Shown piece after piece: positions 1 to 43,492 of a DNA stretch of 43,492 nucleotides. The notes beneath the pieces were generated by a model. The model was not told the DNA's origin, ran no database searches, and saw nothing but the letters and a program-made list of their open reading frames with translations. The position numbers and the translations under genes are program-made. This DNA is from a virus: the IMG/VR virus record IMGVR_UViG_3300045918_000356, positions 1-43,492 of that record. One strand, given 5' to 3'. Within the stretch, counting starts at the first letter, position 1, and every line of letters starts with the position of its first letter.

Positions 1-88
1 TACTCTTCGTTTACACACGCATTACTCTTCGGTTACCCCCCCAATACTCTTCGGTTACCCCCCCAATTTAGCAAAAAAAAAGAAGGGT
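1..88. repeat. 22-bp tandem repeats and left copy of the terminal redundancy
   Basis: Two perfect copies of a 22-bp unit (starts TACTCTTCGG, then TTAC, a run of seven C, AA) lie at 23-44 and 45-66. A diverged copy lies at 1-22, which keeps TACTCTTCG but loses the C run. Bases 23-88 are identical to 43427-43492, so the ends join and about 66 bp is counted twice. The unit length suits a protein-binding iteron. Whether the repeats are an origin, a packaging site or only an assembly break cannot be told from sequence. Confidence 0.9.
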
Positions 89-346
89 CTAAGTTCCCCT
101 CAATTGTTGTTTCTCTAAGTTTTCAACCTTTTCAGTTAATTCTTTCATTTGCTTATTTTGTGTTTTTCTTTTAACTGCTTTTTGTATTCCAGTTTTTCTT
201 TTTGCTTCAAGTTTGGTTGTATCTATGTATTCATGCCATTCAACTTTTATATTAAGCTTTATAAATTCTTCGTATGTATCCGGTTCTTCGGCTTGTGTTC
301 CATTTTTGCCGCAATAGTACCAATCAATACATTTTATTGCTTTCAT
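89..346 (-). CDS. hypothetical protein, 85 aa, basic coiled-coil C-terminus
   Basis: I do not recognise this protein. It starts MKAIKCIDWYYCGKNG and ends in a Lys/Glu/Gln-rich segment likely to form a coiled coil. The ATG at 346 has no good ribosome-binding site. The frame stays open about 90 bases further upstream with protein-like content (reading SPSFPKYTGDFTWEIL) but without a start codon. The gene may therefore be a 5'-truncated remnant or use an unseen start. It is the gene next to the 22-bp repeats and lies in the leftward block that continues across the join to 43213-42138. Confidence 0.45.
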   Translation of the reverse strand: MKAIKCIDWYYCGKNGTQAEEPDTYEEFIKLNIKVEWHEYIDTTKLEAKRKTGIQKAVKRKTQNKQMKELTEKVENLEKQQLRGT

Positions 347-426
347 ATCACGGTCAAATTTATTTAGTATTTCCCATGTAAAATCACCTGTATATTTGGG
401 GAATGATGGGCTACTTTTTACAAGAG

Positions 427-450
427 ATTCAACGCCCTCACGTGGAGGGC
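427..450 (-). repeat. hairpin resembling a degenerate type I-C CRISPR repeat
   Basis: On the minus strand the sequence reads GCCCTC, loop CACGT, GAGGGC, then GTTGAATC. The stem and its exit resemble type I-C repeats, whose stem is followed by GTGGATTGAAAC. Here about four bases of that tail appear to be missing. It sits about 20 bases downstream of the RHH gene stop and would be in the same leftward transcript. It could equally be a simple transcription-attenuating hairpin, although no clear U-tract follows on the minus strand. Confidence 0.35.
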
Positions 451-466
451 TTTATCTTTGTTAATA

Positions 467-805
467 TTACATATTTTCAAATTTTCGTTCCAACTTGGAC
501 ATTTCTGCATAAGTTATTTTCTCTGCCAGCTCAGCGTAATTTGAGAAATCTTCTCTCACACATTGTTTCCCAGAGCAGAAACTTCCATCCATCCCATCAT
601 CCAACATTTCTTGCGATACTTTTCTCCATTCCACATACATTTTAAATAATTTTCCCATTTTATTTTCTCCTTTTTCATATTTATTTTTCACAAGTGTTTC
701 CAGAACATTTGTCAACGACCTATTTTCATTTTTCGCTATCTCCTGCAACATTTTTATTACGTCAGGATGAAAACGGAAAGATACTGCTTTAAGTGGATCG
801 CTCAT
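467..805 (-). CDS. ribbon-helix-helix DNA-binding protein
   Basis: The 112-aa protein starts MSDPLKAVSFRF, at an ATG preceded by GGAGG six bases upstream. A longer frame to 1072 exists but lacks that signal. Residues about 6-42 fit a MetJ/Arc/CopG fold: a short beta strand (KAVSFRFHPD), a helix, a turn (NENRSLTN) and a second helix. The C-terminal 60 residues are charged and helical with no recognised domain. A promoter with 10-bp direct repeats lies at 939-999, which suits autorepression by an RHH protein. It heads the leftward block that crosses the join. Confidence 0.7.
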   Translation of the reverse strand: MSDPLKAVSFRFHPDVIKMLQEIAKNENRSLTNVLETLVKNKYEKGENKMGKLFKMYVEWRKVSQEMLDDGMDGSFCSGKQCVREDFSNYAELAEKITYAEMSKLERKFENM

Positions 806-938
806 AATTGCCTCCATCTGGCGGTTTAGGTTTACCGCTAACCTAATTTTGTTAAACGGAAAAAGCTTGTCCTTGCAATTTTGGGTAGATAATTCTGAAA
901 TCGGAACTTGTTTCTGCTTGTGGCTGTAGCAAAGAAAT

Positions 939-999
939 TTTATAAAAATAATGTTACAAAATGTGACATAATGCGACACAATACGACACGATACACTAT
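939..999 (-). promoter_or_regulatory. leftward promoter with four 10-bp tandem operator repeats
   Basis: On the minus strand, GTCACA (962-967), a 17-base spacer and TATAAA (939-944) form a promoter for the RHH gene. Four direct repeats of 10 bp (AATGTGACAT, AATGCGACAC, AATACGACAC, GATACACTAT) occupy 960-999 and overlap the -35 element. Repeats spaced by one helical turn are typical targets for cooperative RHH dimers. The 134 bases between this promoter and the gene start hold no gene that I can see. Confidence 0.55.
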
Positions 1000-1091
1000 T
1001 TACACGTGTTCGGCGGCGTGCTACGATTAAGATGTGGAAATTTAGATCAATGCCTGAACGCCAAGAATCCATTACACCTTACTCTTTTATA

Positions 1092-1123
1092 TAGCGTATT
1101 AGTCTTAATGGACTGATATGCTA
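1092..1123. promoter_or_regulatory. 13-bp inverted repeat ahead of the packaging operon
   Basis: Arms 1092-1104 (TAGCGTATTAGTC) and 1111-1123 (GACTGATATGCTA) pair over 13 bases with two G-U pairs around the loop TTAATG, followed by TTAATTTT. It could be a terminator isolating the packaging operon from the leftward block, or a protein-binding operator in the late promoter region. Confidence 0.5.
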
Positions 1124-1131
1124 TTAATTTT

Positions 1132-1199
1132 GCTTGTGTAGCTCATTGGTAGAGCACCTTAAATTTAGGAGGTAGTTGGTTCGATTCCAACCATTCGCT
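1132..1199 (+). pseudogene. decayed tRNA-like sequence
   Basis: A D-arm (GCTC ATTGGTA GAGC, 1141-1155) and a perfect T-arm (GTTGG TTCGATT CCAAC, ending near 1191) are correctly placed. The acceptor stem (GCTTGTG with CATTCGC) has two mismatches. The anticodon arm is about four bases too short, leaving no normal seven-base loop. The whole is 68 bases against a usual 72-73. It is best read as a tRNA remnant or tRNA mimic, not a working tRNA; no anticodon is assigned. It lies just upstream of terS. Confidence 0.6.
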
Positions 1200-1238
1200 G
1201 TGTTTTTTGGCTTAAATAGAACGTGAGAGGGGATACAG

Positions 1239-1319
1239 ATGGAACTATACGAATTGAGACGATGCATAAGTAAATTATGCGAAATTGTAGATGAGTGGGT
1301 GGTGACGTGGGAGATGTAA
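1239..1319 (+). CDS. short leader-like ORF, 26 aa, overlapping terS
   Basis: MELYELRRCISKLCEIVDEW is followed by six residues to a TAA. The ATG has a good ribosome-binding site (GAGAGGGGATAC). The ORF overlaps the start of terS by about 25 bases in another frame. terS itself has only a weak site, so this peptide may serve to couple translation into terS. No domain is seen; it could be a regulatory leader with no function of its own. Confidence 0.45.
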   Translation: MELYELRRCISKLCEIVDEWVVTWEM

Positions 1320-1948
1320 AGAAGGCGAAGAAGAAGCCGAAGAAGAAAGACGATAAATGGGATGATATACGAAAAGAATACGAATCATCGAAAATTAGTT
1401 ATCGAAAATTAGCTGAAAAATATGAAGTTTCATTTGATACATTGCAACGTAGAGCCAAAAGGGAATCATGGGTAAATAATAGAGAGAAAATATACGACAA
1501 AGTTACGACAAAAGTACGACAAAAAATGATAGAAAAAATAGTAGAAAAAAACGTCGTAACATCCGAAAGAATTCTTGAAGAATATGCAAAAATTGGTTTT
1601 TCTGACATCAAAGATTTTATTTCTTATCGAACTGAAAAATCTACATTAGAACGCCATGGTGAACAAGTTATCGATTATAGACAAATAATTGATACCAAAT
1701 CGTCAGATGATGTTGATGGGTCGATTATAAGCGAAGTTAGCGTTGGTAAGGATGGAACATTCAAATTTAAGCTGCATGACAAAATGAATGCTCTTGAAAA
1801 AATGGCGAAAACGCTTGGAATGCTTAAAGATAAAATGGAACTAACTGGTAAAGATGGTGGAGCAATCGAAACTAAGTCAATGACGAAAAAAGAAGTATTA
1901 GATGAACTCGCTTTGCTTGGAATTAAGGTAGATGATGTTGATGGATAG
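1295..1948 (+). CDS. terS: terminase small subunit
   Basis: The protein has 217 aa. The N-terminus is very basic (KKAKKKPKKK), followed by a helix-turn-helix at about residues 25-60 (WDDIRKEYESSKISYRKLAE, KYEVSFDTLQRRAKRE). The C-terminal half carries the family signature KFKLHDKMNALEKMAKTLGM. This part recognises phage DNA and presents it to the motor. The start is uncertain: GTG at 1295 or GTG at 1307. It overlaps terL by 17 bases, which fits coupled translation. The size is normal for the Terminase_2 type. Confidence 0.85.
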   Translation: MGGDVGDVKKAKKKPKKKDDKWDDIRKEYESSKISYRKLAEKYEVSFDTLQRRAKRESWVNNREKIYDKVTTKVRQKMIEKIVEKNVVTSERILEEYAKIGFSDIKDFISYRTEKSTLERHGEQVIDYRQIIDTKSSDDVDGSIISEVSVGKDGTFKFKLHDKMNALEKMAKTLGMLKDKMELTGKDGGAIETKSMTKKEVLDELALLGIKVDDVDG

Positions 1949-3437
1949 AATAACAGAACTATTGCAACAATTAGCAGAAATAAAAAAACAAGAATTAGAA
2001 TTGTATAATCAAAATAATACAAAATTTATTTCGCTTTTTAAAGATATGAACCGCTATTTAATTTTAAAAGGTGGCGGTGGCTCTGGTAAATCAATATTTG
2101 CCGGCAGAAAAGTTTTGCATAGGATGATTTCTGAAAAAGGTCATCGTTTTTTAATTGTAAGAAAAGTAGCTAAAACATTACGTCAATCATGTTTTCAACA
2201 AATAGTTGGTCAAATATCTCAGTATTATAATTATAAAGATTTTAAAATAAACGAAACTGACATGAGGATCGTTTATAAGCCCAATGGGAATGAGATATTA
2301 TTCTCGGGATTAGATGATGTAGAGAAACTAAAGTCAATTTATAATATTACTTCCATTTGGATAGAGGAAGCTTCGGAAATTGAAGAAGGAGATTTAAACC
2401 AGCTTGACATAAGGCTTAGAGGGGAAACGGAATACTACAAACAAATAATTGTAACTTTTAATCCAATTGACATAAATCATTGGTTGAAGAAAAGATTCTT
2501 TGACGTGGTTGTTGCGGGTGCTACGGTACACGAAAGCACATACAAAGATAATAGGTTCCTGGACAAAGAAGCAATAATTGTTTTAGAAGCTTTTAAGATT
2601 ACAGACCCTTATTATTATCAAGTTTATTGTCTTAATGAGTGGGGAGTACTCGGAAAGACAATATTTAATGCCTTAAAAGTAAATGAACGCATAGCCCTTA
2701 TAAGGGATAGAAAGCCTTTAAAAGTTGGATATTTTATTTATGATTATGTAAATGAAAAAATAGTAGACAAGTCAATTTTGTGGATAGAATCTGATGATGG
2801 CTACATAACGTTATATGAGGATGTAAAGAAGGGTTATCCTTATGTAATCGGATGCGATCCAGCAGGCGAAGGATCGGATAATTTTGGGGGACAAGTAATT
2901 AATAATACTAACGGAAAACAAGTCGCTGTATACCACCAGCAACAGGACGAGGACTTATTTACAAAACAGATATATTGCTTAGGGAAATATTATAATTATG
3001 CGTTGCTGGGTATTGAAACAAACTTTTCTACTTATCCGGTCAAGGAGCTTCAACGGTTGCTTTACCATAATCAGTATATGCGAGAAGAAGAAGATAGTAT
3101 TTCGGGAGTATTGCAGAAGCGGTTTGGATTTAGAACAACAAGGCTTACAAGACCATTGATCATATCTGAATTAGTTGAAATAGTAAGAGAACAAACAGAT
3201 CGTTTTTGTGACATAAAAACTTTAACAGAAATGTTAACTTTTGTACGCAATGAAAAGGGTCGTCCACAAGCGAAAGAAGGGGCACATGATGACCTTGTTA
3301 TGGCTCTAGCAATAGCCTATTATGTACGTACTCAACAACGGTTTAGACCCGAAATCGAGGAAGTTGTCAACATTACGTTTGAAAATGATCCCGATGGTGG
3401 GCTAAACAAAAACTTAGGAGGATGGTTTAATGACTGA
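1932..3437 (+). CDS. terL: terminase large subunit
   Basis: The 501-aa protein is the DNA-packaging ATPase and nuclease. Walker A is GGGGSGKS at about residues 47-54. Walker B is around residue 138 (SIWIEEASE). The nuclease domain begins near residue 303 (YVIGCDPAGEGSDNFGG) and carries a conserved C-terminal acidic motif near residue 450 (GAHDDLVMALAIAYYV). Length and order match the PBSX-like/phage terminase family. It starts inside terS and its end overlaps the next gene by eight bases. All key acidic residues visible to the eye are present. Confidence 0.95.
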   Translation: MMLMDRITELLQQLAEIKKQELELYNQNNTKFISLFKDMNRYLILKGGGGSGKSIFAGRKVLHRMISEKGHRFLIVRKVAKTLRQSCFQQIVGQISQYYNYKDFKINETDMRIVYKPNGNEILFSGLDDVEKLKSIYNITSIWIEEASEIEEGDLNQLDIRLRGETEYYKQIIVTFNPIDINHWLKKRFFDVVVAGATVHESTYKDNRFLDKEAIIVLEAFKITDPYYYQVYCLNEWGVLGKTIFNALKVNERIALIRDRKPLKVGYFIYDYVNEKIVDKSILWIESDDGYITLYEDVKKGYPYVIGCDPAGEGSDNFGGQVINNTNGKQVAVYHQQQDEDLFTKQIYCLGKYYNYALLGIETNFSTYPVKELQRLLYHNQYMREEEDSISGVLQKRFGFRTTRLTRPLIISELVEIVREQTDRFCDIKTLTEMLTFVRNEKGRPQAKEGAHDDLVMALAIAYYVRTQQRFRPEIEEVVNITFENDPDGGLNKNLGGWFND

Positions 3438-3675
3438 AATGGTGATTGTGTACATGATCGTTGGCTGTATATGTACTATTTTGGGTATTGTAGTGGGATT
3501 CTTTATGGGGCAATCCTCTATCGTGATGGAAATTAATCCTAGTGACGATGACGATGAAGAGTTAGACGAAGATTTAGCAGAAGTTTACGTTGAAGAAGAG
3601 ATAGATCCAGACAGTAAAGCCGCGGAAATAAGGAAAAAGATAGAAGATATAAAAACAAACAAGTTTTTTGATTAG
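3430..3675 (+). CDS. small membrane protein with acidic tail
   Basis: The 81-aa protein has one strong N-terminal transmembrane helix (about residues 4-27, VIVYMIVGCICTILGIVVGF), then a very acidic cytoplasmic-type stretch (DDDDEELDEDLAEV) and a short amphipathic C-terminus. It overlaps the terL stop and precedes the portal gene. I do not recognise a family. An accessory role in membrane-associated assembly is only a guess from position. Confidence 0.75.
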   Translation: MTEMVIVYMIVGCICTILGIVVGFFMGQSSIVMEINPSDDDDEELDEDLAEVYVEEEIDPDSKAAEIRKKIEDIKTNKFFD

Positions 3676-3702
3676 TTTTTGATTAGAGGTGAGGTGGAAT
3701 AA

Positions 3703-5808
3703 TTGCTTAAAAATCTTAAGAAATTGAAAAATATGCTATGGTCTGAAAATAATGATCTCGAAACATCTTCATCCACTGCGGATCCGTCGAGTGATATTGA
3801 CAAGAAATTTGCAACACGCCTTGTTAATTTTATCGATATCGCCAAATCTGCAAAGGATGTGGAAAGCGACGATACAGGGTTGACGCTCGAAGAAACTTGG
3901 GATGATGAGTATAAGATATACAAGGGCGGTGGGCTACAATGGTCTACCAGCATGGCTTACCGTAGCAAAAAGGCCCGAAAAATTAGACCTAATAGTGAAG
4001 ATAATTTTATATTCAACATGTTGCAAATTCAGGTAGCCAATATTACTGCACAGATGCCCGAAATCAGAATTGACGGGGTAAAGAAAAAGTATGCTGACAA
4101 GGCGGAAAAATTGACCCACCTTGTCAAATTCAACGACCGCAGAAATAACTTTGATGAGCAGTGGGATGACTGGGTGACGGAGTTCAGTGGCTATGGTCCT
4201 CTTGTTGTAGAGGTCTGCTTTGATGCAGAGTGGACGGGTGGAGTTGGACCCGATCGTTGGATTGGGGATGTGAGATTAAAGCAAATAGCCAAGGAAGATT
4301 TCCTTCCTGACCCTGCAATATTGGATTTGGAGAGAAATATCAACGATTGCTCCATGATAGCGACAAGAGATAGGTGGAAAGTGTTAGCGGCACAGAAAAG
4401 GTTCCCTGATTTTAAGAAATATTTATCCGCAGAAAATAATGAAAATGAAATGGAACACGAGGGAAGCGATCCTGAAATGTTGTATGTATACAAAGTGTAT
4501 CATAGAGGATTTCCTGAGTATATGCCAGCTGATCGGGCTAAGGAGTTAAGGGAACGTGCGGCAAAGGAAGAATCCGAAGGTGATCACTACAAGACGCAAG
4601 ATTTGTATGATATGGCAAATGGAAACGTTGAGGGCGTACATCTTGCGTATGTGGCTAACAATACAGTGCTAGAGTACATACCATACGCATACGATCATGG
4701 AAATTATCCAATAGAGTTCTGCACCAGATACAGGGATGAGAAAAGTCAATGGGGATGGGGAGAGATACGTAATACCAAGATACCACAACTCATGCACAAC
4801 AAAGCCGACGAAATTGAAATTGAAGCTATGGCAAAAGAAGGGCTTGGTGGATGCTATTATCAAGATGGAGCAGTCAACCCAAAGCAACTTGAACAAATAA
4901 TTCAGAATAGCGGCGTTGGCGGCATGTGGTTTGCTGTAGACAATGTAAATCTTATAAAGGATCGTACGGGTGTTAAGGTTCCAGCGAGCATTGTAAACTA
5001 CAAGGAGCATAAACAGAGAGTCATTGAAAATGTTTCTTCTGTTACACCTATCCAACAAGGGATGGCTCCTGGTGGGAATATGCCATTTAAGGCGATTGCA
5101 GAATTGGGAGCTAGAACAGATATAAGGATCAAGAAAGCATCTACCAAGTTGTCTAATTTTCTTTCTAGACTGGCAAAACAACGTATCCTATTATTTGCAC
5201 AGTATTACACGGAAGAACGCTATTACAGATACGAGGATGCCACAGGAGAGATTCAGGAGGGTAAATTTTCTAACAATGAAATATTTGATGTATGGGATAG
5301 AGAAACACGAGAAACACAAGGTGTAGACGAAATGGGACAACCTACTATGCAACAGGAATCTAGACAAGAAAAGTTTATCCCTGATTTTGATATAACGTGT
5401 ACGGTGGTAAGCAGCAAGCCGAATGACAGGCAATATTATACCCAGCTAGCAACAGACCTACACGCCAAACAATTGTTAGACGCAGAGGATCTTTTCTACA
5501 CGCTAGATGAGGGTAAACTGCCACCAACTGAAAATATAATTAAGAAACTTATGGCGAAAGATATGTTGCAGAGTATTACATCACAAATGGGGCAATTGCC
5601 GCAGGAATTGCAACAACAGTTGATGCAACAAGTGCAACAACAGATACAGCAAATGTCCGCACAATTCCAGCAAGAGCAACAAGGACAGCAACAACAACAA
5701 CATTACCAAGGCATGCAACAAGAGGTAATTGATAGTCATACAAAAAATCAAATGAAAGCACAGATGGAAGGAGGGATGCAGAATGCCAATCAAGAAGAAG
5801 CCTACTAA
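3703..5808 (+). CDS. portal protein
   Basis: This 701-aa protein lies directly after terminase, as a portal should. It has the long alpha/beta body of podoviral portals, with motifs such as WDDWVTEFSGYGPLVVEV and PYAYDHGNYPIEFCTRYRDE. An extended Gln-rich helical C-terminus from about residue 630 (QELQQQLMQQVQQQIQQM) recalls the portal barrel of P22-like phages. It forms the dodecameric vertex through which DNA enters. The start TTG at 3703 follows GAGGTGAGGTGG. Its last 26 bases overlap the next small gene. Confidence 0.88.
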   Translation: MLKNLKKLKNMLWSENNDLETSSSTADPSSDIDKKFATRLVNFIDIAKSAKDVESDDTGLTLEETWDDEYKIYKGGGLQWSTSMAYRSKKARKIRPNSEDNFIFNMLQIQVANITAQMPEIRIDGVKKKYADKAEKLTHLVKFNDRRNNFDEQWDDWVTEFSGYGPLVVEVCFDAEWTGGVGPDRWIGDVRLKQIAKEDFLPDPAILDLERNINDCSMIATRDRWKVLAAQKRFPDFKKYLSAENNENEMEHEGSDPEMLYVYKVYHRGFPEYMPADRAKELRERAAKEESEGDHYKTQDLYDMANGNVEGVHLAYVANNTVLEYIPYAYDHGNYPIEFCTRYRDEKSQWGWGEIRNTKIPQLMHNKADEIEIEAMAKEGLGGCYYQDGAVNPKQLEQIIQNSGVGGMWFAVDNVNLIKDRTGVKVPASIVNYKEHKQRVIENVSSVTPIQQGMAPGGNMPFKAIAELGARTDIRIKKASTKLSNFLSRLAKQRILLFAQYYTEERYYRYEDATGEIQEGKFSNNEIFDVWDRETRETQGVDEMGQPTMQQESRQEKFIPDFDITCTVVSSKPNDRQYYTQLATDLHAKQLLDAEDLFYTLDEGKLPPTENIIKKLMAKDMLQSITSQMGQLPQELQQQLMQQVQQQIQQMSAQFQQEQQGQQQQQHYQGMQQEVIDSHTKNQMKAQMEGGMQNANQEEAY

Positions 5809-5935
5809 GGCTAAGTCAACTAAGCCATCACTTGACATGATGGTTATGGGAAATATGCCCATGGGAATTGAAAAGATTCCATCAGACATGAAAGGGAAGA
5901 AAATGGTTAAGAAGCCTAGTAAAAAGAGTTGTTGA
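5783..5935 (+). CDS. Lys- and Met-rich small protein, 50 aa
   Basis: MPIKKKPTKAKSTKP leads into a Met-rich middle (MMVMGNMPMGIEK) and a basic end (KKMVKKPSKKSC). The ATG has GGAGGG seven bases upstream, inside the portal gene, so translation is probably coupled. It resembles small basic proteins found between portal and scaffold in other phages, but no function can be assigned. It may be a virion or DNA-condensing component. Confidence 0.65.
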   Translation: MPIKKKPTKAKSTKPSLDMMVMGNMPMGIEKIPSDMKGKKMVKKPSKKSC

Positions 5936-5985
5936 TTGTAAACGAAGTGTAAACACGATAACTTTTCATTGTAAGCAAAATGAGT

Positions 5986-6028
5986 AAAAACCCTATATCC
6001 CTTCTAACTGTAGGAATATAGGATTTTT
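5986..6028 (+). terminator. rho-independent terminator after the portal unit
   Basis: CCTATATCC (5992-6000) pairs with GGAATATAGG (6013-6022) with one bulge, followed by ATTTTTC. Confidence 0.65.
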
Positions 6029-6096
6029 CATGAATTGCCTTGATGATACGAAATAATCATTTCGTGTAATCACAGCTTGCATATTATTACAAATAA

Positions 6097-6142
6097 AAGT
6101 GTAAGTCCTCGAAAGCCTACAGCTAGCAGGGATTTACACTTT
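6097..6142 (+). promoter_or_regulatory. long hairpin in the scaffold-gene leader
   Basis: AAAGTGTAAGTCC (6097-6109) pairs with GGGATTTACACTTT (6129-6142). It lies in the 259-base gap ahead of the scaffold gene and may be a second terminator or a processing/stability element setting the high expression of head genes. Confidence 0.5.
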
Positions 6143-6194
6143 AGTTACAAATACAAAATCATCGCTTGATAGCGTAAAAACTAAGGAGATAAAT

Positions 6195-7028
6195 ATGGAA
6201 AATTTAGATGATAACTCATTGAACGATGGGGAAGAAGATGTCGTGGATCTTCAAGATGAAGGCGAAACGGAAATGGAAGAAGAAGATACAGACCTTGGAG
6301 ACGAAACGGAACTTGACGAAGGCGAAGAAGATCAGGACGCCGCCGATCCTGACAAGCAACCAACACAATCCAAGGAAGAGAATGCTATATATGCAAAGAT
6401 GAGACGGAAAGCAGAAGAGGAAGCTACAAAGAAAGTTTCTGCTGAACTACAAAAAATTGAAACAGAAAAAAAGGAAATCGCTGAAAGTAATCGTAAACTC
6501 AAAGAGGCACAGCGGGAAAAAGAACTATACTCTCAGATCACGCCAGAGCACATAAATCAAGTTGCGGAGCATTATGGAGTCACAGAGGACTACGCAAAGG
6601 CTTTGATTGAGCGAGACGTGAAACTAAAAATATATGAACAAAAAGAAGCAGATATGCATAGGCTTTTAGCTCTGGAGAAACAGAAATCAGAATTCCGTAG
6701 CAAGCCATTTTTCAAAGAGCTGGAAAAGGATATTGACAACATCCTTAGAGACAATACCGGTGTAGATGTGCAGACAGCTTATTTTTTCCTAAAAGGTCAG
6801 AAAGCGGATGAACTCACATCTAAATCCAAATCTGATACTGAAAAGAGAACGATTGCTAATATCCAAGATCGTATGAAGCGTAGAAGTGATCCAACTTCTA
6901 CAGCACAAGGCGTTGGAACTAATACACTAAGCAAGACAACGCAAGACATTAATGCTTTCTTAGGAATTGATTCTAGGGAAGTGGCAAAACACAAAAAGGA
7001 AAATGCAAACAGATTCAAAATCAGGTAA
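6195..7028 (+). CDS. head scaffolding protein
   Basis: The protein has 277 aa. The first 60 residues are strongly acidic (DGEEDVVDLQDEGETEMEEE) and are followed by a long coiled coil (about residues 70-160, EEATKKVSAELQKIETEKKE). The C-terminus is basic and helical (SREVAKHKKENANRFKIR). This acidic, coiled-coil, basic-tail design and the place between portal and capsid genes are typical of scaffolds that guide procapsid assembly. The start has AAGGAG upstream. A minor head protein is the less likely alternative. Confidence 0.8.
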   Translation: MENLDDNSLNDGEEDVVDLQDEGETEMEEEDTDLGDETELDEGEEDQDAADPDKQPTQSKEENAIYAKMRRKAEEEATKKVSAELQKIETEKKEIAESNRKLKEAQREKELYSQITPEHINQVAEHYGVTEDYAKALIERDVKLKIYEQKEADMHRLLALEKQKSEFRSKPFFKELEKDIDNILRDNTGVDVQTAYFFLKGQKADELTSKSKSDTEKRTIANIQDRMKRRSDPTSTAQGVGTNTLSKTTQDINAFLGIDSREVAKHKKENANRFKIR

Positions 7029-7042
7029 AAGGAGTGAAGTAA

Positions 7043-7732
7043 ATGTATTTTCATTTTCATCAAAATTTATCTAATAGGTGTGCGGCTCCAAGAGAGTATG
7101 CGATTGCGACGGGAACCGTAATAGAAAAAGGGGAGATTGTTAAACTCACAGCAGGACTTGTTGTGGCAATTGGTGATGCGGATCAAGATGACCCTTATTT
7201 GGGTGTAGCGGCAGAGGCACACGACGGTGCTACAGCTGGAAGACAAAAAGGTCTTGTAATTAAAGTTTATGATCATCCCGACGATATTTTCAAAATTAAG
7301 CCAACTAACCTCATAACCGCTACAGGTGGAAGCACTACAACCTTTGTTGTAGACGGAATGAAATCCGGTACCATTACGGAAAATGTGGATGATTTGTTCA
7401 ATGGATCGAAACTTAAAATCATAGCATGTGCAGCTGATAGCGACCTTAACGGAAAGATTGTATCTGTAAGCGACTGGACTGCGTCATCCGGAACATTTAC
7501 CATTGGCGAAACATTATCGGGTGCAATAGCGTCTGGAGATACTGCTTATCTTTGCCCAGGACCTCGCTTGATGTCAAAATATCATCTTGACCTTATCAGC
7601 GATGGAACGGACATTGATTGGGATACGAACGGTGGGGAAGCTATCCAGATTTACGGTAGCGATGTTGACGCATTTGAAGTATACGTCAAACTTAGATTGC
7701 ACATGCTTGGAAATGGCCCAGCAGCACTGTAA
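7043..7732 (+). CDS. capsid decoration/head-fibre-like protein
   Basis: The 229-aa, beta-rich protein begins MYFHFHQNLSNRCAAPREYAIATGTVIEKGEIVKL when read in two parts: MYFHFHQNLSNRC, then the segment AIATGTVIEKGEIVKLTAGL. That second part is like the barrel of DUF2190-type decoration proteins, which sit on capsid surfaces. It lies between scaffold and major capsid genes and is followed by a terminator. The assignment rests on fold-like pattern and position; the exact family is unproven. Confidence 0.65.
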   Translation: MYFHFHQNLSNRCAAPREYAIATGTVIEKGEIVKLTAGLVVAIGDADQDDPYLGVAAEAHDGATAGRQKGLVIKVYDHPDDIFKIKPTNLITATGGSTTTFVVDGMKSGTITENVDDLFNGSKLKIIACAADSDLNGKIVSVSDWTASSGTFTIGETLSGAIASGDTAYLCPGPRLMSKYHLDLISDGTDIDWDTNGGEAIQIYGSDVDAFEVYVKLRLHMLGNGPAAL

Positions 7733-7745
7733 TGAATAATCAATC

Positions 7746-7776
7746 AAAGGTAGCCTAAACAGCTACTTTTTTATTT
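7746..7776 (+). terminator. rho-independent terminator
   Basis: AAAGGTAGC (7746-7754) pairs with GCTACTTTT (7762-7770) around the loop CTAAACA, followed by TTATTTT. It probably tunes capsid-gene levels rather than ending the operon fully. Confidence 0.8.
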
Positions 7777-7800
7777 TAGTCGAAAAAGGAGAGTGAACTT

Positions 7801-8700
7801 ATGTCTCTTATTAGAGAGAATTTTATTGAACTGGAAGGATCCATTCAAAAAGTTGTTGATGCGTATCTTTCGCAAAAAACTGATTATCTTCCATTACTTT
7901 TCAACGTTGCAAATTCTGAAAGATCACAGGAAAACCATTTTAGTTTAGGTGGACTTGGCGAAATGACAGCGTGGAATGGCTCTGTTAGCTATCAGGAGAT
8001 CATGAAAGGCTATGAAAAAAATTATAGACATATCAAATACAGTACAGGTCAGCAAGTTGAGGAAGCTGTATTGAGATTCAAAGATTACGCTGAAATCAAA
8101 AAGAGAGCAAACAAACTTGGTCAGGCTGTGCATAAGACAATACAAAAACATGCGGCCGCACCTTTCAATTTTGCGTTTGATGCAACGGTACTTGGATCAG
8201 ATGGAGTTCCTTTAGCCTCGGCATCACACAGAATTTGCCCTAACGATGATGCAGGAGTGCAAAGTAATACCGGAACTTTTGATATGACTGTAGATAATAT
8301 CGAAACAATCAAGAGACAAGGCCGGGCATATATGGACGATAAGGGCGACATCATGGATGTGGAATTAAGCCTGATTGTATGCGGTACGTACTGGGAAAAA
8401 ACTGCAAAACAGATTTGCGGTAGTGATAAAGAACCATATGGAGCGGATAATCAAAAGAACATTTACAAAGAAGAGGTTAAATACATTGTAAACCCTTATA
8501 TCACTGGAAAGAAATGGGCTCTTGTTAACCCTGACATCATGAAGGGTGGAGAAGGGTTGAACTGGTATTGGGCACGAGACCCCAAAAAGGTTGAGTATGT
8601 AGATGACTTTGATACCGAGGTCGGAAAATACAAGTCCGTGGGCTGGTGGTCAAAGGGTTGGGACGTATGGTACTTTGGGAATTTCCAGAATCCAGCATAA
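7801..8700 (+). CDS. major capsid protein
   Basis: The 299-aa protein has an N-terminal arm, then a body with SERSQENHFSLGGLGEMTAW, a central AFDATVLGSDGVPLASASHR segment and a Trp-rich C-terminus (WDVWYFGNFQNPA). Size, order and the SLIVCGTYWEKTAKQI helix-strand core fit HK97-fold capsid proteins of the Mu gpT-like kind. It is flanked by terminators on both sides and has a strong ribosome-binding site (GGAGAGTGA), consistent with the most abundant virion protein. No separate protease gene is seen. Confidence 0.85.
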   Translation: MSLIRENFIELEGSIQKVVDAYLSQKTDYLPLLFNVANSERSQENHFSLGGLGEMTAWNGSVSYQEIMKGYEKNYRHIKYSTGQQVEEAVLRFKDYAEIKKRANKLGQAVHKTIQKHAAAPFNFAFDATVLGSDGVPLASASHRICPNDDAGVQSNTGTFDMTVDNIETIKRQGRAYMDDKGDIMDVELSLIVCGTYWEKTAKQICGSDKEPYGADNQKNIYKEEVKYIVNPYITGKKWALVNPDIMKGGEGLNWYWARDPKKVEYVDDFDTEVGKYKSVGWWSKGWDVWYFGNFQNPA

Positions 8701-8735
8701 CCAACAAATCTTAAATTAATTACAAAATAACTAAT

Positions 8736-8773
8736 GAAGCCCGGTGACTCACTACATCCGGGCTTCAATATTT
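8736..8773 (+). terminator. strong rho-independent terminator after the capsid gene
   Basis: GAAGCCCGG (8736-8744) and CCGGGCTTC (8758-8766) form a perfect 9-bp stem, followed by AATATTT. Confidence 0.8.
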
Positions 8774-8790
8774 AAGGAGAGTGAATTTTT

Positions 8791-9333
8791 ATGGGGAATA
8801 GTTCATACGGAAGAAGTTTTGGATATAAAGAAAGCATTTTTGGTGCAGATACTAAGGGTCACAAAGTTAAATCTTACGGAAACACCACAGGTAAATATCT
8901 TGAATGGGACCCTGCAAATGATAAAGCTGTCGTGTCAGGTGATTTAGAGATCACAGGTCAGTTTTTGAAGGGACAGAGATTTGTTGTTACCTATCCGCAA
9001 TTTGCAGCAGCAGATGTAGCAAAAACATTTTTCGTAGCACCTGCGGCATGTAAGATTATTAGTGGAAACGAACGCCATGTAACTGTAGCTGGACAAGCTG
9101 GGGCATTAACAGTGGAAAAATTGACAAGTGGTGAGGCTCCTGGTGCTGGCGATGATTTGTTTGCAACTGGATTTGATATGATTGGGACTACGAATGTGCC
9201 GACTACTCAAACAGCAGTAACAACTTCGGCTGGAACGCTAGCGGCTGGTGATGCACTTTGCTTAAAACTCAAATCAGGAAATGCCGCATCTTATGCATTA
9301 GGTACTTTGTCGATTGTAATGGAATGGTTATAA
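8791..9333 (+). CDS. virion structural protein (decoration-like)
   Basis: The 180-aa protein has a short polar N-terminus and a beta-rich body with many Ala/Gly/Thr turns (KLTSGEAPGAGDDLFATGFD, SAGTLAAGDALCLKLKSGNA). It follows the capsid gene and has its own ribosome-binding site (AAGGAGAGTG) and a terminator downstream. The pattern is like beta-sandwich head-decoration or minor structural proteins in podoviruses. No catalytic motif is seen, and I cannot name the family. Confidence 0.65.
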   Translation: MGNSSYGRSFGYKESIFGADTKGHKVKSYGNTTGKYLEWDPANDKAVVSGDLEITGQFLKGQRFVVTYPQFAAADVAKTFFVAPAACKIISGNERHVTVAGQAGALTVEKLTSGEAPGAGDDLFATGFDMIGTTNVPTTQTAVTTSAGTLAAGDALCLKLKSGNAASYALGTLSIVMEWL

Positions 9334-9339
9334 AATAAT

Positions 9340-9362
9340 GGGGCTTTGGCCCCTTTTATTTT
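9340..9362 (+). terminator. rho-independent terminator
   Basis: GGGGC (9340-9344), loop TTTG, GCCCC (9349-9353), then TTTTATTTT. Confidence 0.8.
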
Positions 9363-9371
9363 GGAGGAAAT

Positions 9372-9536
9372 ATGCGTGAACTAAAACGCGAAGGAATGAT
9401 TGATACATCCGAATTACTTCTTTTTGACATATTACAAGAGCTTAAAAAACTAAATATCAAAATGGAAAACATGAAGTTTTCGGGATCAATTGAAAGAAAG
9501 GGTGAAAAAAATGTTGATGCAACTTGCAAAAGGTGA
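9372..9536 (+). CDS. small helical protein, 54 aa
   Basis: MRELKREGMIDTSELLLFD is followed by an amphipathic helix (LQELKKLNIKMENMK) and a basic end. The ATG follows TTGGAGGAAAT, a strong site. It overlaps the next gene by 26 bases in another frame. Small helical proteins of this kind are common among virion genes, but nothing points to a specific job. Confidence 0.65.
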   Translation: MRELKREGMIDTSELLLFDILQELKKLNIKMENMKFSGSIERKGEKNVDATCKR

Positions 9537-9861
9537 AATCGTTACGCCTACAGAGTTGACGGGCGTAACAGCAACAGTCACATCACAGCCCAAATCCATG
9601 CGTGGTCACAACTCGTTAATCCTGTATTTTTTGTTAACGACGGGTACCGGAACGTGGACGATAAAAATTCAAGGTGCTACTGCTGTAAATGGCACGTTTG
9701 TAGACCATTACGATATTAATGGCGTGCAGATGTCTATAGCAAGCGTTACAGCTAGCAGATCACAAGTGTTTGTTGGTATGCCAGAACATTTTAGGATAGT
9801 GGCTACTGAGGACGTAAGTGGAGCCACTGTTACAGTAGCATACGAAACTCTAACCATGTGA
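9511..9861 (+). CDS. beta-rich virion protein, 116 aa
   Basis: The ATG at 9511 with AAAGGGTGA upstream is preferred over a TTG at 9490. The protein (MLMQLAKGEIVTPTELTG and onwards) is an all-beta Ig/jelly-roll-like chain with alternating Thr/Val strands (GTWTIKIQGATAVNGTF, GATVTVAYETLTM). It lies between capsid and tail genes in the same operon. A role as a head-tail or surface protein is inferred from fold type and position only. Confidence 0.7.
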   Translation: MLMQLAKGEIVTPTELTGVTATVTSQPKSMRGHNSLILYFLLTTGTGTWTIKIQGATAVNGTFVDHYDINGVQMSIASVTASRSQVFVGMPEHFRIVATEDVSGATVTVAYETLTM

Positions 9862-9874
9862 TGGGGGTGATTAC

Positions 9875-10045
9875 GTGATTGCTGGATTACTAGGACGTCC
9901 TGTAGACTCATTGACGTTGGAAGCAGCGGATATTACTCCTGTCGCTGGTGCAACAAACACTATAACTATTACAGTTGTAGACTTCAAAGGAGTTACAAAT
10001 ACAAATTTTTCAGGCACGGTTAACATAACTATATCAGGATATTAA
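9875..10045 (+). CDS. small beta-strand protein, 56 aa
   Basis: The GTG start follows GGGGGTGAT. The chain (MIAGLLGRPVDSLTLEAADI and 36 more residues) is beta-rich, with TITITVVDFKGVTN and SGTVNITISGY. It may be a half-size Ig-like virion protein or a cofactor of its neighbours. I do not recognise a family. Confidence 0.65.
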   Translation: MIAGLLGRPVDSLTLEAADITPVAGATNTITITVVDFKGVTNTNFSGTVNITISGY

Positions 10046-10059
10046 GGGGGAAACAAATT

Positions 10060-10515
10060 ATGACAGTTTCAGCAAAATGGTTTGGTAAGGCACTTATGGC
10101 GGCATTTGGTGGAGCAACATCAGGCGAAGCACCGCTGATAGATTTTTTGAGCGATACAATTAAAGTAGCACTATGCACAAGCTCATACACACCTGATCAA
10201 GACACACACGATTTTTTTGATGACATAACGAATGAGGTAACTGGAACAGGGTATACAGCTGGTGGGGCTACGCTTGGAACTAAAACATTAGGGTATACCG
10301 CTGGAACCAATGTAGTGAAATTTGATGCGGCTGATGTAGCGTGGACAACTGCAACAATTACAGCGAGATACGCAATAATCTACAAAGATACTGGAACGGC
10401 ATCCACTTCTCCGCTGATGGGATATGTAGATTTTGGAGCAGATGTCCACGCTACAGCAGATACATTCACGATTACGCATGCCGCGGCAGGAATATTTACG
10501 CTTACAGCATCCTAA
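10060..10515 (+). CDS. phage structural protein, 151 aa
   Basis: The protein starts MTVSAKWFGKALMAAFGG and has an IKVALCTSSYTPDQDTHDFF segment followed by Gly/Thr-rich beta strands (AATITARYAIIYKDTGTAS is approximate; the visible core is TARYAIIYKDTG). Proteins opening with a short helix and then VALCTS...PDQDTHDFFDDI are common next to tail genes in many phages and are usually annotated as minor virion proteins. Its start has AGGGGGAAA upstream and a terminator follows. Confidence 0.65.
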   Translation: MTVSAKWFGKALMAAFGGATSGEAPLIDFLSDTIKVALCTSSYTPDQDTHDFFDDITNEVTGTGYTAGGATLGTKTLGYTAGTNVVKFDAADVAWTTATITARYAIIYKDTGTASTSPLMGYVDFGADVHATADTFTITHAAAGIFTLTAS

Positions 10516-10522
10516 ACATAAT

Positions 10523-10548
10523 GGGGGCTAGTAGTCCCCTGTTTTTTT
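10523..10548 (+). terminator. rho-independent terminator
   Basis: GGGGG (10523-10527) pairs with CCCC (10536-10539), followed by TGTTTTTTT. Confidence 0.7.
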
Positions 10549-10567
10549 ACAGAGGCGGTGATACAAA

Positions 10568-13500
10568 ATGGCTGAAACTCTCGTGGATAGTTATTCAGAG
10601 AGTAATTATATAGCTGATACATATTCGGAGGCAGAACACAAGGGAAATTCTTTTTATAATACAAATCAGATAGATTTATCAAGTTGCAAATTTTATATCC
10701 GCAAGGTAGGAACACCCACAGGCAATGTTACAGCGAAGTTATACGCACATAGCGGAACATATGGAAGCAGTAGCGTTGTAACTGGATCTGTTTTGGCTAC
10801 GTCGGACAATGTAGACGTAACTACTATTTCTAGTGCGGCGTTTGGACTAGTTACTTTTACTTTTTCGACTCCGTATAACATGGCTGCGACTACTAATTAT
10901 TGTATTGTCGTGGGGATTTCAACGGGTACGGCTGAAAATGGAATAAGAATTGGATATGATAATACAAGTCCATCCCATGGCGGGAATTATTTGACCGAAT
11001 TAGGGGACTATAATAATACTAGAGATATGTGTTTTTATGTGTATGGCAATGCAACAACGACTGGAACGGTAGTATCCGTGGCGGCAGAAGCTACAGCGGA
11101 TGGTATAGCACCTTTGGTAACAGGTAAATCCAATGTCACTGGAGTTGTTGGAACCAGTACAGCTGATGGGGTATCTCCTATAGTAACTGGGAAATCTACC
11201 ATTGCATCTGTTGTGGCAGAAGCTACAGCAGACGCAGTATCACCAAACGTAACGGGAAAGGCAAATGTAGCATCTGTAGTAGCAGAATCCACAGCGGATG
11301 CAATTGAACCTGTAGTAGCTGGTAAGGCTAATGTAACTGGTGTTACTGGAACGAGTACAGCCGATGGGATAGCACCTATAGTGACAGGATTTACCGAAAC
11401 TCTAATAGACAGTTATCCAGAGTCTAATTATACTGTGGATACCTACTCTGCGGAAGAGTTTAAGGGAAATTCGTTTTACAACGAAAATAGGATGGATTTA
11501 TCCAGCTGTAAATTTTATATACGCAAAGCTGGAACGCCTACAGGGAATGTATGTGCTAAACTTTACGCACATGATGGAACATATGGAACAAGTAGTGTAG
11601 TAACTGGTACTGTTTTGGCTACGTCGGATAATGTGGACGTAACTACATTGTCATCGTCAGCGTTTGAACTTGTTACATTCAATTTTTCAACTCCATACAC
11701 TATGGCGGCTTCAAATCATTATTGCATGGTGGTTGGTATATCCACGGGTACGGCAGAGGATTGTATCCGAATCGGATATGACAATACAACTCCTACCCAT
11801 GGAGGTAATTATCTCACGGAGTCGGGAGACTTCAACAATACCAGAGACATGATTTTCTATGTTTATGGTACAGCATCAACAGCTGGTATTGTTGAATCTG
11901 TAGCGGCAGAATCCACAGCGGATGGAATAGCACCTGTAGTATCTGGTAAATCCAATGTAAGTAGCGTTGTTGCAGAATCTACCGCCGATGGTATCTCTCC
12001 GATTATAACAGGCAAAGCAATGGTAGAATCTGTAGTGGCGGAATCTGTAGCGGATGGTATAGTACCAACCGTAACTGGATCAGAAAGTGGATCAGTTTTG
12101 GCAACGGTAGAATCTGTAGTCGCAGAATCCGCAGCTGATGGGATTTCTCCTACAGTAACAGGTAAAGCAAATGTAACTGGAGTTGCAGGAATGAGTACCG
12201 CCAATGGAATATCCCCTGTGGTATCTGGTAAAGCAACTATTATATCCGTGGTGGCAGAAGCTACAGCAGATGGTATAGCACCAATTTTTTACGGATATGC
12301 CAATGGAAAGATGCTTGCACAACCTAGTAGAACCATTGCAGCTACATTTGTGGATGGTGTAGCAACGGTTGAATTAATATTGAATCAGCTGGGAAATAAC
12401 TTGATCCGATTTTCTGCAGAAGGTGTTCGACGGTCACAAACAATCGCATTGAATGTTATCGCAACGACTGGAACAGTAGTATCCGTGGTGGCAGAAGCTA
12501 CAGCAGATGGTATAGCACCAAATATAACGGGAAAGGCAAATGTCACATCCGTGGCGGCAACAAGTATAGCCAATGCAATAGCACCAACAGTAACGGGTGG
12601 AGAAGTTACAGGCAAAGCCCTTAAACAAACATTGCTTAATTACGGCTACCCTATCGCTATCAATGATGTATGGGACGTTGGTCAAGCGGCGGCAATATAT
12701 GCAGATTATGATATTGTCGTATTCGGAGATCAATATGAACATGCAAGCCACGAAGCGCATACGGATACAGTAAATATAATTACAGCTGTAAAGGTATTGA
12801 ATCCTAGTATAGAGATATTTGGATATGTTCCAATTGGGCAGATAAATCCAGCTACACAACTTACCATGGCACAAATGAAAACTTATGTTGACGAATGGTT
12901 TACATCTGGAGCAACTGGAATATTCTTAGACGAGTACGGATTTGACTACATGGTAACACGAGCATGGCAAAACGAAATTGTAGCCTATATTCATGGTAAA
13001 GGAATGAATGTAATTGCAAATAGTTGGGAATCGGATTATGTATTCTCGAAAGAAAATATGTATCTTGATTGGATTGATTTCCACCCCAACACTGGAAGCA
13101 TAGAGCCTATTGTAAACTCAAATGATTATTCATTGTTCGAAAATATGTTCTATGAGTTTGATGTGACCCAAAAAGTAATTGTCAATACTCGGTTGCTAGA
13201 TGCTGTACATTACTATCAAGATGTAGATTCCTTGTATGGTACAACTTATTACGCAAGATTTGGAACTAAAACAATGGCACTAGATGCAATAGATAAGAAT
13301 TATGCTAACAAAAACAAGGCATTTGCGAACGGTTTCTTTGGATCAAAAATCCTCAATATAGATGCTTATTGTGCATCACCTGCCACATGGGGTGCGGATG
13401 ATACCGGATATGTCCATTACAATCAGGGTGATTATGCGGATTTATTCGAAACTAGCAAGCACACTATTACCGTTGCAAGCTATGGCGGGACTGCGAATGC

Positions 13501-13627
13501 GAAATTCACAGCCACGGTAAATGGTAAGGCTATGGAATTAGATTGGCAACCTGGAGCAACACCGAGTGATCCAGCGTTAGGAGTGCATAAGGTATTAATA
13601 GATTCAGTTGAAAAAACAAGTGTATAA
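10568..13627 (+). CDS. tail fibre/tailspike with duplicated beta domains and a glycoside-hydrolase-like domain
   Basis: The 1019-aa protein is modular. Residues about 3-160 and 276-435 are two copies of a jelly-roll domain (SSCKFYIRK.GTPTGNV.AKLYAH), like choice-of-anchor domains. They are followed by runs of a 22-residue repeat built on VVAEATADGIAP.VTGKAN. An Ig-like insert lies near 577-637. From about 683 a TIM-barrel-like region carries SGATGIFLDEYGFDYM, whose acidic pair resembles the active site of GH114-type polysaccharide hydrolases. It probably binds and cuts surface glycan at adsorption. DNA repeats of 66 bp underlie the 22-residue repeats. Confidence 0.75.
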   Translation: MAETLVDSYSESNYIADTYSEAEHKGNSFYNTNQIDLSSCKFYIRKVGTPTGNVTAKLYAHSGTYGSSSVVTGSVLATSDNVDVTTISSAAFGLVTFTFSTPYNMAATTNYCIVVGISTGTAENGIRIGYDNTSPSHGGNYLTELGDYNNTRDMCFYVYGNATTTGTVVSVAAEATADGIAPLVTGKSNVTGVVGTSTADGVSPIVTGKSTIASVVAEATADAVSPNVTGKANVASVVAESTADAIEPVVAGKANVTGVTGTSTADGIAPIVTGFTETLIDSYPESNYTVDTYSAEEFKGNSFYNENRMDLSSCKFYIRKAGTPTGNVCAKLYAHDGTYGTSSVVTGTVLATSDNVDVTTLSSSAFELVTFNFSTPYTMAASNHYCMVVGISTGTAEDCIRIGYDNTTPTHGGNYLTESGDFNNTRDMIFYVYGTASTAGIVESVAAESTADGIAPVVSGKSNVSSVVAESTADGISPIITGKAMVESVVAESVADGIVPTVTGSESGSVLATVESVVAESAADGISPTVTGKANVTGVAGMSTANGISPVVSGKATIISVVAEATADGIAPIFYGYANGKMLAQPSRTIAATFVDGVATVELILNQLGNNLIRFSAEGVRRSQTIALNVIATTGTVVSVVAEATADGIAPNITGKANVTSVAATSIANAIAPTVTGGEVTGKALKQTLLNYGYPIAINDVWDVGQAAAIYADYDIVVFGDQYEHASHEAHTDTVNIITAVKVLNPSIEIFGYVPIGQINPATQLTMAQMKTYVDEWFTSGATGIFLDEYGFDYMVTRAWQNEIVAYIHGKGMNVIANSWESDYVFSKENMYLDWIDFHPNTGSIEPIVNSNDYSLFENMFYEFDVTQKVIVNTRLLDAVHYYQDVDSLYGTTYYARFGTKTMALDAIDKNYANKNKAFANGFFGSKILNIDAYCASPATWGADDTGYVHYNQGDYADLFETSKHTITVASYGGTANAKFTATVNGKAMELDWQPGATPSDPALGVHKVLIDSVEKTSV

Positions 13628-13646
13628 TAAGATTTTTTATTCCGCT

Positions 13647-13666
13647 GCGGGTAATTTAGTTCCCGC
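13647..13666. other. hairpin between tail fibre and adaptor genes
   Basis: GCGGG (13647-13651) pairs with CCCGC (13662-13666) around TAATTTAGTT. No T-tract follows on either strand, so it is more likely a processing or spacing element than a terminator. Confidence 0.4.
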
Positions 13667-13696
13667 AACGGATAGTTATTATTGGGGGTGATCATA

Positions 13697-14683
13697 GTGG
13701 CTACAGTAGCCCAAATCATAGCGTTTGCAGACCGATACTATACATGTAGTGTGACTGAAGCAAACAAAATACTGGACTTAGACGCAATCCATAGCGACGT
13801 TCATTTAGTGCTACAGAGATTAAAGCATGCTAGTGATGTGGCGTACATAACAACAACAGCGTTACGTAAAACTTATTTCCTGCCCACCGCTTGTACGATT
13901 GATAATATCGTCAAGATGGAGGTATCGGCAGTGGCAACGATAGACAACGACACTATTTGGGATGAATACGAATTTGCAGGGAAAAACAGAAGTGTGGATG
14001 GTGGAAAGTATTATCAGATGGCGCACAATTTGCAAGAACAGGATATTTTGTTGTCGGATACTGTATTTGCAAGCCTAGATACAACTACGTATAGCAACGT
14101 GGACGTAATAAAAACAACTGCATTGTCTACTGCAAAAACTGGTACAACTGCAATAGATGGATTTGTAAGAGTGTTTAATTCGTCCTACAACGAATTAACA
14201 GAGATTGCACAGGCTAATATTAATCTAGTGGCATCCATAGGCAAATTTTACTATCACACGGATAATACAATTTGGCTATTTTTAACGCCAGATACATACG
14301 CCACAATAGCGGCGGCACGTACAGGATTGGCAACATATCAAGCGTATTATCAACTTGCTAATCCCGTAACTAGCAAATTTGACATAACAGATTTGGGATC
14401 GCCGATTGCAACTGGTGCGATGACTATTAGAATAACATTTTTCAAATCTCCAAAAACTCTTACTACTACAACGGATGTACCCGAATTAGATCCTCAGTAT
14501 CATAATCTACTCAAATATGGGTTAATACAGGCGTTGGCAAGCCAAGGACAAGACCCTCAGACGGGGATCGCAGATTATTGGCAAGCGAAATACGACGAAG
14601 AACTTGCAAAGATTACGAAAAATTTGCAAGGTAAATTTAATGCGGCTCCCGTAGGTGAAAATTGTCCGAAGGAAGTGTGGTGA
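13697..14683 (+). CDS. head-tail adaptor (P22 gp4-like)
   Basis: The start is GTG at 13697 with GGGGGTGAT upstream; the frame opens 15 bases earlier without a site. The 328-aa protein begins with helices (ATVAQIIAFADRYYTCSVTE) and ends with a helical segment (NLLKYGLIQALASQGQDPQT, then YWQAKYDEELAKITK). That end pattern is common to tail-accessory/adaptor proteins that dock under the portal in short-tailed phages. The next gene resembles P22 gp10, which supports the call. The precise family is not proven. Confidence 0.6.
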   Translation: MATVAQIIAFADRYYTCSVTEANKILDLDAIHSDVHLVLQRLKHASDVAYITTTALRKTYFLPTACTIDNIVKMEVSAVATIDNDTIWDEYEFAGKNRSVDGGKYYQMAHNLQEQDILLSDTVFASLDTTTYSNVDVIKTTALSTAKTGTTAIDGFVRVFNSSYNELTEIAQANINLVASIGKFYYHTDNTIWLFLTPDTYATIAAARTGLATYQAYYQLANPVTSKFDITDLGSPIATGAMTIRITFFKSPKTLTTTTDVPELDPQYHNLLKYGLIQALASQGQDPQTGIADYWQAKYDEELAKITKNLQGKFNAAPVGENCPKEVW

Positions 14684-14687
14684 TGAT

Positions 14688-16076
14688 ATGGCATATTGGG
14701 GAAATAGCGTCAAAGGTAAAATAAGTCCTGAACCATTGTTTAGGATAGGTGATGGCGTCAATACTGCTATACCGCCTATGGAAATTAGCAAGAGCGAGGC
14801 GGTCTCTAGTCTAAATGTAATGTCGGACAATTACCCTGCCCTTTCCGTACGAAAGGGTATGGCAAAATCCTTTGGTACTACATCCGCTCCAGTTACTACA
14901 ATGAATGCGTTTGGCATGTTAAATCCCTCTGAATTACATGTAGTTGATGGAGGAACTTGGAAACGTTGGTCAGGGGGTGCATGGGTAGAAGTTGACGCTT
15001 CCGTGGTGGGTACAGGCGGAACATTAATGTCATTAATCACAGAGGCAACAAGTTTTATGTTAATGTTTAATTCATCCATTCGCTTATCGTGGAATGGTAC
15101 TACTGTAACAAGTTTGACGGCTGCACCAATAACTCCCCTTATAGCCGTAAAGGATAATAAAGTGTATGCGGCAAAAGGTGGAGTTTTATACTGTTCTGCC
15201 GCTGGTGATCCAACCGACTGGACAACGGTCAACGATGCGGACGAAATCCCGCTTACGGGCATAATTGGGGATGCTACAGCGATTATTGCATATAGGGACA
15301 TGATTATAACTTTCGGGGAAAGAACTATGCATCTACTTTTAGGTCAGGATCCTCTTAATTATCAAATGCAGAGCCCAATTGGTGCTGGATGTCTTGCTAG
15401 GCAATCGTTGGTAGTCTCAAACGACATATTATATTTCATCGACGGAACACAATTTAAGGAATTTACTGGTGGCATACCTCGTGAAGTGGGACAAAAAGTA
15501 AGATCATATTTGCAAGCTATACCATTTGCATATCGAGACAAAATCTGCATGTCTGGAAATGGTAAATATGTCTATATTTCAATCCCATATGGAGCAACAA
15601 ATAACAATATTACATTGGTGTACGATACAGAATTCAAAACATGGTATCCGATCGATAGAGGATTCCTTGGATTTGTAACAATATCTAGAGTTTTCTACGG
15701 AATTGATACATCAGGCGTGATTTGGGAACTTAATAATGGTACTGCTGATACAAGTGGAGCAATATATTGGAGTCATATCACGGGAGTTTGGACGAAAGGA
15801 ATATTGAAACAAACAAAAGTTATATCTGATTTTTACATTATCGTTGATTTGCCTGTAGGGAGTACGCTTACAATGTACTATTCCACATCTTATGATAGTG
15901 TATCGGATTGGGTGGAATTGGGTGGAGTTACACCTTCGGCAATTGAGCAAAAAGTAAGGATACAAGTACCTACCACTGAACTACAAGGAATAAATTGGTA
16001 CAGGCTAAAATTTAGCGGATCGGGTCCATGTACAATATTCGAAATTGAGCCACATATCCGCATTAAGGGAGCGTAA
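14688..16076 (+). CDS. DNA-stabilisation/tail hub protein (P22 gp10-like)
   Basis: The start is ATG at 14688 (MAYWGNSVKGKISPEPLF), preceded by GTGGTGATGAT; longer frames overlap the previous gene. The 462-aa chain shows repeated propeller-like blades (VVDGGTWKRWSGGAWVEV, DKICMSGNGKYVYISIPYG, FKTWYPIDRGFLGFV). P22-type gp10 and similar stabilisation proteins close the portal and hold DNA before ejection. Order after the adaptor gene agrees. A general tail protein is the alternative. Confidence 0.65.
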   Translation: MAYWGNSVKGKISPEPLFRIGDGVNTAIPPMEISKSEAVSSLNVMSDNYPALSVRKGMAKSFGTTSAPVTTMNAFGMLNPSELHVVDGGTWKRWSGGAWVEVDASVVGTGGTLMSLITEATSFMLMFNSSIRLSWNGTTVTSLTAAPITPLIAVKDNKVYAAKGGVLYCSAAGDPTDWTTVNDADEIPLTGIIGDATAIIAYRDMIITFGERTMHLLLGQDPLNYQMQSPIGAGCLARQSLVVSNDILYFIDGTQFKEFTGGIPREVGQKVRSYLQAIPFAYRDKICMSGNGKYVYISIPYGATNNNITLVYDTEFKTWYPIDRGFLGFVTISRVFYGIDTSGVIWELNNGTADTSGAIYWSHITGVWTKGILKQTKVISDFYIIVDLPVGSTLTMYYSTSYDSVSDWVELGGVTPSAIEQKVRIQVPTTELQGINWYRLKFSGSGPCTIFEIEPHIRIKGA

Positions 16077-16077
16077 T

Positions 16078-16539
16078 ATGCCAAAGTGGATTCCAACTTA
16101 TTCGGAAAATATGGAAGACTTCATGATCCAGCTAAATAGAAATTTGAGTTACATTTTTGGTAATCTAGATACCACAAACGTTACAAATATTCCTGCACTA
16201 AACGCATTAAATAAGACAATCTCTATAAGTGATTGGGATGCAACTGTAACGTATGGAATTGGGGATGCATGTTACGATTCAGGTGCATTTTATAAGGCAA
16301 CTACAGGGACAAATCTAAACAAGCAACCTACGTTGTTTCCGGATGACTGGGATGTGATAACCATGGGTGGTGGGGTGGGAACGGTTGTCATATTACAGGA
16401 GCTTAACGATCTACTCACACTTGTAGCTTCAGGGGCTTTGATATCGGACGATACCGCCATCGATGGCGAAACAATATCCGGAATTGATGCAAGTTCCGGA
16501 GTGGGATTTGGTGGAACTATTACAGCAACATTGGGTTAA
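16078..16539 (+). CDS. minor tail protein with carbohydrate-binding-like module
   Basis: The start is ATG at 16078 with AAGGGAG upstream. The 153-aa protein has a helical N-terminus (MEDFMIQLNRNLSYIFGNLD), then about residues 52-95 a motif WDATVTYGIGDACYDSGAFY, continued by KATTGTNLNKQP and DDW. This is the spacing of family 5/12-like carbohydrate-binding modules. The C-terminus is a Gly-rich tail. Presumably it attaches to the tail and touches surface sugars. The call is motif-based. Confidence 0.6.
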   Translation: MPKWIPTYSENMEDFMIQLNRNLSYIFGNLDTTNVTNIPALNALNKTISISDWDATVTYGIGDACYDSGAFYKATTGTNLNKQPTLFPDDWDVITMGGGVGTVVILQELNDLLTLVASGALISDDTAIDGETISGIDASSGVGFGGTITATLG

Positions 16540-16550
16540 GGGGTGATAAT

Positions 16551-17948
16551 TTGATAAGTTTTGCAAAACCAGCGAAAAGATTAAGTATAGACAATTGGTA
16601 TAAGAATCATGACACGGGCGAGTTTAGGCAAATGTTGAAGCAAAAGCCGATTAGTAAGATGAAAAACGTTGCAAGAGTAGAATTATTCGATGATTTGACA
16701 GGACAAAAAAAAGAAGAGTGGCTAAGTGAAAACATTATTAATAGTGGACTTGATATGTATGCATATAAATCTGTGGTAATACAGGCGTTACTAGGTATTC
16801 CTGTAGATTTAGGGCACAAGGATATTATTAATTCAAATTCTAATATTTCTACATTCGGGAACCTTGTATTGACTGATTATACAGGGGTAGAAGATGCCAC
16901 TTTGAAGCGTATGCAAGGTACAATTAAGGGTTGGGCAAATAAATATGCCACTTATGTTGGGTCAGATATATTAAGGGGGACGATAAATCAAGCTGAATCA
17001 CTATTTACGCCAAAAACAGCGTTGAAATTTGTGTTTGACTGGCCTACATCTGCGGCAAATGGAACATTTAGGACATTGTGGTGGTTGCCTAGCGAAACGT
17101 ATAGCACTACAACGTCACCATTCAATAATTCTTGCTCATCGTTTGTTTCAAATATGTCTCTTGGCACCAGCATGGTTGGAACTACTAATCCATTTTGCGT
17201 TGTTAACAATAAATTATTTTACATTAGTGGAACTAGTGTATATTCTACGCTACGTGATATATCTAGTGTGGGAAGAATGTTCAAGACGACTTCTACATTA
17301 GAAAAAAATATAACAGCTGATGACACAACACCTAAGGGTGTACAGTTCGACGGGACATATTTTTGGGTATTTGGCTCACAAAATGCTAAAATGTACAAAT
17401 ATGACACGAGTTTTACACTGGTAACATCGTGGATTTGTACAACTGCAACATATATACCAACTTACCAATTCACGTGTTTGGGGGGCAAAATATACACATA
17501 CAGATATGTAGATGCTACAACGTGGAATATCTATAAATTCAGTGACACAGGAACACTAGAAGCTACTTATAATGTGTATTCTGCAAGTTATGCTTATTTT
17601 TCGGGTGCTTCTGCAGCTGTACTTACAAATGATGGTACTAATCTATTTCTATTTAACGCATACGATGGAAGTATATACCGATTTTTAGAAATTGATCAAA
17701 CTGGTAATTTCGTATACGATGGTGGAATGGATTGCTATAATATTCAATCCTATGTTAATAGATATGTACATATCGACGAGTATAAAAATTTATTAGTTTC
17801 ATCCTCAACCTCAAGCTTGTATTATTTTTTCCCTATGATTCGACCTACAGCCCAAACACTTCTAGCGTCTGCTGTGACAAAAACATCTGCAAATACGCTA
17901 AAAGTGACTTATACGTTTACGCTTGATACAAGTTCGTTGACCACATAG
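16551..17948 (+). CDS. tail protein, propeller-like, 465 aa
   Basis: The TTG start follows GGGGTGATAA. The N-terminal 100 residues contain NVARVELFDDLTGQKKEEW and NIINSGLDMYAYK, an attachment-type segment seen at the front of many Firmicutes tail fibres. The rest is made of repeated beta blades (VQFDGTYFWVFGSQNAKMYK, LTNDGTNLFLFNAYDGSIYR). It probably forms part of the tail tip or a second receptor-binding protein. No enzyme motif is visible. Confidence 0.65.
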   Translation: MISFAKPAKRLSIDNWYKNHDTGEFRQMLKQKPISKMKNVARVELFDDLTGQKKEEWLSENIINSGLDMYAYKSVVIQALLGIPVDLGHKDIINSNSNISTFGNLVLTDYTGVEDATLKRMQGTIKGWANKYATYVGSDILRGTINQAESLFTPKTALKFVFDWPTSAANGTFRTLWWLPSETYSTTTSPFNNSCSSFVSNMSLGTSMVGTTNPFCVVNNKLFYISGTSVYSTLRDISSVGRMFKTTSTLEKNITADDTTPKGVQFDGTYFWVFGSQNAKMYKYDTSFTLVTSWICTTATYIPTYQFTCLGGKIYTYRYVDATTWNIYKFSDTGTLEATYNVYSASYAYFSGASAAVLTNDGTNLFLFNAYDGSIYRFLEIDQTGNFVYDGGMDCYNIQSYVNRYVHIDEYKNLLVSSSTSSLYYFFPMIRPTAQTLLASAVTKTSANTLKVTYTFTLDTSSLTT

Positions 17949-17963
17949 AAAGGAGTTGATTAC

Positions 17964-19724
17964 ATGCCTACAGTAAAATTTAGGGACGCGATGCAAAATA
18001 AAAAGTATAACGTTGGTTGGAATCCGGTAAACAGTAGTGTTAGCGTTAACAATCAGCCATTTGATCCCAATAAATACGGTCTACGTAATATAAATGGATC
18101 GTACATGGGCACACAAAATCAGATGGATAGCATATTCAGCGATTACAAGCCCGCTACACCTACTGCTAGCATTAAAACGCCAACCAAATGGGACACGATG
18201 ATGAATCCTACTCCCAATAATGCAATTAATCAAGGTTTTAGTTGGAATATTCCTGGGCTAAATTCGTCTGGCGGTCAGATACCGACCAAACCATTTGTGG
18301 GTCCACCTGCTCCAATCGTACCTACTGCGACAATCAAACAGCCTGATCAATATGCAATCAATCCTGAACTACAAAACAAGTATAAAGCATTTGAGACAGC
18401 CAGCACCACACCATTTGTATATAATCCAGATGCCGATGCAGGGCTAAAACAAGCACAAAATCAAGCCACACAACTTGCTATGTTGCAAGGTAATCGGCGT
18501 GGAATGATGTACAGTAGAGGTACAAAAACAGCTATGCAGGAAGCGGCACAGAATCTAATACCACAGTTTCAGCAAAATGCATATCAGCAACATAGGGATA
18601 ATCTAGGAAACTTACAGAGCCAGTTGCAGATGCTACAAGGCATTGACAATACGCAGTACAACCGAAATAGGGATAATATTGTTGATAGTAGATATACAGA
18701 TGAAACACAATATAATAGGGGTAGAACTCAACTTGGAGACACAAACACTTATCAAAATAAATTTGATAAAATATATAATCCTACAACACAGCAATATGAA
18801 GAAGATCCACAAATTGCGAAGGCAAAGGCATTAAAGGCAAGTACCATACCGAATATGAACGACAACTACAAGAATTTGGGCTATGTGAATCCATATGCAG
18901 GGCAACAAGTGCCTGCTGATGTAAGAAAAATGCTTGAACCATACTCAAATGACTATGCTGGTATTTCGAAACAATACGCAAATAGCAATCCACAACTAGC
19001 CCAGTACGCTTCAATGTTGTCTGCTGAAAAAATGTTTAATAATCCTAATTTGCTTCAACAGTATGGACAACAATTTATGACGCCTGATGCACAAGACAAA
19101 TATGCAGGCATAAATAAAACACAGGTCCAAACTACCGGATATCAACTTGACAACATACTAAAACAAACTGAGTCTGAATTGGCACAAGCTACATTTTCAC
19201 CCAAGGTTGAAAAAGCATATCTGGAAATTGAAAAACTTAATCAAGATATGCAAAAAGGCTTAATAGACATGGAAGAAGGTGTTGCAAGGATAGATGACAT
19301 ACGAATGCAAACTGGATTGAGACCTATACAGACACAAATAGCACAACAACAAGCAGATACAGGGTCTCGAAATGCAGATACTGGTGCTTATTCTGCGGAA
19401 ACTGGAAGAATAAACTCTAATCTGTCTGCAAGTAAATTTGAGTATGACCAGACGAAGGATACAAATCAGTCTGAAGACAAAACAATCAAAGGAATCTCTG
19501 ATTACTATGAAAAATATTTTATGACACAGGGTTACGACAATGTCTACGATCAAAGTAGCGAGGGTACTGTACTCAAAGATGGAAATAAATATTTTAGCGA
19601 TGAAGCCAGAAACGCCATGGCAGATGACATCCAAGAACGACTCCAAAACGGAGCTATCACGCAAGCCCAAGCAAAACAATTAATGATTAATTACTCTCTA
19701 GGTGGATTTGGCGGTAAAAAATAA
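17964..19724 (+). CDS. internal/DNA-ejection-type virion protein, 586 aa
   Basis: AAAGGAGTTGATTAC precedes the ATG. The protein is rich in Gln, Asn and Tyr, with no hydrophobic core pattern. A helical middle (ADAGLKQAQNQATQLAMLQG, YSRGTKTAMQEAAQN) is followed by coiled segments (EKAYLEIEKLNQDMQKGLID). Its place after the stabilisation protein and before a giant internal protein fits podoviral pilot proteins (P22 gp7/gp20/gp16 position), which enter the cell with DNA. No direct homology was shown; the call is positional. Confidence 0.6.
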   Translation: MPTVKFRDAMQNKKYNVGWNPVNSSVSVNNQPFDPNKYGLRNINGSYMGTQNQMDSIFSDYKPATPTASIKTPTKWDTMMNPTPNNAINQGFSWNIPGLNSSGGQIPTKPFVGPPAPIVPTATIKQPDQYAINPELQNKYKAFETASTTPFVYNPDADAGLKQAQNQATQLAMLQGNRRGMMYSRGTKTAMQEAAQNLIPQFQQNAYQQHRDNLGNLQSQLQMLQGIDNTQYNRNRDNIVDSRYTDETQYNRGRTQLGDTNTYQNKFDKIYNPTTQQYEEDPQIAKAKALKASTIPNMNDNYKNLGYVNPYAGQQVPADVRKMLEPYSNDYAGISKQYANSNPQLAQYASMLSAEKMFNNPNLLQQYGQQFMTPDAQDKYAGINKTQVQTTGYQLDNILKQTESELAQATFSPKVEKAYLEIEKLNQDMQKGLIDMEEGVARIDDIRMQTGLRPIQTQIAQQQADTGSRNADTGAYSAETGRINSNLSASKFEYDQTKDTNQSEDKTIKGISDYYEKYFMTQGYDNVYDQSSEGTVLKDGNKYFSDEARNAMADDIQERLQNGAITQAQAKQLMINYSLGGFGGKK

Positions 19725-19738
19725 GGTGGTGATATTTG

Positions 19739-22700
19739 ATGGATTACAATAAAATTGTAAGTGAAATGGCAAACGGAACTTATCAACCTGAGAAATATAA
19801 ACCAAAGCCAAAGCCTGTAGAACCTGTCGACCTAAAACCATACACATTTGAGGCACAGCTCCGTAAATCCGCTCCATATGCGGCGAATGCATTGGATGCC
19901 ATGCATAGTAAGCAAGCCGCCACACAAAAAGCTGAGGAAGATTATAAAAGTGACCCTAATTATCAAAATTATTTAGATTCTAGACCGAAGTCCCAAGGGT
20001 ATGATTTTGTATATGGAGATATAAACAAATATGAGCCAGTAGAAGGCAAAATAAGCTACTACAATAAGTCAGCCGACAAATATGAAAATATTGGTATGGA
20101 TCAAGTGCCGTACTACAACGCATCTACTGGAGAAAAGTATAGCCACGTAGGATACTCAAAACCAAATTGGGGTGGAGAACCGTTAGAGGTTTACAAGGCT
20201 CCAGACGGGAGTCTATTCAGAGTAAAAAAAGATGATCCTAGTATATCAAAATCTACTCCAGAGGAAACCTCAAAAAGAAATCAGGATCGTCAAAAGGAAT
20301 TCGATACACGAAATCCTATAGATAGATATTCTTCTGTAATTATGAAAAATGCCATGGATACGATAGGATATCCTTACAAAGACGCTCATTTGATGCCTGA
20401 TAATCCAGATTTGGGTAATCCTGTGTCTAATTTTGCGGCTCAGGGAATCGGAATGGGAGTGGGATTAGCATTCAATCCGGGCGGTGCTGGTAGTGGATCA
20501 ATAATGTCTACAGGTAATAAAGTTGGGCAAGCAATGCTAGGTAAAAATCCTATAAAACCACTCATTCCACTGGTTAACAAATTAAATGGTACAACCGCAG
20601 GAAATATAATGTTGAAAGCAGGACAAGAGGCAATTGCTGGTGGAACAATGGGTGCGTTGGAAGGATATAATCGTAAAGAGTCACCTATGGATATTGCAAA
20701 AAGAACGGGCGAATATGCGGCATTTGGTGGGGTCATTGGCGGTGGTATGGGTGCTGTAGGTGCAGGGTTCAAGGGTATAAAAAATGGGATCAAATCAATC
20801 CCCGAAACATTTGGCGGCAATCCATACGATGGTATTGCGCCTAGAACTATCCCAAAGACTCCACAAATGCAAGGTATAGAAGATATTACTATGAGGTATA
20901 ATGATAAGCCATTTACACAGCTACAATTGCCAGAGGGAAAAAGATTATCACTACCAGAACCAGCTAGGCAATTACCACCAGTTCCTCTTAAAGTTAAAAA
21001 TGTTTCTGGTAAATTCAGGCTTCCGGAAAATGTTCAAAAAGACTTGGCGTTAGATTCATTAAAACCTTTAAAAGTTGCGGATACATCAGGTCAATATAAC
21101 TTTAAAAATACTGCATTAGAAAAATCACATAAAGAATTAGAAGATGCCATTATTGATATTCAGAATCATTTTAGGACAAATCAATTGAGGGCTGATGAAA
21201 TGGCAAGAATTAAACCAGAACTGGGGATTGATGTTGAAAAATTATTATTAAATGTTGAAAAAGCACAGTCAATAAATCCTAAAAATATAGCTGAACAACA
21301 ACGAATGAAGCGTGTAGCTGGCGTAGCTTCGCAAAGATCATATGATGTTACAGATAAAATACGTAGCGATGCAAAAACATTAAAACAAAACACTCAAAAA
21401 TCCCAACTAAAACTTACAGAACCACAGCAAGTGAGGGCATTTATAAATCAAGATAGAATTGGACAAAAATTGAAAGTTGAATCTTCAGCTAGAAATCCAG
21501 AACCTATTAGACCTATCGAAAAAAATCCGTACAATGTTCAAGAACAATTCAAAAGGGAGTTTCCGACCAGGACAACCCCTGCTGAAATTAATATGGTGAA
21601 TAATTCGGCTAAAATTGAACCTCTCCCCCCTCCAAAACTTGGGACGAACGCAGGGAAAAAATGGCGTGGGCTAAGGGGATTTGATGAACCTACTGAAACG
21701 GGCATGGAATGGCACGGGTTAAGGGGATTTGAACCCCCAACGAGTCAAGCCAAGGCGAGTCCCAAAGTTGACCCAAGAACATACTCTACAGAACGCATAA
21801 CGCATCGTTTTGCAGATGCCGATCTCCCACCTCCAGTTAAAAATCCTAGACCACTTGACCGCATTCCAGATACAGCGATAGAACTGGAATCTTACATCAA
21901 CAAAATTGATGACGCCATAAAAAAATCGTCACCAGATAGCAAATTCGTTGATATCGATGGTCACAAGTATCTTAAAGTTGATCTTCAAATATTTGGACAA
22001 AAAGCAAATGCCAAACTTGTTAACACTAGTAGATACACACGTGTTGACAATACAAATATAAAACGTCAACAGGGCATGGATGATACAACGAATCAATATA
22101 ATAGCGTCGAGGATATGCCTAGCACACTAGATCAAACAGTATCGTCCTATCAAAAGAAACCATTCAGCGTAAAGGATTTTTTTAGTAAAGTCTATACTCG
22201 AACGGTTGATACGTTCCACCCTATCAAACAAGCTGATTCGGCAACACATAAGATGGCTACAATTAGCAATAAAGCACAAGGGACAGCAAATCATATCCTT
22301 GAAGAAAATTTGGTAAGCAGAGATGGAAACAACATTGGAGAATCATTTAAGACAATATTCAAGGATTTGCCTGATATAAAATCAGTGAATTACAAGGGTG
22401 AATCTGCTACAATGGAAGAATTGCTGAATGATTACATGCTACACAAACATAATATTAGCCGAATGAATATCAAAAATACGGAAATTTCGAAGGCCCTAGA
22501 AAGTGATCTTGTGCTATTGCAAAAAGATCAACAATTATATAAAAATTTGATAGAAACCCGAAAGATGGAACTAGCTTCATCCCTAGTAGATGACCATTTC
22601 ACAATCAAAAATGATCTTAAGGACTACAAACAGCAACTAAAAGGCATTGATAAAAAAATAAACTCCCTTGAATCTAAACGAGGGTTGGCAGAAATGTCAC

Positions 22701-24868
22701 AGAAACCAATTTTCAAAGAAGAATTCACGCCGGACATGTCAAAAAAAGTGGCTGAATGGTATGAACAGAAGCATCCAGAATTAAAGAAAACAGCTGAACG
22801 ATTGAATAAAACCTATTCAACATTTATGGAGGAATGGGCTGTAAAAAGTGGATTATTAGACAAAGAAGCATATGGGGCTATGAAAAAAATGTATCCTGAT
22901 TATGTGCCTACGAATCGATTTTTTGATGAATTGGAAAAATTGACTCCTAAAAGTTCGGCGGGTGGATCATTTGTGAACAAGAGTGGATTAGTTCCGAAAG
23001 CAACCGGCTCCACCAGAAAAGTTATAAACACTATTGAATCCATGATGAAAAATATTGACAAAACTGTAAAAGCCGCGCGAAGCAACGAAGTCGGGCAAAT
23101 ATTAGCTGAATCTATACGAGACGGAAGAATTGGAAAAACAAAAAATGGAACGCCTAAAGCTGAATTAACGGAAGCTCCGCAAGATATGCTAGATGAAATT
23201 AATAATTCTATGCGTGAAGATGGCGTTGAAGGACTTAATGACTTCGTGGGATCTCAATTCGACAGGACTATCCAAAAAAATCTTAAGGGAAGCAACATTA
23301 TTACAGTTATGGAGAATGGCTCCCCTACCTTCGTAAAAATCAACGATCTTGAACTATTACGATCATTGAGAGGATTAACGGAATCTTCTCCTGGCGTAAC
23401 TGAAAAAGTTGGTAGAGCGATAACAAAACCATTTAAAACTCTGGTTACTGGAAAGAATCCAATCTTTGCATTAAAAAATATTGCAAGGGATATTCCCACG
23501 TCCTACATCAATTCTATCCAGCATAACCCTCTCAAATTTGGTAAAGACATCGTGAAAGCCGCAAAAGAAATGACTGTTAACGGGAAGTTATGGCAGGAAT
23601 ACAAAGCCCTTGGAGGAGAACACGGTAATTTCTTCAGCGATGGTGGAAAAAAACTTTCGAAAATGAAAAAACAAATTGTACATGGTAAGAATGTCGGCCA
23701 AAAAATAAGCGATGGATTAGGCAAATTCAACAACGATACAGAATCGGTCAATAGGTTCGCCGAATACATCCGTACAGTCGAAAAAGGCGGCGGAACATAC
23801 CAAAGTAAGTTGGACGGAATATATAACGCTGGTGAGGTTTCTACAAACTTTGGCAGGCATGGAGATTTCACAAAGGCAGTAGATTCTTTCGTGCCTTATT
23901 TGAATCCTGCGGTTCAAGGGCTGGATAAATTCGCACGACAAGCATTATTACAACCCGGTAAAACAGTCCTGCGAAGTTTGGTTCGTACTGCCATAAAGGG
24001 TGGCGTTGGTGTTACTGCCTTAACTGGGATACTGACCGCAGTAAATAAGGATAATACCAATTATCAGCAACTAGACAACCGTACTAAGGATACTAATTTC
24101 CTATTCCCTATACCGGGAAGCAAAGAATTTGTAAAGATTCCTAAGGCTCGTGAATCCGGGGCCATATTAGGAGCATTATTTGAAAGGATGTACCGTCAAG
24201 CCAATGGAGATAAGAACGCTTTCAAGGGATTTGGGAACACCTTGGCAACCAATTTTGTACCACCTAACCCAATCACAGATAATTATTTTTCCGGAATCAC
24301 TGATCTTGCGGCAAATAAAGATTTTGCGAATAGGGACATTGTACCACGCTACATGCAAGATAGGTCAGCTAAATATCAATATGATGATAATACCAGCGAA
24401 ATATCTAAATGGATTGGTGAAGCAGTGTCAAAGCTTCCGGGTGGAACTATTACAGGATTAGAAGATGGATTATCCCCAAAGCAAATTGATGGACTTGTAA
24501 AATCATATTTAGGTATAATTGCACAAGTTGGAATTCCTGTAACATCAAAAGGTGGAAACCCTATCAAGGCTATTACATCACAGTTTGTAGCTGATCCAAC
24601 CTACAGTAATCAACAAACTACCGATTTCTACGACATAATGGATAAGTTGAAGAAGAAGGCTACCACAAAAAATTTCATTGAGAATATCCCAACTAAAAAA
24701 GTGACAGCAGAAGAAAAACTAAGTAGCTCATTTACCCAAGCATCCACTGAAATGAGCGATATACGGAAAAAAATAAAGAATACACAGGATCAGGCAAAAG
24801 TTAGAGAATTTCAAGAAAAAATAAATGAAATTGCTAAGAAAATGGTAGATAAATATAATAACAAATAA
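19739..24868 (+). CDS. giant internal virion protein, polyvalent-protein-like, 1709 aa
   Basis: AAGGTGGTGATATTTG precedes the ATG. A Gly/Ala-rich hydrophobic region (about residues 225-360, AAQGIGMGVGLAFNPGG, TMGALEGYNRKE) looks able to insert in membranes. A proline-rich linker and long coiled coils follow (about 860-1060). The C-terminal third has GKNPIFALKNIARDIPTS and ESVNRFAEYIRTV, which resemble the C-terminal module (LPD38-type) of phage polyvalent proteins. These are injected with DNA to aid or protect the genome. It may also combine ejection and tape-like roles. No protease or transglycosylase motif was recognised. Confidence 0.6.
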   Translation: MDYNKIVSEMANGTYQPEKYKPKPKPVEPVDLKPYTFEAQLRKSAPYAANALDAMHSKQAATQKAEEDYKSDPNYQNYLDSRPKSQGYDFVYGDINKYEPVEGKISYYNKSADKYENIGMDQVPYYNASTGEKYSHVGYSKPNWGGEPLEVYKAPDGSLFRVKKDDPSISKSTPEETSKRNQDRQKEFDTRNPIDRYSSVIMKNAMDTIGYPYKDAHLMPDNPDLGNPVSNFAAQGIGMGVGLAFNPGGAGSGSIMSTGNKVGQAMLGKNPIKPLIPLVNKLNGTTAGNIMLKAGQEAIAGGTMGALEGYNRKESPMDIAKRTGEYAAFGGVIGGGMGAVGAGFKGIKNGIKSIPETFGGNPYDGIAPRTIPKTPQMQGIEDITMRYNDKPFTQLQLPEGKRLSLPEPARQLPPVPLKVKNVSGKFRLPENVQKDLALDSLKPLKVADTSGQYNFKNTALEKSHKELEDAIIDIQNHFRTNQLRADEMARIKPELGIDVEKLLLNVEKAQSINPKNIAEQQRMKRVAGVASQRSYDVTDKIRSDAKTLKQNTQKSQLKLTEPQQVRAFINQDRIGQKLKVESSARNPEPIRPIEKNPYNVQEQFKREFPTRTTPAEINMVNNSAKIEPLPPPKLGTNAGKKWRGLRGFDEPTETGMEWHGLRGFEPPTSQAKASPKVDPRTYSTERITHRFADADLPPPVKNPRPLDRIPDTAIELESYINKIDDAIKKSSPDSKFVDIDGHKYLKVDLQIFGQKANAKLVNTSRYTRVDNTNIKRQQGMDDTTNQYNSVEDMPSTLDQTVSSYQKKPFSVKDFFSKVYTRTVDTFHPIKQADSATHKMATISNKAQGTANHILEENLVSRDGNNIGESFKTIFKDLPDIKSVNYKGESATMEELLNDYMLHKHNISRMNIKNTEISKALESDLVLLQKDQQLYKNLIETRKMELASSLVDDHFTIKNDLKDYKQQLKGIDKKINSLESKRGLAEMSQKPIFKEEFTPDMSKKVAEWYEQKHPELKKTAERLNKTYSTFMEEWAVKSGLLDKEAYGAMKKMYPDYVPTNRFFDELEKLTPKSSAGGSFVNKSGLVPKATGSTRKVINTIESMMKNIDKTVKAARSNEVGQILAESIRDGRIGKTKNGTPKAELTEAPQDMLDEINNSMREDGVEGLNDFVGSQFDRTIQKNLKGSNIITVMENGSPTFVKINDLELLRSLRGLTESSPGVTEKVGRAITKPFKTLVTGKNPIFALKNIARDIPTSYINSIQHNPLKFGKDIVKAAKEMTVNGKLWQEYKALGGEHGNFFSDGGKKLSKMKKQIVHGKNVGQKISDGLGKFNNDTESVNRFAEYIRTVEKGGGTYQSKLDGIYNAGEVSTNFGRHGDFTKAVDSFVPYLNPAVQGLDKFARQALLQPGKTVLRSLVRTAIKGGVGVTALTGILTAVNKDNTNYQQLDNRTKDTNFLFPIPGSKEFVKIPKARESGAILGALFERMYRQANGDKNAFKGFGNTLATNFVPPNPITDNYFSGITDLAANKDFANRDIVPRYMQDRSAKYQYDDNTSEISKWIGEAVSKLPGGTITGLEDGLSPKQIDGLVKSYLGIIAQVGIPVTSKGGNPIKAITSQFVADPTYSNQQTTDFYDIMDKLKKKATTKNFIENIPTKKVTAEEKLSSSFTQASTEMSDIRKKIKNTQDQAKVREFQEKINEIAKKMVDKYNNK

Positions 24869-24874
24869 TCATAA

Positions 24875-24896
24875 GCCCCTTGATTGGGGCATTTTT
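24875..24896 (+). terminator. rho-independent terminator at the end of the virion genes
   Basis: GCCCC (24875-24879), loop TTGATT, GGGGC (24886-24890), then ATTTTT. Confidence 0.8.
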
Positions 24897-24947
24897 CCTG
24901 CACCGTTGGAATGACATAAAAAAAATATTATAAGGGACGGTGGAACG

Positions 24948-25154
24948 ATGCAAGCACAAGCACATGTATGTACACAGGACGACAGAATCCGGCGGCATGA
25001 GAGTCGAATAGTAGAGGTGGAAGTGAAATATGAGACGCAAGAAAGCCTATTACGGGACATTAAAGCTTGGCAATTTAGGCTGATGTGGACGCTGATTGGT
25101 AGCATGGGAGTAGCAATATTAAACTTATTGATTTTACTCTGGACTAGGAGGTAA
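24948..25154 (+). CDS. XhlA-type haemolysin/holin accessory
   Basis: The 68-aa protein has a charged helical N-terminus (QDDRIRRHESRIVEVEVKYE) and one C-terminal transmembrane helix (LMWTLIGSMGVAILNLLILL) with a basic end. This is the XhlA layout, which works with a holin and endolysin in Bacillus-type phages. It opens the lysis cassette just ahead of the amidase. A ribosome-binding site GGGACGGTGG is present. Confidence 0.85.
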   Translation: MQAQAHVCTQDDRIRRHESRIVEVEVKYETQESLLRDIKAWQFRLMWTLIGSMGVAILNLLILLWTRR

Positions 25155-25160
25155 AAAAAT

Positions 25161-25985
25161 ATGAATGCTCTAGATGAAATGTATTGGGCAGGAACAGACA
25201 AAACGAATAAATCCAGCCGCAATGGTCAAAAGGTGCTGGCTATCGTGGATCATATCACAGACGGGACAGCGGAATCTTGCCTCCAGTGGTTCAATGATTT
25301 GTCGAATACAAGTTCTTCAGCTCATTTTTTAGTTGCCCGAAACGGAAGAATATTTCAATTCGTGAAAATATCTGAATCAGCGTGGCACTGTGGAATATCT
25401 GGAGCCCGTGTTGAAATGTCACCCTCTGAATTGGTGCGTGAAATGGGCATTTCAACGAATGCGTACACGATTGGGATCGAACACGAGGGCTATGATGGTA
25501 ATGGGCTAGATGGTACGTTGACGGAAAAACAATATGAAGCTACTTTGAATCTCCATTGCATGTTGATCGATATATGCCACATTACAGTAGACAAAAAGCA
25601 TATATTGGGACATTGTGAGATTAATCCATGGGACAGGGCATATTGTCCTGGCATCAATTTCCCTTGGACGAGATTAATGAGTGATCTGCAAGCCCACTAC
25701 ACCCCTATCCCTTCCCCACCAATAAAGGAGGTCGATGAAATTATGACAGGTGAAGAAATTATAAAAGCTTTGGAATCTACTGATCAAGAAGAACTTGCAA
25801 ATCATCTTAGAAAAGTTTTGAAAATTGAGGACGCTTCATGGGCAAAGATTCAGGTTGATCTATTAAGGCAACGTAATTTGCTTAAAAGTGATCATGATGC
25901 AAATGAAATTATGAATATCGGGGTATTATCTGCAATAATAAACAACATGTATGACGAGCTCAAGAAGCTTCTACAACTCAAATAA
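25161..25985 (+). CDS. endolysin, N-acetylmuramoyl-L-alanine amidase (Amidase_2)
   Basis: The 274-aa enzyme cuts the bond between muramic acid and the stem peptide. The catalytic domain covers residues about 1-180. Likely zinc ligands are the His of VDHITDG, the His of ILGHCEINPWD and the Cys of AYCPG; GIEHEGYDGNG and SAWHCG are further family motifs. After a Pro-rich linker (YTPIPSPPIKEVDE) comes a helical C-terminal region, perhaps for wall binding or dimerisation. It has GGAGG at its start and no signal peptide, so release needs the holin. Confidence 0.93.
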   Translation: MNALDEMYWAGTDKTNKSSRNGQKVLAIVDHITDGTAESCLQWFNDLSNTSSSAHFLVARNGRIFQFVKISESAWHCGISGARVEMSPSELVREMGISTNAYTIGIEHEGYDGNGLDGTLTEKQYEATLNLHCMLIDICHITVDKKHILGHCEINPWDRAYCPGINFPWTRLMSDLQAHYTPIPSPPIKEVDEIMTGEEIIKALESTDQEELANHLRKVLKIEDASWAKIQVDLLRQRNLLKSDHDANEIMNIGVLSAIINNMYDELKKLLQLK

Positions 25986-25996
25986 GGGGTGATTTT

Positions 25997-26194
25997 ATGA
26001 TCGCAGTAAAAGAAATCCAATCACGTTTCCGCTCCAAAGTGGCATGGATCGCAGTTGCTTCATTCGTCATTTTCATCCTTAAGAATTATTTCAATTACGA
26101 AATCCCAAAATTTGATGAGTTATTTGAATTGTTTTTGGCTGTGCTTACTGTGATAGGATTTTTTAACGATCCAACAAATCCCAAAGGATGGTGA
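25997..26194 (+). CDS. holin, phi-LC3 type
   Basis: The 65-aa protein has two membrane segments (VAWIAVASFVIFILKNYF and LFELFLAVLTVIGFF) and ends in FNDPTNPKGW, the conserved end of phi-LC3 holins. It makes the membrane hole that frees the amidase. The ribosome-binding site is AAGGGGTGATTTT. Position after the endolysin is normal. Confidence 0.88.
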   Translation: MIAVKEIQSRFRSKVAWIAVASFVIFILKNYFNYEIPKFDELFELFLAVLTVIGFFNDPTNPKGW

Positions 26195-26199
26195 TTGCC

Positions 26200-26319
26200 A
26201 TGTCTGATGACAAAGATCCAGAAGCCATGATGCGTGGATGTCTGATATGGGCGATAGTAATAATTGCGGTGCTACTGTTCGCTGTCTGCGTTATTGCGGA
26301 TCTGTTGACACGTATATGA
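26200..26319 (+). CDS. small single-pass membrane protein, 39 aa
   Basis: MSDDKDPEAMMRG leads into one transmembrane helix (LIWAIVIIAVLLFAVCVIA) and a short end. AAAGGATGGTGATT precedes the ATG and the gene starts six bases after the holin gene. It may help or restrain lysis (antiholin-like), but no family is recognised. Confidence 0.7.
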   Translation: MSDDKDPEAMMRGCLIWAIVIIAVLLFAVCVIADLLTRI

Positions 26320-26337
26320 TGGATAAGGGGTGACGAT

Positions 26338-26517
26338 ATGACAATATTTGAATATTATTTCAGCAAAAAACTTATAGTTGATACTCTATGCATACTTACA
26401 ATAGATTTGCATGGTAGGAAAGAAGTCATTGAATTCAAGCGAGAATTCGATAACGTGAAAAATAATTCATGGGACCTAAAAAAATGGTTAGATAGCGAAT
26501 GTGTTCCGAGGTGGTGA
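26338..26517 (+). CDS. hypothetical protein, 59 aa
   Basis: MTIFEYYFSKKLIVDTLCIL opens the protein; the rest is charged with WDLKKWLDSECVPRW at the end. AAGGGGTGACGAT precedes the ATG. It sits in the run of tiny genes after the holin and probably shares their transcript. I see no domain. Confidence 0.65.
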   Translation: MTIFEYYFSKKLIVDTLCILTIDLHGRKEVIEFKREFDNVKNNSWDLKKWLDSECVPRW

Positions 26518-26521
26518 TGCT

Positions 26522-26608
26522 ATGATGAGCGACGAAGATATACTTTTATGCACGATGGCGTTGGTATGCTTGATGGCGTTGGTGGTAGGCGTTGTGTATG
26601 CACTTTAA
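26522..26608 (+). CDS. tiny membrane peptide, 28 aa
   Basis: MMSDEDILLC is followed by a single hydrophobic helix (TMALVCLMALVVGVVYAL). GAGGTGGTGATGCT lies upstream, overlapping the previous stop. It is the last gene of the lysis run and may be a lysis modulator. Its small size keeps this tentative. Confidence 0.55.
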   Translation: MMSDEDILLCTMALVCLMALVVGVVYAL

Positions 26609-26617
26609 AATAAATAC

Positions 26618-26646
26618 TTGTCTTTTTTTGAAAATTAGTGTAGAAT
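26618..26646 (+). promoter_or_regulatory. promoter reading into the noncoding-RNA locus
   Basis: TTGTCT (26618-26623), a 17-base spacer and TAGAAT (26641-26646). Transcription would start near 26653, inside the gene-free kilobase. A terminator at 26779-26813 would end the short product unless it is read through. Confidence 0.55.
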
Positions 26647-26663
26647 TTTAGTCAATTGAATAG

Positions 26664-26703
26664 CAAAAAAACCTTTAACTCTTATCGCTTGGCGGCATTT
26701 TTG
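26664..26703 (+). repeat. left copy of a 40-bp direct repeat, decayed terminator
   Basis: CAAAAAAACC then TTTAACTCTTATCGCTTGGC and GGCATTTTTG match 27648-27684 at most positions. The right copy forms a perfect terminator stem; this one has lost the pairing. The pair brackets the two noncoding RNAs. Confidence 0.6.
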
Positions 26704-26778
26704 TTAACGGTTTCCTGTTGTCGTTTACACGACTGACTATTTACTTAAAAATAGTATACCACTATCTTTTCTTTTTAG

Positions 26779-26813
26779 TCAATCAAAATTTCGATGATTG
26801 ATTTTTATTTTTG
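26779..26813 (+). terminator. rho-independent terminator after the lysis genes
   Basis: TCAATCA (26779-26785) pairs with TGATTGA (26795-26801), followed by TTTTTATTTTT. It separates the lysis operon from the large structured RNA. Confidence 0.85.
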
Positions 26814-26844
26814 CTATTTTCATTTGCAATATTATTTTTGGATA

Positions 26845-27420
26845 GGTGCAAAATACGGTACCCTCCATGTGGCAGTAGGAAAGTTTCATTTGATTGCCAT
26901 TTGCAACAGAACGGTTGTTCCCGACTTAAATGTCGTTACCAAAAGTGAATATTGGGTACAAAACTGATGCCGATACAGTATAAACGAGAAGTTTGATCCC
27001 ACTCATGCAAAGAAGGGATTCGGTCTTGATCCTAGCCCTTGTTATAGGACAAGCCCGTCAAGTATACGTCAATTTTTGTTGGCGTGATGCGGAACGCGGC
27101 TTACAGCGTTGGTAGGATGCTTCTGATTGGGATATTATCACACCATATTCCCTACACTGGGAAATTGGTCTCGCTGGGCAGAATTGGCGAGTAGATAGTA
27201 AGTGTAAAAACTGTACAACAAGGTATTAACAAAGCCTCCGAGAACTCAGTGGGGATAAATTAATGGTAGTCTCGTAATCGAATAATCAAACACTTGTTCG
27301 AATTTACGGGATTACTATGTCCTGCCCCACTCAAATCTAATAGGGATAGAGGTATTAGTCGTTAGTTTGTAGTAGCTTGGAAGCCCGCCATGGCTACGCA
27401 TAGAGCACACTAACACATAT
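26845..27420 (+). ncRNA. large structured noncoding RNA, ROOL/GOLLD-like candidate
   Basis: About 575 bases hold no credible ORF but many helices: GTACCC/GGGTAC (26858/26954), CGAC/GTCG (26922/26932), GATCCC/GGGATT (26995/27015), CTTGT/ACAAG (27038/27049), ACGTCAA/TTGGCGT (27066/27079), AACGC/GCGTT (27093/27106), TACACT/AGTGTA (27153/27201) enclosing CTCGC/GCGAG (27170/27187), AGTGGGG/CCCCACT (27248/27325) and GTTAGT/ACTAAC (27361/27409) enclosing GTAGC/GCTAC (27372/27393). Size, ornate multi-helix layout and a phage setting fit the ROOL and GOLLD classes of giant RNAs. The class name is inference; exact ends and strand need a covariance search. Confidence 0.65.
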
Positions 27421-27447
27421 CAAAAAAGTTAAGCGTGAAAAAGTAGA

Positions 27448-27476
27448 TTGACAACGTGAAACAGATAGTATAGATT
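27448..27476 (+). promoter_or_regulatory. dedicated promoter of the solitary-repeat RNA
   Basis: A perfect TTGACA (27448-27453), a 17-base spacer and TAGATT (27471-27476). Predicted start is near 27483. It is one of the best -35 elements in the window and drives a region with no protein gene. Confidence 0.75.
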
Positions 27477-27534
27477 GTAATATATACACAATCTGCATAC
27501 TCCGAGGGTTAACGTCTTAGAGTCCCAGATTGCG

Positions 27535-27563
27535 TAATTCCCCACACACGTGGGGGTGAACCG
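27535..27563 (+). repeat. solitary type I-E-like CRISPR repeat
   Basis: The unit has ATTCCCCAC, loop ACAC, GTGGGG, then GTGAACCG, giving a 6-bp stem (CCCCAC/GTGGGG). GTGAACCG is the 8-base handle typical of type I-E repeats with GTGTTCCCC...GTGAACCG consensus. Only the first two bases differ from common consensus. It is a single copy in the window. Confidence 0.85.
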
Positions 27564-27597
27564 CTTAATACGTCCATAGTGGAATGTAAATGTAAGT

Positions 27598-27622
27598 GTC
27601 GCTGAAAGGCGTGGATTGAAAC
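27598..27622 (+). repeat. solitary type I-C-like CRISPR repeat with shortened stem
   Basis: The unit starts GTCGC and ends GCGTGGATTGAAAC, exactly the two ends of type I-C repeats. The middle is only six bases (TGAAAG) rather than a full stem-loop, so it is 25 bases instead of about 32. The shortened stem may be decay or may be what makes it an inhibitor instead of a substrate. Confidence 0.82.
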
Positions 27623-27650
27623 ATTGATTTCTAAAAAAAATAAGCAACAA

Positions 27651-27683
27651 AAAAACCGCTAACCTTATCGGCTGGCGGTTTTT
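27651..27683. terminator. bidirectional rho-independent terminator; right copy of 40-bp repeat
   Basis: AAAAACCGC (27651-27659) pairs perfectly with GCGGTTTTT (27675-27683). It ends the repeat RNA on the plus strand and the leftward accessory operon on the minus strand. Confidence 0.9.
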
Positions 27684-27686
27684 CCT

Positions 27687-28052
27687 CTACCCCTCCAATT
27701 CCTTCAATTTATCCCTCAATTCAAGCCCTTTTTCATACTTTTCACTCTGCCATCCATGCCTATGCGCGATTAATACAGTTTGATTCATTTCATCTCCAAG
27801 CAAATCGTTATATTCCTTCATTATTTTCAAAATTTCTTTCAATCTCTCAATTTCTGCTACATACTCCTCCCTTGCATTCCGGTATCCCTCTATCGTAGCG
27901 TTGTGGATCGCGTTCTCCTCCACCAATTGTGCCTTCAATTTTTCAATTTTTTCATATTGCCACTTACATAATTTGTGCAGATCATTATTTTCATCCTTAC
28001 ATTTTTCACAGTAACAAGAATCATTGTCACACATATCGCATATTCCTTCCAT
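27687..28052 (-). CDS. Cys-rich, coiled-coil protein, 121 aa
   Basis: The start is ATG at 28052 (MEGICDMCDNDSCYCEKC), with AAGGGTGATAAGG upstream. The first 20 residues have Cys pairs (CDMC, CYCEKC) that probably bind zinc. The rest is one long coiled coil (EKIEKLKAQLVEENAI, EEYVAEIERLKEILKIMKE). It is the last gene of the leftward accessory operon. I do not recognise a family; a scaffold or nucleic-acid-binding role is possible. Confidence 0.7.
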   Translation of the reverse strand: MEGICDMCDNDSCYCEKCKDENNDLHKLCKWQYEKIEKLKAQLVEENAIHNATIEGYRNAREEYVAEIERLKEILKIMKEYNDLLGDEMNQTVLIAHRHGWQSEKYEKGLELRDKLKELEG

Positions 28053-28057
28053 CCTTA

Positions 28058-28390
28058 TCACCCTTTCACAATTTTTTTAATCCGTGCCATTATTTTTGGG
28101 CTTGCTATTTCAAATTTCATTTCCGAATACTGCCTAGGATTTGGATTAGCTGGTTCTTTGTCCTGGCATCCCTCCCTATTTAATTCATCCTGAAAAGACG
28201 CTTCTGTACACCATTTCAGTCCTCCCCATCCTATCCATTTCTCCTTAGACACTTCTACTTTATATGGCTTCCATCTTCGTCCAGTAAATCGTATAAATTC
28301 CTCTAATTGATCATCCCACGACTTGTACGAGTCCCCAAACATCATTGTGCTATGTAGACTCATATTTTCAAATGTAATCCTGACTATCAT
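28058..28390 (-). CDS. hypothetical protein, 110 aa
   Basis: The start is ATG at 28390 (MIVRITFENMSLHSTMMFGD) following GAAAGGGTGATAGGG. The protein is alpha/beta with many Trp residues (SWDDQLEEF, EKWIGWGGLKWC) and a basic helical end (SPKIMARIKKIVKG). Its leader sequence is nearly the same as that of the next gene, so the two share an expression signal. The function is unknown. Confidence 0.65.
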   Translation of the reverse strand: MIVRITFENMSLHSTMMFGDSYKSWDDQLEEFIRFTGRRWKPYKVEVSKEKWIGWGGLKWCTEASFQDELNREGCQDKEPANPNPRQYSEMKFEIASPKIMARIKKIVKG

Positions 28391-28408
28391 CCCTATCACC
28401 CTTTCAAA

Positions 28409-28960
28409 TTATTTTCTTAATATCTCTGTAATCAATACCCCACTAACTCCCCACATAGCCCAAAACACCACATTTTCCACATTAATGTATTTCTTCTTTC
28501 CCCGTTGTTTTTTACCGCCTGTAGTGATCGTGAGGATGTGGAATTTCTTCCACGTACAAGGGAAAAATATTGGCACTCCCTTATCATTGTTGAGATCCAA
28601 TAATATATGCGACATCCACCCTATCAAAGCCCCCATTACAATATTGCTATATCCATTCAATGCCCATAAAATTAACAATAGCACAGGGACTACTAATGTG
28701 TGCGTAATCCCTCTATGCTCAAATATCTTGTCATCATACTTTGTTTTTGTCTTTCGTGCCAGCATCCTACATTTGTCCCATGCCCACGATAGAGGTAATA
28801 ATAATTTTCCCGCAGATGATTGTTTTTGGTCGATGTCAGGCAGGAGTGATGCTACCCCTGCCACTATTGTACCGATAATTGCTCCTCTTGTGTTGCCCGT
28901 GATGGAGGTATAAAATAAATAACTTGTTATCCCCCCTATGATATGAGTTTGTCCGGTCAT
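28409..28960 (-). CDS. YdjM-like membrane-bound metal-dependent hydrolase
   Basis: The start is ATG at 28960 with GGAGGCAAAA upstream; a longer frame runs into the mobile element and is not used. The 183-aa protein has the family motifs MTGQTHIIGG at the front, LLPDIDQKQS, then EHRGITHTLVVPVL and IGWMSHILLDL, which supply His/Asp metal ligands. Several hydrophobic helices lie between them. DUF457/YdjM-like proteins are membrane enzymes of unclear substrate. In a phage it may alter host envelope lipids or serve superinfection control. Confidence 0.85.
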   Translation of the reverse strand: MTGQTHIIGGITSYLFYTSITGNTRGAIIGTIVAGVASLLPDIDQKQSSAGKLLLPLSWAWDKCRMLARKTKTKYDDKIFEHRGITHTLVVPVLLLILWALNGYSNIVMGALIGWMSHILLDLNNDKGVPIFFPCTWKKFHILTITTGGKKQRGKKKYINVENVVFWAMWGVSGVLITEILRK

Positions 28961-29318
28961 TTTTGCCTCCTGTATAAATGGGGGGTTTGTAGTAACGGTA
29001 CAGAAACAGCAATAGGATTTCCATTTTGTTCTTTCTTCTTGCAGAAAGGGTTTCAAGCTATTTATCAAAAATCGTCATTTATGATAAACAAAAATTTCTA
29101 AGATTTCATCACCTAAAAACGCAGTAAAATCGTTATCAAAACCTTTACCAAAAACAAATTATCATTAACCACCCTTTGAAATAACAATAAAAATCTATTA
29201 TTCCATTAATGTTCCGTTGATTTTACATATTTTTGAATTTCTATTGCCGTTTCTGTACCGTTACTACAAACCCCCCTAAATGGATTCTCTCATTTTCTTT
29301 CCTTAATTTTTCATTCAT
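28957..29318 (-). pseudogene. 19-aa ORF split by the miniature element
   Basis: Before insertion the minus strand would read MNEKLRKENERIHLYRRQK, from ATG at 29318 to TGA at 28957, with the stop overlapping the hydrolase start (ATGA). The insertion lies after codon 14. The restored frame and its coupling to the hydrolase gene suggest a real small gene was broken, possibly lowering hydrolase translation. Confidence 0.6.
28980..29276. mobile_element. miniature inverted-repeat element (Tn3-derived-like MITE)
   Basis: A 297-bp AT-rich, gene-free segment has 36-bp terminal inverted repeats (28980-29015 and 29241-29276) differing at one base. Both ends start GGGGGGTTTGTAG and then AACGGTACAGAAAC. 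A 5-bp duplication TAAAT flanks it (28975-28979 and 29277-29281). GGGG-starting repeats of about 38 bp with 5-bp target duplications are the hallmark of the Tn3 family, so a Tn3-derived miniature element is likely. Removing it restores a small ORF. Confidence 0.85.
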
Positions 29319-29369
29319 CCTTATTTCCCCCTATTGTATAATTTTTATTTAAATGCTACTGAACGCCTT

Positions 29370-29645
29370 TTATTTTGCTTCTGTGACCACCTCTACGATG
29401 TCGTAGAGGTCATTATTTTTGTCCGTTTTTGACAGTATAATGTTCGCTGGCAAGTTCAAAGATTTAAGTTTAGAAATTACTGGTTCTGCTAGATATTTAA
29501 GATCAAGTCCACCACATTGACCATATTGCAGCTGCCCATTAGCGATTTGATCAAGTTCCAACGACATCCTCGGATCAGTATTACCGCAGCCAGTCAGAGT
29601 CATAGTCAGAGTTACCAAAATTGCTAATATTATAATTTTATTCAT
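29370..29645 (-). CDS. small lipoprotein, 91 aa
   Basis: The N-terminus MNKIIILAILVTLTMTLTGC is a lipoprotein signal peptide with lipobox LTGC, so mature protein starts at Cys20. The remainder is small and soluble, with a second Cys (QYGQCGGLDLKYL) and no known domain. AAAAAGGGAG precedes the start. Phage lipoproteins of this size often act in superinfection exclusion or lysogenic conversion; an outer spanin is less likely. It lies in the leftward accessory operon. Confidence 0.8.
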   Translation of the reverse strand: MNKIIILAILVTLTMTLTGCGNTDPRMSLELDQIANGQLQYGQCGGLDLKYLAEPVISKLKSLNLPANIILSKTDKNNDLYDIVEVVTEAK

Positions 29646-29710
29646 TTTTTTTATTCTCCCTTTTTATTGTTGTTAGTCCGGAATGTCTTCACCCCATTGC
29701 TTAACTTGCA

Positions 29711-29875
29711 TTATTTCCCCTCCCTCACAAATGGATTCTCAAAATCATTTTGTTTTAGATACACTTTCTTTTTCGGCTCATTTGGTTCGTTATCGTGATT
29801 AAATTTCCCGTATACTCCCAGTATTACAAATATAATAAATATAATGGTAAAACCAATCGATGCACGACTTTTCAT
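29711..29875 (-). CDS. single-pass membrane protein, 54 aa
   Basis: MKSRASIGFTIIFIIFVILG gives one transmembrane helix, followed by a polar tail (NHDNEPNEPKKKVYLKQNDF). Its ATG overlaps the stop of the upstream gene (ATGA), so translation is coupled. A 12-codon frame (MQVKQWGEDIPD) overlaps its stop and may be chance. No family is recognised. Confidence 0.65.
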   Translation of the reverse strand: MKSRASIGFTIIFIIFVILGVYGKFNHDNEPNEPKKKVYLKQNDFENPFVREGK

Positions 29876-29982
29876 TTTTTACCCCCAATACTATCGTCCA
29901 GATTTTTACCTATGCCCAAAAATATCACAACAACTATCAATAATCCTACCGCAAATACTATCCATTCCTTGTATCCGCTCAT
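29872..29982 (-). CDS. tiny membrane protein, 36 aa
   Basis: MSGYKEWIVFAVGLLIVVVI and 16 more residues form a single membrane helix with a short C-terminus ending DDSIGGKK. Both ends overlap neighbours by four bases (ATGA). The last residues resemble the end of the upstream protein (QDSIGGGKK), suggesting a local duplication. Confidence 0.65.
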   Translation of the reverse strand: MSGYKEWIVFAVGLLIVVVIFLGIGKNLDDSIGGKK

Positions 29983-30185
29983 TTTTTACCTCCTCCAATA
30001 CTATCTTGTATGCGCCTACCCTGTTCTCCTAGCATTTCAAAATATTCGTCTTTGGGCATGCAGTTTTGGCATATATCCCCATATTTTTCCTTTGATGCCT
30101 CAGATCCATACAGGGGGCGATCTGTTTTCGCTATCGTTTTTCCACATCGTTTACATTTTGTCATAACAATTTTAATAGCCTTCAT
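29979..30185 (-). CDS. zinc-ribbon-like protein, 68 aa
   Basis: The start is ATG at 30185, six bases after GGAGGAG. CKRC (near residue 11) and CQNC (near residue 40) form a probable zinc knuckle; the C-terminus is helical and ends QDSIGGGKK. It is the first gene of the leftward operon from the divergent control region at 30.2 kb. The function is unknown; nucleic-acid or protein binding is likely. Confidence 0.7.
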   Translation of the reverse strand: MKAIKIVMTKCKRCGKTIAKTDRPLYGSEASKEKYGDICQNCMPKDEYFEMLGEQGRRIQDSIGGGKK

Positions 30186-30199
30186 TTTCATCTCCTCCA

Positions 30200-30280
30200 A
30201 ATTATTTATTAATTTAATAATAACACATATATAATATATATGCAATACATATGTACAATATATATATTTTGTGATATAAT
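30200..30280. promoter_or_regulatory. divergent promoter/operator region
   Basis: The very AT-rich region holds a rightward TATAAT at 30275-30280 with TGTACA at 30252-30257 (17-base spacer). TATATAATATATAT-type palindromes and ACATATGT lie within it. It separates the leftward accessory operon from the RHH gene at 30303, which may repress both directions. Confidence 0.5.
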
Positions 30281-30302
30281 TTATACATGGAGGTGAGAAA
30301 AA

Positions 30303-30452
30303 TTGAGGGATAAAATGAAACCAAAATTGGTAAATCTAACACCTGAACAATTAGATAAGCTTGAAGAAGAGATCAAAGGAACTGGGAAAAATGTAAGTGT
30401 AATGATAAGGGAAATAATCGATCTGTATTTCCAAAAGAAAAAGCCAAAATAA
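30303..30452 (+). CDS. ribbon-helix-helix protein, 49 aa
   Basis: The TTG start follows GGAGGTGAG. KPKLVNLTPEQLDKLEEEI, then KNVSVMIREIIDLYF, is a complete RHH unit: one strand and two helices with a short basic tail. Its size and form are CopG/ParR-like. It lies upstream of the membrane-coiled-coil gene and under a strong AT-rich promoter. Likely roles are autorepression or a partition/copy-control adaptor; sequence alone cannot decide. Confidence 0.75.
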   Translation: MRDKMKPKLVNLTPEQLDKLEEEIKGTGKNVSVMIREIIDLYFQKKKPK

Positions 30453-30576
30453 AATAGTCCTCCACCCTTTGCAAATGGAGAACTATCTTACAGCAACTAT
30501 GACGCAATCGCAATTGCAACACAAGTATACACGGAAATACGCACATTGAAAACAAAATATTGAGGAGGAACGAAAA

Positions 30577-32238
30577 ATGAAGAAACCTAATTTGGACGGA
30601 TTTAGGGCAGGACTGAAAACGGGAACCAATATTGCATTCGAAATTATTCTAGCACTCCTGACACCCTTCATAATGTTGGTAAAACACGCTAGTTTGCTAG
30701 TAGTAGTGTCATGGGTGGCTCTCGTGATGTTGTCGGGAAAATGGACGTATAATGCATTAAGTTTTAGCAACACAGCGTTTTGGGCAATTATTGGGGTGTG
30801 TGCGATCGAAGGGGCAAAGAATTGTCTCTATGCTAAGAAGTTGGATACACCCAAGAAGGACTTGAAAAAAGACATGATAGTTTATATCGTTTTTGTCACA
30901 ATAAGCATCTTAGCAAGCACAAGCGACCTGTATGGACAAGTAAACACTGCAACAAAAGATAGTTTGCTGAATAGTGTGGAGTATAAACAGGCAGAACAGA
31001 AAAAGGTGGATATTGACAAACAAATAGCAATTAAGGAAGCCAGGCTAACCGACATAAAAGCAACAAACGCTACAAAAAACACACAAAACTCTACAATGAC
31101 TACACAAATTCAAGATTACGACGCAAAAATCAAGGCGATAAATGACAAAATTACCGCCAAAAAAGGTGAACTTACCAAAACGCCTGTGACTCCGAAGACC
31201 CAACGCCTGCGAAATGACATACAAATAGAAATATCTGAACTTACTACACAACGCAAAGGGTGGGAAACGGCAAAAGGAAAGGTATCCCCTACCCTCTCAA
31301 TGGACGATAGCGAGGCGAAAACAATTATTTCGGGTATTGATGAGTTGAATAAAGAAAAGCGATCCTTGGATGTCACGGTGGACAACGCAAAAATTGAAGG
31401 TGGATTTGGAAATATTCCCGCTGCACTATCAGATTTTTTCTGGTTTGCTCACTTGTCGCTAAAAACTTGGATGTGCATATGGACAATATTTCTTTCAGCC
31501 GGGATTGAATTTGGGATGCTGAGGTTGTACAGCAAGCTGAAAAATCCCTCCGAGGAAGAAACTAGCATCGGGACCGTAATAGAAAAAGTAAAGGATGCAA
31601 TCCACAACGGGATCATGCCTGATGTTGAAGAAAGTTGGGCTAGCAAACATCATAAGAAAAAATTGGAACCTCAGCCACATGGGAAAATGACAAAGGAAGC
31701 TTTGGAAGGATTGGAACGAGATAAACCTCTCCCCTCCCCCACCACTGTGGATGTATCAAAAAAAGAAATAGACGAATCCAGATATGAAAATCCTACGCTT
31801 AATGATGGCTCTAAGGATGCAGTCGAATTGATAGACGCAAATATTAAGACTATTGAAAATCCTACGCGTAATGATTCCCCTAGCGAAAAAGCCACATTAG
31901 AATCCGAAAAGTCCACCGTAGAGTCTACGCGTAGGAATAAAGAATCGTCATTTAACTTAGCAAGTAGACGTTTCAAAATATTGGATAAACCTGCTAATAT
32001 TGATGATGGAGACTGCAAAACATATGTTGAACACATGTACAACAATCAAAAAAAAGATGGCTACAGTAAAGGGTATCAGTCGATTGCAAGGGATATAGGA
32101 TTACAAGAGGAAGCTTGCAGAAAGATCAAGTCCCTCCTAGAACAGCAAAATATCGTTAAAGTAACTGGAAAAGAAACGCAGATAATTGTAGACAAAAACA
32201 TGGCTTACAAAATCCTAAGCGGAAGAATAAAATCCTAA
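30577..32238 (+). CDS. membrane-anchored coiled-coil protein with C-terminal winged-helix-like domain
   Basis: The 553-aa protein starts after GAGGAGGAAC. It has membrane segments near 20-55, 64-80 and 100-118, a coiled coil (about 130-265, VDIDKQIAIKEARL, ITAKKGELTKTP) and another membrane helix near 288-312 (MCIWTIFLSAGIEFGML). A long disordered linker follows. Residues about 490-540 (YSKGYQSIARDIGLQEEACR, KIKSLLEQQNIVKVTGK) look like a winged helix. Short palindromes stud the 3' end of its gene and the region after it, with the stop codon inside one. It could tether phage DNA to the membrane. No known family was recognised. Confidence 0.7.
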   Translation: MKKPNLDGFRAGLKTGTNIAFEIILALLTPFIMLVKHASLLVVVSWVALVMLSGKWTYNALSFSNTAFWAIIGVCAIEGAKNCLYAKKLDTPKKDLKKDMIVYIVFVTISILASTSDLYGQVNTATKDSLLNSVEYKQAEQKKVDIDKQIAIKEARLTDIKATNATKNTQNSTMTTQIQDYDAKIKAINDKITAKKGELTKTPVTPKTQRLRNDIQIEISELTTQRKGWETAKGKVSPTLSMDDSEAKTIISGIDELNKEKRSLDVTVDNAKIEGGFGNIPAALSDFFWFAHLSLKTWMCIWTIFLSAGIEFGMLRLYSKLKNPSEEETSIGTVIEKVKDAIHNGIMPDVEESWASKHHKKKLEPQPHGKMTKEALEGLERDKPLPSPTTVDVSKKEIDESRYENPTLNDGSKDAVELIDANIKTIENPTRNDSPSEKATLESEKSTVESTRRNKESSFNLASRRFKILDKPANIDDGDCKTYVEHMYNNQKKDGYSKGYQSIARDIGLQEEACRKIKSLLEQQNIVKVTGKETQIIVDKNMAYKILSGRIKS

Positions 32239-32330
32239 GCTTAGAAACTTAAATCCTAAGCGTAGACTTATACCAAGGCTTTCCGAATTCCTACGCTTAG
32301 GATCCTAAGTAGAAAATATTTCCACTTAGA
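31791..32330. repeat. array of about nine CCTA(A/C)GC(T/G)TAGG-type palindromes
   Basis: Clear sites are at 31792 (CCTACGCTTA), 31861 (CCTACGCGTA), 31925 (CTACGCGTAG), 32214 (CCTAAGC), 32235 (CTAAGCTTAG), 32256 (CTAAGCGTAG), 32290 (CCTACGCTTAGG), 32304 (CCTAAGTAG) and about 32323 (ACTTAG). Three lie in the coding linker and encode repeated NPT(L/R)ND motifs; the rest surround the stop codon and the gap to 32361. A centromere-like or operator cluster for the neighbouring DNA-binding protein is the best reading. Confidence 0.75.
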
Positions 32331-32360
32331 AAATAAAATATAAAAAGGAGACTTATAAAA

Positions 32361-32588
32361 ATGGAAAATTTAATGGTGAAAAATGAAGTATTAGAGGTAA
32401 AAGTAGAGGTAAGCGAAGTTGAAATATTGCTGTCTAGAATTGCCAATCTCGAACAGATTATTGTCAATTTTAAACACGTTCTGGAATTTATAGTAAAGAA
32501 TGAATTATCTTGCTATTGTTCAGATAAGGAAGACGATGGAGATATTTGTCCATTCTGTGCCGCTAAGAAATTGCTGAACATAGAATAA
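32361..32588 (+). CDS. small coiled-coil/zinc-knuckle protein, 75 aa
   Basis: The start follows AAAAAGGAGACTT. Residues about 5-50 are a heptad-rich helix (EVKVEVSEVEILLSRIANLE) and the end has CYCSDKEDDGD then CPFC, a likely zinc site. It is separated from the membrane protein by the palindrome cluster, so it may be controlled by it. Function unknown. Confidence 0.7.
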   Translation: MENLMVKNEVLEVKVEVSEVEILLSRIANLEQIIVNFKHVLEFIVKNELSCYCSDKEDDGDICPFCAAKKLLNIE

Positions 32589-32592
32589 TACT

Positions 32593-32634
32593 TGTGCAAA
32601 AATTGCACATTGCTCCTCAATCGAGGGGCTTTTT
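32593..32634 (+). terminator. tandem hairpins ending the 30.3-32.6 kb unit
   Basis: TGTGCAA/TTGCACA (32593-32609) is followed by GCTCCTC/GAGGGGC (32612-32629, one G-U) and TTTTT. Confidence 0.8.
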
Positions 32635-32716
32635 CTATGCCCGGATGGCGAGGTGGGGGATAGAGGCAAAAAAAGAAGCCCCATCACTGGAGACTCTTAT
32701 TAAATATCAGCCATCC

Positions 32717-33094
32717 CTAGTCCCATAATTTATTTAGAACTAAAGATCTTACAGACGATGTCAATTTCGTATCCATTTCTAATTTTTTCTTTAAATCTTC
32801 TACTACATTAATCTTTTTATTTTCTTTTTTTCGGGTGAAAATCTCAATAGGTCCAGTGTTTTTTGGTTCTTGCAAATAATTGTACGAGATGTAGACGTCA
32901 TTTCCGTCATCCGAAAACTGGTAATGGTATCTGGAATCCAAAATGTTCTTGTCTCTCAAAAACTCATTTTTGCTTTCAGGACAAGAAAAAGTAAATTTCA
33001 TGGGTGATCTTTCCATATCGGAAACTCTACTGTCTCTTTTATCTTTGATTGCTTGCGCTTCCAACATTTCTTTCATTTTTTCAACTATTGACAT
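32717..33094 (-). CDS. hypothetical protein, 125 aa
   Basis: The start is ATG at 33094 (MSIVEKMKEMLEAQAIKDKR), preceded by GGAGGTATATTAT; the longer frame to 33139 has no signal. The middle is beta-rich (MKFTFSCPESKNEF, YHYQFSDDGNDVYISYNYL) and the end is a basic helix (KKLEMDTKLTSSVRSLVL). It is the last gene of the leftward early operon. I do not recognise it. Confidence 0.7.
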   Translation of the reverse strand: MSIVEKMKEMLEAQAIKDKRDSRVSDMERSPMKFTFSCPESKNEFLRDKNILDSRYHYQFSDDGNDVYISYNYLQEPKNTGPIEIFTRKKENKKINVVEDLKKKLEMDTKLTSSVRSLVLNKLWD

Positions 33095-33142
33095 ATAATA
33101 TACCTCCATGATCCGGGGCCTTGTTGCCCCTTCGATCATATT

Positions 33143-33406
33143 TCAAGTTTCATTTTTCAACATGTCCTCAAATGTTTTCCGTAGCATCTCCACCCCGGCT
33201 TTCGTTATTATTCCGCTCCCATTTTCGACTACTGTAAATTTCGTATCCCTTATCAATTTTTCGATTACGGCATCCCTGATCCATGCCGCCATTGTTCCGC
33301 CAGAGACTAATTGCTCTATTTGTTCCCTCATCTTCTCTGTCACGCGGATGCCAGGCAGGTAACACGTTTTCTGCTTCTTTGGTGCTCGTTTAGCTGGGTA
33401 TCCCAT
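33143..33406 (-). CDS. ribbon-helix-helix regulator, 87 aa
   Basis: MGYPAKRAPKKQKTCYLPGI is a basic front, then IRVTEKMREQIEQLVS, GGTMAAWIRDAVIEKLIRD gives an RHH pattern with the usual turn. The rest (TVVENGSGIITKAGVEML) is a small helical tail. GGAGGAATAAT lies upstream. It is probably a transcription regulator of the leftward early genes. Confidence 0.7.
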   Translation of the reverse strand: MGYPAKRAPKKQKTCYLPGIRVTEKMREQIEQLVSGGTMAAWIRDAVIEKLIRDTKFTVVENGSGIITKAGVEMLRKTFEDMLKNET

Positions 33407-33506
33407 TATTATTCCTCCTAATTATCTAATGTTTTTTCGCATACTATCCATAGCCTCTATACGGCAAGACCATCGCCCGGGGAAGGGCTAGGTTTCGGCT
33501 TTATTT

Positions 33507-33671
33507 CTACACAATTTGGACCCAACATATTCTTGTCTGCAAAAAACTTCCCAATTCACTGGATAATTTTTCAAAATCTATAAAACCGTATCTGTCGGTT
33601 GGCAAATTCCATGGGATTACTTTTGTTTTATACTTTGTTTGCCAACAATATTTCACTCTCACTTTTACCAT
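33507..33671 (-). CDS. hypothetical protein, 54 aa
   Basis: MVKVRVKYCWQTKYKTKVIP is followed by WNLPTDRYGFIDFEKLSSEL and a short end. The ATG has GGAGGTTGATT upstream. It overlaps neither neighbour and is read in the leftward early operon. The beta-strand start and conserved-looking aromatic residues suggest a real small protein; no domain is known. About 100 bases between its stop and the RHH gene hold nothing that I can identify. Confidence 0.65.
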   Translation of the reverse strand: MVKVRVKYCWQTKYKTKVIPWNLPTDRYGFIDFEKLSSELGSFLQTRICWVQIV

Positions 33672-33673
33672 AA

Positions 33674-33763
33674 TCAACCTCCAGAGCCGATCCCCTTTGT
33701 GATCCGTCGCTCATTGTCCCATCTGCGTCCACCGTCGGGATTTGGACTATCCGCATTAGACAC
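33674..33763 (-). CDS. very small hypothetical protein, 29 aa
   Basis: From GTG at 33763 the frame reads MSNADSPNPDGGRRWDNERR and nine more residues, ending just before the next gene start. The composition is hydrophilic. It contains the ribosome-binding site of the next gene, so coupling is possible. No clear site precedes its own start. Confidence 0.35.
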   Translation of the reverse strand: MSNADSPNPDGGRRWDNERRITKGIGSGG

Positions 33764-33776
33764 GCCCGAAGGCGGT

Positions 33777-33971
33777 TTAATCACGCTCAAAGTACTGTGG
33801 ATTATTAATTCCTTTATAGACGCATTCGTGATTCAATTCAAAATATTCCGCTTCCGTTATTGCTTTCAATTCAAACGCCATTTTTATTGCACCGTGTGCT
33901 TCGTACAAGCTCCTCATCGCCATCACAGATGTTTTTGCGTAGCTTATTTGTTTCAATAATTTGTTATGCAT
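33777..33971 (-). CDS. hypothetical helical protein, 64 aa
   Basis: MHNKLLKQISYAKTSVMAMR and the following helices (GAIKMAFELKAITEAEYFEL) make an all-alpha small protein. GGAGGAAAACAA precedes the start and a consensus leftward promoter lies at 34011-34039, so it heads the operon. Function unknown. Confidence 0.7.
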   Translation of the reverse strand: MHNKLLKQISYAKTSVMAMRSLYEAHGAIKMAFELKAITEAEYFELNHECVYKGINNPQYFERD

Positions 33972-34010
33972 TTTGTTTTCCTCCGTTTTTTATTTATTTT
34001 CCGTGATTAA

Positions 34011-34039
34011 AATATATCTCATTGAAATATACTTATCAA
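34011..34039 (-). promoter_or_regulatory. leftward early promoter
   Basis: On the minus strand TTGATA (34034-34039), a 17-base spacer and TATATT (34011-34016) precede the operon 33971-32717. Confidence 0.7.
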
Positions 34040-34153
34040 TATCGATATAAGCCCAAATAAACCTATTACGTCCAATTAAACACAATAATGCTATGATTAT
34101 ATCGTAAATTCTTCTAATTGCTAATGATTGCAAAGGAGAGACGTTGAAAATGC

Positions 34154-34179
34154 ATTAAAAAAGGGCTAATCTGCCCTTT
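34154..34179 (-). terminator. leftward rho-independent terminator
   Basis: On the minus strand AAAGGGC, loop AGATTA, GCCCTTT, then TTT. It ends the RHH gene 34442-34182. Confidence 0.8.
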
Positions 34180-34181
34180 GC

Positions 34182-34442
34182 TCATTCGTCCATAACTTTT
34201 TGCACACTGGGGGATTGAGGGTCGTATTGACCATGTCTAGCCCTCATAATGCCCTCTGAATCGATATAGATGATATGATCGTGCAGGATTAGGGTATAGT
34301 CTACGATGCCATAGTCGGCTATGATTTCCTCTACAATTTTTCTTATGCTCCTAGAATAATTCGGCTGCGCGTCAAACCATGCTATAATTTTTTTGTCGAT
34401 TTCATCGTTCAGGGTGATTTGTTTCTTTACCAATTTTACCAC
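34182..34442 (-). CDS. ribbon-helix-helix-like protein, 86 aa
   Basis: The GTG start follows AAAAGGAAAGCT. KQITLNDEIDKKIIAWFDAQ, then NYSRSIRKIVEEIIADYG, is an RHH unit like that of plasmid and phage partition or repressor proteins. A beta-rich tail (YTLILHDHIIYIDSEGIMRA) follows. It is transcribed alone from a strong promoter with its own terminator, beside the repressor. A regulator of lysogeny or copy number is possible. Confidence 0.7.
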   Translation of the reverse strand: MVKLVKKQITLNDEIDKKIIAWFDAQPNYSRSIRKIVEEIIADYGIVDYTLILHDHIIYIDSEGIMRARHGQYDPQSPSVQKVMDE

Positions 34443-34473
34443 AGCTTTCCTTTTTAGTAGTCAAGTTAACATA

Positions 34474-34502
34474 ATACTATCAATATGTCGTATTATAGTC
34501 AA
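34474..34502 (-). promoter_or_regulatory. leftward promoter of the RHH gene at 34182
   Basis: On the minus strand TTGACT (34497-34502), a 17-base spacer and TAGTAT (34474-34479). Confidence 0.7.
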
Positions 34503-34807
34503 CCTAGACTTATTAAAAGGCGGTTTATGTTGATCATAAATTTGTTGTGTTGTTGGGGGATATGGGTATATAATGCGCTTAGAATACTAGACGACATAAT
34601 ATATACAAGTATGTTTCATTTTATTTTATCTTAACTTAGGGGAGCAGAGACAAAGACCGAATATATTTTATTGGGGGAATTGTTGAATGCTACAAATAAA
34701 AGAAATTTCTTTAGGAATTGATTGTATCCCATTCATAATTATTTGCGGAATAATGAGGATTAACCGCGATTTTAACAAAGAAAAGTACAAAGAAAAAGGT
34801 GATATTA
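34503..34807. other. 305-base intergenic region beside the repressor
   Basis: I see no certain gene. A rightward frame from 34687 (MLQIKEISLGIDCIPFIIIC) has GGGGGAAT upstream but ends inside the repressor gene on the opposite strand, so it is left unassigned. Confidence 0.5.
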
Positions 34808-35161
34808 TCACCCTTGCTCCTGCACAGCTTTTAGGAGCCGCCGCAACAACTGAATATCAACTCCCGATCTTGCAACCTCTTCTATAATTCCAATTTGCTC
34901 TACATTATATTTTTGCAACTCTTGCAATATTTGTTCTTTTTCACCTGGACTATATCTAATATTTGTCTTACCCATGATATAGTCCAGCGACACTTCGAAA
35001 TAATCAGCATAATCTGACACTCTTTCTGCATCAGGCATTCTTTCGTTTTTTTCATAAGCACATATTGATGATTTCCCTGTATCAAAAGCCTTTGCAAGTT
35101 CTTCCTGCGTCAATTGCCTTTCAGTCCGTAATTCCTTTAATACATCACCAAATCGTTTCAT
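34808..35161 (-). CDS. CI-like repressor (XRE helix-turn-helix)
   Basis: The 117-aa protein has an N-terminal HTH (FGDVLKELRTERQLTQEELA, KAFDTGKSSICAYEKNE, residues about 4-60) and ends in a helical oligomerisation segment (EIARS is not read; the visible part is VEQIGIIEEVARSGVDIQLL). GGAGGAGATCATAAA precedes the start. It faces the Cro-like gene across a palindromic operator, the classic lysogeny switch. It lacks a peptidase domain, so induction would not be by RecA-driven self-cleavage. Confidence 0.85.
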   Translation of the reverse strand: MKRFGDVLKELRTERQLTQEELAKAFDTGKSSICAYEKNERMPDAERVSDYADYFEVSLDYIMGKTNIRYSPGEKEQILQELQKYNVEQIGIIEEVARSGVDIQLLRRLLKAVQEQG

Positions 35162-35223
35162 TTTATGATCTCCTCCTGAATAAATTATATATGATTATCC
35201 CAGTACCATGTACCTTATAATCT

Positions 35224-35277
35224 ATACTATTTTTTAAATAATTTAAATAAAAGTTTAAATTATTTAAAAAATAGTAT
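35224..35277. promoter_or_regulatory. 24-bp perfect inverted repeat operator in the lysogeny switch
   Basis: Arms 35224-35247 and 35254-35277 are exact reverse complements around TAAAAG; each begins/ends ATACTATTTTTT and holds AATAATTTAAA. The right arm touches the -35 of the rightward early promoter. It is the likely binding site for the repressor and/or Cro, probably for two dimers. Confidence 0.8.
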
Positions 35278-35305
35278 TGACAAGTTCCGTCAAACGGGAT
35301 ATACT
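35277..35305 (+). promoter_or_regulatory. rightward early promoter
   Basis: TTGACA (35277-35282), 17 bases, TATACT (35300-35305). This near-consensus promoter drives the Cro-like gene and the replication operon. Confidence 0.9.
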
Positions 35306-35344
35306 AAAATTACAGTACGAGATGACAGAACGGCGGTGATAAAA

Positions 35345-35590
35345 ATGCCAATTAACTCAAATAACCTAAAATCAGAACGCATGAAACGTGGACTTACGCA
35401 AAAAGCCATATCCGAAATTTTGGGAATGACAAACGTTTCATATTCGGCTAAGGAGAATAACAAAAAACCATTTACGCTTGAAGAAGCATACTCAATATCA
35501 TTATTATTCGAAATTACTGTTGAAGCTCTTTTTTTTGCTGATGCAGTCCACAAATTAGGAATACTTCCGAATAATAGTATACCCAAGTAG
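35345..35590 (+). CDS. Cro-like XRE transcription regulator
   Basis: The start is ATG at 35345 after CGGCGGTGAT. The 81-aa protein contains an HTH (NLKSERMKRGLTQKAISEIL, GMTNVSYSAKENNKKPFT) and little else (EAYSISLLFEITVEALFF). Small size and divergent position against the CI-like gene fit a Cro/antirepressor role that starts the lytic programme. Confidence 0.82.
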   Translation: MPINSNNLKSERMKRGLTQKAISEILGMTNVSYSAKENNKKPFTLEEAYSISLLFEITVEALFFADAVHKLGILPNNSIPK

Positions 35591-35642
35591 AACTTTTTTC
35601 AATCCATTTCCTCAAAAGTTTTTAGAAAGGGGGTGATTGTAA

Positions 35643-35768
35643 ATGTCCAAGGCTCAAATAAAAGAACTCGAAACGAAATTAAATTTTGAACATCTTGATC
35701 TTGACAAAATGAGCCCGACAGACCTTAAGAACTACCAGTTAACGCTACTTAGACTACAGAAAGCGTAA
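35643..35768 (+). CDS. small helical early protein, 41 aa
   Basis: MSKAQIKELETKLNFEHLDL and MSPTDLKNYQLTLLRLQK form two amphipathic helices. AAAGGGGGTGATTG precedes the ATG. It is the second gene of the rightward early operon. No family is recognised. Confidence 0.6.
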   Translation: MSKAQIKELETKLNFEHLDLDKMSPTDLKNYQLTLLRLQKA

Positions 35769-35838
35769 TTACAACCGCATCTAGGCTACCCAATTGGAGG
35801 CATAAAGCACACCAATATAAAATAAGGGGGCTACACAA

Positions 35839-35976
35839 ATGTTCTACGTGGAGTATCAGAATCTTAGAAAAGAATGGAAAATGGAAATTTTCGAAACTTA
35901 TAGTGAAATGAAGGCTTTCATCCGCAACCTATCCACCACCTGTACAAATGTGAAAGAGGGGTGGAAAGCAAAATGA
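35839..35976 (+). CDS. small early protein, 45 aa
   Basis: MFYVEYQNLRKEWKMEIFET is followed by a helix and KEGWKAK. AAGGGGGC lies upstream of the ATG. Its stop overlaps the next start (ATGA), typical of coupled early genes. Function unknown. Confidence 0.6.
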   Translation: MFYVEYQNLRKEWKMEIFETYSEMKAFIRNLSTTCTNVKEGWKAK

Positions 35977-36116
35977 AAAATTGCAAAACGTGCTCAATCA
36001 AGTCAGAAGTATCCTGTCTACTATGTAAGAATGGATTCGACCCGTACAAGAAACTCACCCAGAAAGAAATAGATCAGACAATTTCCCTACTAAAAGGAAA
36101 AGGGGTGGGGAAATGA
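35973..36116 (+). CDS. zinc-finger-like early protein, 47 aa
   Basis: MKNCKTCSIKSEVSCLLCKN carries Cys pairs (CKTC and CLLC) spaced for a zinc site; a helix (TQKEIDQTISLLKG) follows. Both ends overlap neighbours by four bases. A small nucleic-acid-binding or inhibitor protein is possible. Confidence 0.65.
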   Translation: MKNCKTCSIKSEVSCLLCKNGFDPYKKLTQKEIDQTISLLKGKGVGK

Positions 36117-36268
36117 AAAAACAGATTTTTGTAAATGGCAAGTGGATCGACGACGACAGGGAAGATAAGGTACTCGAAAAAACAATAAGGCAAATAACGG
36201 AAACCGCACTACAGAATTACAACAAGCACCAAGACGCCAAACCCACTAAGGGGGTGAAGCGAAAATGA
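36113..36268 (+). CDS. small early protein, 51 aa
   Basis: MKKQIFVNGKWIDDDREDKV, then a helix (EKTIRQITETALQNYNKH) and a basic end (TKGVKRK). The start overlaps the previous stop (ATGA) with GGGGTGGGG upstream. No recognised domain. Confidence 0.6.
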   Translation: MKKQIFVNGKWIDDDREDKVLEKTIRQITETALQNYNKHQDAKPTKGVKRK

Positions 36269-36432
36269 AGAAAACAATGGAACAAAAGATCGGCTATAAA
36301 CTCACAGACGCACAATTCAACATGATATGCCAAAAATGTAACATCTACAGCACAGAAAAAATGATCAGCAATCTTAAGACACGTCCCGGTGAACTCGCAA
36401 AATACGCACAAATGATTATGAGACAAAATTGA
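36265..36432 (+). CDS. small helical early protein, 55 aa
   Basis: MKKTMEQKIGYKLTDAQFNM and further helices (KMISNLKTRPGELAKYAQMI). GGGGGTGAAGC lies upstream and the start overlaps the previous stop. It is all-alpha with two Cys (CQKC). Unknown function. Confidence 0.6.
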   Translation: MKKTMEQKIGYKLTDAQFNMICQKCNIYSTEKMISNLKTRPGELAKYAQMIMRQN

Positions 36433-36446
36433 GAGGAGTGATACAG

Positions 36447-36572
36447 ATGGATTTCGATTCAATGTTTTTTTACAGCAGCAGCAACATTGACCACAACGAA
36501 GATTCAGACGCAAATGAAAATGCCACCTGCAACGAACAGATGACATTTGACGCAACAAACTTACCGTTTTAA
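36447..36572 (+). CDS. acidic early peptide, 41 aa
   Basis: MDFDSMFFYSSSNIDHNEDS then DANENATCNEQM and a short end. GAGAGGAGTG precedes the ATG. The protein is acidic and polar, as in DNA-mimic or single-strand-binding tails, and lies right before the annealase gene. The ending NLPF recalls the C-terminal tip of single-strand DNA-binding proteins, which often partner annealases; this is only suggestive. Confidence 0.6.
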   Translation: MDFDSMFFYSSSNIDHNEDSDANENATCNEQMTFDATNLPF

Positions 36573-36582
36573 TTAATCTTTT

Positions 36583-36610
36583 CTTCCCCCTGATTATATG
36601 TCGGGGGGAG
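36583..36610 (+). promoter_or_regulatory. hairpin ahead of the annealase gene
   Basis: CTTCCCCC (36583-36590) pairs with GGGGGGAG (36603-36610). There is no T-tract, so it may control translation or RNA stability of the bet gene. A smaller hairpin (GGGGA/TCCCC) follows the bet gene near 37634. Confidence 0.5.
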
Positions 36611-36633
36611 GAAAAAAACAAGGAGAACTTTTC

Positions 36634-37626
36634 ATGATCAAGAAAACGAGCAATGGTACAACAATCCCCATAGAAAATATCTTAGAAATCTTAGAGGAGG
36701 CAACACAAATGAGTACATCCGTAGTTAGTTACGATTCGAAATTAGCATACACCATGGAACAGATTGAGTTGATTAAGAACACTATAGCCAAAGGAGCTAC
36801 AACGGACGAATTAGCAATGTTTACAGGCATTGCACAGAGATATGGTCTTGATCCATTTTTGAAAGAAATTTGGTTCATCAAGAGGGCAAAAAAAACACAG
36901 ATAAATGGCAAGTGGGAGTACAAGAAACTTGCTAATGGTGAAATCGATTATACAGGTGCATCCACTCTAATTATGACTTCCAGAGACGGATATTTGAAAA
37001 TTGCCCAGCGTGACCCTAATTTTGTCGGAATTTTGTCTTTTGCTATCTGCGAAGGGGATTTGTTCGAAATTGATGCCGAGAATTACAAAGTAACTCACAA
37101 ATTTGGATCAAAAAGAGGGAAGGTCATGGGAGCATGGTGCAAGGTCGATCACAAGGCACGTAAACCAGTTATAACCTATGTACCGCTCGAAGAATATTTC
37201 GATGGTAAATCGGACGTATGGAAGCAGTATACAACAGCAATGATCATCAAAGTAGCTGAGGTATTAGCTCTTAAACGACAGTTTGGAATCTCTGGACTTG
37301 TTACGGCGGAAGAAGTATCAAATAAAATTGACGAAACAATTCTCGAAGATATTGTCCATGTAACACCTATAGTCACACCCATAGTCACGCCATTACTTCC
37401 GCAAGCAGTAGCCACAATATCCACCAAAGAGGCTCAACAATTTTTCATCTTAGCAAATAGCAACGAGGCGCTTGTTCGAAAAGTATTAGCGGAAAATGGC
37501 TATGCTGGCAAATCCTCAAAGGAGGTAACCAAAGTTGATTATTCTGACATTTGTACATTGATAATTGAAGACGTTGCGAGGGAAGCAGAAGCAGAAGCGG
37601 CTATCGCAGGAGATCAACATGGATAA
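36634..37626 (+). CDS. bet: Bet-like single-strand annealing protein
   Basis: The protein carries the lambda Bet pattern: YDSKLAYTMEQIELIKNTIA, GATTDELAMFTGIAQRYGLD, PFLKEIWFIKRAKK and a central GASTLIMTSRDGYLKIAQRD. It pairs complementary single strands in phage recombination and replication. ATG at 36634 has AAGGAG; ATG at 36709 (MSTSVVSYDSK) has the stronger GAGGAGG and matches where relatives begin, so two starts are possible. The C-terminal extension is basic then acidic. No partner exonuclease gene was seen. Confidence 0.9.
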   Translation: MIKKTSNGTTIPIENILEILEEATQMSTSVVSYDSKLAYTMEQIELIKNTIAKGATTDELAMFTGIAQRYGLDPFLKEIWFIKRAKKTQINGKWEYKKLANGEIDYTGASTLIMTSRDGYLKIAQRDPNFVGILSFAICEGDLFEIDAENYKVTHKFGSKRGKVMGAWCKVDHKARKPVITYVPLEEYFDGKSDVWKQYTTAMIIKVAEVLALKRQFGISGLVTAEEVSNKIDETILEDIVHVTPIVTPIVTPLLPQAVATISTKEAQQFFILANSNEALVRKVLAENGYAGKSSKEVTKVDYSDICTLIIEDVAREAEAEAAIAGDQHG

Positions 37627-37660
37627 ATAATCGGGGGAGCAATCCCCTCCTAGGGGTCAG

Positions 37661-37744
37661 ATGAAACTACTTAGAAAACTTTTCAGGATGTACAGAATTA
37701 GAAGGATAAGGGTCGAGAATGTACAGGGTAAGGGGTGGAATTGA
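37661..37744 (+). CDS. basic 27-aa peptide coupled to the initiator gene
   Basis: MKLLRKLFRMYRIRRIRVEN plus seven residues is strongly basic and helical. TAGGGGTCAG lies upstream, and its stop overlaps the next start (TGATG). It may be a leader that couples translation, or a tiny DNA-binding peptide. Confidence 0.45.
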   Translation: MKLLRKLFRMYRIRRIRVENVQGKGWN

Positions 37745-38427
37745 TGGCAAAGGATGCGTTTTATTTTTCGCATGATAGTAATGCTTCACAAGATCCTAAG
37801 ATATTGCAAATGTGCAGCGTATATAAAGCAGAAGGATATGGTTGGTACTGGATGCTCATTGAAATGATGCGTGAACAGGAAAATTACAAACTATTGATAC
37901 AAGGGAAATACGCTTTTAATTCGTTGGCTATACGTTCGTATACTAATGTTGATACGTTCGTATCATTTGTGAATGATTGCGTAAATGAATTTGGGTTGTT
38001 TTGCAGAGATGAAAAGTATTTGTGGAGTGAATCACTGATTAGAAGGATGAAGATTAAGGACGAAAAGTCAGAAAAAGCAAGAGAAAGCGTCCGAAAAAGA
38101 TGGGATAAAGACAATAAAAATACGTTCGTATCAAATGAAGATACGAACGTATCAAATGAAGATACTATAAAGAAAAGTAAAGTAAATGAAATAAAAGAAA
38201 ATAAAAATATATACGCTGAATTTGTAAAAATGACTTCTGAAGAAAATGAAAAATTAGTTAATCAATACGGATTGGAAAAAACCACAAAGATGATTGAAAC
38301 CCTTAACAACTATAAGGGATCAAATGGAAAGAAATACAAGTCTGATTATCTGGCTATTTTGAATTGGGTTGTTGAAAAAGTTAGTCCAATACAGAAACAA
38401 GACCAATATAGGAGGTTTGAGGTATGA
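37744..38427 (+). CDS. replication initiation protein, DUF4373-type
   Basis: The start is ATG at 37744 after AAGGGGTGG. MAKDAFYFSHDSNASQDPKI, then KAEGYGWYWMLIEMMREQE is the DUF4373 (Lin1244/Lin1753-like) N-terminal winged-helix module of phage initiators. A charged linker has a tandem VSNEDT repeat, and the C-terminus resembles a DnaD-like helical end (NNYKGSNGKKYKSDYLAILN). It probably binds the origin and loads DnaB from the next gene. Four 12-bp iterons lie inside its own coding sequence, as in lambda O. Confidence 0.82.
   Translation: MAKDAFYFSHDSNASQDPKILQMCSVYKAEGYGWYWMLIEMMREQENYKLLIQGKYAFNSLAIRSYTNVDTFVSFVNDCVNEFGLFCRDEKYLWSESLIRRMKIKDEKSEKARESVRKRWDKDNKNTFVSNEDTNVSNEDTIKKSKVNEIKENKNIYAEFVKMTSEENEKLVNQYGLEKTTKMIETLNNYKGSNGKKYKSDYLAILNWVVEKVSPIQKQDQYRRFEV
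37930..38152. other. candidate replication origin: four 12-bp iterons in the initiator gene
   Basis: ATACGTTCGTAT occurs at 37930-37941, 37952-37963 and 38120-38131, with the reverse complement ATACGAACGTAT at 38141-38152. The last two lie in a repeat that also duplicates AATGAAGATAC. Iterons inside the initiator gene are the lambda O arrangement. Confidence 0.65.
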
Positions 38428-39707
38428 ACAATATGAATATACCATACTCAATCGAAGCAGAAAAAAGCGTACTAGGATGCATACTTACAAATAATTCGAC
38501 ACTTGACGAGCTGATTAACACCCTTTCCGAAAAAGATTTTTATGATAAAGCTAACTCGAAAATATATTCAACGATGGTCGATTTTTACAATCAAGATAAA
38601 ATTTGCGACTTGGTAACTCTTTCCAATTCGGGAATCGAAATTGAATACCTTGTGCAGCTTGCGGATTCTGTGTTTTCAAGCCAAAGTGCAAAACACCATG
38701 CAGGGATAGTTAAGGGTAAATCAATCAGGCGACAGATGATCCAGTCAGCACAAGAAATTATAGAAATGGCCCTGAACGGAGAATATGAGACGATAGTTGA
38801 TTTTAAGAATGATGCTTTGCAGAAAATGGATATTGACGTAAATGACGTAAAGACGAGCGACACCAGTATTAAGGATATTACGCTTAATGTACTTGGAGTC
38901 ATAGAAGATAAGTGTATGTACCCCGACAAAGAATATCCAAAGTACGGGTATAAGTGGTTGGATGCCGTTATGGGTGGTGTAAAAAATAGTCTTACTATTT
39001 TGGCTGCACGTCCTTCTATTGGGAAAACTGCATTTTGCTTAAATATTGCGGAAAAACAGGCGGATCAAGGTAAGGGAGTTGCAATATTTTCGTTGGAAAT
39101 GGACAAGGATCAATTGGTCGAACGAATGTTATCGTCCTACTCATTAGTGCAGTACGACAAAATCTTAAAGCCTTTGAAATTAAATGAAAATGAGCAAGAT
39201 AAAGTTTTTCAACGCGGTATGATCATGGCTCAACAAAATATACACATATTTGATAATGTTTCGACTATAGAGGGCATACGGTCCCAATGCCGCCAACTTA
39301 AAGTAAAAAATAAATTAGATTATGTAATAGTGGATTACCTCCAATTATGCGACACTATGAAAAAAACATCAAACACGAATGACCGGATCAGTTACATGTC
39401 AAGGCAATTCAAGCTGATGCAGAAAGAATTCAGGGTTCCATTTTTGGTACTGAGTCAATTATCCAGAGAAAATGAAAAGGTGGAGCGTAGACCAAAGTTA
39501 ACCGACCTTAGAGACTCTGGAAGTATCGAACAGGACGCAGATAATGTTTGGTTTTTGCACGATGAAACCTACGGAAAATATGTAAAAGATCAAGAAAATG
39601 GATCTACTCCGGTGGAATTGATTATCGCAAAACAGCGAGCAGGGCAACGAGACATCTACAAAGAGTTTAAATTTTATAAGCAAGTCCAAAAATTCCGTGA
39701 AGATTAG
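38424..39707 (+). CDS. dnaB: replicative DNA helicase DnaB
   Basis: The 427-aa protein has the N-terminal helical domain (PYSIEAEKSVLGCILTNNST) and the RecA-like motor with Walker A AARPSIGKTA (about residue 193) and Walker B YVIVDYLQLCD (about 298). The later motif RDSGSIEQDADNVWFLH is also intact. It unwinds DNA at the phage fork and overlaps the initiator gene by four bases, so the two are made together. Its length is close to bacterial DnaB (about 450). Confidence 0.95.
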   Translation: MNNMNIPYSIEAEKSVLGCILTNNSTLDELINTLSEKDFYDKANSKIYSTMVDFYNQDKICDLVTLSNSGIEIEYLVQLADSVFSSQSAKHHAGIVKGKSIRRQMIQSAQEIIEMALNGEYETIVDFKNDALQKMDIDVNDVKTSDTSIKDITLNVLGVIEDKCMYPDKEYPKYGYKWLDAVMGGVKNSLTILAARPSIGKTAFCLNIAEKQADQGKGVAIFSLEMDKDQLVERMLSSYSLVQYDKILKPLKLNENEQDKVFQRGMIMAQQNIHIFDNVSTIEGIRSQCRQLKVKNKLDYVIVDYLQLCDTMKKTSNTNDRISYMSRQFKLMQKEFRVPFLVLSQLSRENEKVERRPKLTDLRDSGSIEQDADNVWFLHDETYGKYVKDQENGSTPVELIIAKQRAGQRDIYKEFKFYKQVQKFRED

Positions 39708-39719
39708 GAGGAGTGCATC

Positions 39720-39863
39720 ATGCAGCTAACTTTGACAAAGGAAATATTGCTAAGGGCAAGCGATCCAGCAAAGTGTAAGTTGATGATTGCAATTTTACAG
39801 GGGCTAATTAAGTACAAGGAGGTCGAGGACGATGGCGAAAAAGTGGACGCAGGAAGAGATTGA
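39720..39863 (+). CDS. small early protein, 47 aa
   Basis: MQLTLTKEILLRASDPAKCK, MIAILQGLIKYKEVEDDG and a short end. GGAGGAGTGCATC precedes the ATG; the frame overlaps the next gene by 32 bases. Mostly helical, function unknown. Confidence 0.6.
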   Translation: MQLTLTKEILLRASDPAKCKLMIAILQGLIKYKEVEDDGEKVDAGRD

Positions 39864-40368
39864 GCAGGCGAATGAATTGTACATGGCAGGATACACGATA
39901 GGCGATATAGCGGAAAAAACTAGACGATCTAGGGAAAGCGTATCGACAAAATTGGACAGAACTTACGAACAAAATGATGCAAGACAGCTTAAACGGGAAG
40001 AGAAACGGAAAGAGAAATATTCTGCCATCTGCGACAGGATAATCGCTCTTAGGACGCTTGGATGGAGTAAGACAGAAATCGGGAAACAGCTAGGTTTAAC
40101 GCCTATTATGATCAGCTATTATGCGGGGCATGCATTTTCTCACAATGTAAAAAGGGATGACAAAGAAACGCTGCTCAAACGGGAGTGGGAAGACGCAGGA
40201 AAGAAGTGGGACGATCTGAGGGATAAGAGGACGCTTAGACACGGGGAAGAGGACTACAGCGTTGTGCAGGTCACGGATCATCACATTACGCTACGCAGGC
40301 AGGATGGCAGGAGATTGAGCATAAGCAAGGCAGATTATTTTGTTAGAAAGTTGGAGGTGATCGGATGA
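39832..40368 (+). CDS. DNA-binding protein with two helix-turn-helix segments, 178 aa
   Basis: WTQEEIEQANELYMAGYTIG, then AEKTRRSRESVSTKLDR is a Myb/SANT-like HTH; a second HTH (LRTLGWSKTEIGKQLGLTPI) follows. The C-terminus is beta-rich (YSVVQVTDHHITLRRQDGRR). AAGGAGGTC lies upstream of the ATG. It probably binds DNA as a regulator or recombination helper of the early operon. Confidence 0.72.
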   Translation: MAKKWTQEEIEQANELYMAGYTIGDIAEKTRRSRESVSTKLDRTYEQNDARQLKREEKRKEKYSAICDRIIALRTLGWSKTEIGKQLGLTPIMISYYAGHAFSHNVKRDDKETLLKREWEDAGKKWDDLRDKRTLRHGEEDYSVVQVTDHHITLRRQDGRRLSISKADYFVRKLEVIG

Positions 40369-40514
40369 TAGCAACATTGAGCAAAATTGTGAAGAATTTG
40401 GGAATTACGAAGAAACCGGTGAAAAGGGAAACGGAAGAGGAGAGAAGGAAGAAAATGGCGGATAAGGTGAATGCGTATTTGAAGAAAGCGGAGAAAAGGG
40501 GGAAAATTGGATGA
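40365..40514 (+). CDS. basic helical protein, 49 aa
   Basis: MIATLSKIVKNLGITKKPVK, then RETEEERRKKMADKVNAYLK and a basic end. GGAGGTGATCGG precedes the start; both ends overlap neighbours (ATGA). Unknown role. Confidence 0.6.
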   Translation: MIATLSKIVKNLGITKKPVKRETEEERRKKMADKVNAYLKKAEKRGKIG

Positions 40515-40660
40515 AATTCATTGACATGTTTTGTGGGATGGGAACGGCTAGAATGGCATTTGAGCAAGCTGGTCACGAATGTGTGTATTCGATCGAAATT
40601 GACGGTACCAGTTGGATATGCAATCGCAAAACGTATGCAATCGCAAAAATTAGAATATAA
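40511..40660 (+). pseudogene. truncated C5-cytosine DNA methyltransferase, first 49 aa only
   Basis: MKFIDMFCGMGTARMAFEQA, then GHECVYSIEID is motif I (SAM binding) of Dcm-type methyltransferases. The frame then leaves homology (GTSWICNRKTYAIAKIRI) and stops; the catalytic PCQ motif and target-recognition region are absent. A 13-base direct repeat (TGCAATCGCAAAA, starting near 40619 and 40636) sits at the break, so the gene was probably lost by deletion between repeats. Confidence 0.85.
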
Positions 40661-40672
40661 GGGGGGAATTAG

Positions 40673-40834
40673 ATGAATGATAAATTGAAGGAAGTGGCGA
40701 AACCACTCGTGGAATATCTGCGGAAAAATTACCATCCGCACGTGATCGCAATAGTGGAAGGAGACGGAACAGTTGCAATTTTGGAAGGGATTGAAAATAT
40801 TACAAAATTTGAGGAAGCTGAGGGGGGAGAATGA
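40673..40834 (+). CDS. small early protein, 53 aa
   Basis: MNDKLKEVAKPLVEYLRKNY, then HPHVIAIVEGDGTVAILEG and an acidic end. AGGGGGGAATTAG precedes the ATG, and the stop overlaps the rusA start. A small alpha/beta fold; this type of protein often lies beside RusA in Firmicutes phages. Confidence 0.65.
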   Translation: MNDKLKEVAKPLVEYLRKNYHPHVIAIVEGDGTVAILEGIENITKFEEAEGGE

Positions 40835-41253
40835 TGATTAGTTTTATAGTGCCAGGTAATCCGCAAGGGAAAGCTAGAGCAAGAATATTTTTCAATGCAA
40901 AAATTAATAAAACTTGTGCAATGACACCTGAAAAAACAGTGAACTATGAAAATTTGATCAAATTATGCTGTAGGGGAACCCAAATAGAGGGACCCCTTGA
41001 AATGATCATAGAAGCCTATTACCCCATTCCAAAATCCGCATCTAAGAAAGATCACTTAGCAATGTTAGAGGGGCGAATTCGTCCCACTAAGAAGCCAGAC
41101 GCGGATAATGTGGTTAAGGTGATAGCAGATGCATTAAATGGGATTGCTTACAAGGATGATACGCAGATTGTTGATTTGAGGATCAGGAAATGGTATGCAG
41201 ATGTTACGAGGGTAGAGGTACAAATCAATAGGGTGGAGGCGAAAACATTATGA
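40831..41253 (+). CDS. rusA: RusA-family Holliday-junction resolvase
   Basis: The 140-aa protein has the RusA layout: an N-terminal strand (SFIVPGNPQGKARARI), then KKPDADNVVKVIADALNG and YKDDTQIVDLRIRKWY, which carry the catalytic aspartates and lysine. It cuts four-way junctions made by Bet-mediated recombination and replication. GAGGGGGGAGA precedes ATGATG. Length is normal for the family. Confidence 0.92.
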   Translation: MMISFIVPGNPQGKARARIFFNAKINKTCAMTPEKTVNYENLIKLCCRGTQIEGPLEMIIEAYYPIPKSASKKDHLAMLEGRIRPTKKPDADNVVKVIADALNGIAYKDDTQIVDLRIRKWYADVTRVEVQINRVEAKTL

Positions 41254-41633
41254 GTTTTTGGAATACGAGGCAGATTAAACGGACTAAAAAACCGCATCAA
41301 TGCCAGTTTTGCGGCAGAATCATTCCAGCTGGTAGCAGTTGCGAGAGCAATTCAGGGACGTTTGACGGAGAGTTTAATTATTACCATCTCTGCAATAGGT
41401 GCGTAAAATTTATACAAGTGCATAATTGCGATTTGTCAGACGGATTTAACCTAGGAGATTTTTACGACTGCATATGTGATTTACGGGTGGATTGCCCTGA
41501 ATGCGCGAGTCAATACTACCAATACGATCACGTCTGGGATGTATCAAAAATGAGCTGCACTTATGAGTGCGATGAGTGTGACAACAAATGGGTGGTAGAC
41601 TACTCAATGGGCGAAACAGATACACCAAAGTAA
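41250..41633 (+). CDS. zinc-ribbon protein, 127 aa
   Basis: The first part has CQFCGRIIPAGSSCES and LCNRC; the second CICDLRVDCPEC and YECDECDNKWVVDY. At least two zinc sites are likely. It overlaps rusA by four bases. Such proteins occur near late-control genes in phages; nucleic-acid binding is inferred. Confidence 0.75.
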   Translation: MSFWNTRQIKRTKKPHQCQFCGRIIPAGSSCESNSGTFDGEFNYYHLCNRCVKFIQVHNCDLSDGFNLGDFYDCICDLRVDCPECASQYYQYDHVWDVSKMSCTYECDECDNKWVVDYSMGETDTPK

Positions 41634-41648
41634 TGTACACGATACCCC

Positions 41649-41674
41649 CGCCGATCCCCATAAGGTCGGTGGGA
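41649..41674 (+). promoter_or_regulatory. hairpin in the gap before the late regulator
   Basis: CCGCCGA pairs with TCGGTGG around TCCCCATAAGG. No T-tract follows. It may reduce read-through into the late regulator gene. Confidence 0.45.
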
Positions 41675-41752
41675 CGATAATAATAACATTTGTGTGAAAA
41701 GTATAGGGTGAAATATTGAGGGGCTTAAATCGAATTATAGGAGGTATACGAT

Positions 41753-42184
41753 ATGCAATTAACTATACAGCAGGAACTATATCTATATCCAGAGATTGAC
41801 AGCAAAATAAAGAGACTGGCAGGAGACATAAACAGATACAGACAATTGCAGGACGAATTAAGAGATCCCATGCAGGCACAAAAATTATCAGATATGCCAC
41901 GTGGATGCGGTGGGACGTCTGATTGTATGAGTACGGTATCAAAAATTGTGGACTACTACGATAAACGCATAAGTAAAGCGGAAGACGAAATTATGGAATT
42001 AGAGAGAGTAAAGGAGTCAGTTGAAGCCTATTTGGATACGCTGATGTACGAGGAGAGGGAATTGGTTAGATTAGTATTTTTTGAACAGCGTAGGGATTGC
42101 TATATCACATCAAAAATGCATTATCATAGGCAGACGATCAGTAGAAAAAAAGAGGAACTGTATAGGAAAATTGGAGCAAAATAA
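41753..42184 (+). CDS. late-transcription regulator, ArpU/DUF1492-like
   Basis: The 143-aa protein starts after GGAGGTATACGAT. The N-terminal half is helical (LTIQQELYLYPEIDSKIKRL), a conserved MPRGCGGTSD motif lies near residue 49, and the C-terminal half resembles sigma region 4 (LMYEERELVRLVFFEQRRDC, then HYHRQTISRKKEELYRKIG). These proteins close the early operon and activate packaging/virion genes in Firmicutes phages. The gene is complete, and just past its stop the sequence switches to the leftward block. Confidence 0.78.
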   Translation: MQLTIQQELYLYPEIDSKIKRLAGDINRYRQLQDELRDPMQAQKLSDMPRGCGGTSDCMSTVSKIVDYYDKRISKAEDEIMELERVKESVEAYLDTLMYEERELVRLVFFEQRRDCYITSKMHYHRQTISRKKEELYRKIGAK

Positions 42185-42878
42185 AAAAAGGCCTGCTAAT
42201 ACGCTTCAATTCACTAACCGCATAATCTGTATCTTGCTTATCGTTGCCGCCTTGACCCTTCAATATCTGCAAGTAATCAATGAATATTACTGGCTTATTC
42301 CCTGTGTTTTTTATATGTGATTCTATAATTTTCCTTACTGCGTCAACATCAGTATCAAAATTCCCCTCAATGATTGTCAATCTTTCTGCAGACTTTTCAT
42401 ATTGTCCCAAGGCTGTAGTAAATTCTTCTTTCAATCCTGATATTTCGCCCTGCATTATTGCCCTTGTGCCTACATTCAGTGTTTTTTTTGGTGCTACCTT
42501 GAATAACTCCCGGCTTAAAGACTTTGCCACTAATTCAAATTTGGACATTTCCAGAGAGAAAAATAATACATCGTTATCCTTGGCGATATGATCGGCGATC
42601 TGTAAAGCAAATGTGGTCTTTCCTAAACTGCTTATTGCCCCCAAAGTGTAAAGTCCAGAAAATAAACCGCCGCCCATTTTTTTATCCAGCTGTAGAAACC
42701 CTGTACGAATAACTTTTTTATGCTTTTCCTTCTCAATATCCTCAATGAATTGTGATAGATAATTGATAACTGGCTCAACTTTGGTTGCTGGTTTGTTCAA
42801 TGTAGCCTTCGTTAATTCGTTCATACTGTTCTTATACTTCGTTACTTCATCCACTTCGATTGATTGCAGTAGTCCCAT
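42138..42878 (-). pseudogene. truncated DnaB-like helicase (second copy)
   Basis: Walker A GAISSLGKTTF (about residues 80-90), FFSLEMSKFELVAKSLSREL and Walker B VIFIDYLQIL (about 197-206) are intact. Homology ends at SELKRISR (about residue 228, base 42195), where the family would continue with the last motor motifs. The remaining 18 codons are antisense of the late-regulator gene. It lacks the N-terminal DnaB domain, as in some mobile-element helicases. Either a junction has cut it or it is a decayed gene. Confidence 0.8.
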
Positions 42879-43213
42879 TATTTTGCCCTCCTATTGGCTT
42901 CTAGTGATTCATCTATTTTGTTCATAAGGTCATTTGAAATTTTTGAATACTCATTCTCTATGTAATTTGGGATTTGTAGCATTAGTTTGATTCGATCGTC
43001 CCCCCGTGCCTTCTGTAGTTCCGTTAAACACTCTGAAAATAAATCGTAGTTTAATTTGTTTACTTGCCTTTCTAAGTCGCTTGATTCCTCTTGTAGAGCC
43101 TGACAAAACAATTCACAAAATATACTCAACTTCCTCTGCATTACTTCCAAATCCTGATTGATAAGCTTGTCCCGCTGAATTGCAAATTTTCGTTTTTCTA
43201 TCGTGCTAATCAT
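42878..43213 (-). CDS. hypothetical helical protein, 111 aa
   Basis: MISTIEKRKFAIQRDKLINQ, then long helices (LSIFCELFCQALQEESSDLE, NKIDESLEANRRAK) make an all-alpha protein. AAGGAGTGG precedes the ATG, and its stop abuts the helicase-like start. It is probably a partner of that helicase (loader or regulator) because they are coupled, but I do not recognise it. Confidence 0.65.
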   Translation of the reverse strand: MISTIEKRKFAIQRDKLINQDLEVMQRKLSIFCELFCQALQEESSDLERQVNKLNYDLFSECLTELQKARGDDRIKLMLQIPNYIENEYSKISNDLMNKIDESLEANRRAK

Positions 43214-43404
43214 TCGGCGCCACTCCTTTGTTTTTGATTTTAAAATCTTCTGTAAAAGTATCTATAATCATTATAGCAAGCACGCCCCGCAGGGATAGGC
43301 GGGCTTAAGCGGTTAAACTTATTAAAGTTATTAGAGAAAAGCACGAATATTTTAGACCTTCAAACCATTGCTATTACTGGATGAAATTTTTTTTTCATTT
43401 TTTT
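43214..43404 (-). promoter_or_regulatory. leftward control region before the 111-aa gene
   Basis: On the minus strand a TATAAT lies at about 43269-43274. Just upstream is a GC-rich hairpin (GCCCCGC/GCGGGC, near 43285-43306). The rest up to the 22-bp repeats holds no gene. Confidence 0.5.
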
Positions 43405-43492
43405 TACTCTTCGGTTACCCCCCCAATACTCTTCGGTTACCCCCCCAATACTCTTCGGTTACCCCCCCAATTTAGCAAAAAAAAAGAAGGGT
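43405..43492. repeat. three 22-bp tandem repeats and right copy of the terminal redundancy
   Basis: Perfect units lie at 43405-43426, 43427-43448 and 43449-43470. The last 66 bases equal 23-88. In the closed circle there would be at least three perfect units in a row. Confidence 0.92.

Follow-up and report, generated by a model that had tools for sequence, protein, structure and literature searches.

Viruses carry solitary mimics of CRISPR repeats, the Racrs, of which RacrIF1, RacrIC1, RacrIE1/2 and RacrVA1-3 have been described, and inhibition has been demonstrated for those of types I-C, I-E, I-F and V-A (PMC10651486). RacrIF1 binds Cas6f and Cas7f, leading to the formation of an aberrant subcomplex (PMC10651486). 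The published SRUFinder pipeline demands 90% identity over 90% of the repeat, and full repeat matches no more than 100 bp apart are clustered as arrays and discarded (PMC10651486). No description of a multi-subtype Racr was found in the article texts searched.

These inhibiting Racrs (PMC10651486) provide the precedent for the proposal, made in a preliminary description of the DNA analyzed here, that its repeat units could act as RNA anti-CRISPRs. The window, which is the whole 43,492-base virus record IMG/VR IMGVR_UViG_3300045918_000356, contains one type I-E and one type I-C-like unit that, like the Racrs, are viral, intergenic and solitary, follow a predicted promoter and are not linked to recognized cas genes. 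Unlike the described Racrs, they bring two subtypes together in one predicted RNA, and the I-C hairpin is shortened. The locus also resembles CreR/CreA (PMC12737573, PMC9458426), given that an ectopic degenerate repeat is found in a small RNA gene and that the short-hairpin I-C form is also present in cas loci. It differs from them in being phage-borne and of two subtypes, with no PAM-flanked seed match, cas gene or toxin gene recognized in the window. The arrangement of repeat, spacer-length gap and repeat is that of viral mini-arrays (PMC11656645), but the repeats in the window are of two subtypes and no protospacer was found in phage or plasmid records.

The locus within the phage genome

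The record has a GC content of 38.6% and carries phage genes for a terminase, an SU10-type adaptor, an amidase, a holin, RecT, DnaB and RusA. The terminase is closest to those of Paenibacillus prophages (58-60% identity), and the Paenibacillaceae were taken as the closest known hosts. The putative RNA locus (27448-27684) is at the end of a non-coding stretch bordered by the lysis genes on one side and by a group of minus-strand genes on the other (Table 1). Neither near nor distant relatives of the locus were found in the phage and plasmid records.

Table 1. Features of the RNA locus and its downstream neighbor.
Feature	Position	Strand	Basis or remark
Sigma-70-like promoter, TTGACA-17-TAGATT	27448-27476	+	10/12 positions match the consensus; sequence resemblance only
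5' hairpin of the predicted small RNA	27485-27536	+	-17.1 kcal/mol, z -3.7
Type I-E repeat unit: 6-bp stem, tetraloop, 8-nt handle GTGAACCG	27535-27563	+	Repeat match and fold
Linker	27564-27597	+	Exactly 34 nt; own hairpin predicted at 27562-27598
Type I-C-like unit: short hairpin CGCU-GAAA-GGCG, 11-nt handle TGGATTGAAAC	27598-27622	+	Motif and fold
Intrinsic terminator	27651-27683		Inverted repeat and predicted fold
Convergent neighbor gene, 124 aa	27687-28061	-	No family match above curated cut-offs

The promoter, the 5' hairpin, the two repeat units with their 34-base gap and the terminator listed in the preliminary description were all found in place. It had also reported neither an array nor a cas gene, which agrees with the presence of each repeat unit as a single copy, with no second copy of either in the window, and with the absence of any cas family among the window ORFs scanned (20 with PADLOC, and those run against Pfam, with the small ORFs covered in part). 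A weak CARF-like match (E 6e-4) lies 14 kb from the RNA locus, and no acr gene was recognized near the locus by family scans, which are not acr-specific.

Directly upstream of the RNA gene, a non-coding stretch of approximately 620 nt (26820-27440, plus strand) has a fold z of -4.5 versus shuffles; the fold of its minus strand (z +0.4) is no better than shuffles. This stretch has no Rfam match and no significant relatives, and its modeled fold makes a large structured phage RNA possible. Its upstream border is a diverged copy of the terminator of the repeat-unit RNA gene, and two related terminator-like sequences (26664-26700 and 27648-27684) flank the whole non-coding cassette, with the shared layout CAAAAAAACC..TAAC..CTTATCG..TGGCGG..TTTTT.

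Predicted small RNA and its two repeat units

Along the locus, the promoter-like site is followed by the 5' hairpin, the I-E unit, the linker, the I-C-like unit and the terminator, and both units are intergenic and downstream of the promoter-like site. The full RNA has a predicted fold of -59.6 kcal/mol, which beats 200 of 200 shuffles (z -3.9). The terminator arms (27651-27664 and 27670-27683) have 14 nt each and are 86% complementary, and the stem is flanked by A- and T-tracts. Although this arrangement is plain, the automatic terminator scan did not flag it. The terminator is probably common to the RNA gene and the convergent minus-strand gene. Rfam gave no curated match, and its best CRISPR repeat model, CRISPR-DR9 (27596-27622), was far under threshold.

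The I-E unit, TTCCCCACACACGTGGGGGTGAACCG, occurs once in the window, whereas 100 shuffles gave an expectation of zero, also when 3 mismatches were allowed, and the pair probabilities of its stem are 0.98-1.0 in the predicted fold. It shares 26 of 29 nt with repeats that form genuine I-E mini-arrays, with a period of 61 bp, in the viral contigs L068 and L070, and its 24-nt core is identical to these repeats. The assignment of this unit to a CRISPR repeat, on which the preliminary description depended, is borne out by this identity. In the Bacillota-type genomes reached via G006, 61-bp-period arrays with CCCCACGCGTGTGGGGGTGAACCG were found, which differ from the unit at three positions, all in the loop, with identical stem and handle. 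An unrelated viral contig, L069, also has a solitary I-E unit (approximately 4342-4365, minus strand), whose core is that of the window unit.

The I-C-like unit reads GTCGC-TGAAAG-GCGTGGATTGAAAC and keeps both conserved ends of the 32-nt I-C repeat. The pattern GTCGC-N2..20-GCGTGGATTGAAAC has one occurrence in the window, where none is expected. The unit has 25 nt instead of 32 nt because the stem-loop is shortened, and it falls short of the near-full-length demand of SRUFinder. Its stem is weak, with 4 bp that include one U-G, and pair probabilities of 0.54-0.62 within the full RNA. Cas5d cuts at the base of the hairpin and leaves an 11-nt handle (PMC3890593); in the window, the 11-nt handle is directly 3' of the shortened hairpin. 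Of the claim that repeats of two subtypes are carried, it stands that both units are genuine CRISPR-repeat mimics, but the I-C unit is not full length. The published survey would probably have dropped this pair, both for its neighboring repeats and for its shortened I-C unit.

Related units in other viruses and in hosts

A scan of IMG/VR for GTCGC-N2..10-GCGTGGATTGAAAY gave 56 stretches, which correspond to 47 distinct viral sites. Of 42 short-hairpin sites, 39 form the first inner hairpin pair (2000 shuffles: mean 23.4, maximum 31), and the second pair forms in 38 of 41. Given these proportions, the shortened I-C hairpins are a recurrent and structurally constrained element, though the set is mixed: one site (L104) is among several I-C-like units and close to a sequence that weakly matches a protein of an I-C cas locus. 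In each of three viral contigs (L122, L125 and L145), two or three I-C units whose hairpins differ are clustered, an arrangement that the published solitary-repeat screen would discard. In viral contig L141 (approximately 9966-10030, minus strand), next to a tRNA-like gene, the 12 nt that follow a short-hairpin I-C unit match a TTC-PAM-flanked site just upstream of the unit, and this may be a crRNA-like phage RNA that regulates itself.

A second pair of the two subtypes was found in the 4.4 kb viral contig L115, whose DUF2080-like protein and integrase are weak evidence that it is archaeal-type. The pair reads GTCGCCCTCCGGGGCGTGGATTGAAAC, 12 nt, GTTCCCCGGCCGCCGGGGATGAACCG, that is, an I-C unit and then an I-E unit, both in one intergenic region downstream of a TATA-like stretch. 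In 3.5 Mb of strand, 82 RTGAACCG sites were present, and stems of 5 bp or more were limited to six sites in L068-L070, which had been retrieved by the RTGAACCG motif itself, a single site in L115 and another in the window. Given this scarcity, chance is a poor explanation of the L115 pair. The unit order is the reverse of that in the window and the I-E hairpin is different; these differences in order and sequence suggest that the two pairs are of independent origin. The exact heterotypic-pair scans of IMG/VR gave a sole match, L002, which was rejected as a chance match inside an ordinary I-C array, and the variant pattern (GGGG-RTGAACCG, AAAY) gave no match in IMG/VR.

The preliminary description proposed a search of host genomes for arrays matching the two units. 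Of 201 Paenibacillaceae genomes, 83 have I-C repeats with GTCGC...GCGTGGATTGAAAY ends, for the most part in arrays, but an I-E repeat of the form seen in the window was found in none of these 201 genomes and in none of 400 Bacilli. Both subtypes are present in one Bacillota-type genome, G876, which has I-E arrays that differ from the window unit only in the loop, as well as a short I-C array. For this reason, a dual I-E and I-C target is realistic in this broad group, this phage's own host aside. Beside its arrays, G876 also contains several scattered, non-identical solitary I-C repeats and one solitary I-E repeat (L171, L173, L175 and L161).

I-C arrays accompany the short-hairpin I-C unit in all seven Paenibacillaceae genomes that have one (hypergeometric P 0.0018). 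This co-occurrence was rejected as evidence, since most of these units are in or beside arrays or inside cas loci. The I-C cas loci at L178, L179 and L183, from Paenibacillaceae genomes, contain short-hairpin I-C units that are opposite to the cas genes and accompanied by promoter-like and terminator-like sequences. The L183 unit has an 11-nt seed that, next to a TTC PAM, matches the promoter region on the cas side. Judging from these sequences, the three units are probable I-C CreR autorepressors. By analogy, the presence of such units in host I-C cas loci suggests that Cas5d may accept short hairpins.

Proposed function of the predicted two-subtype RNA

The locus is probably a phage gene for a structured non-coding RNA of approximately 200 nt that serves as a bispecific RNA anti-CRISPR (Racr). 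We infer its transcription, processing, binding and inhibition, as well as a dual host, from the features described above. The I-E unit would offer a substrate to Cas6e, and the I-C unit would offer a hairpin and a handle to Cas5d. The processed products would bear the correct handle (GUGAACCG or UGGAUUGAAAC) but no usable guide, and these decoys would occupy Cas6e/Cas7 and Cas5d/Cas7 in dead-end subcomplexes. Immunity of types I-E and I-C would be blunted, either in one host or across hosts. The earlier proposal that one transcript carries both subtypes and blocks two systems is strengthened in its first part by the I-C/I-E pair in the unrelated contig L115, while blocking keeps the conditional standing it had. 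We give an even chance to the broader idea that viruses of bacteria and archaea have repeatedly evolved single-transcript, two-subtype RNA anti-CRISPRs, which screens miss through the array rule and the near-full-length demand.

A serious rival, which we nonetheless regard as unlikely, is a crRNA-like regulator or guide of the CreR/CreA type, whose units would be processed normally and whose downstream sequence would guide host Cascade to silence a promoter, such as that of the host cas operon. The short-hairpin design inside the host I-C cas loci (L178, L179 and L183) speaks for such a role, as do the L183 seed and TTC PAM at the cas-side promoter region, which are as expected of CreR (PMC12737573), the 12-nt self-matching seed with a TTC PAM in L141, and the 34-nt linker, which has normal spacer length. 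The window itself, however, offers a TTC-flanked seed of at most 7 nt, no better than control PAMs (4-8), and the linker folds on itself and has no match beyond chance in the phage and plasmid collections. The sequence from the I-C handle to the terminator is A-rich, and no cas gene was found in the scanned ORFs of the window.

It is likewise unlikely that a single unit is active, with either the I-C or the I-E unit acting as a Racr and the other being a relic of an earlier host. The short and weak I-C stem would fit this explanation, as would the lack of the I-E form in the nearest known hosts (0/201 Paenibacillaceae). Against it, handles and stem bases are intact in both units, and short-hairpin units retain their pairing across the 47 viral sites.

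Use of the linker as the spacer of a mini-array, together with a host CRISPR system and against a competing phage, is quite improbable. Its length is spacer-like and viral mini-arrays are known to be used in this way (PMC11656645), but the flanking repeats are of two subtypes that are processed by different nucleases. As a spacer, the linker has no target in the phage itself, nor one beyond chance in the phage and plasmid collections, and this role was rejected for want of a protospacer in those records. The self-folding of the linker, its lack of a target and the 12 nt between the L115 units, too short for a spacer, argue against a mini-array.

That the locus is chance or debris, a functionless fragment of decayed host CRISPR DNA, is hardly credible. 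Truncated I-C repeats do occur inside real arrays (L181 and L182), but both units have a chance expectation of zero in the window, promoter- and terminator-like signals lie on either side of precisely these two units, and the I-C/I-E pairing recurs in L115.

Racrs have so far been described one subtype at a time. If the locus is indeed a bispecific Racr, a two-subtype RNA would show a viral answer to hosts, or host ranges, that stack CRISPR systems, and it would represent a compact, programmable design for an inhibitor. Judging from the recurrence of short-hairpin I-C units, a small part of a repeat may suffice to capture Cas5d. Given that the rules of the published survey (PMC10651486) probably exclude neighboring pairs and short-hairpin units, the abundance of Racrs may be underestimated.
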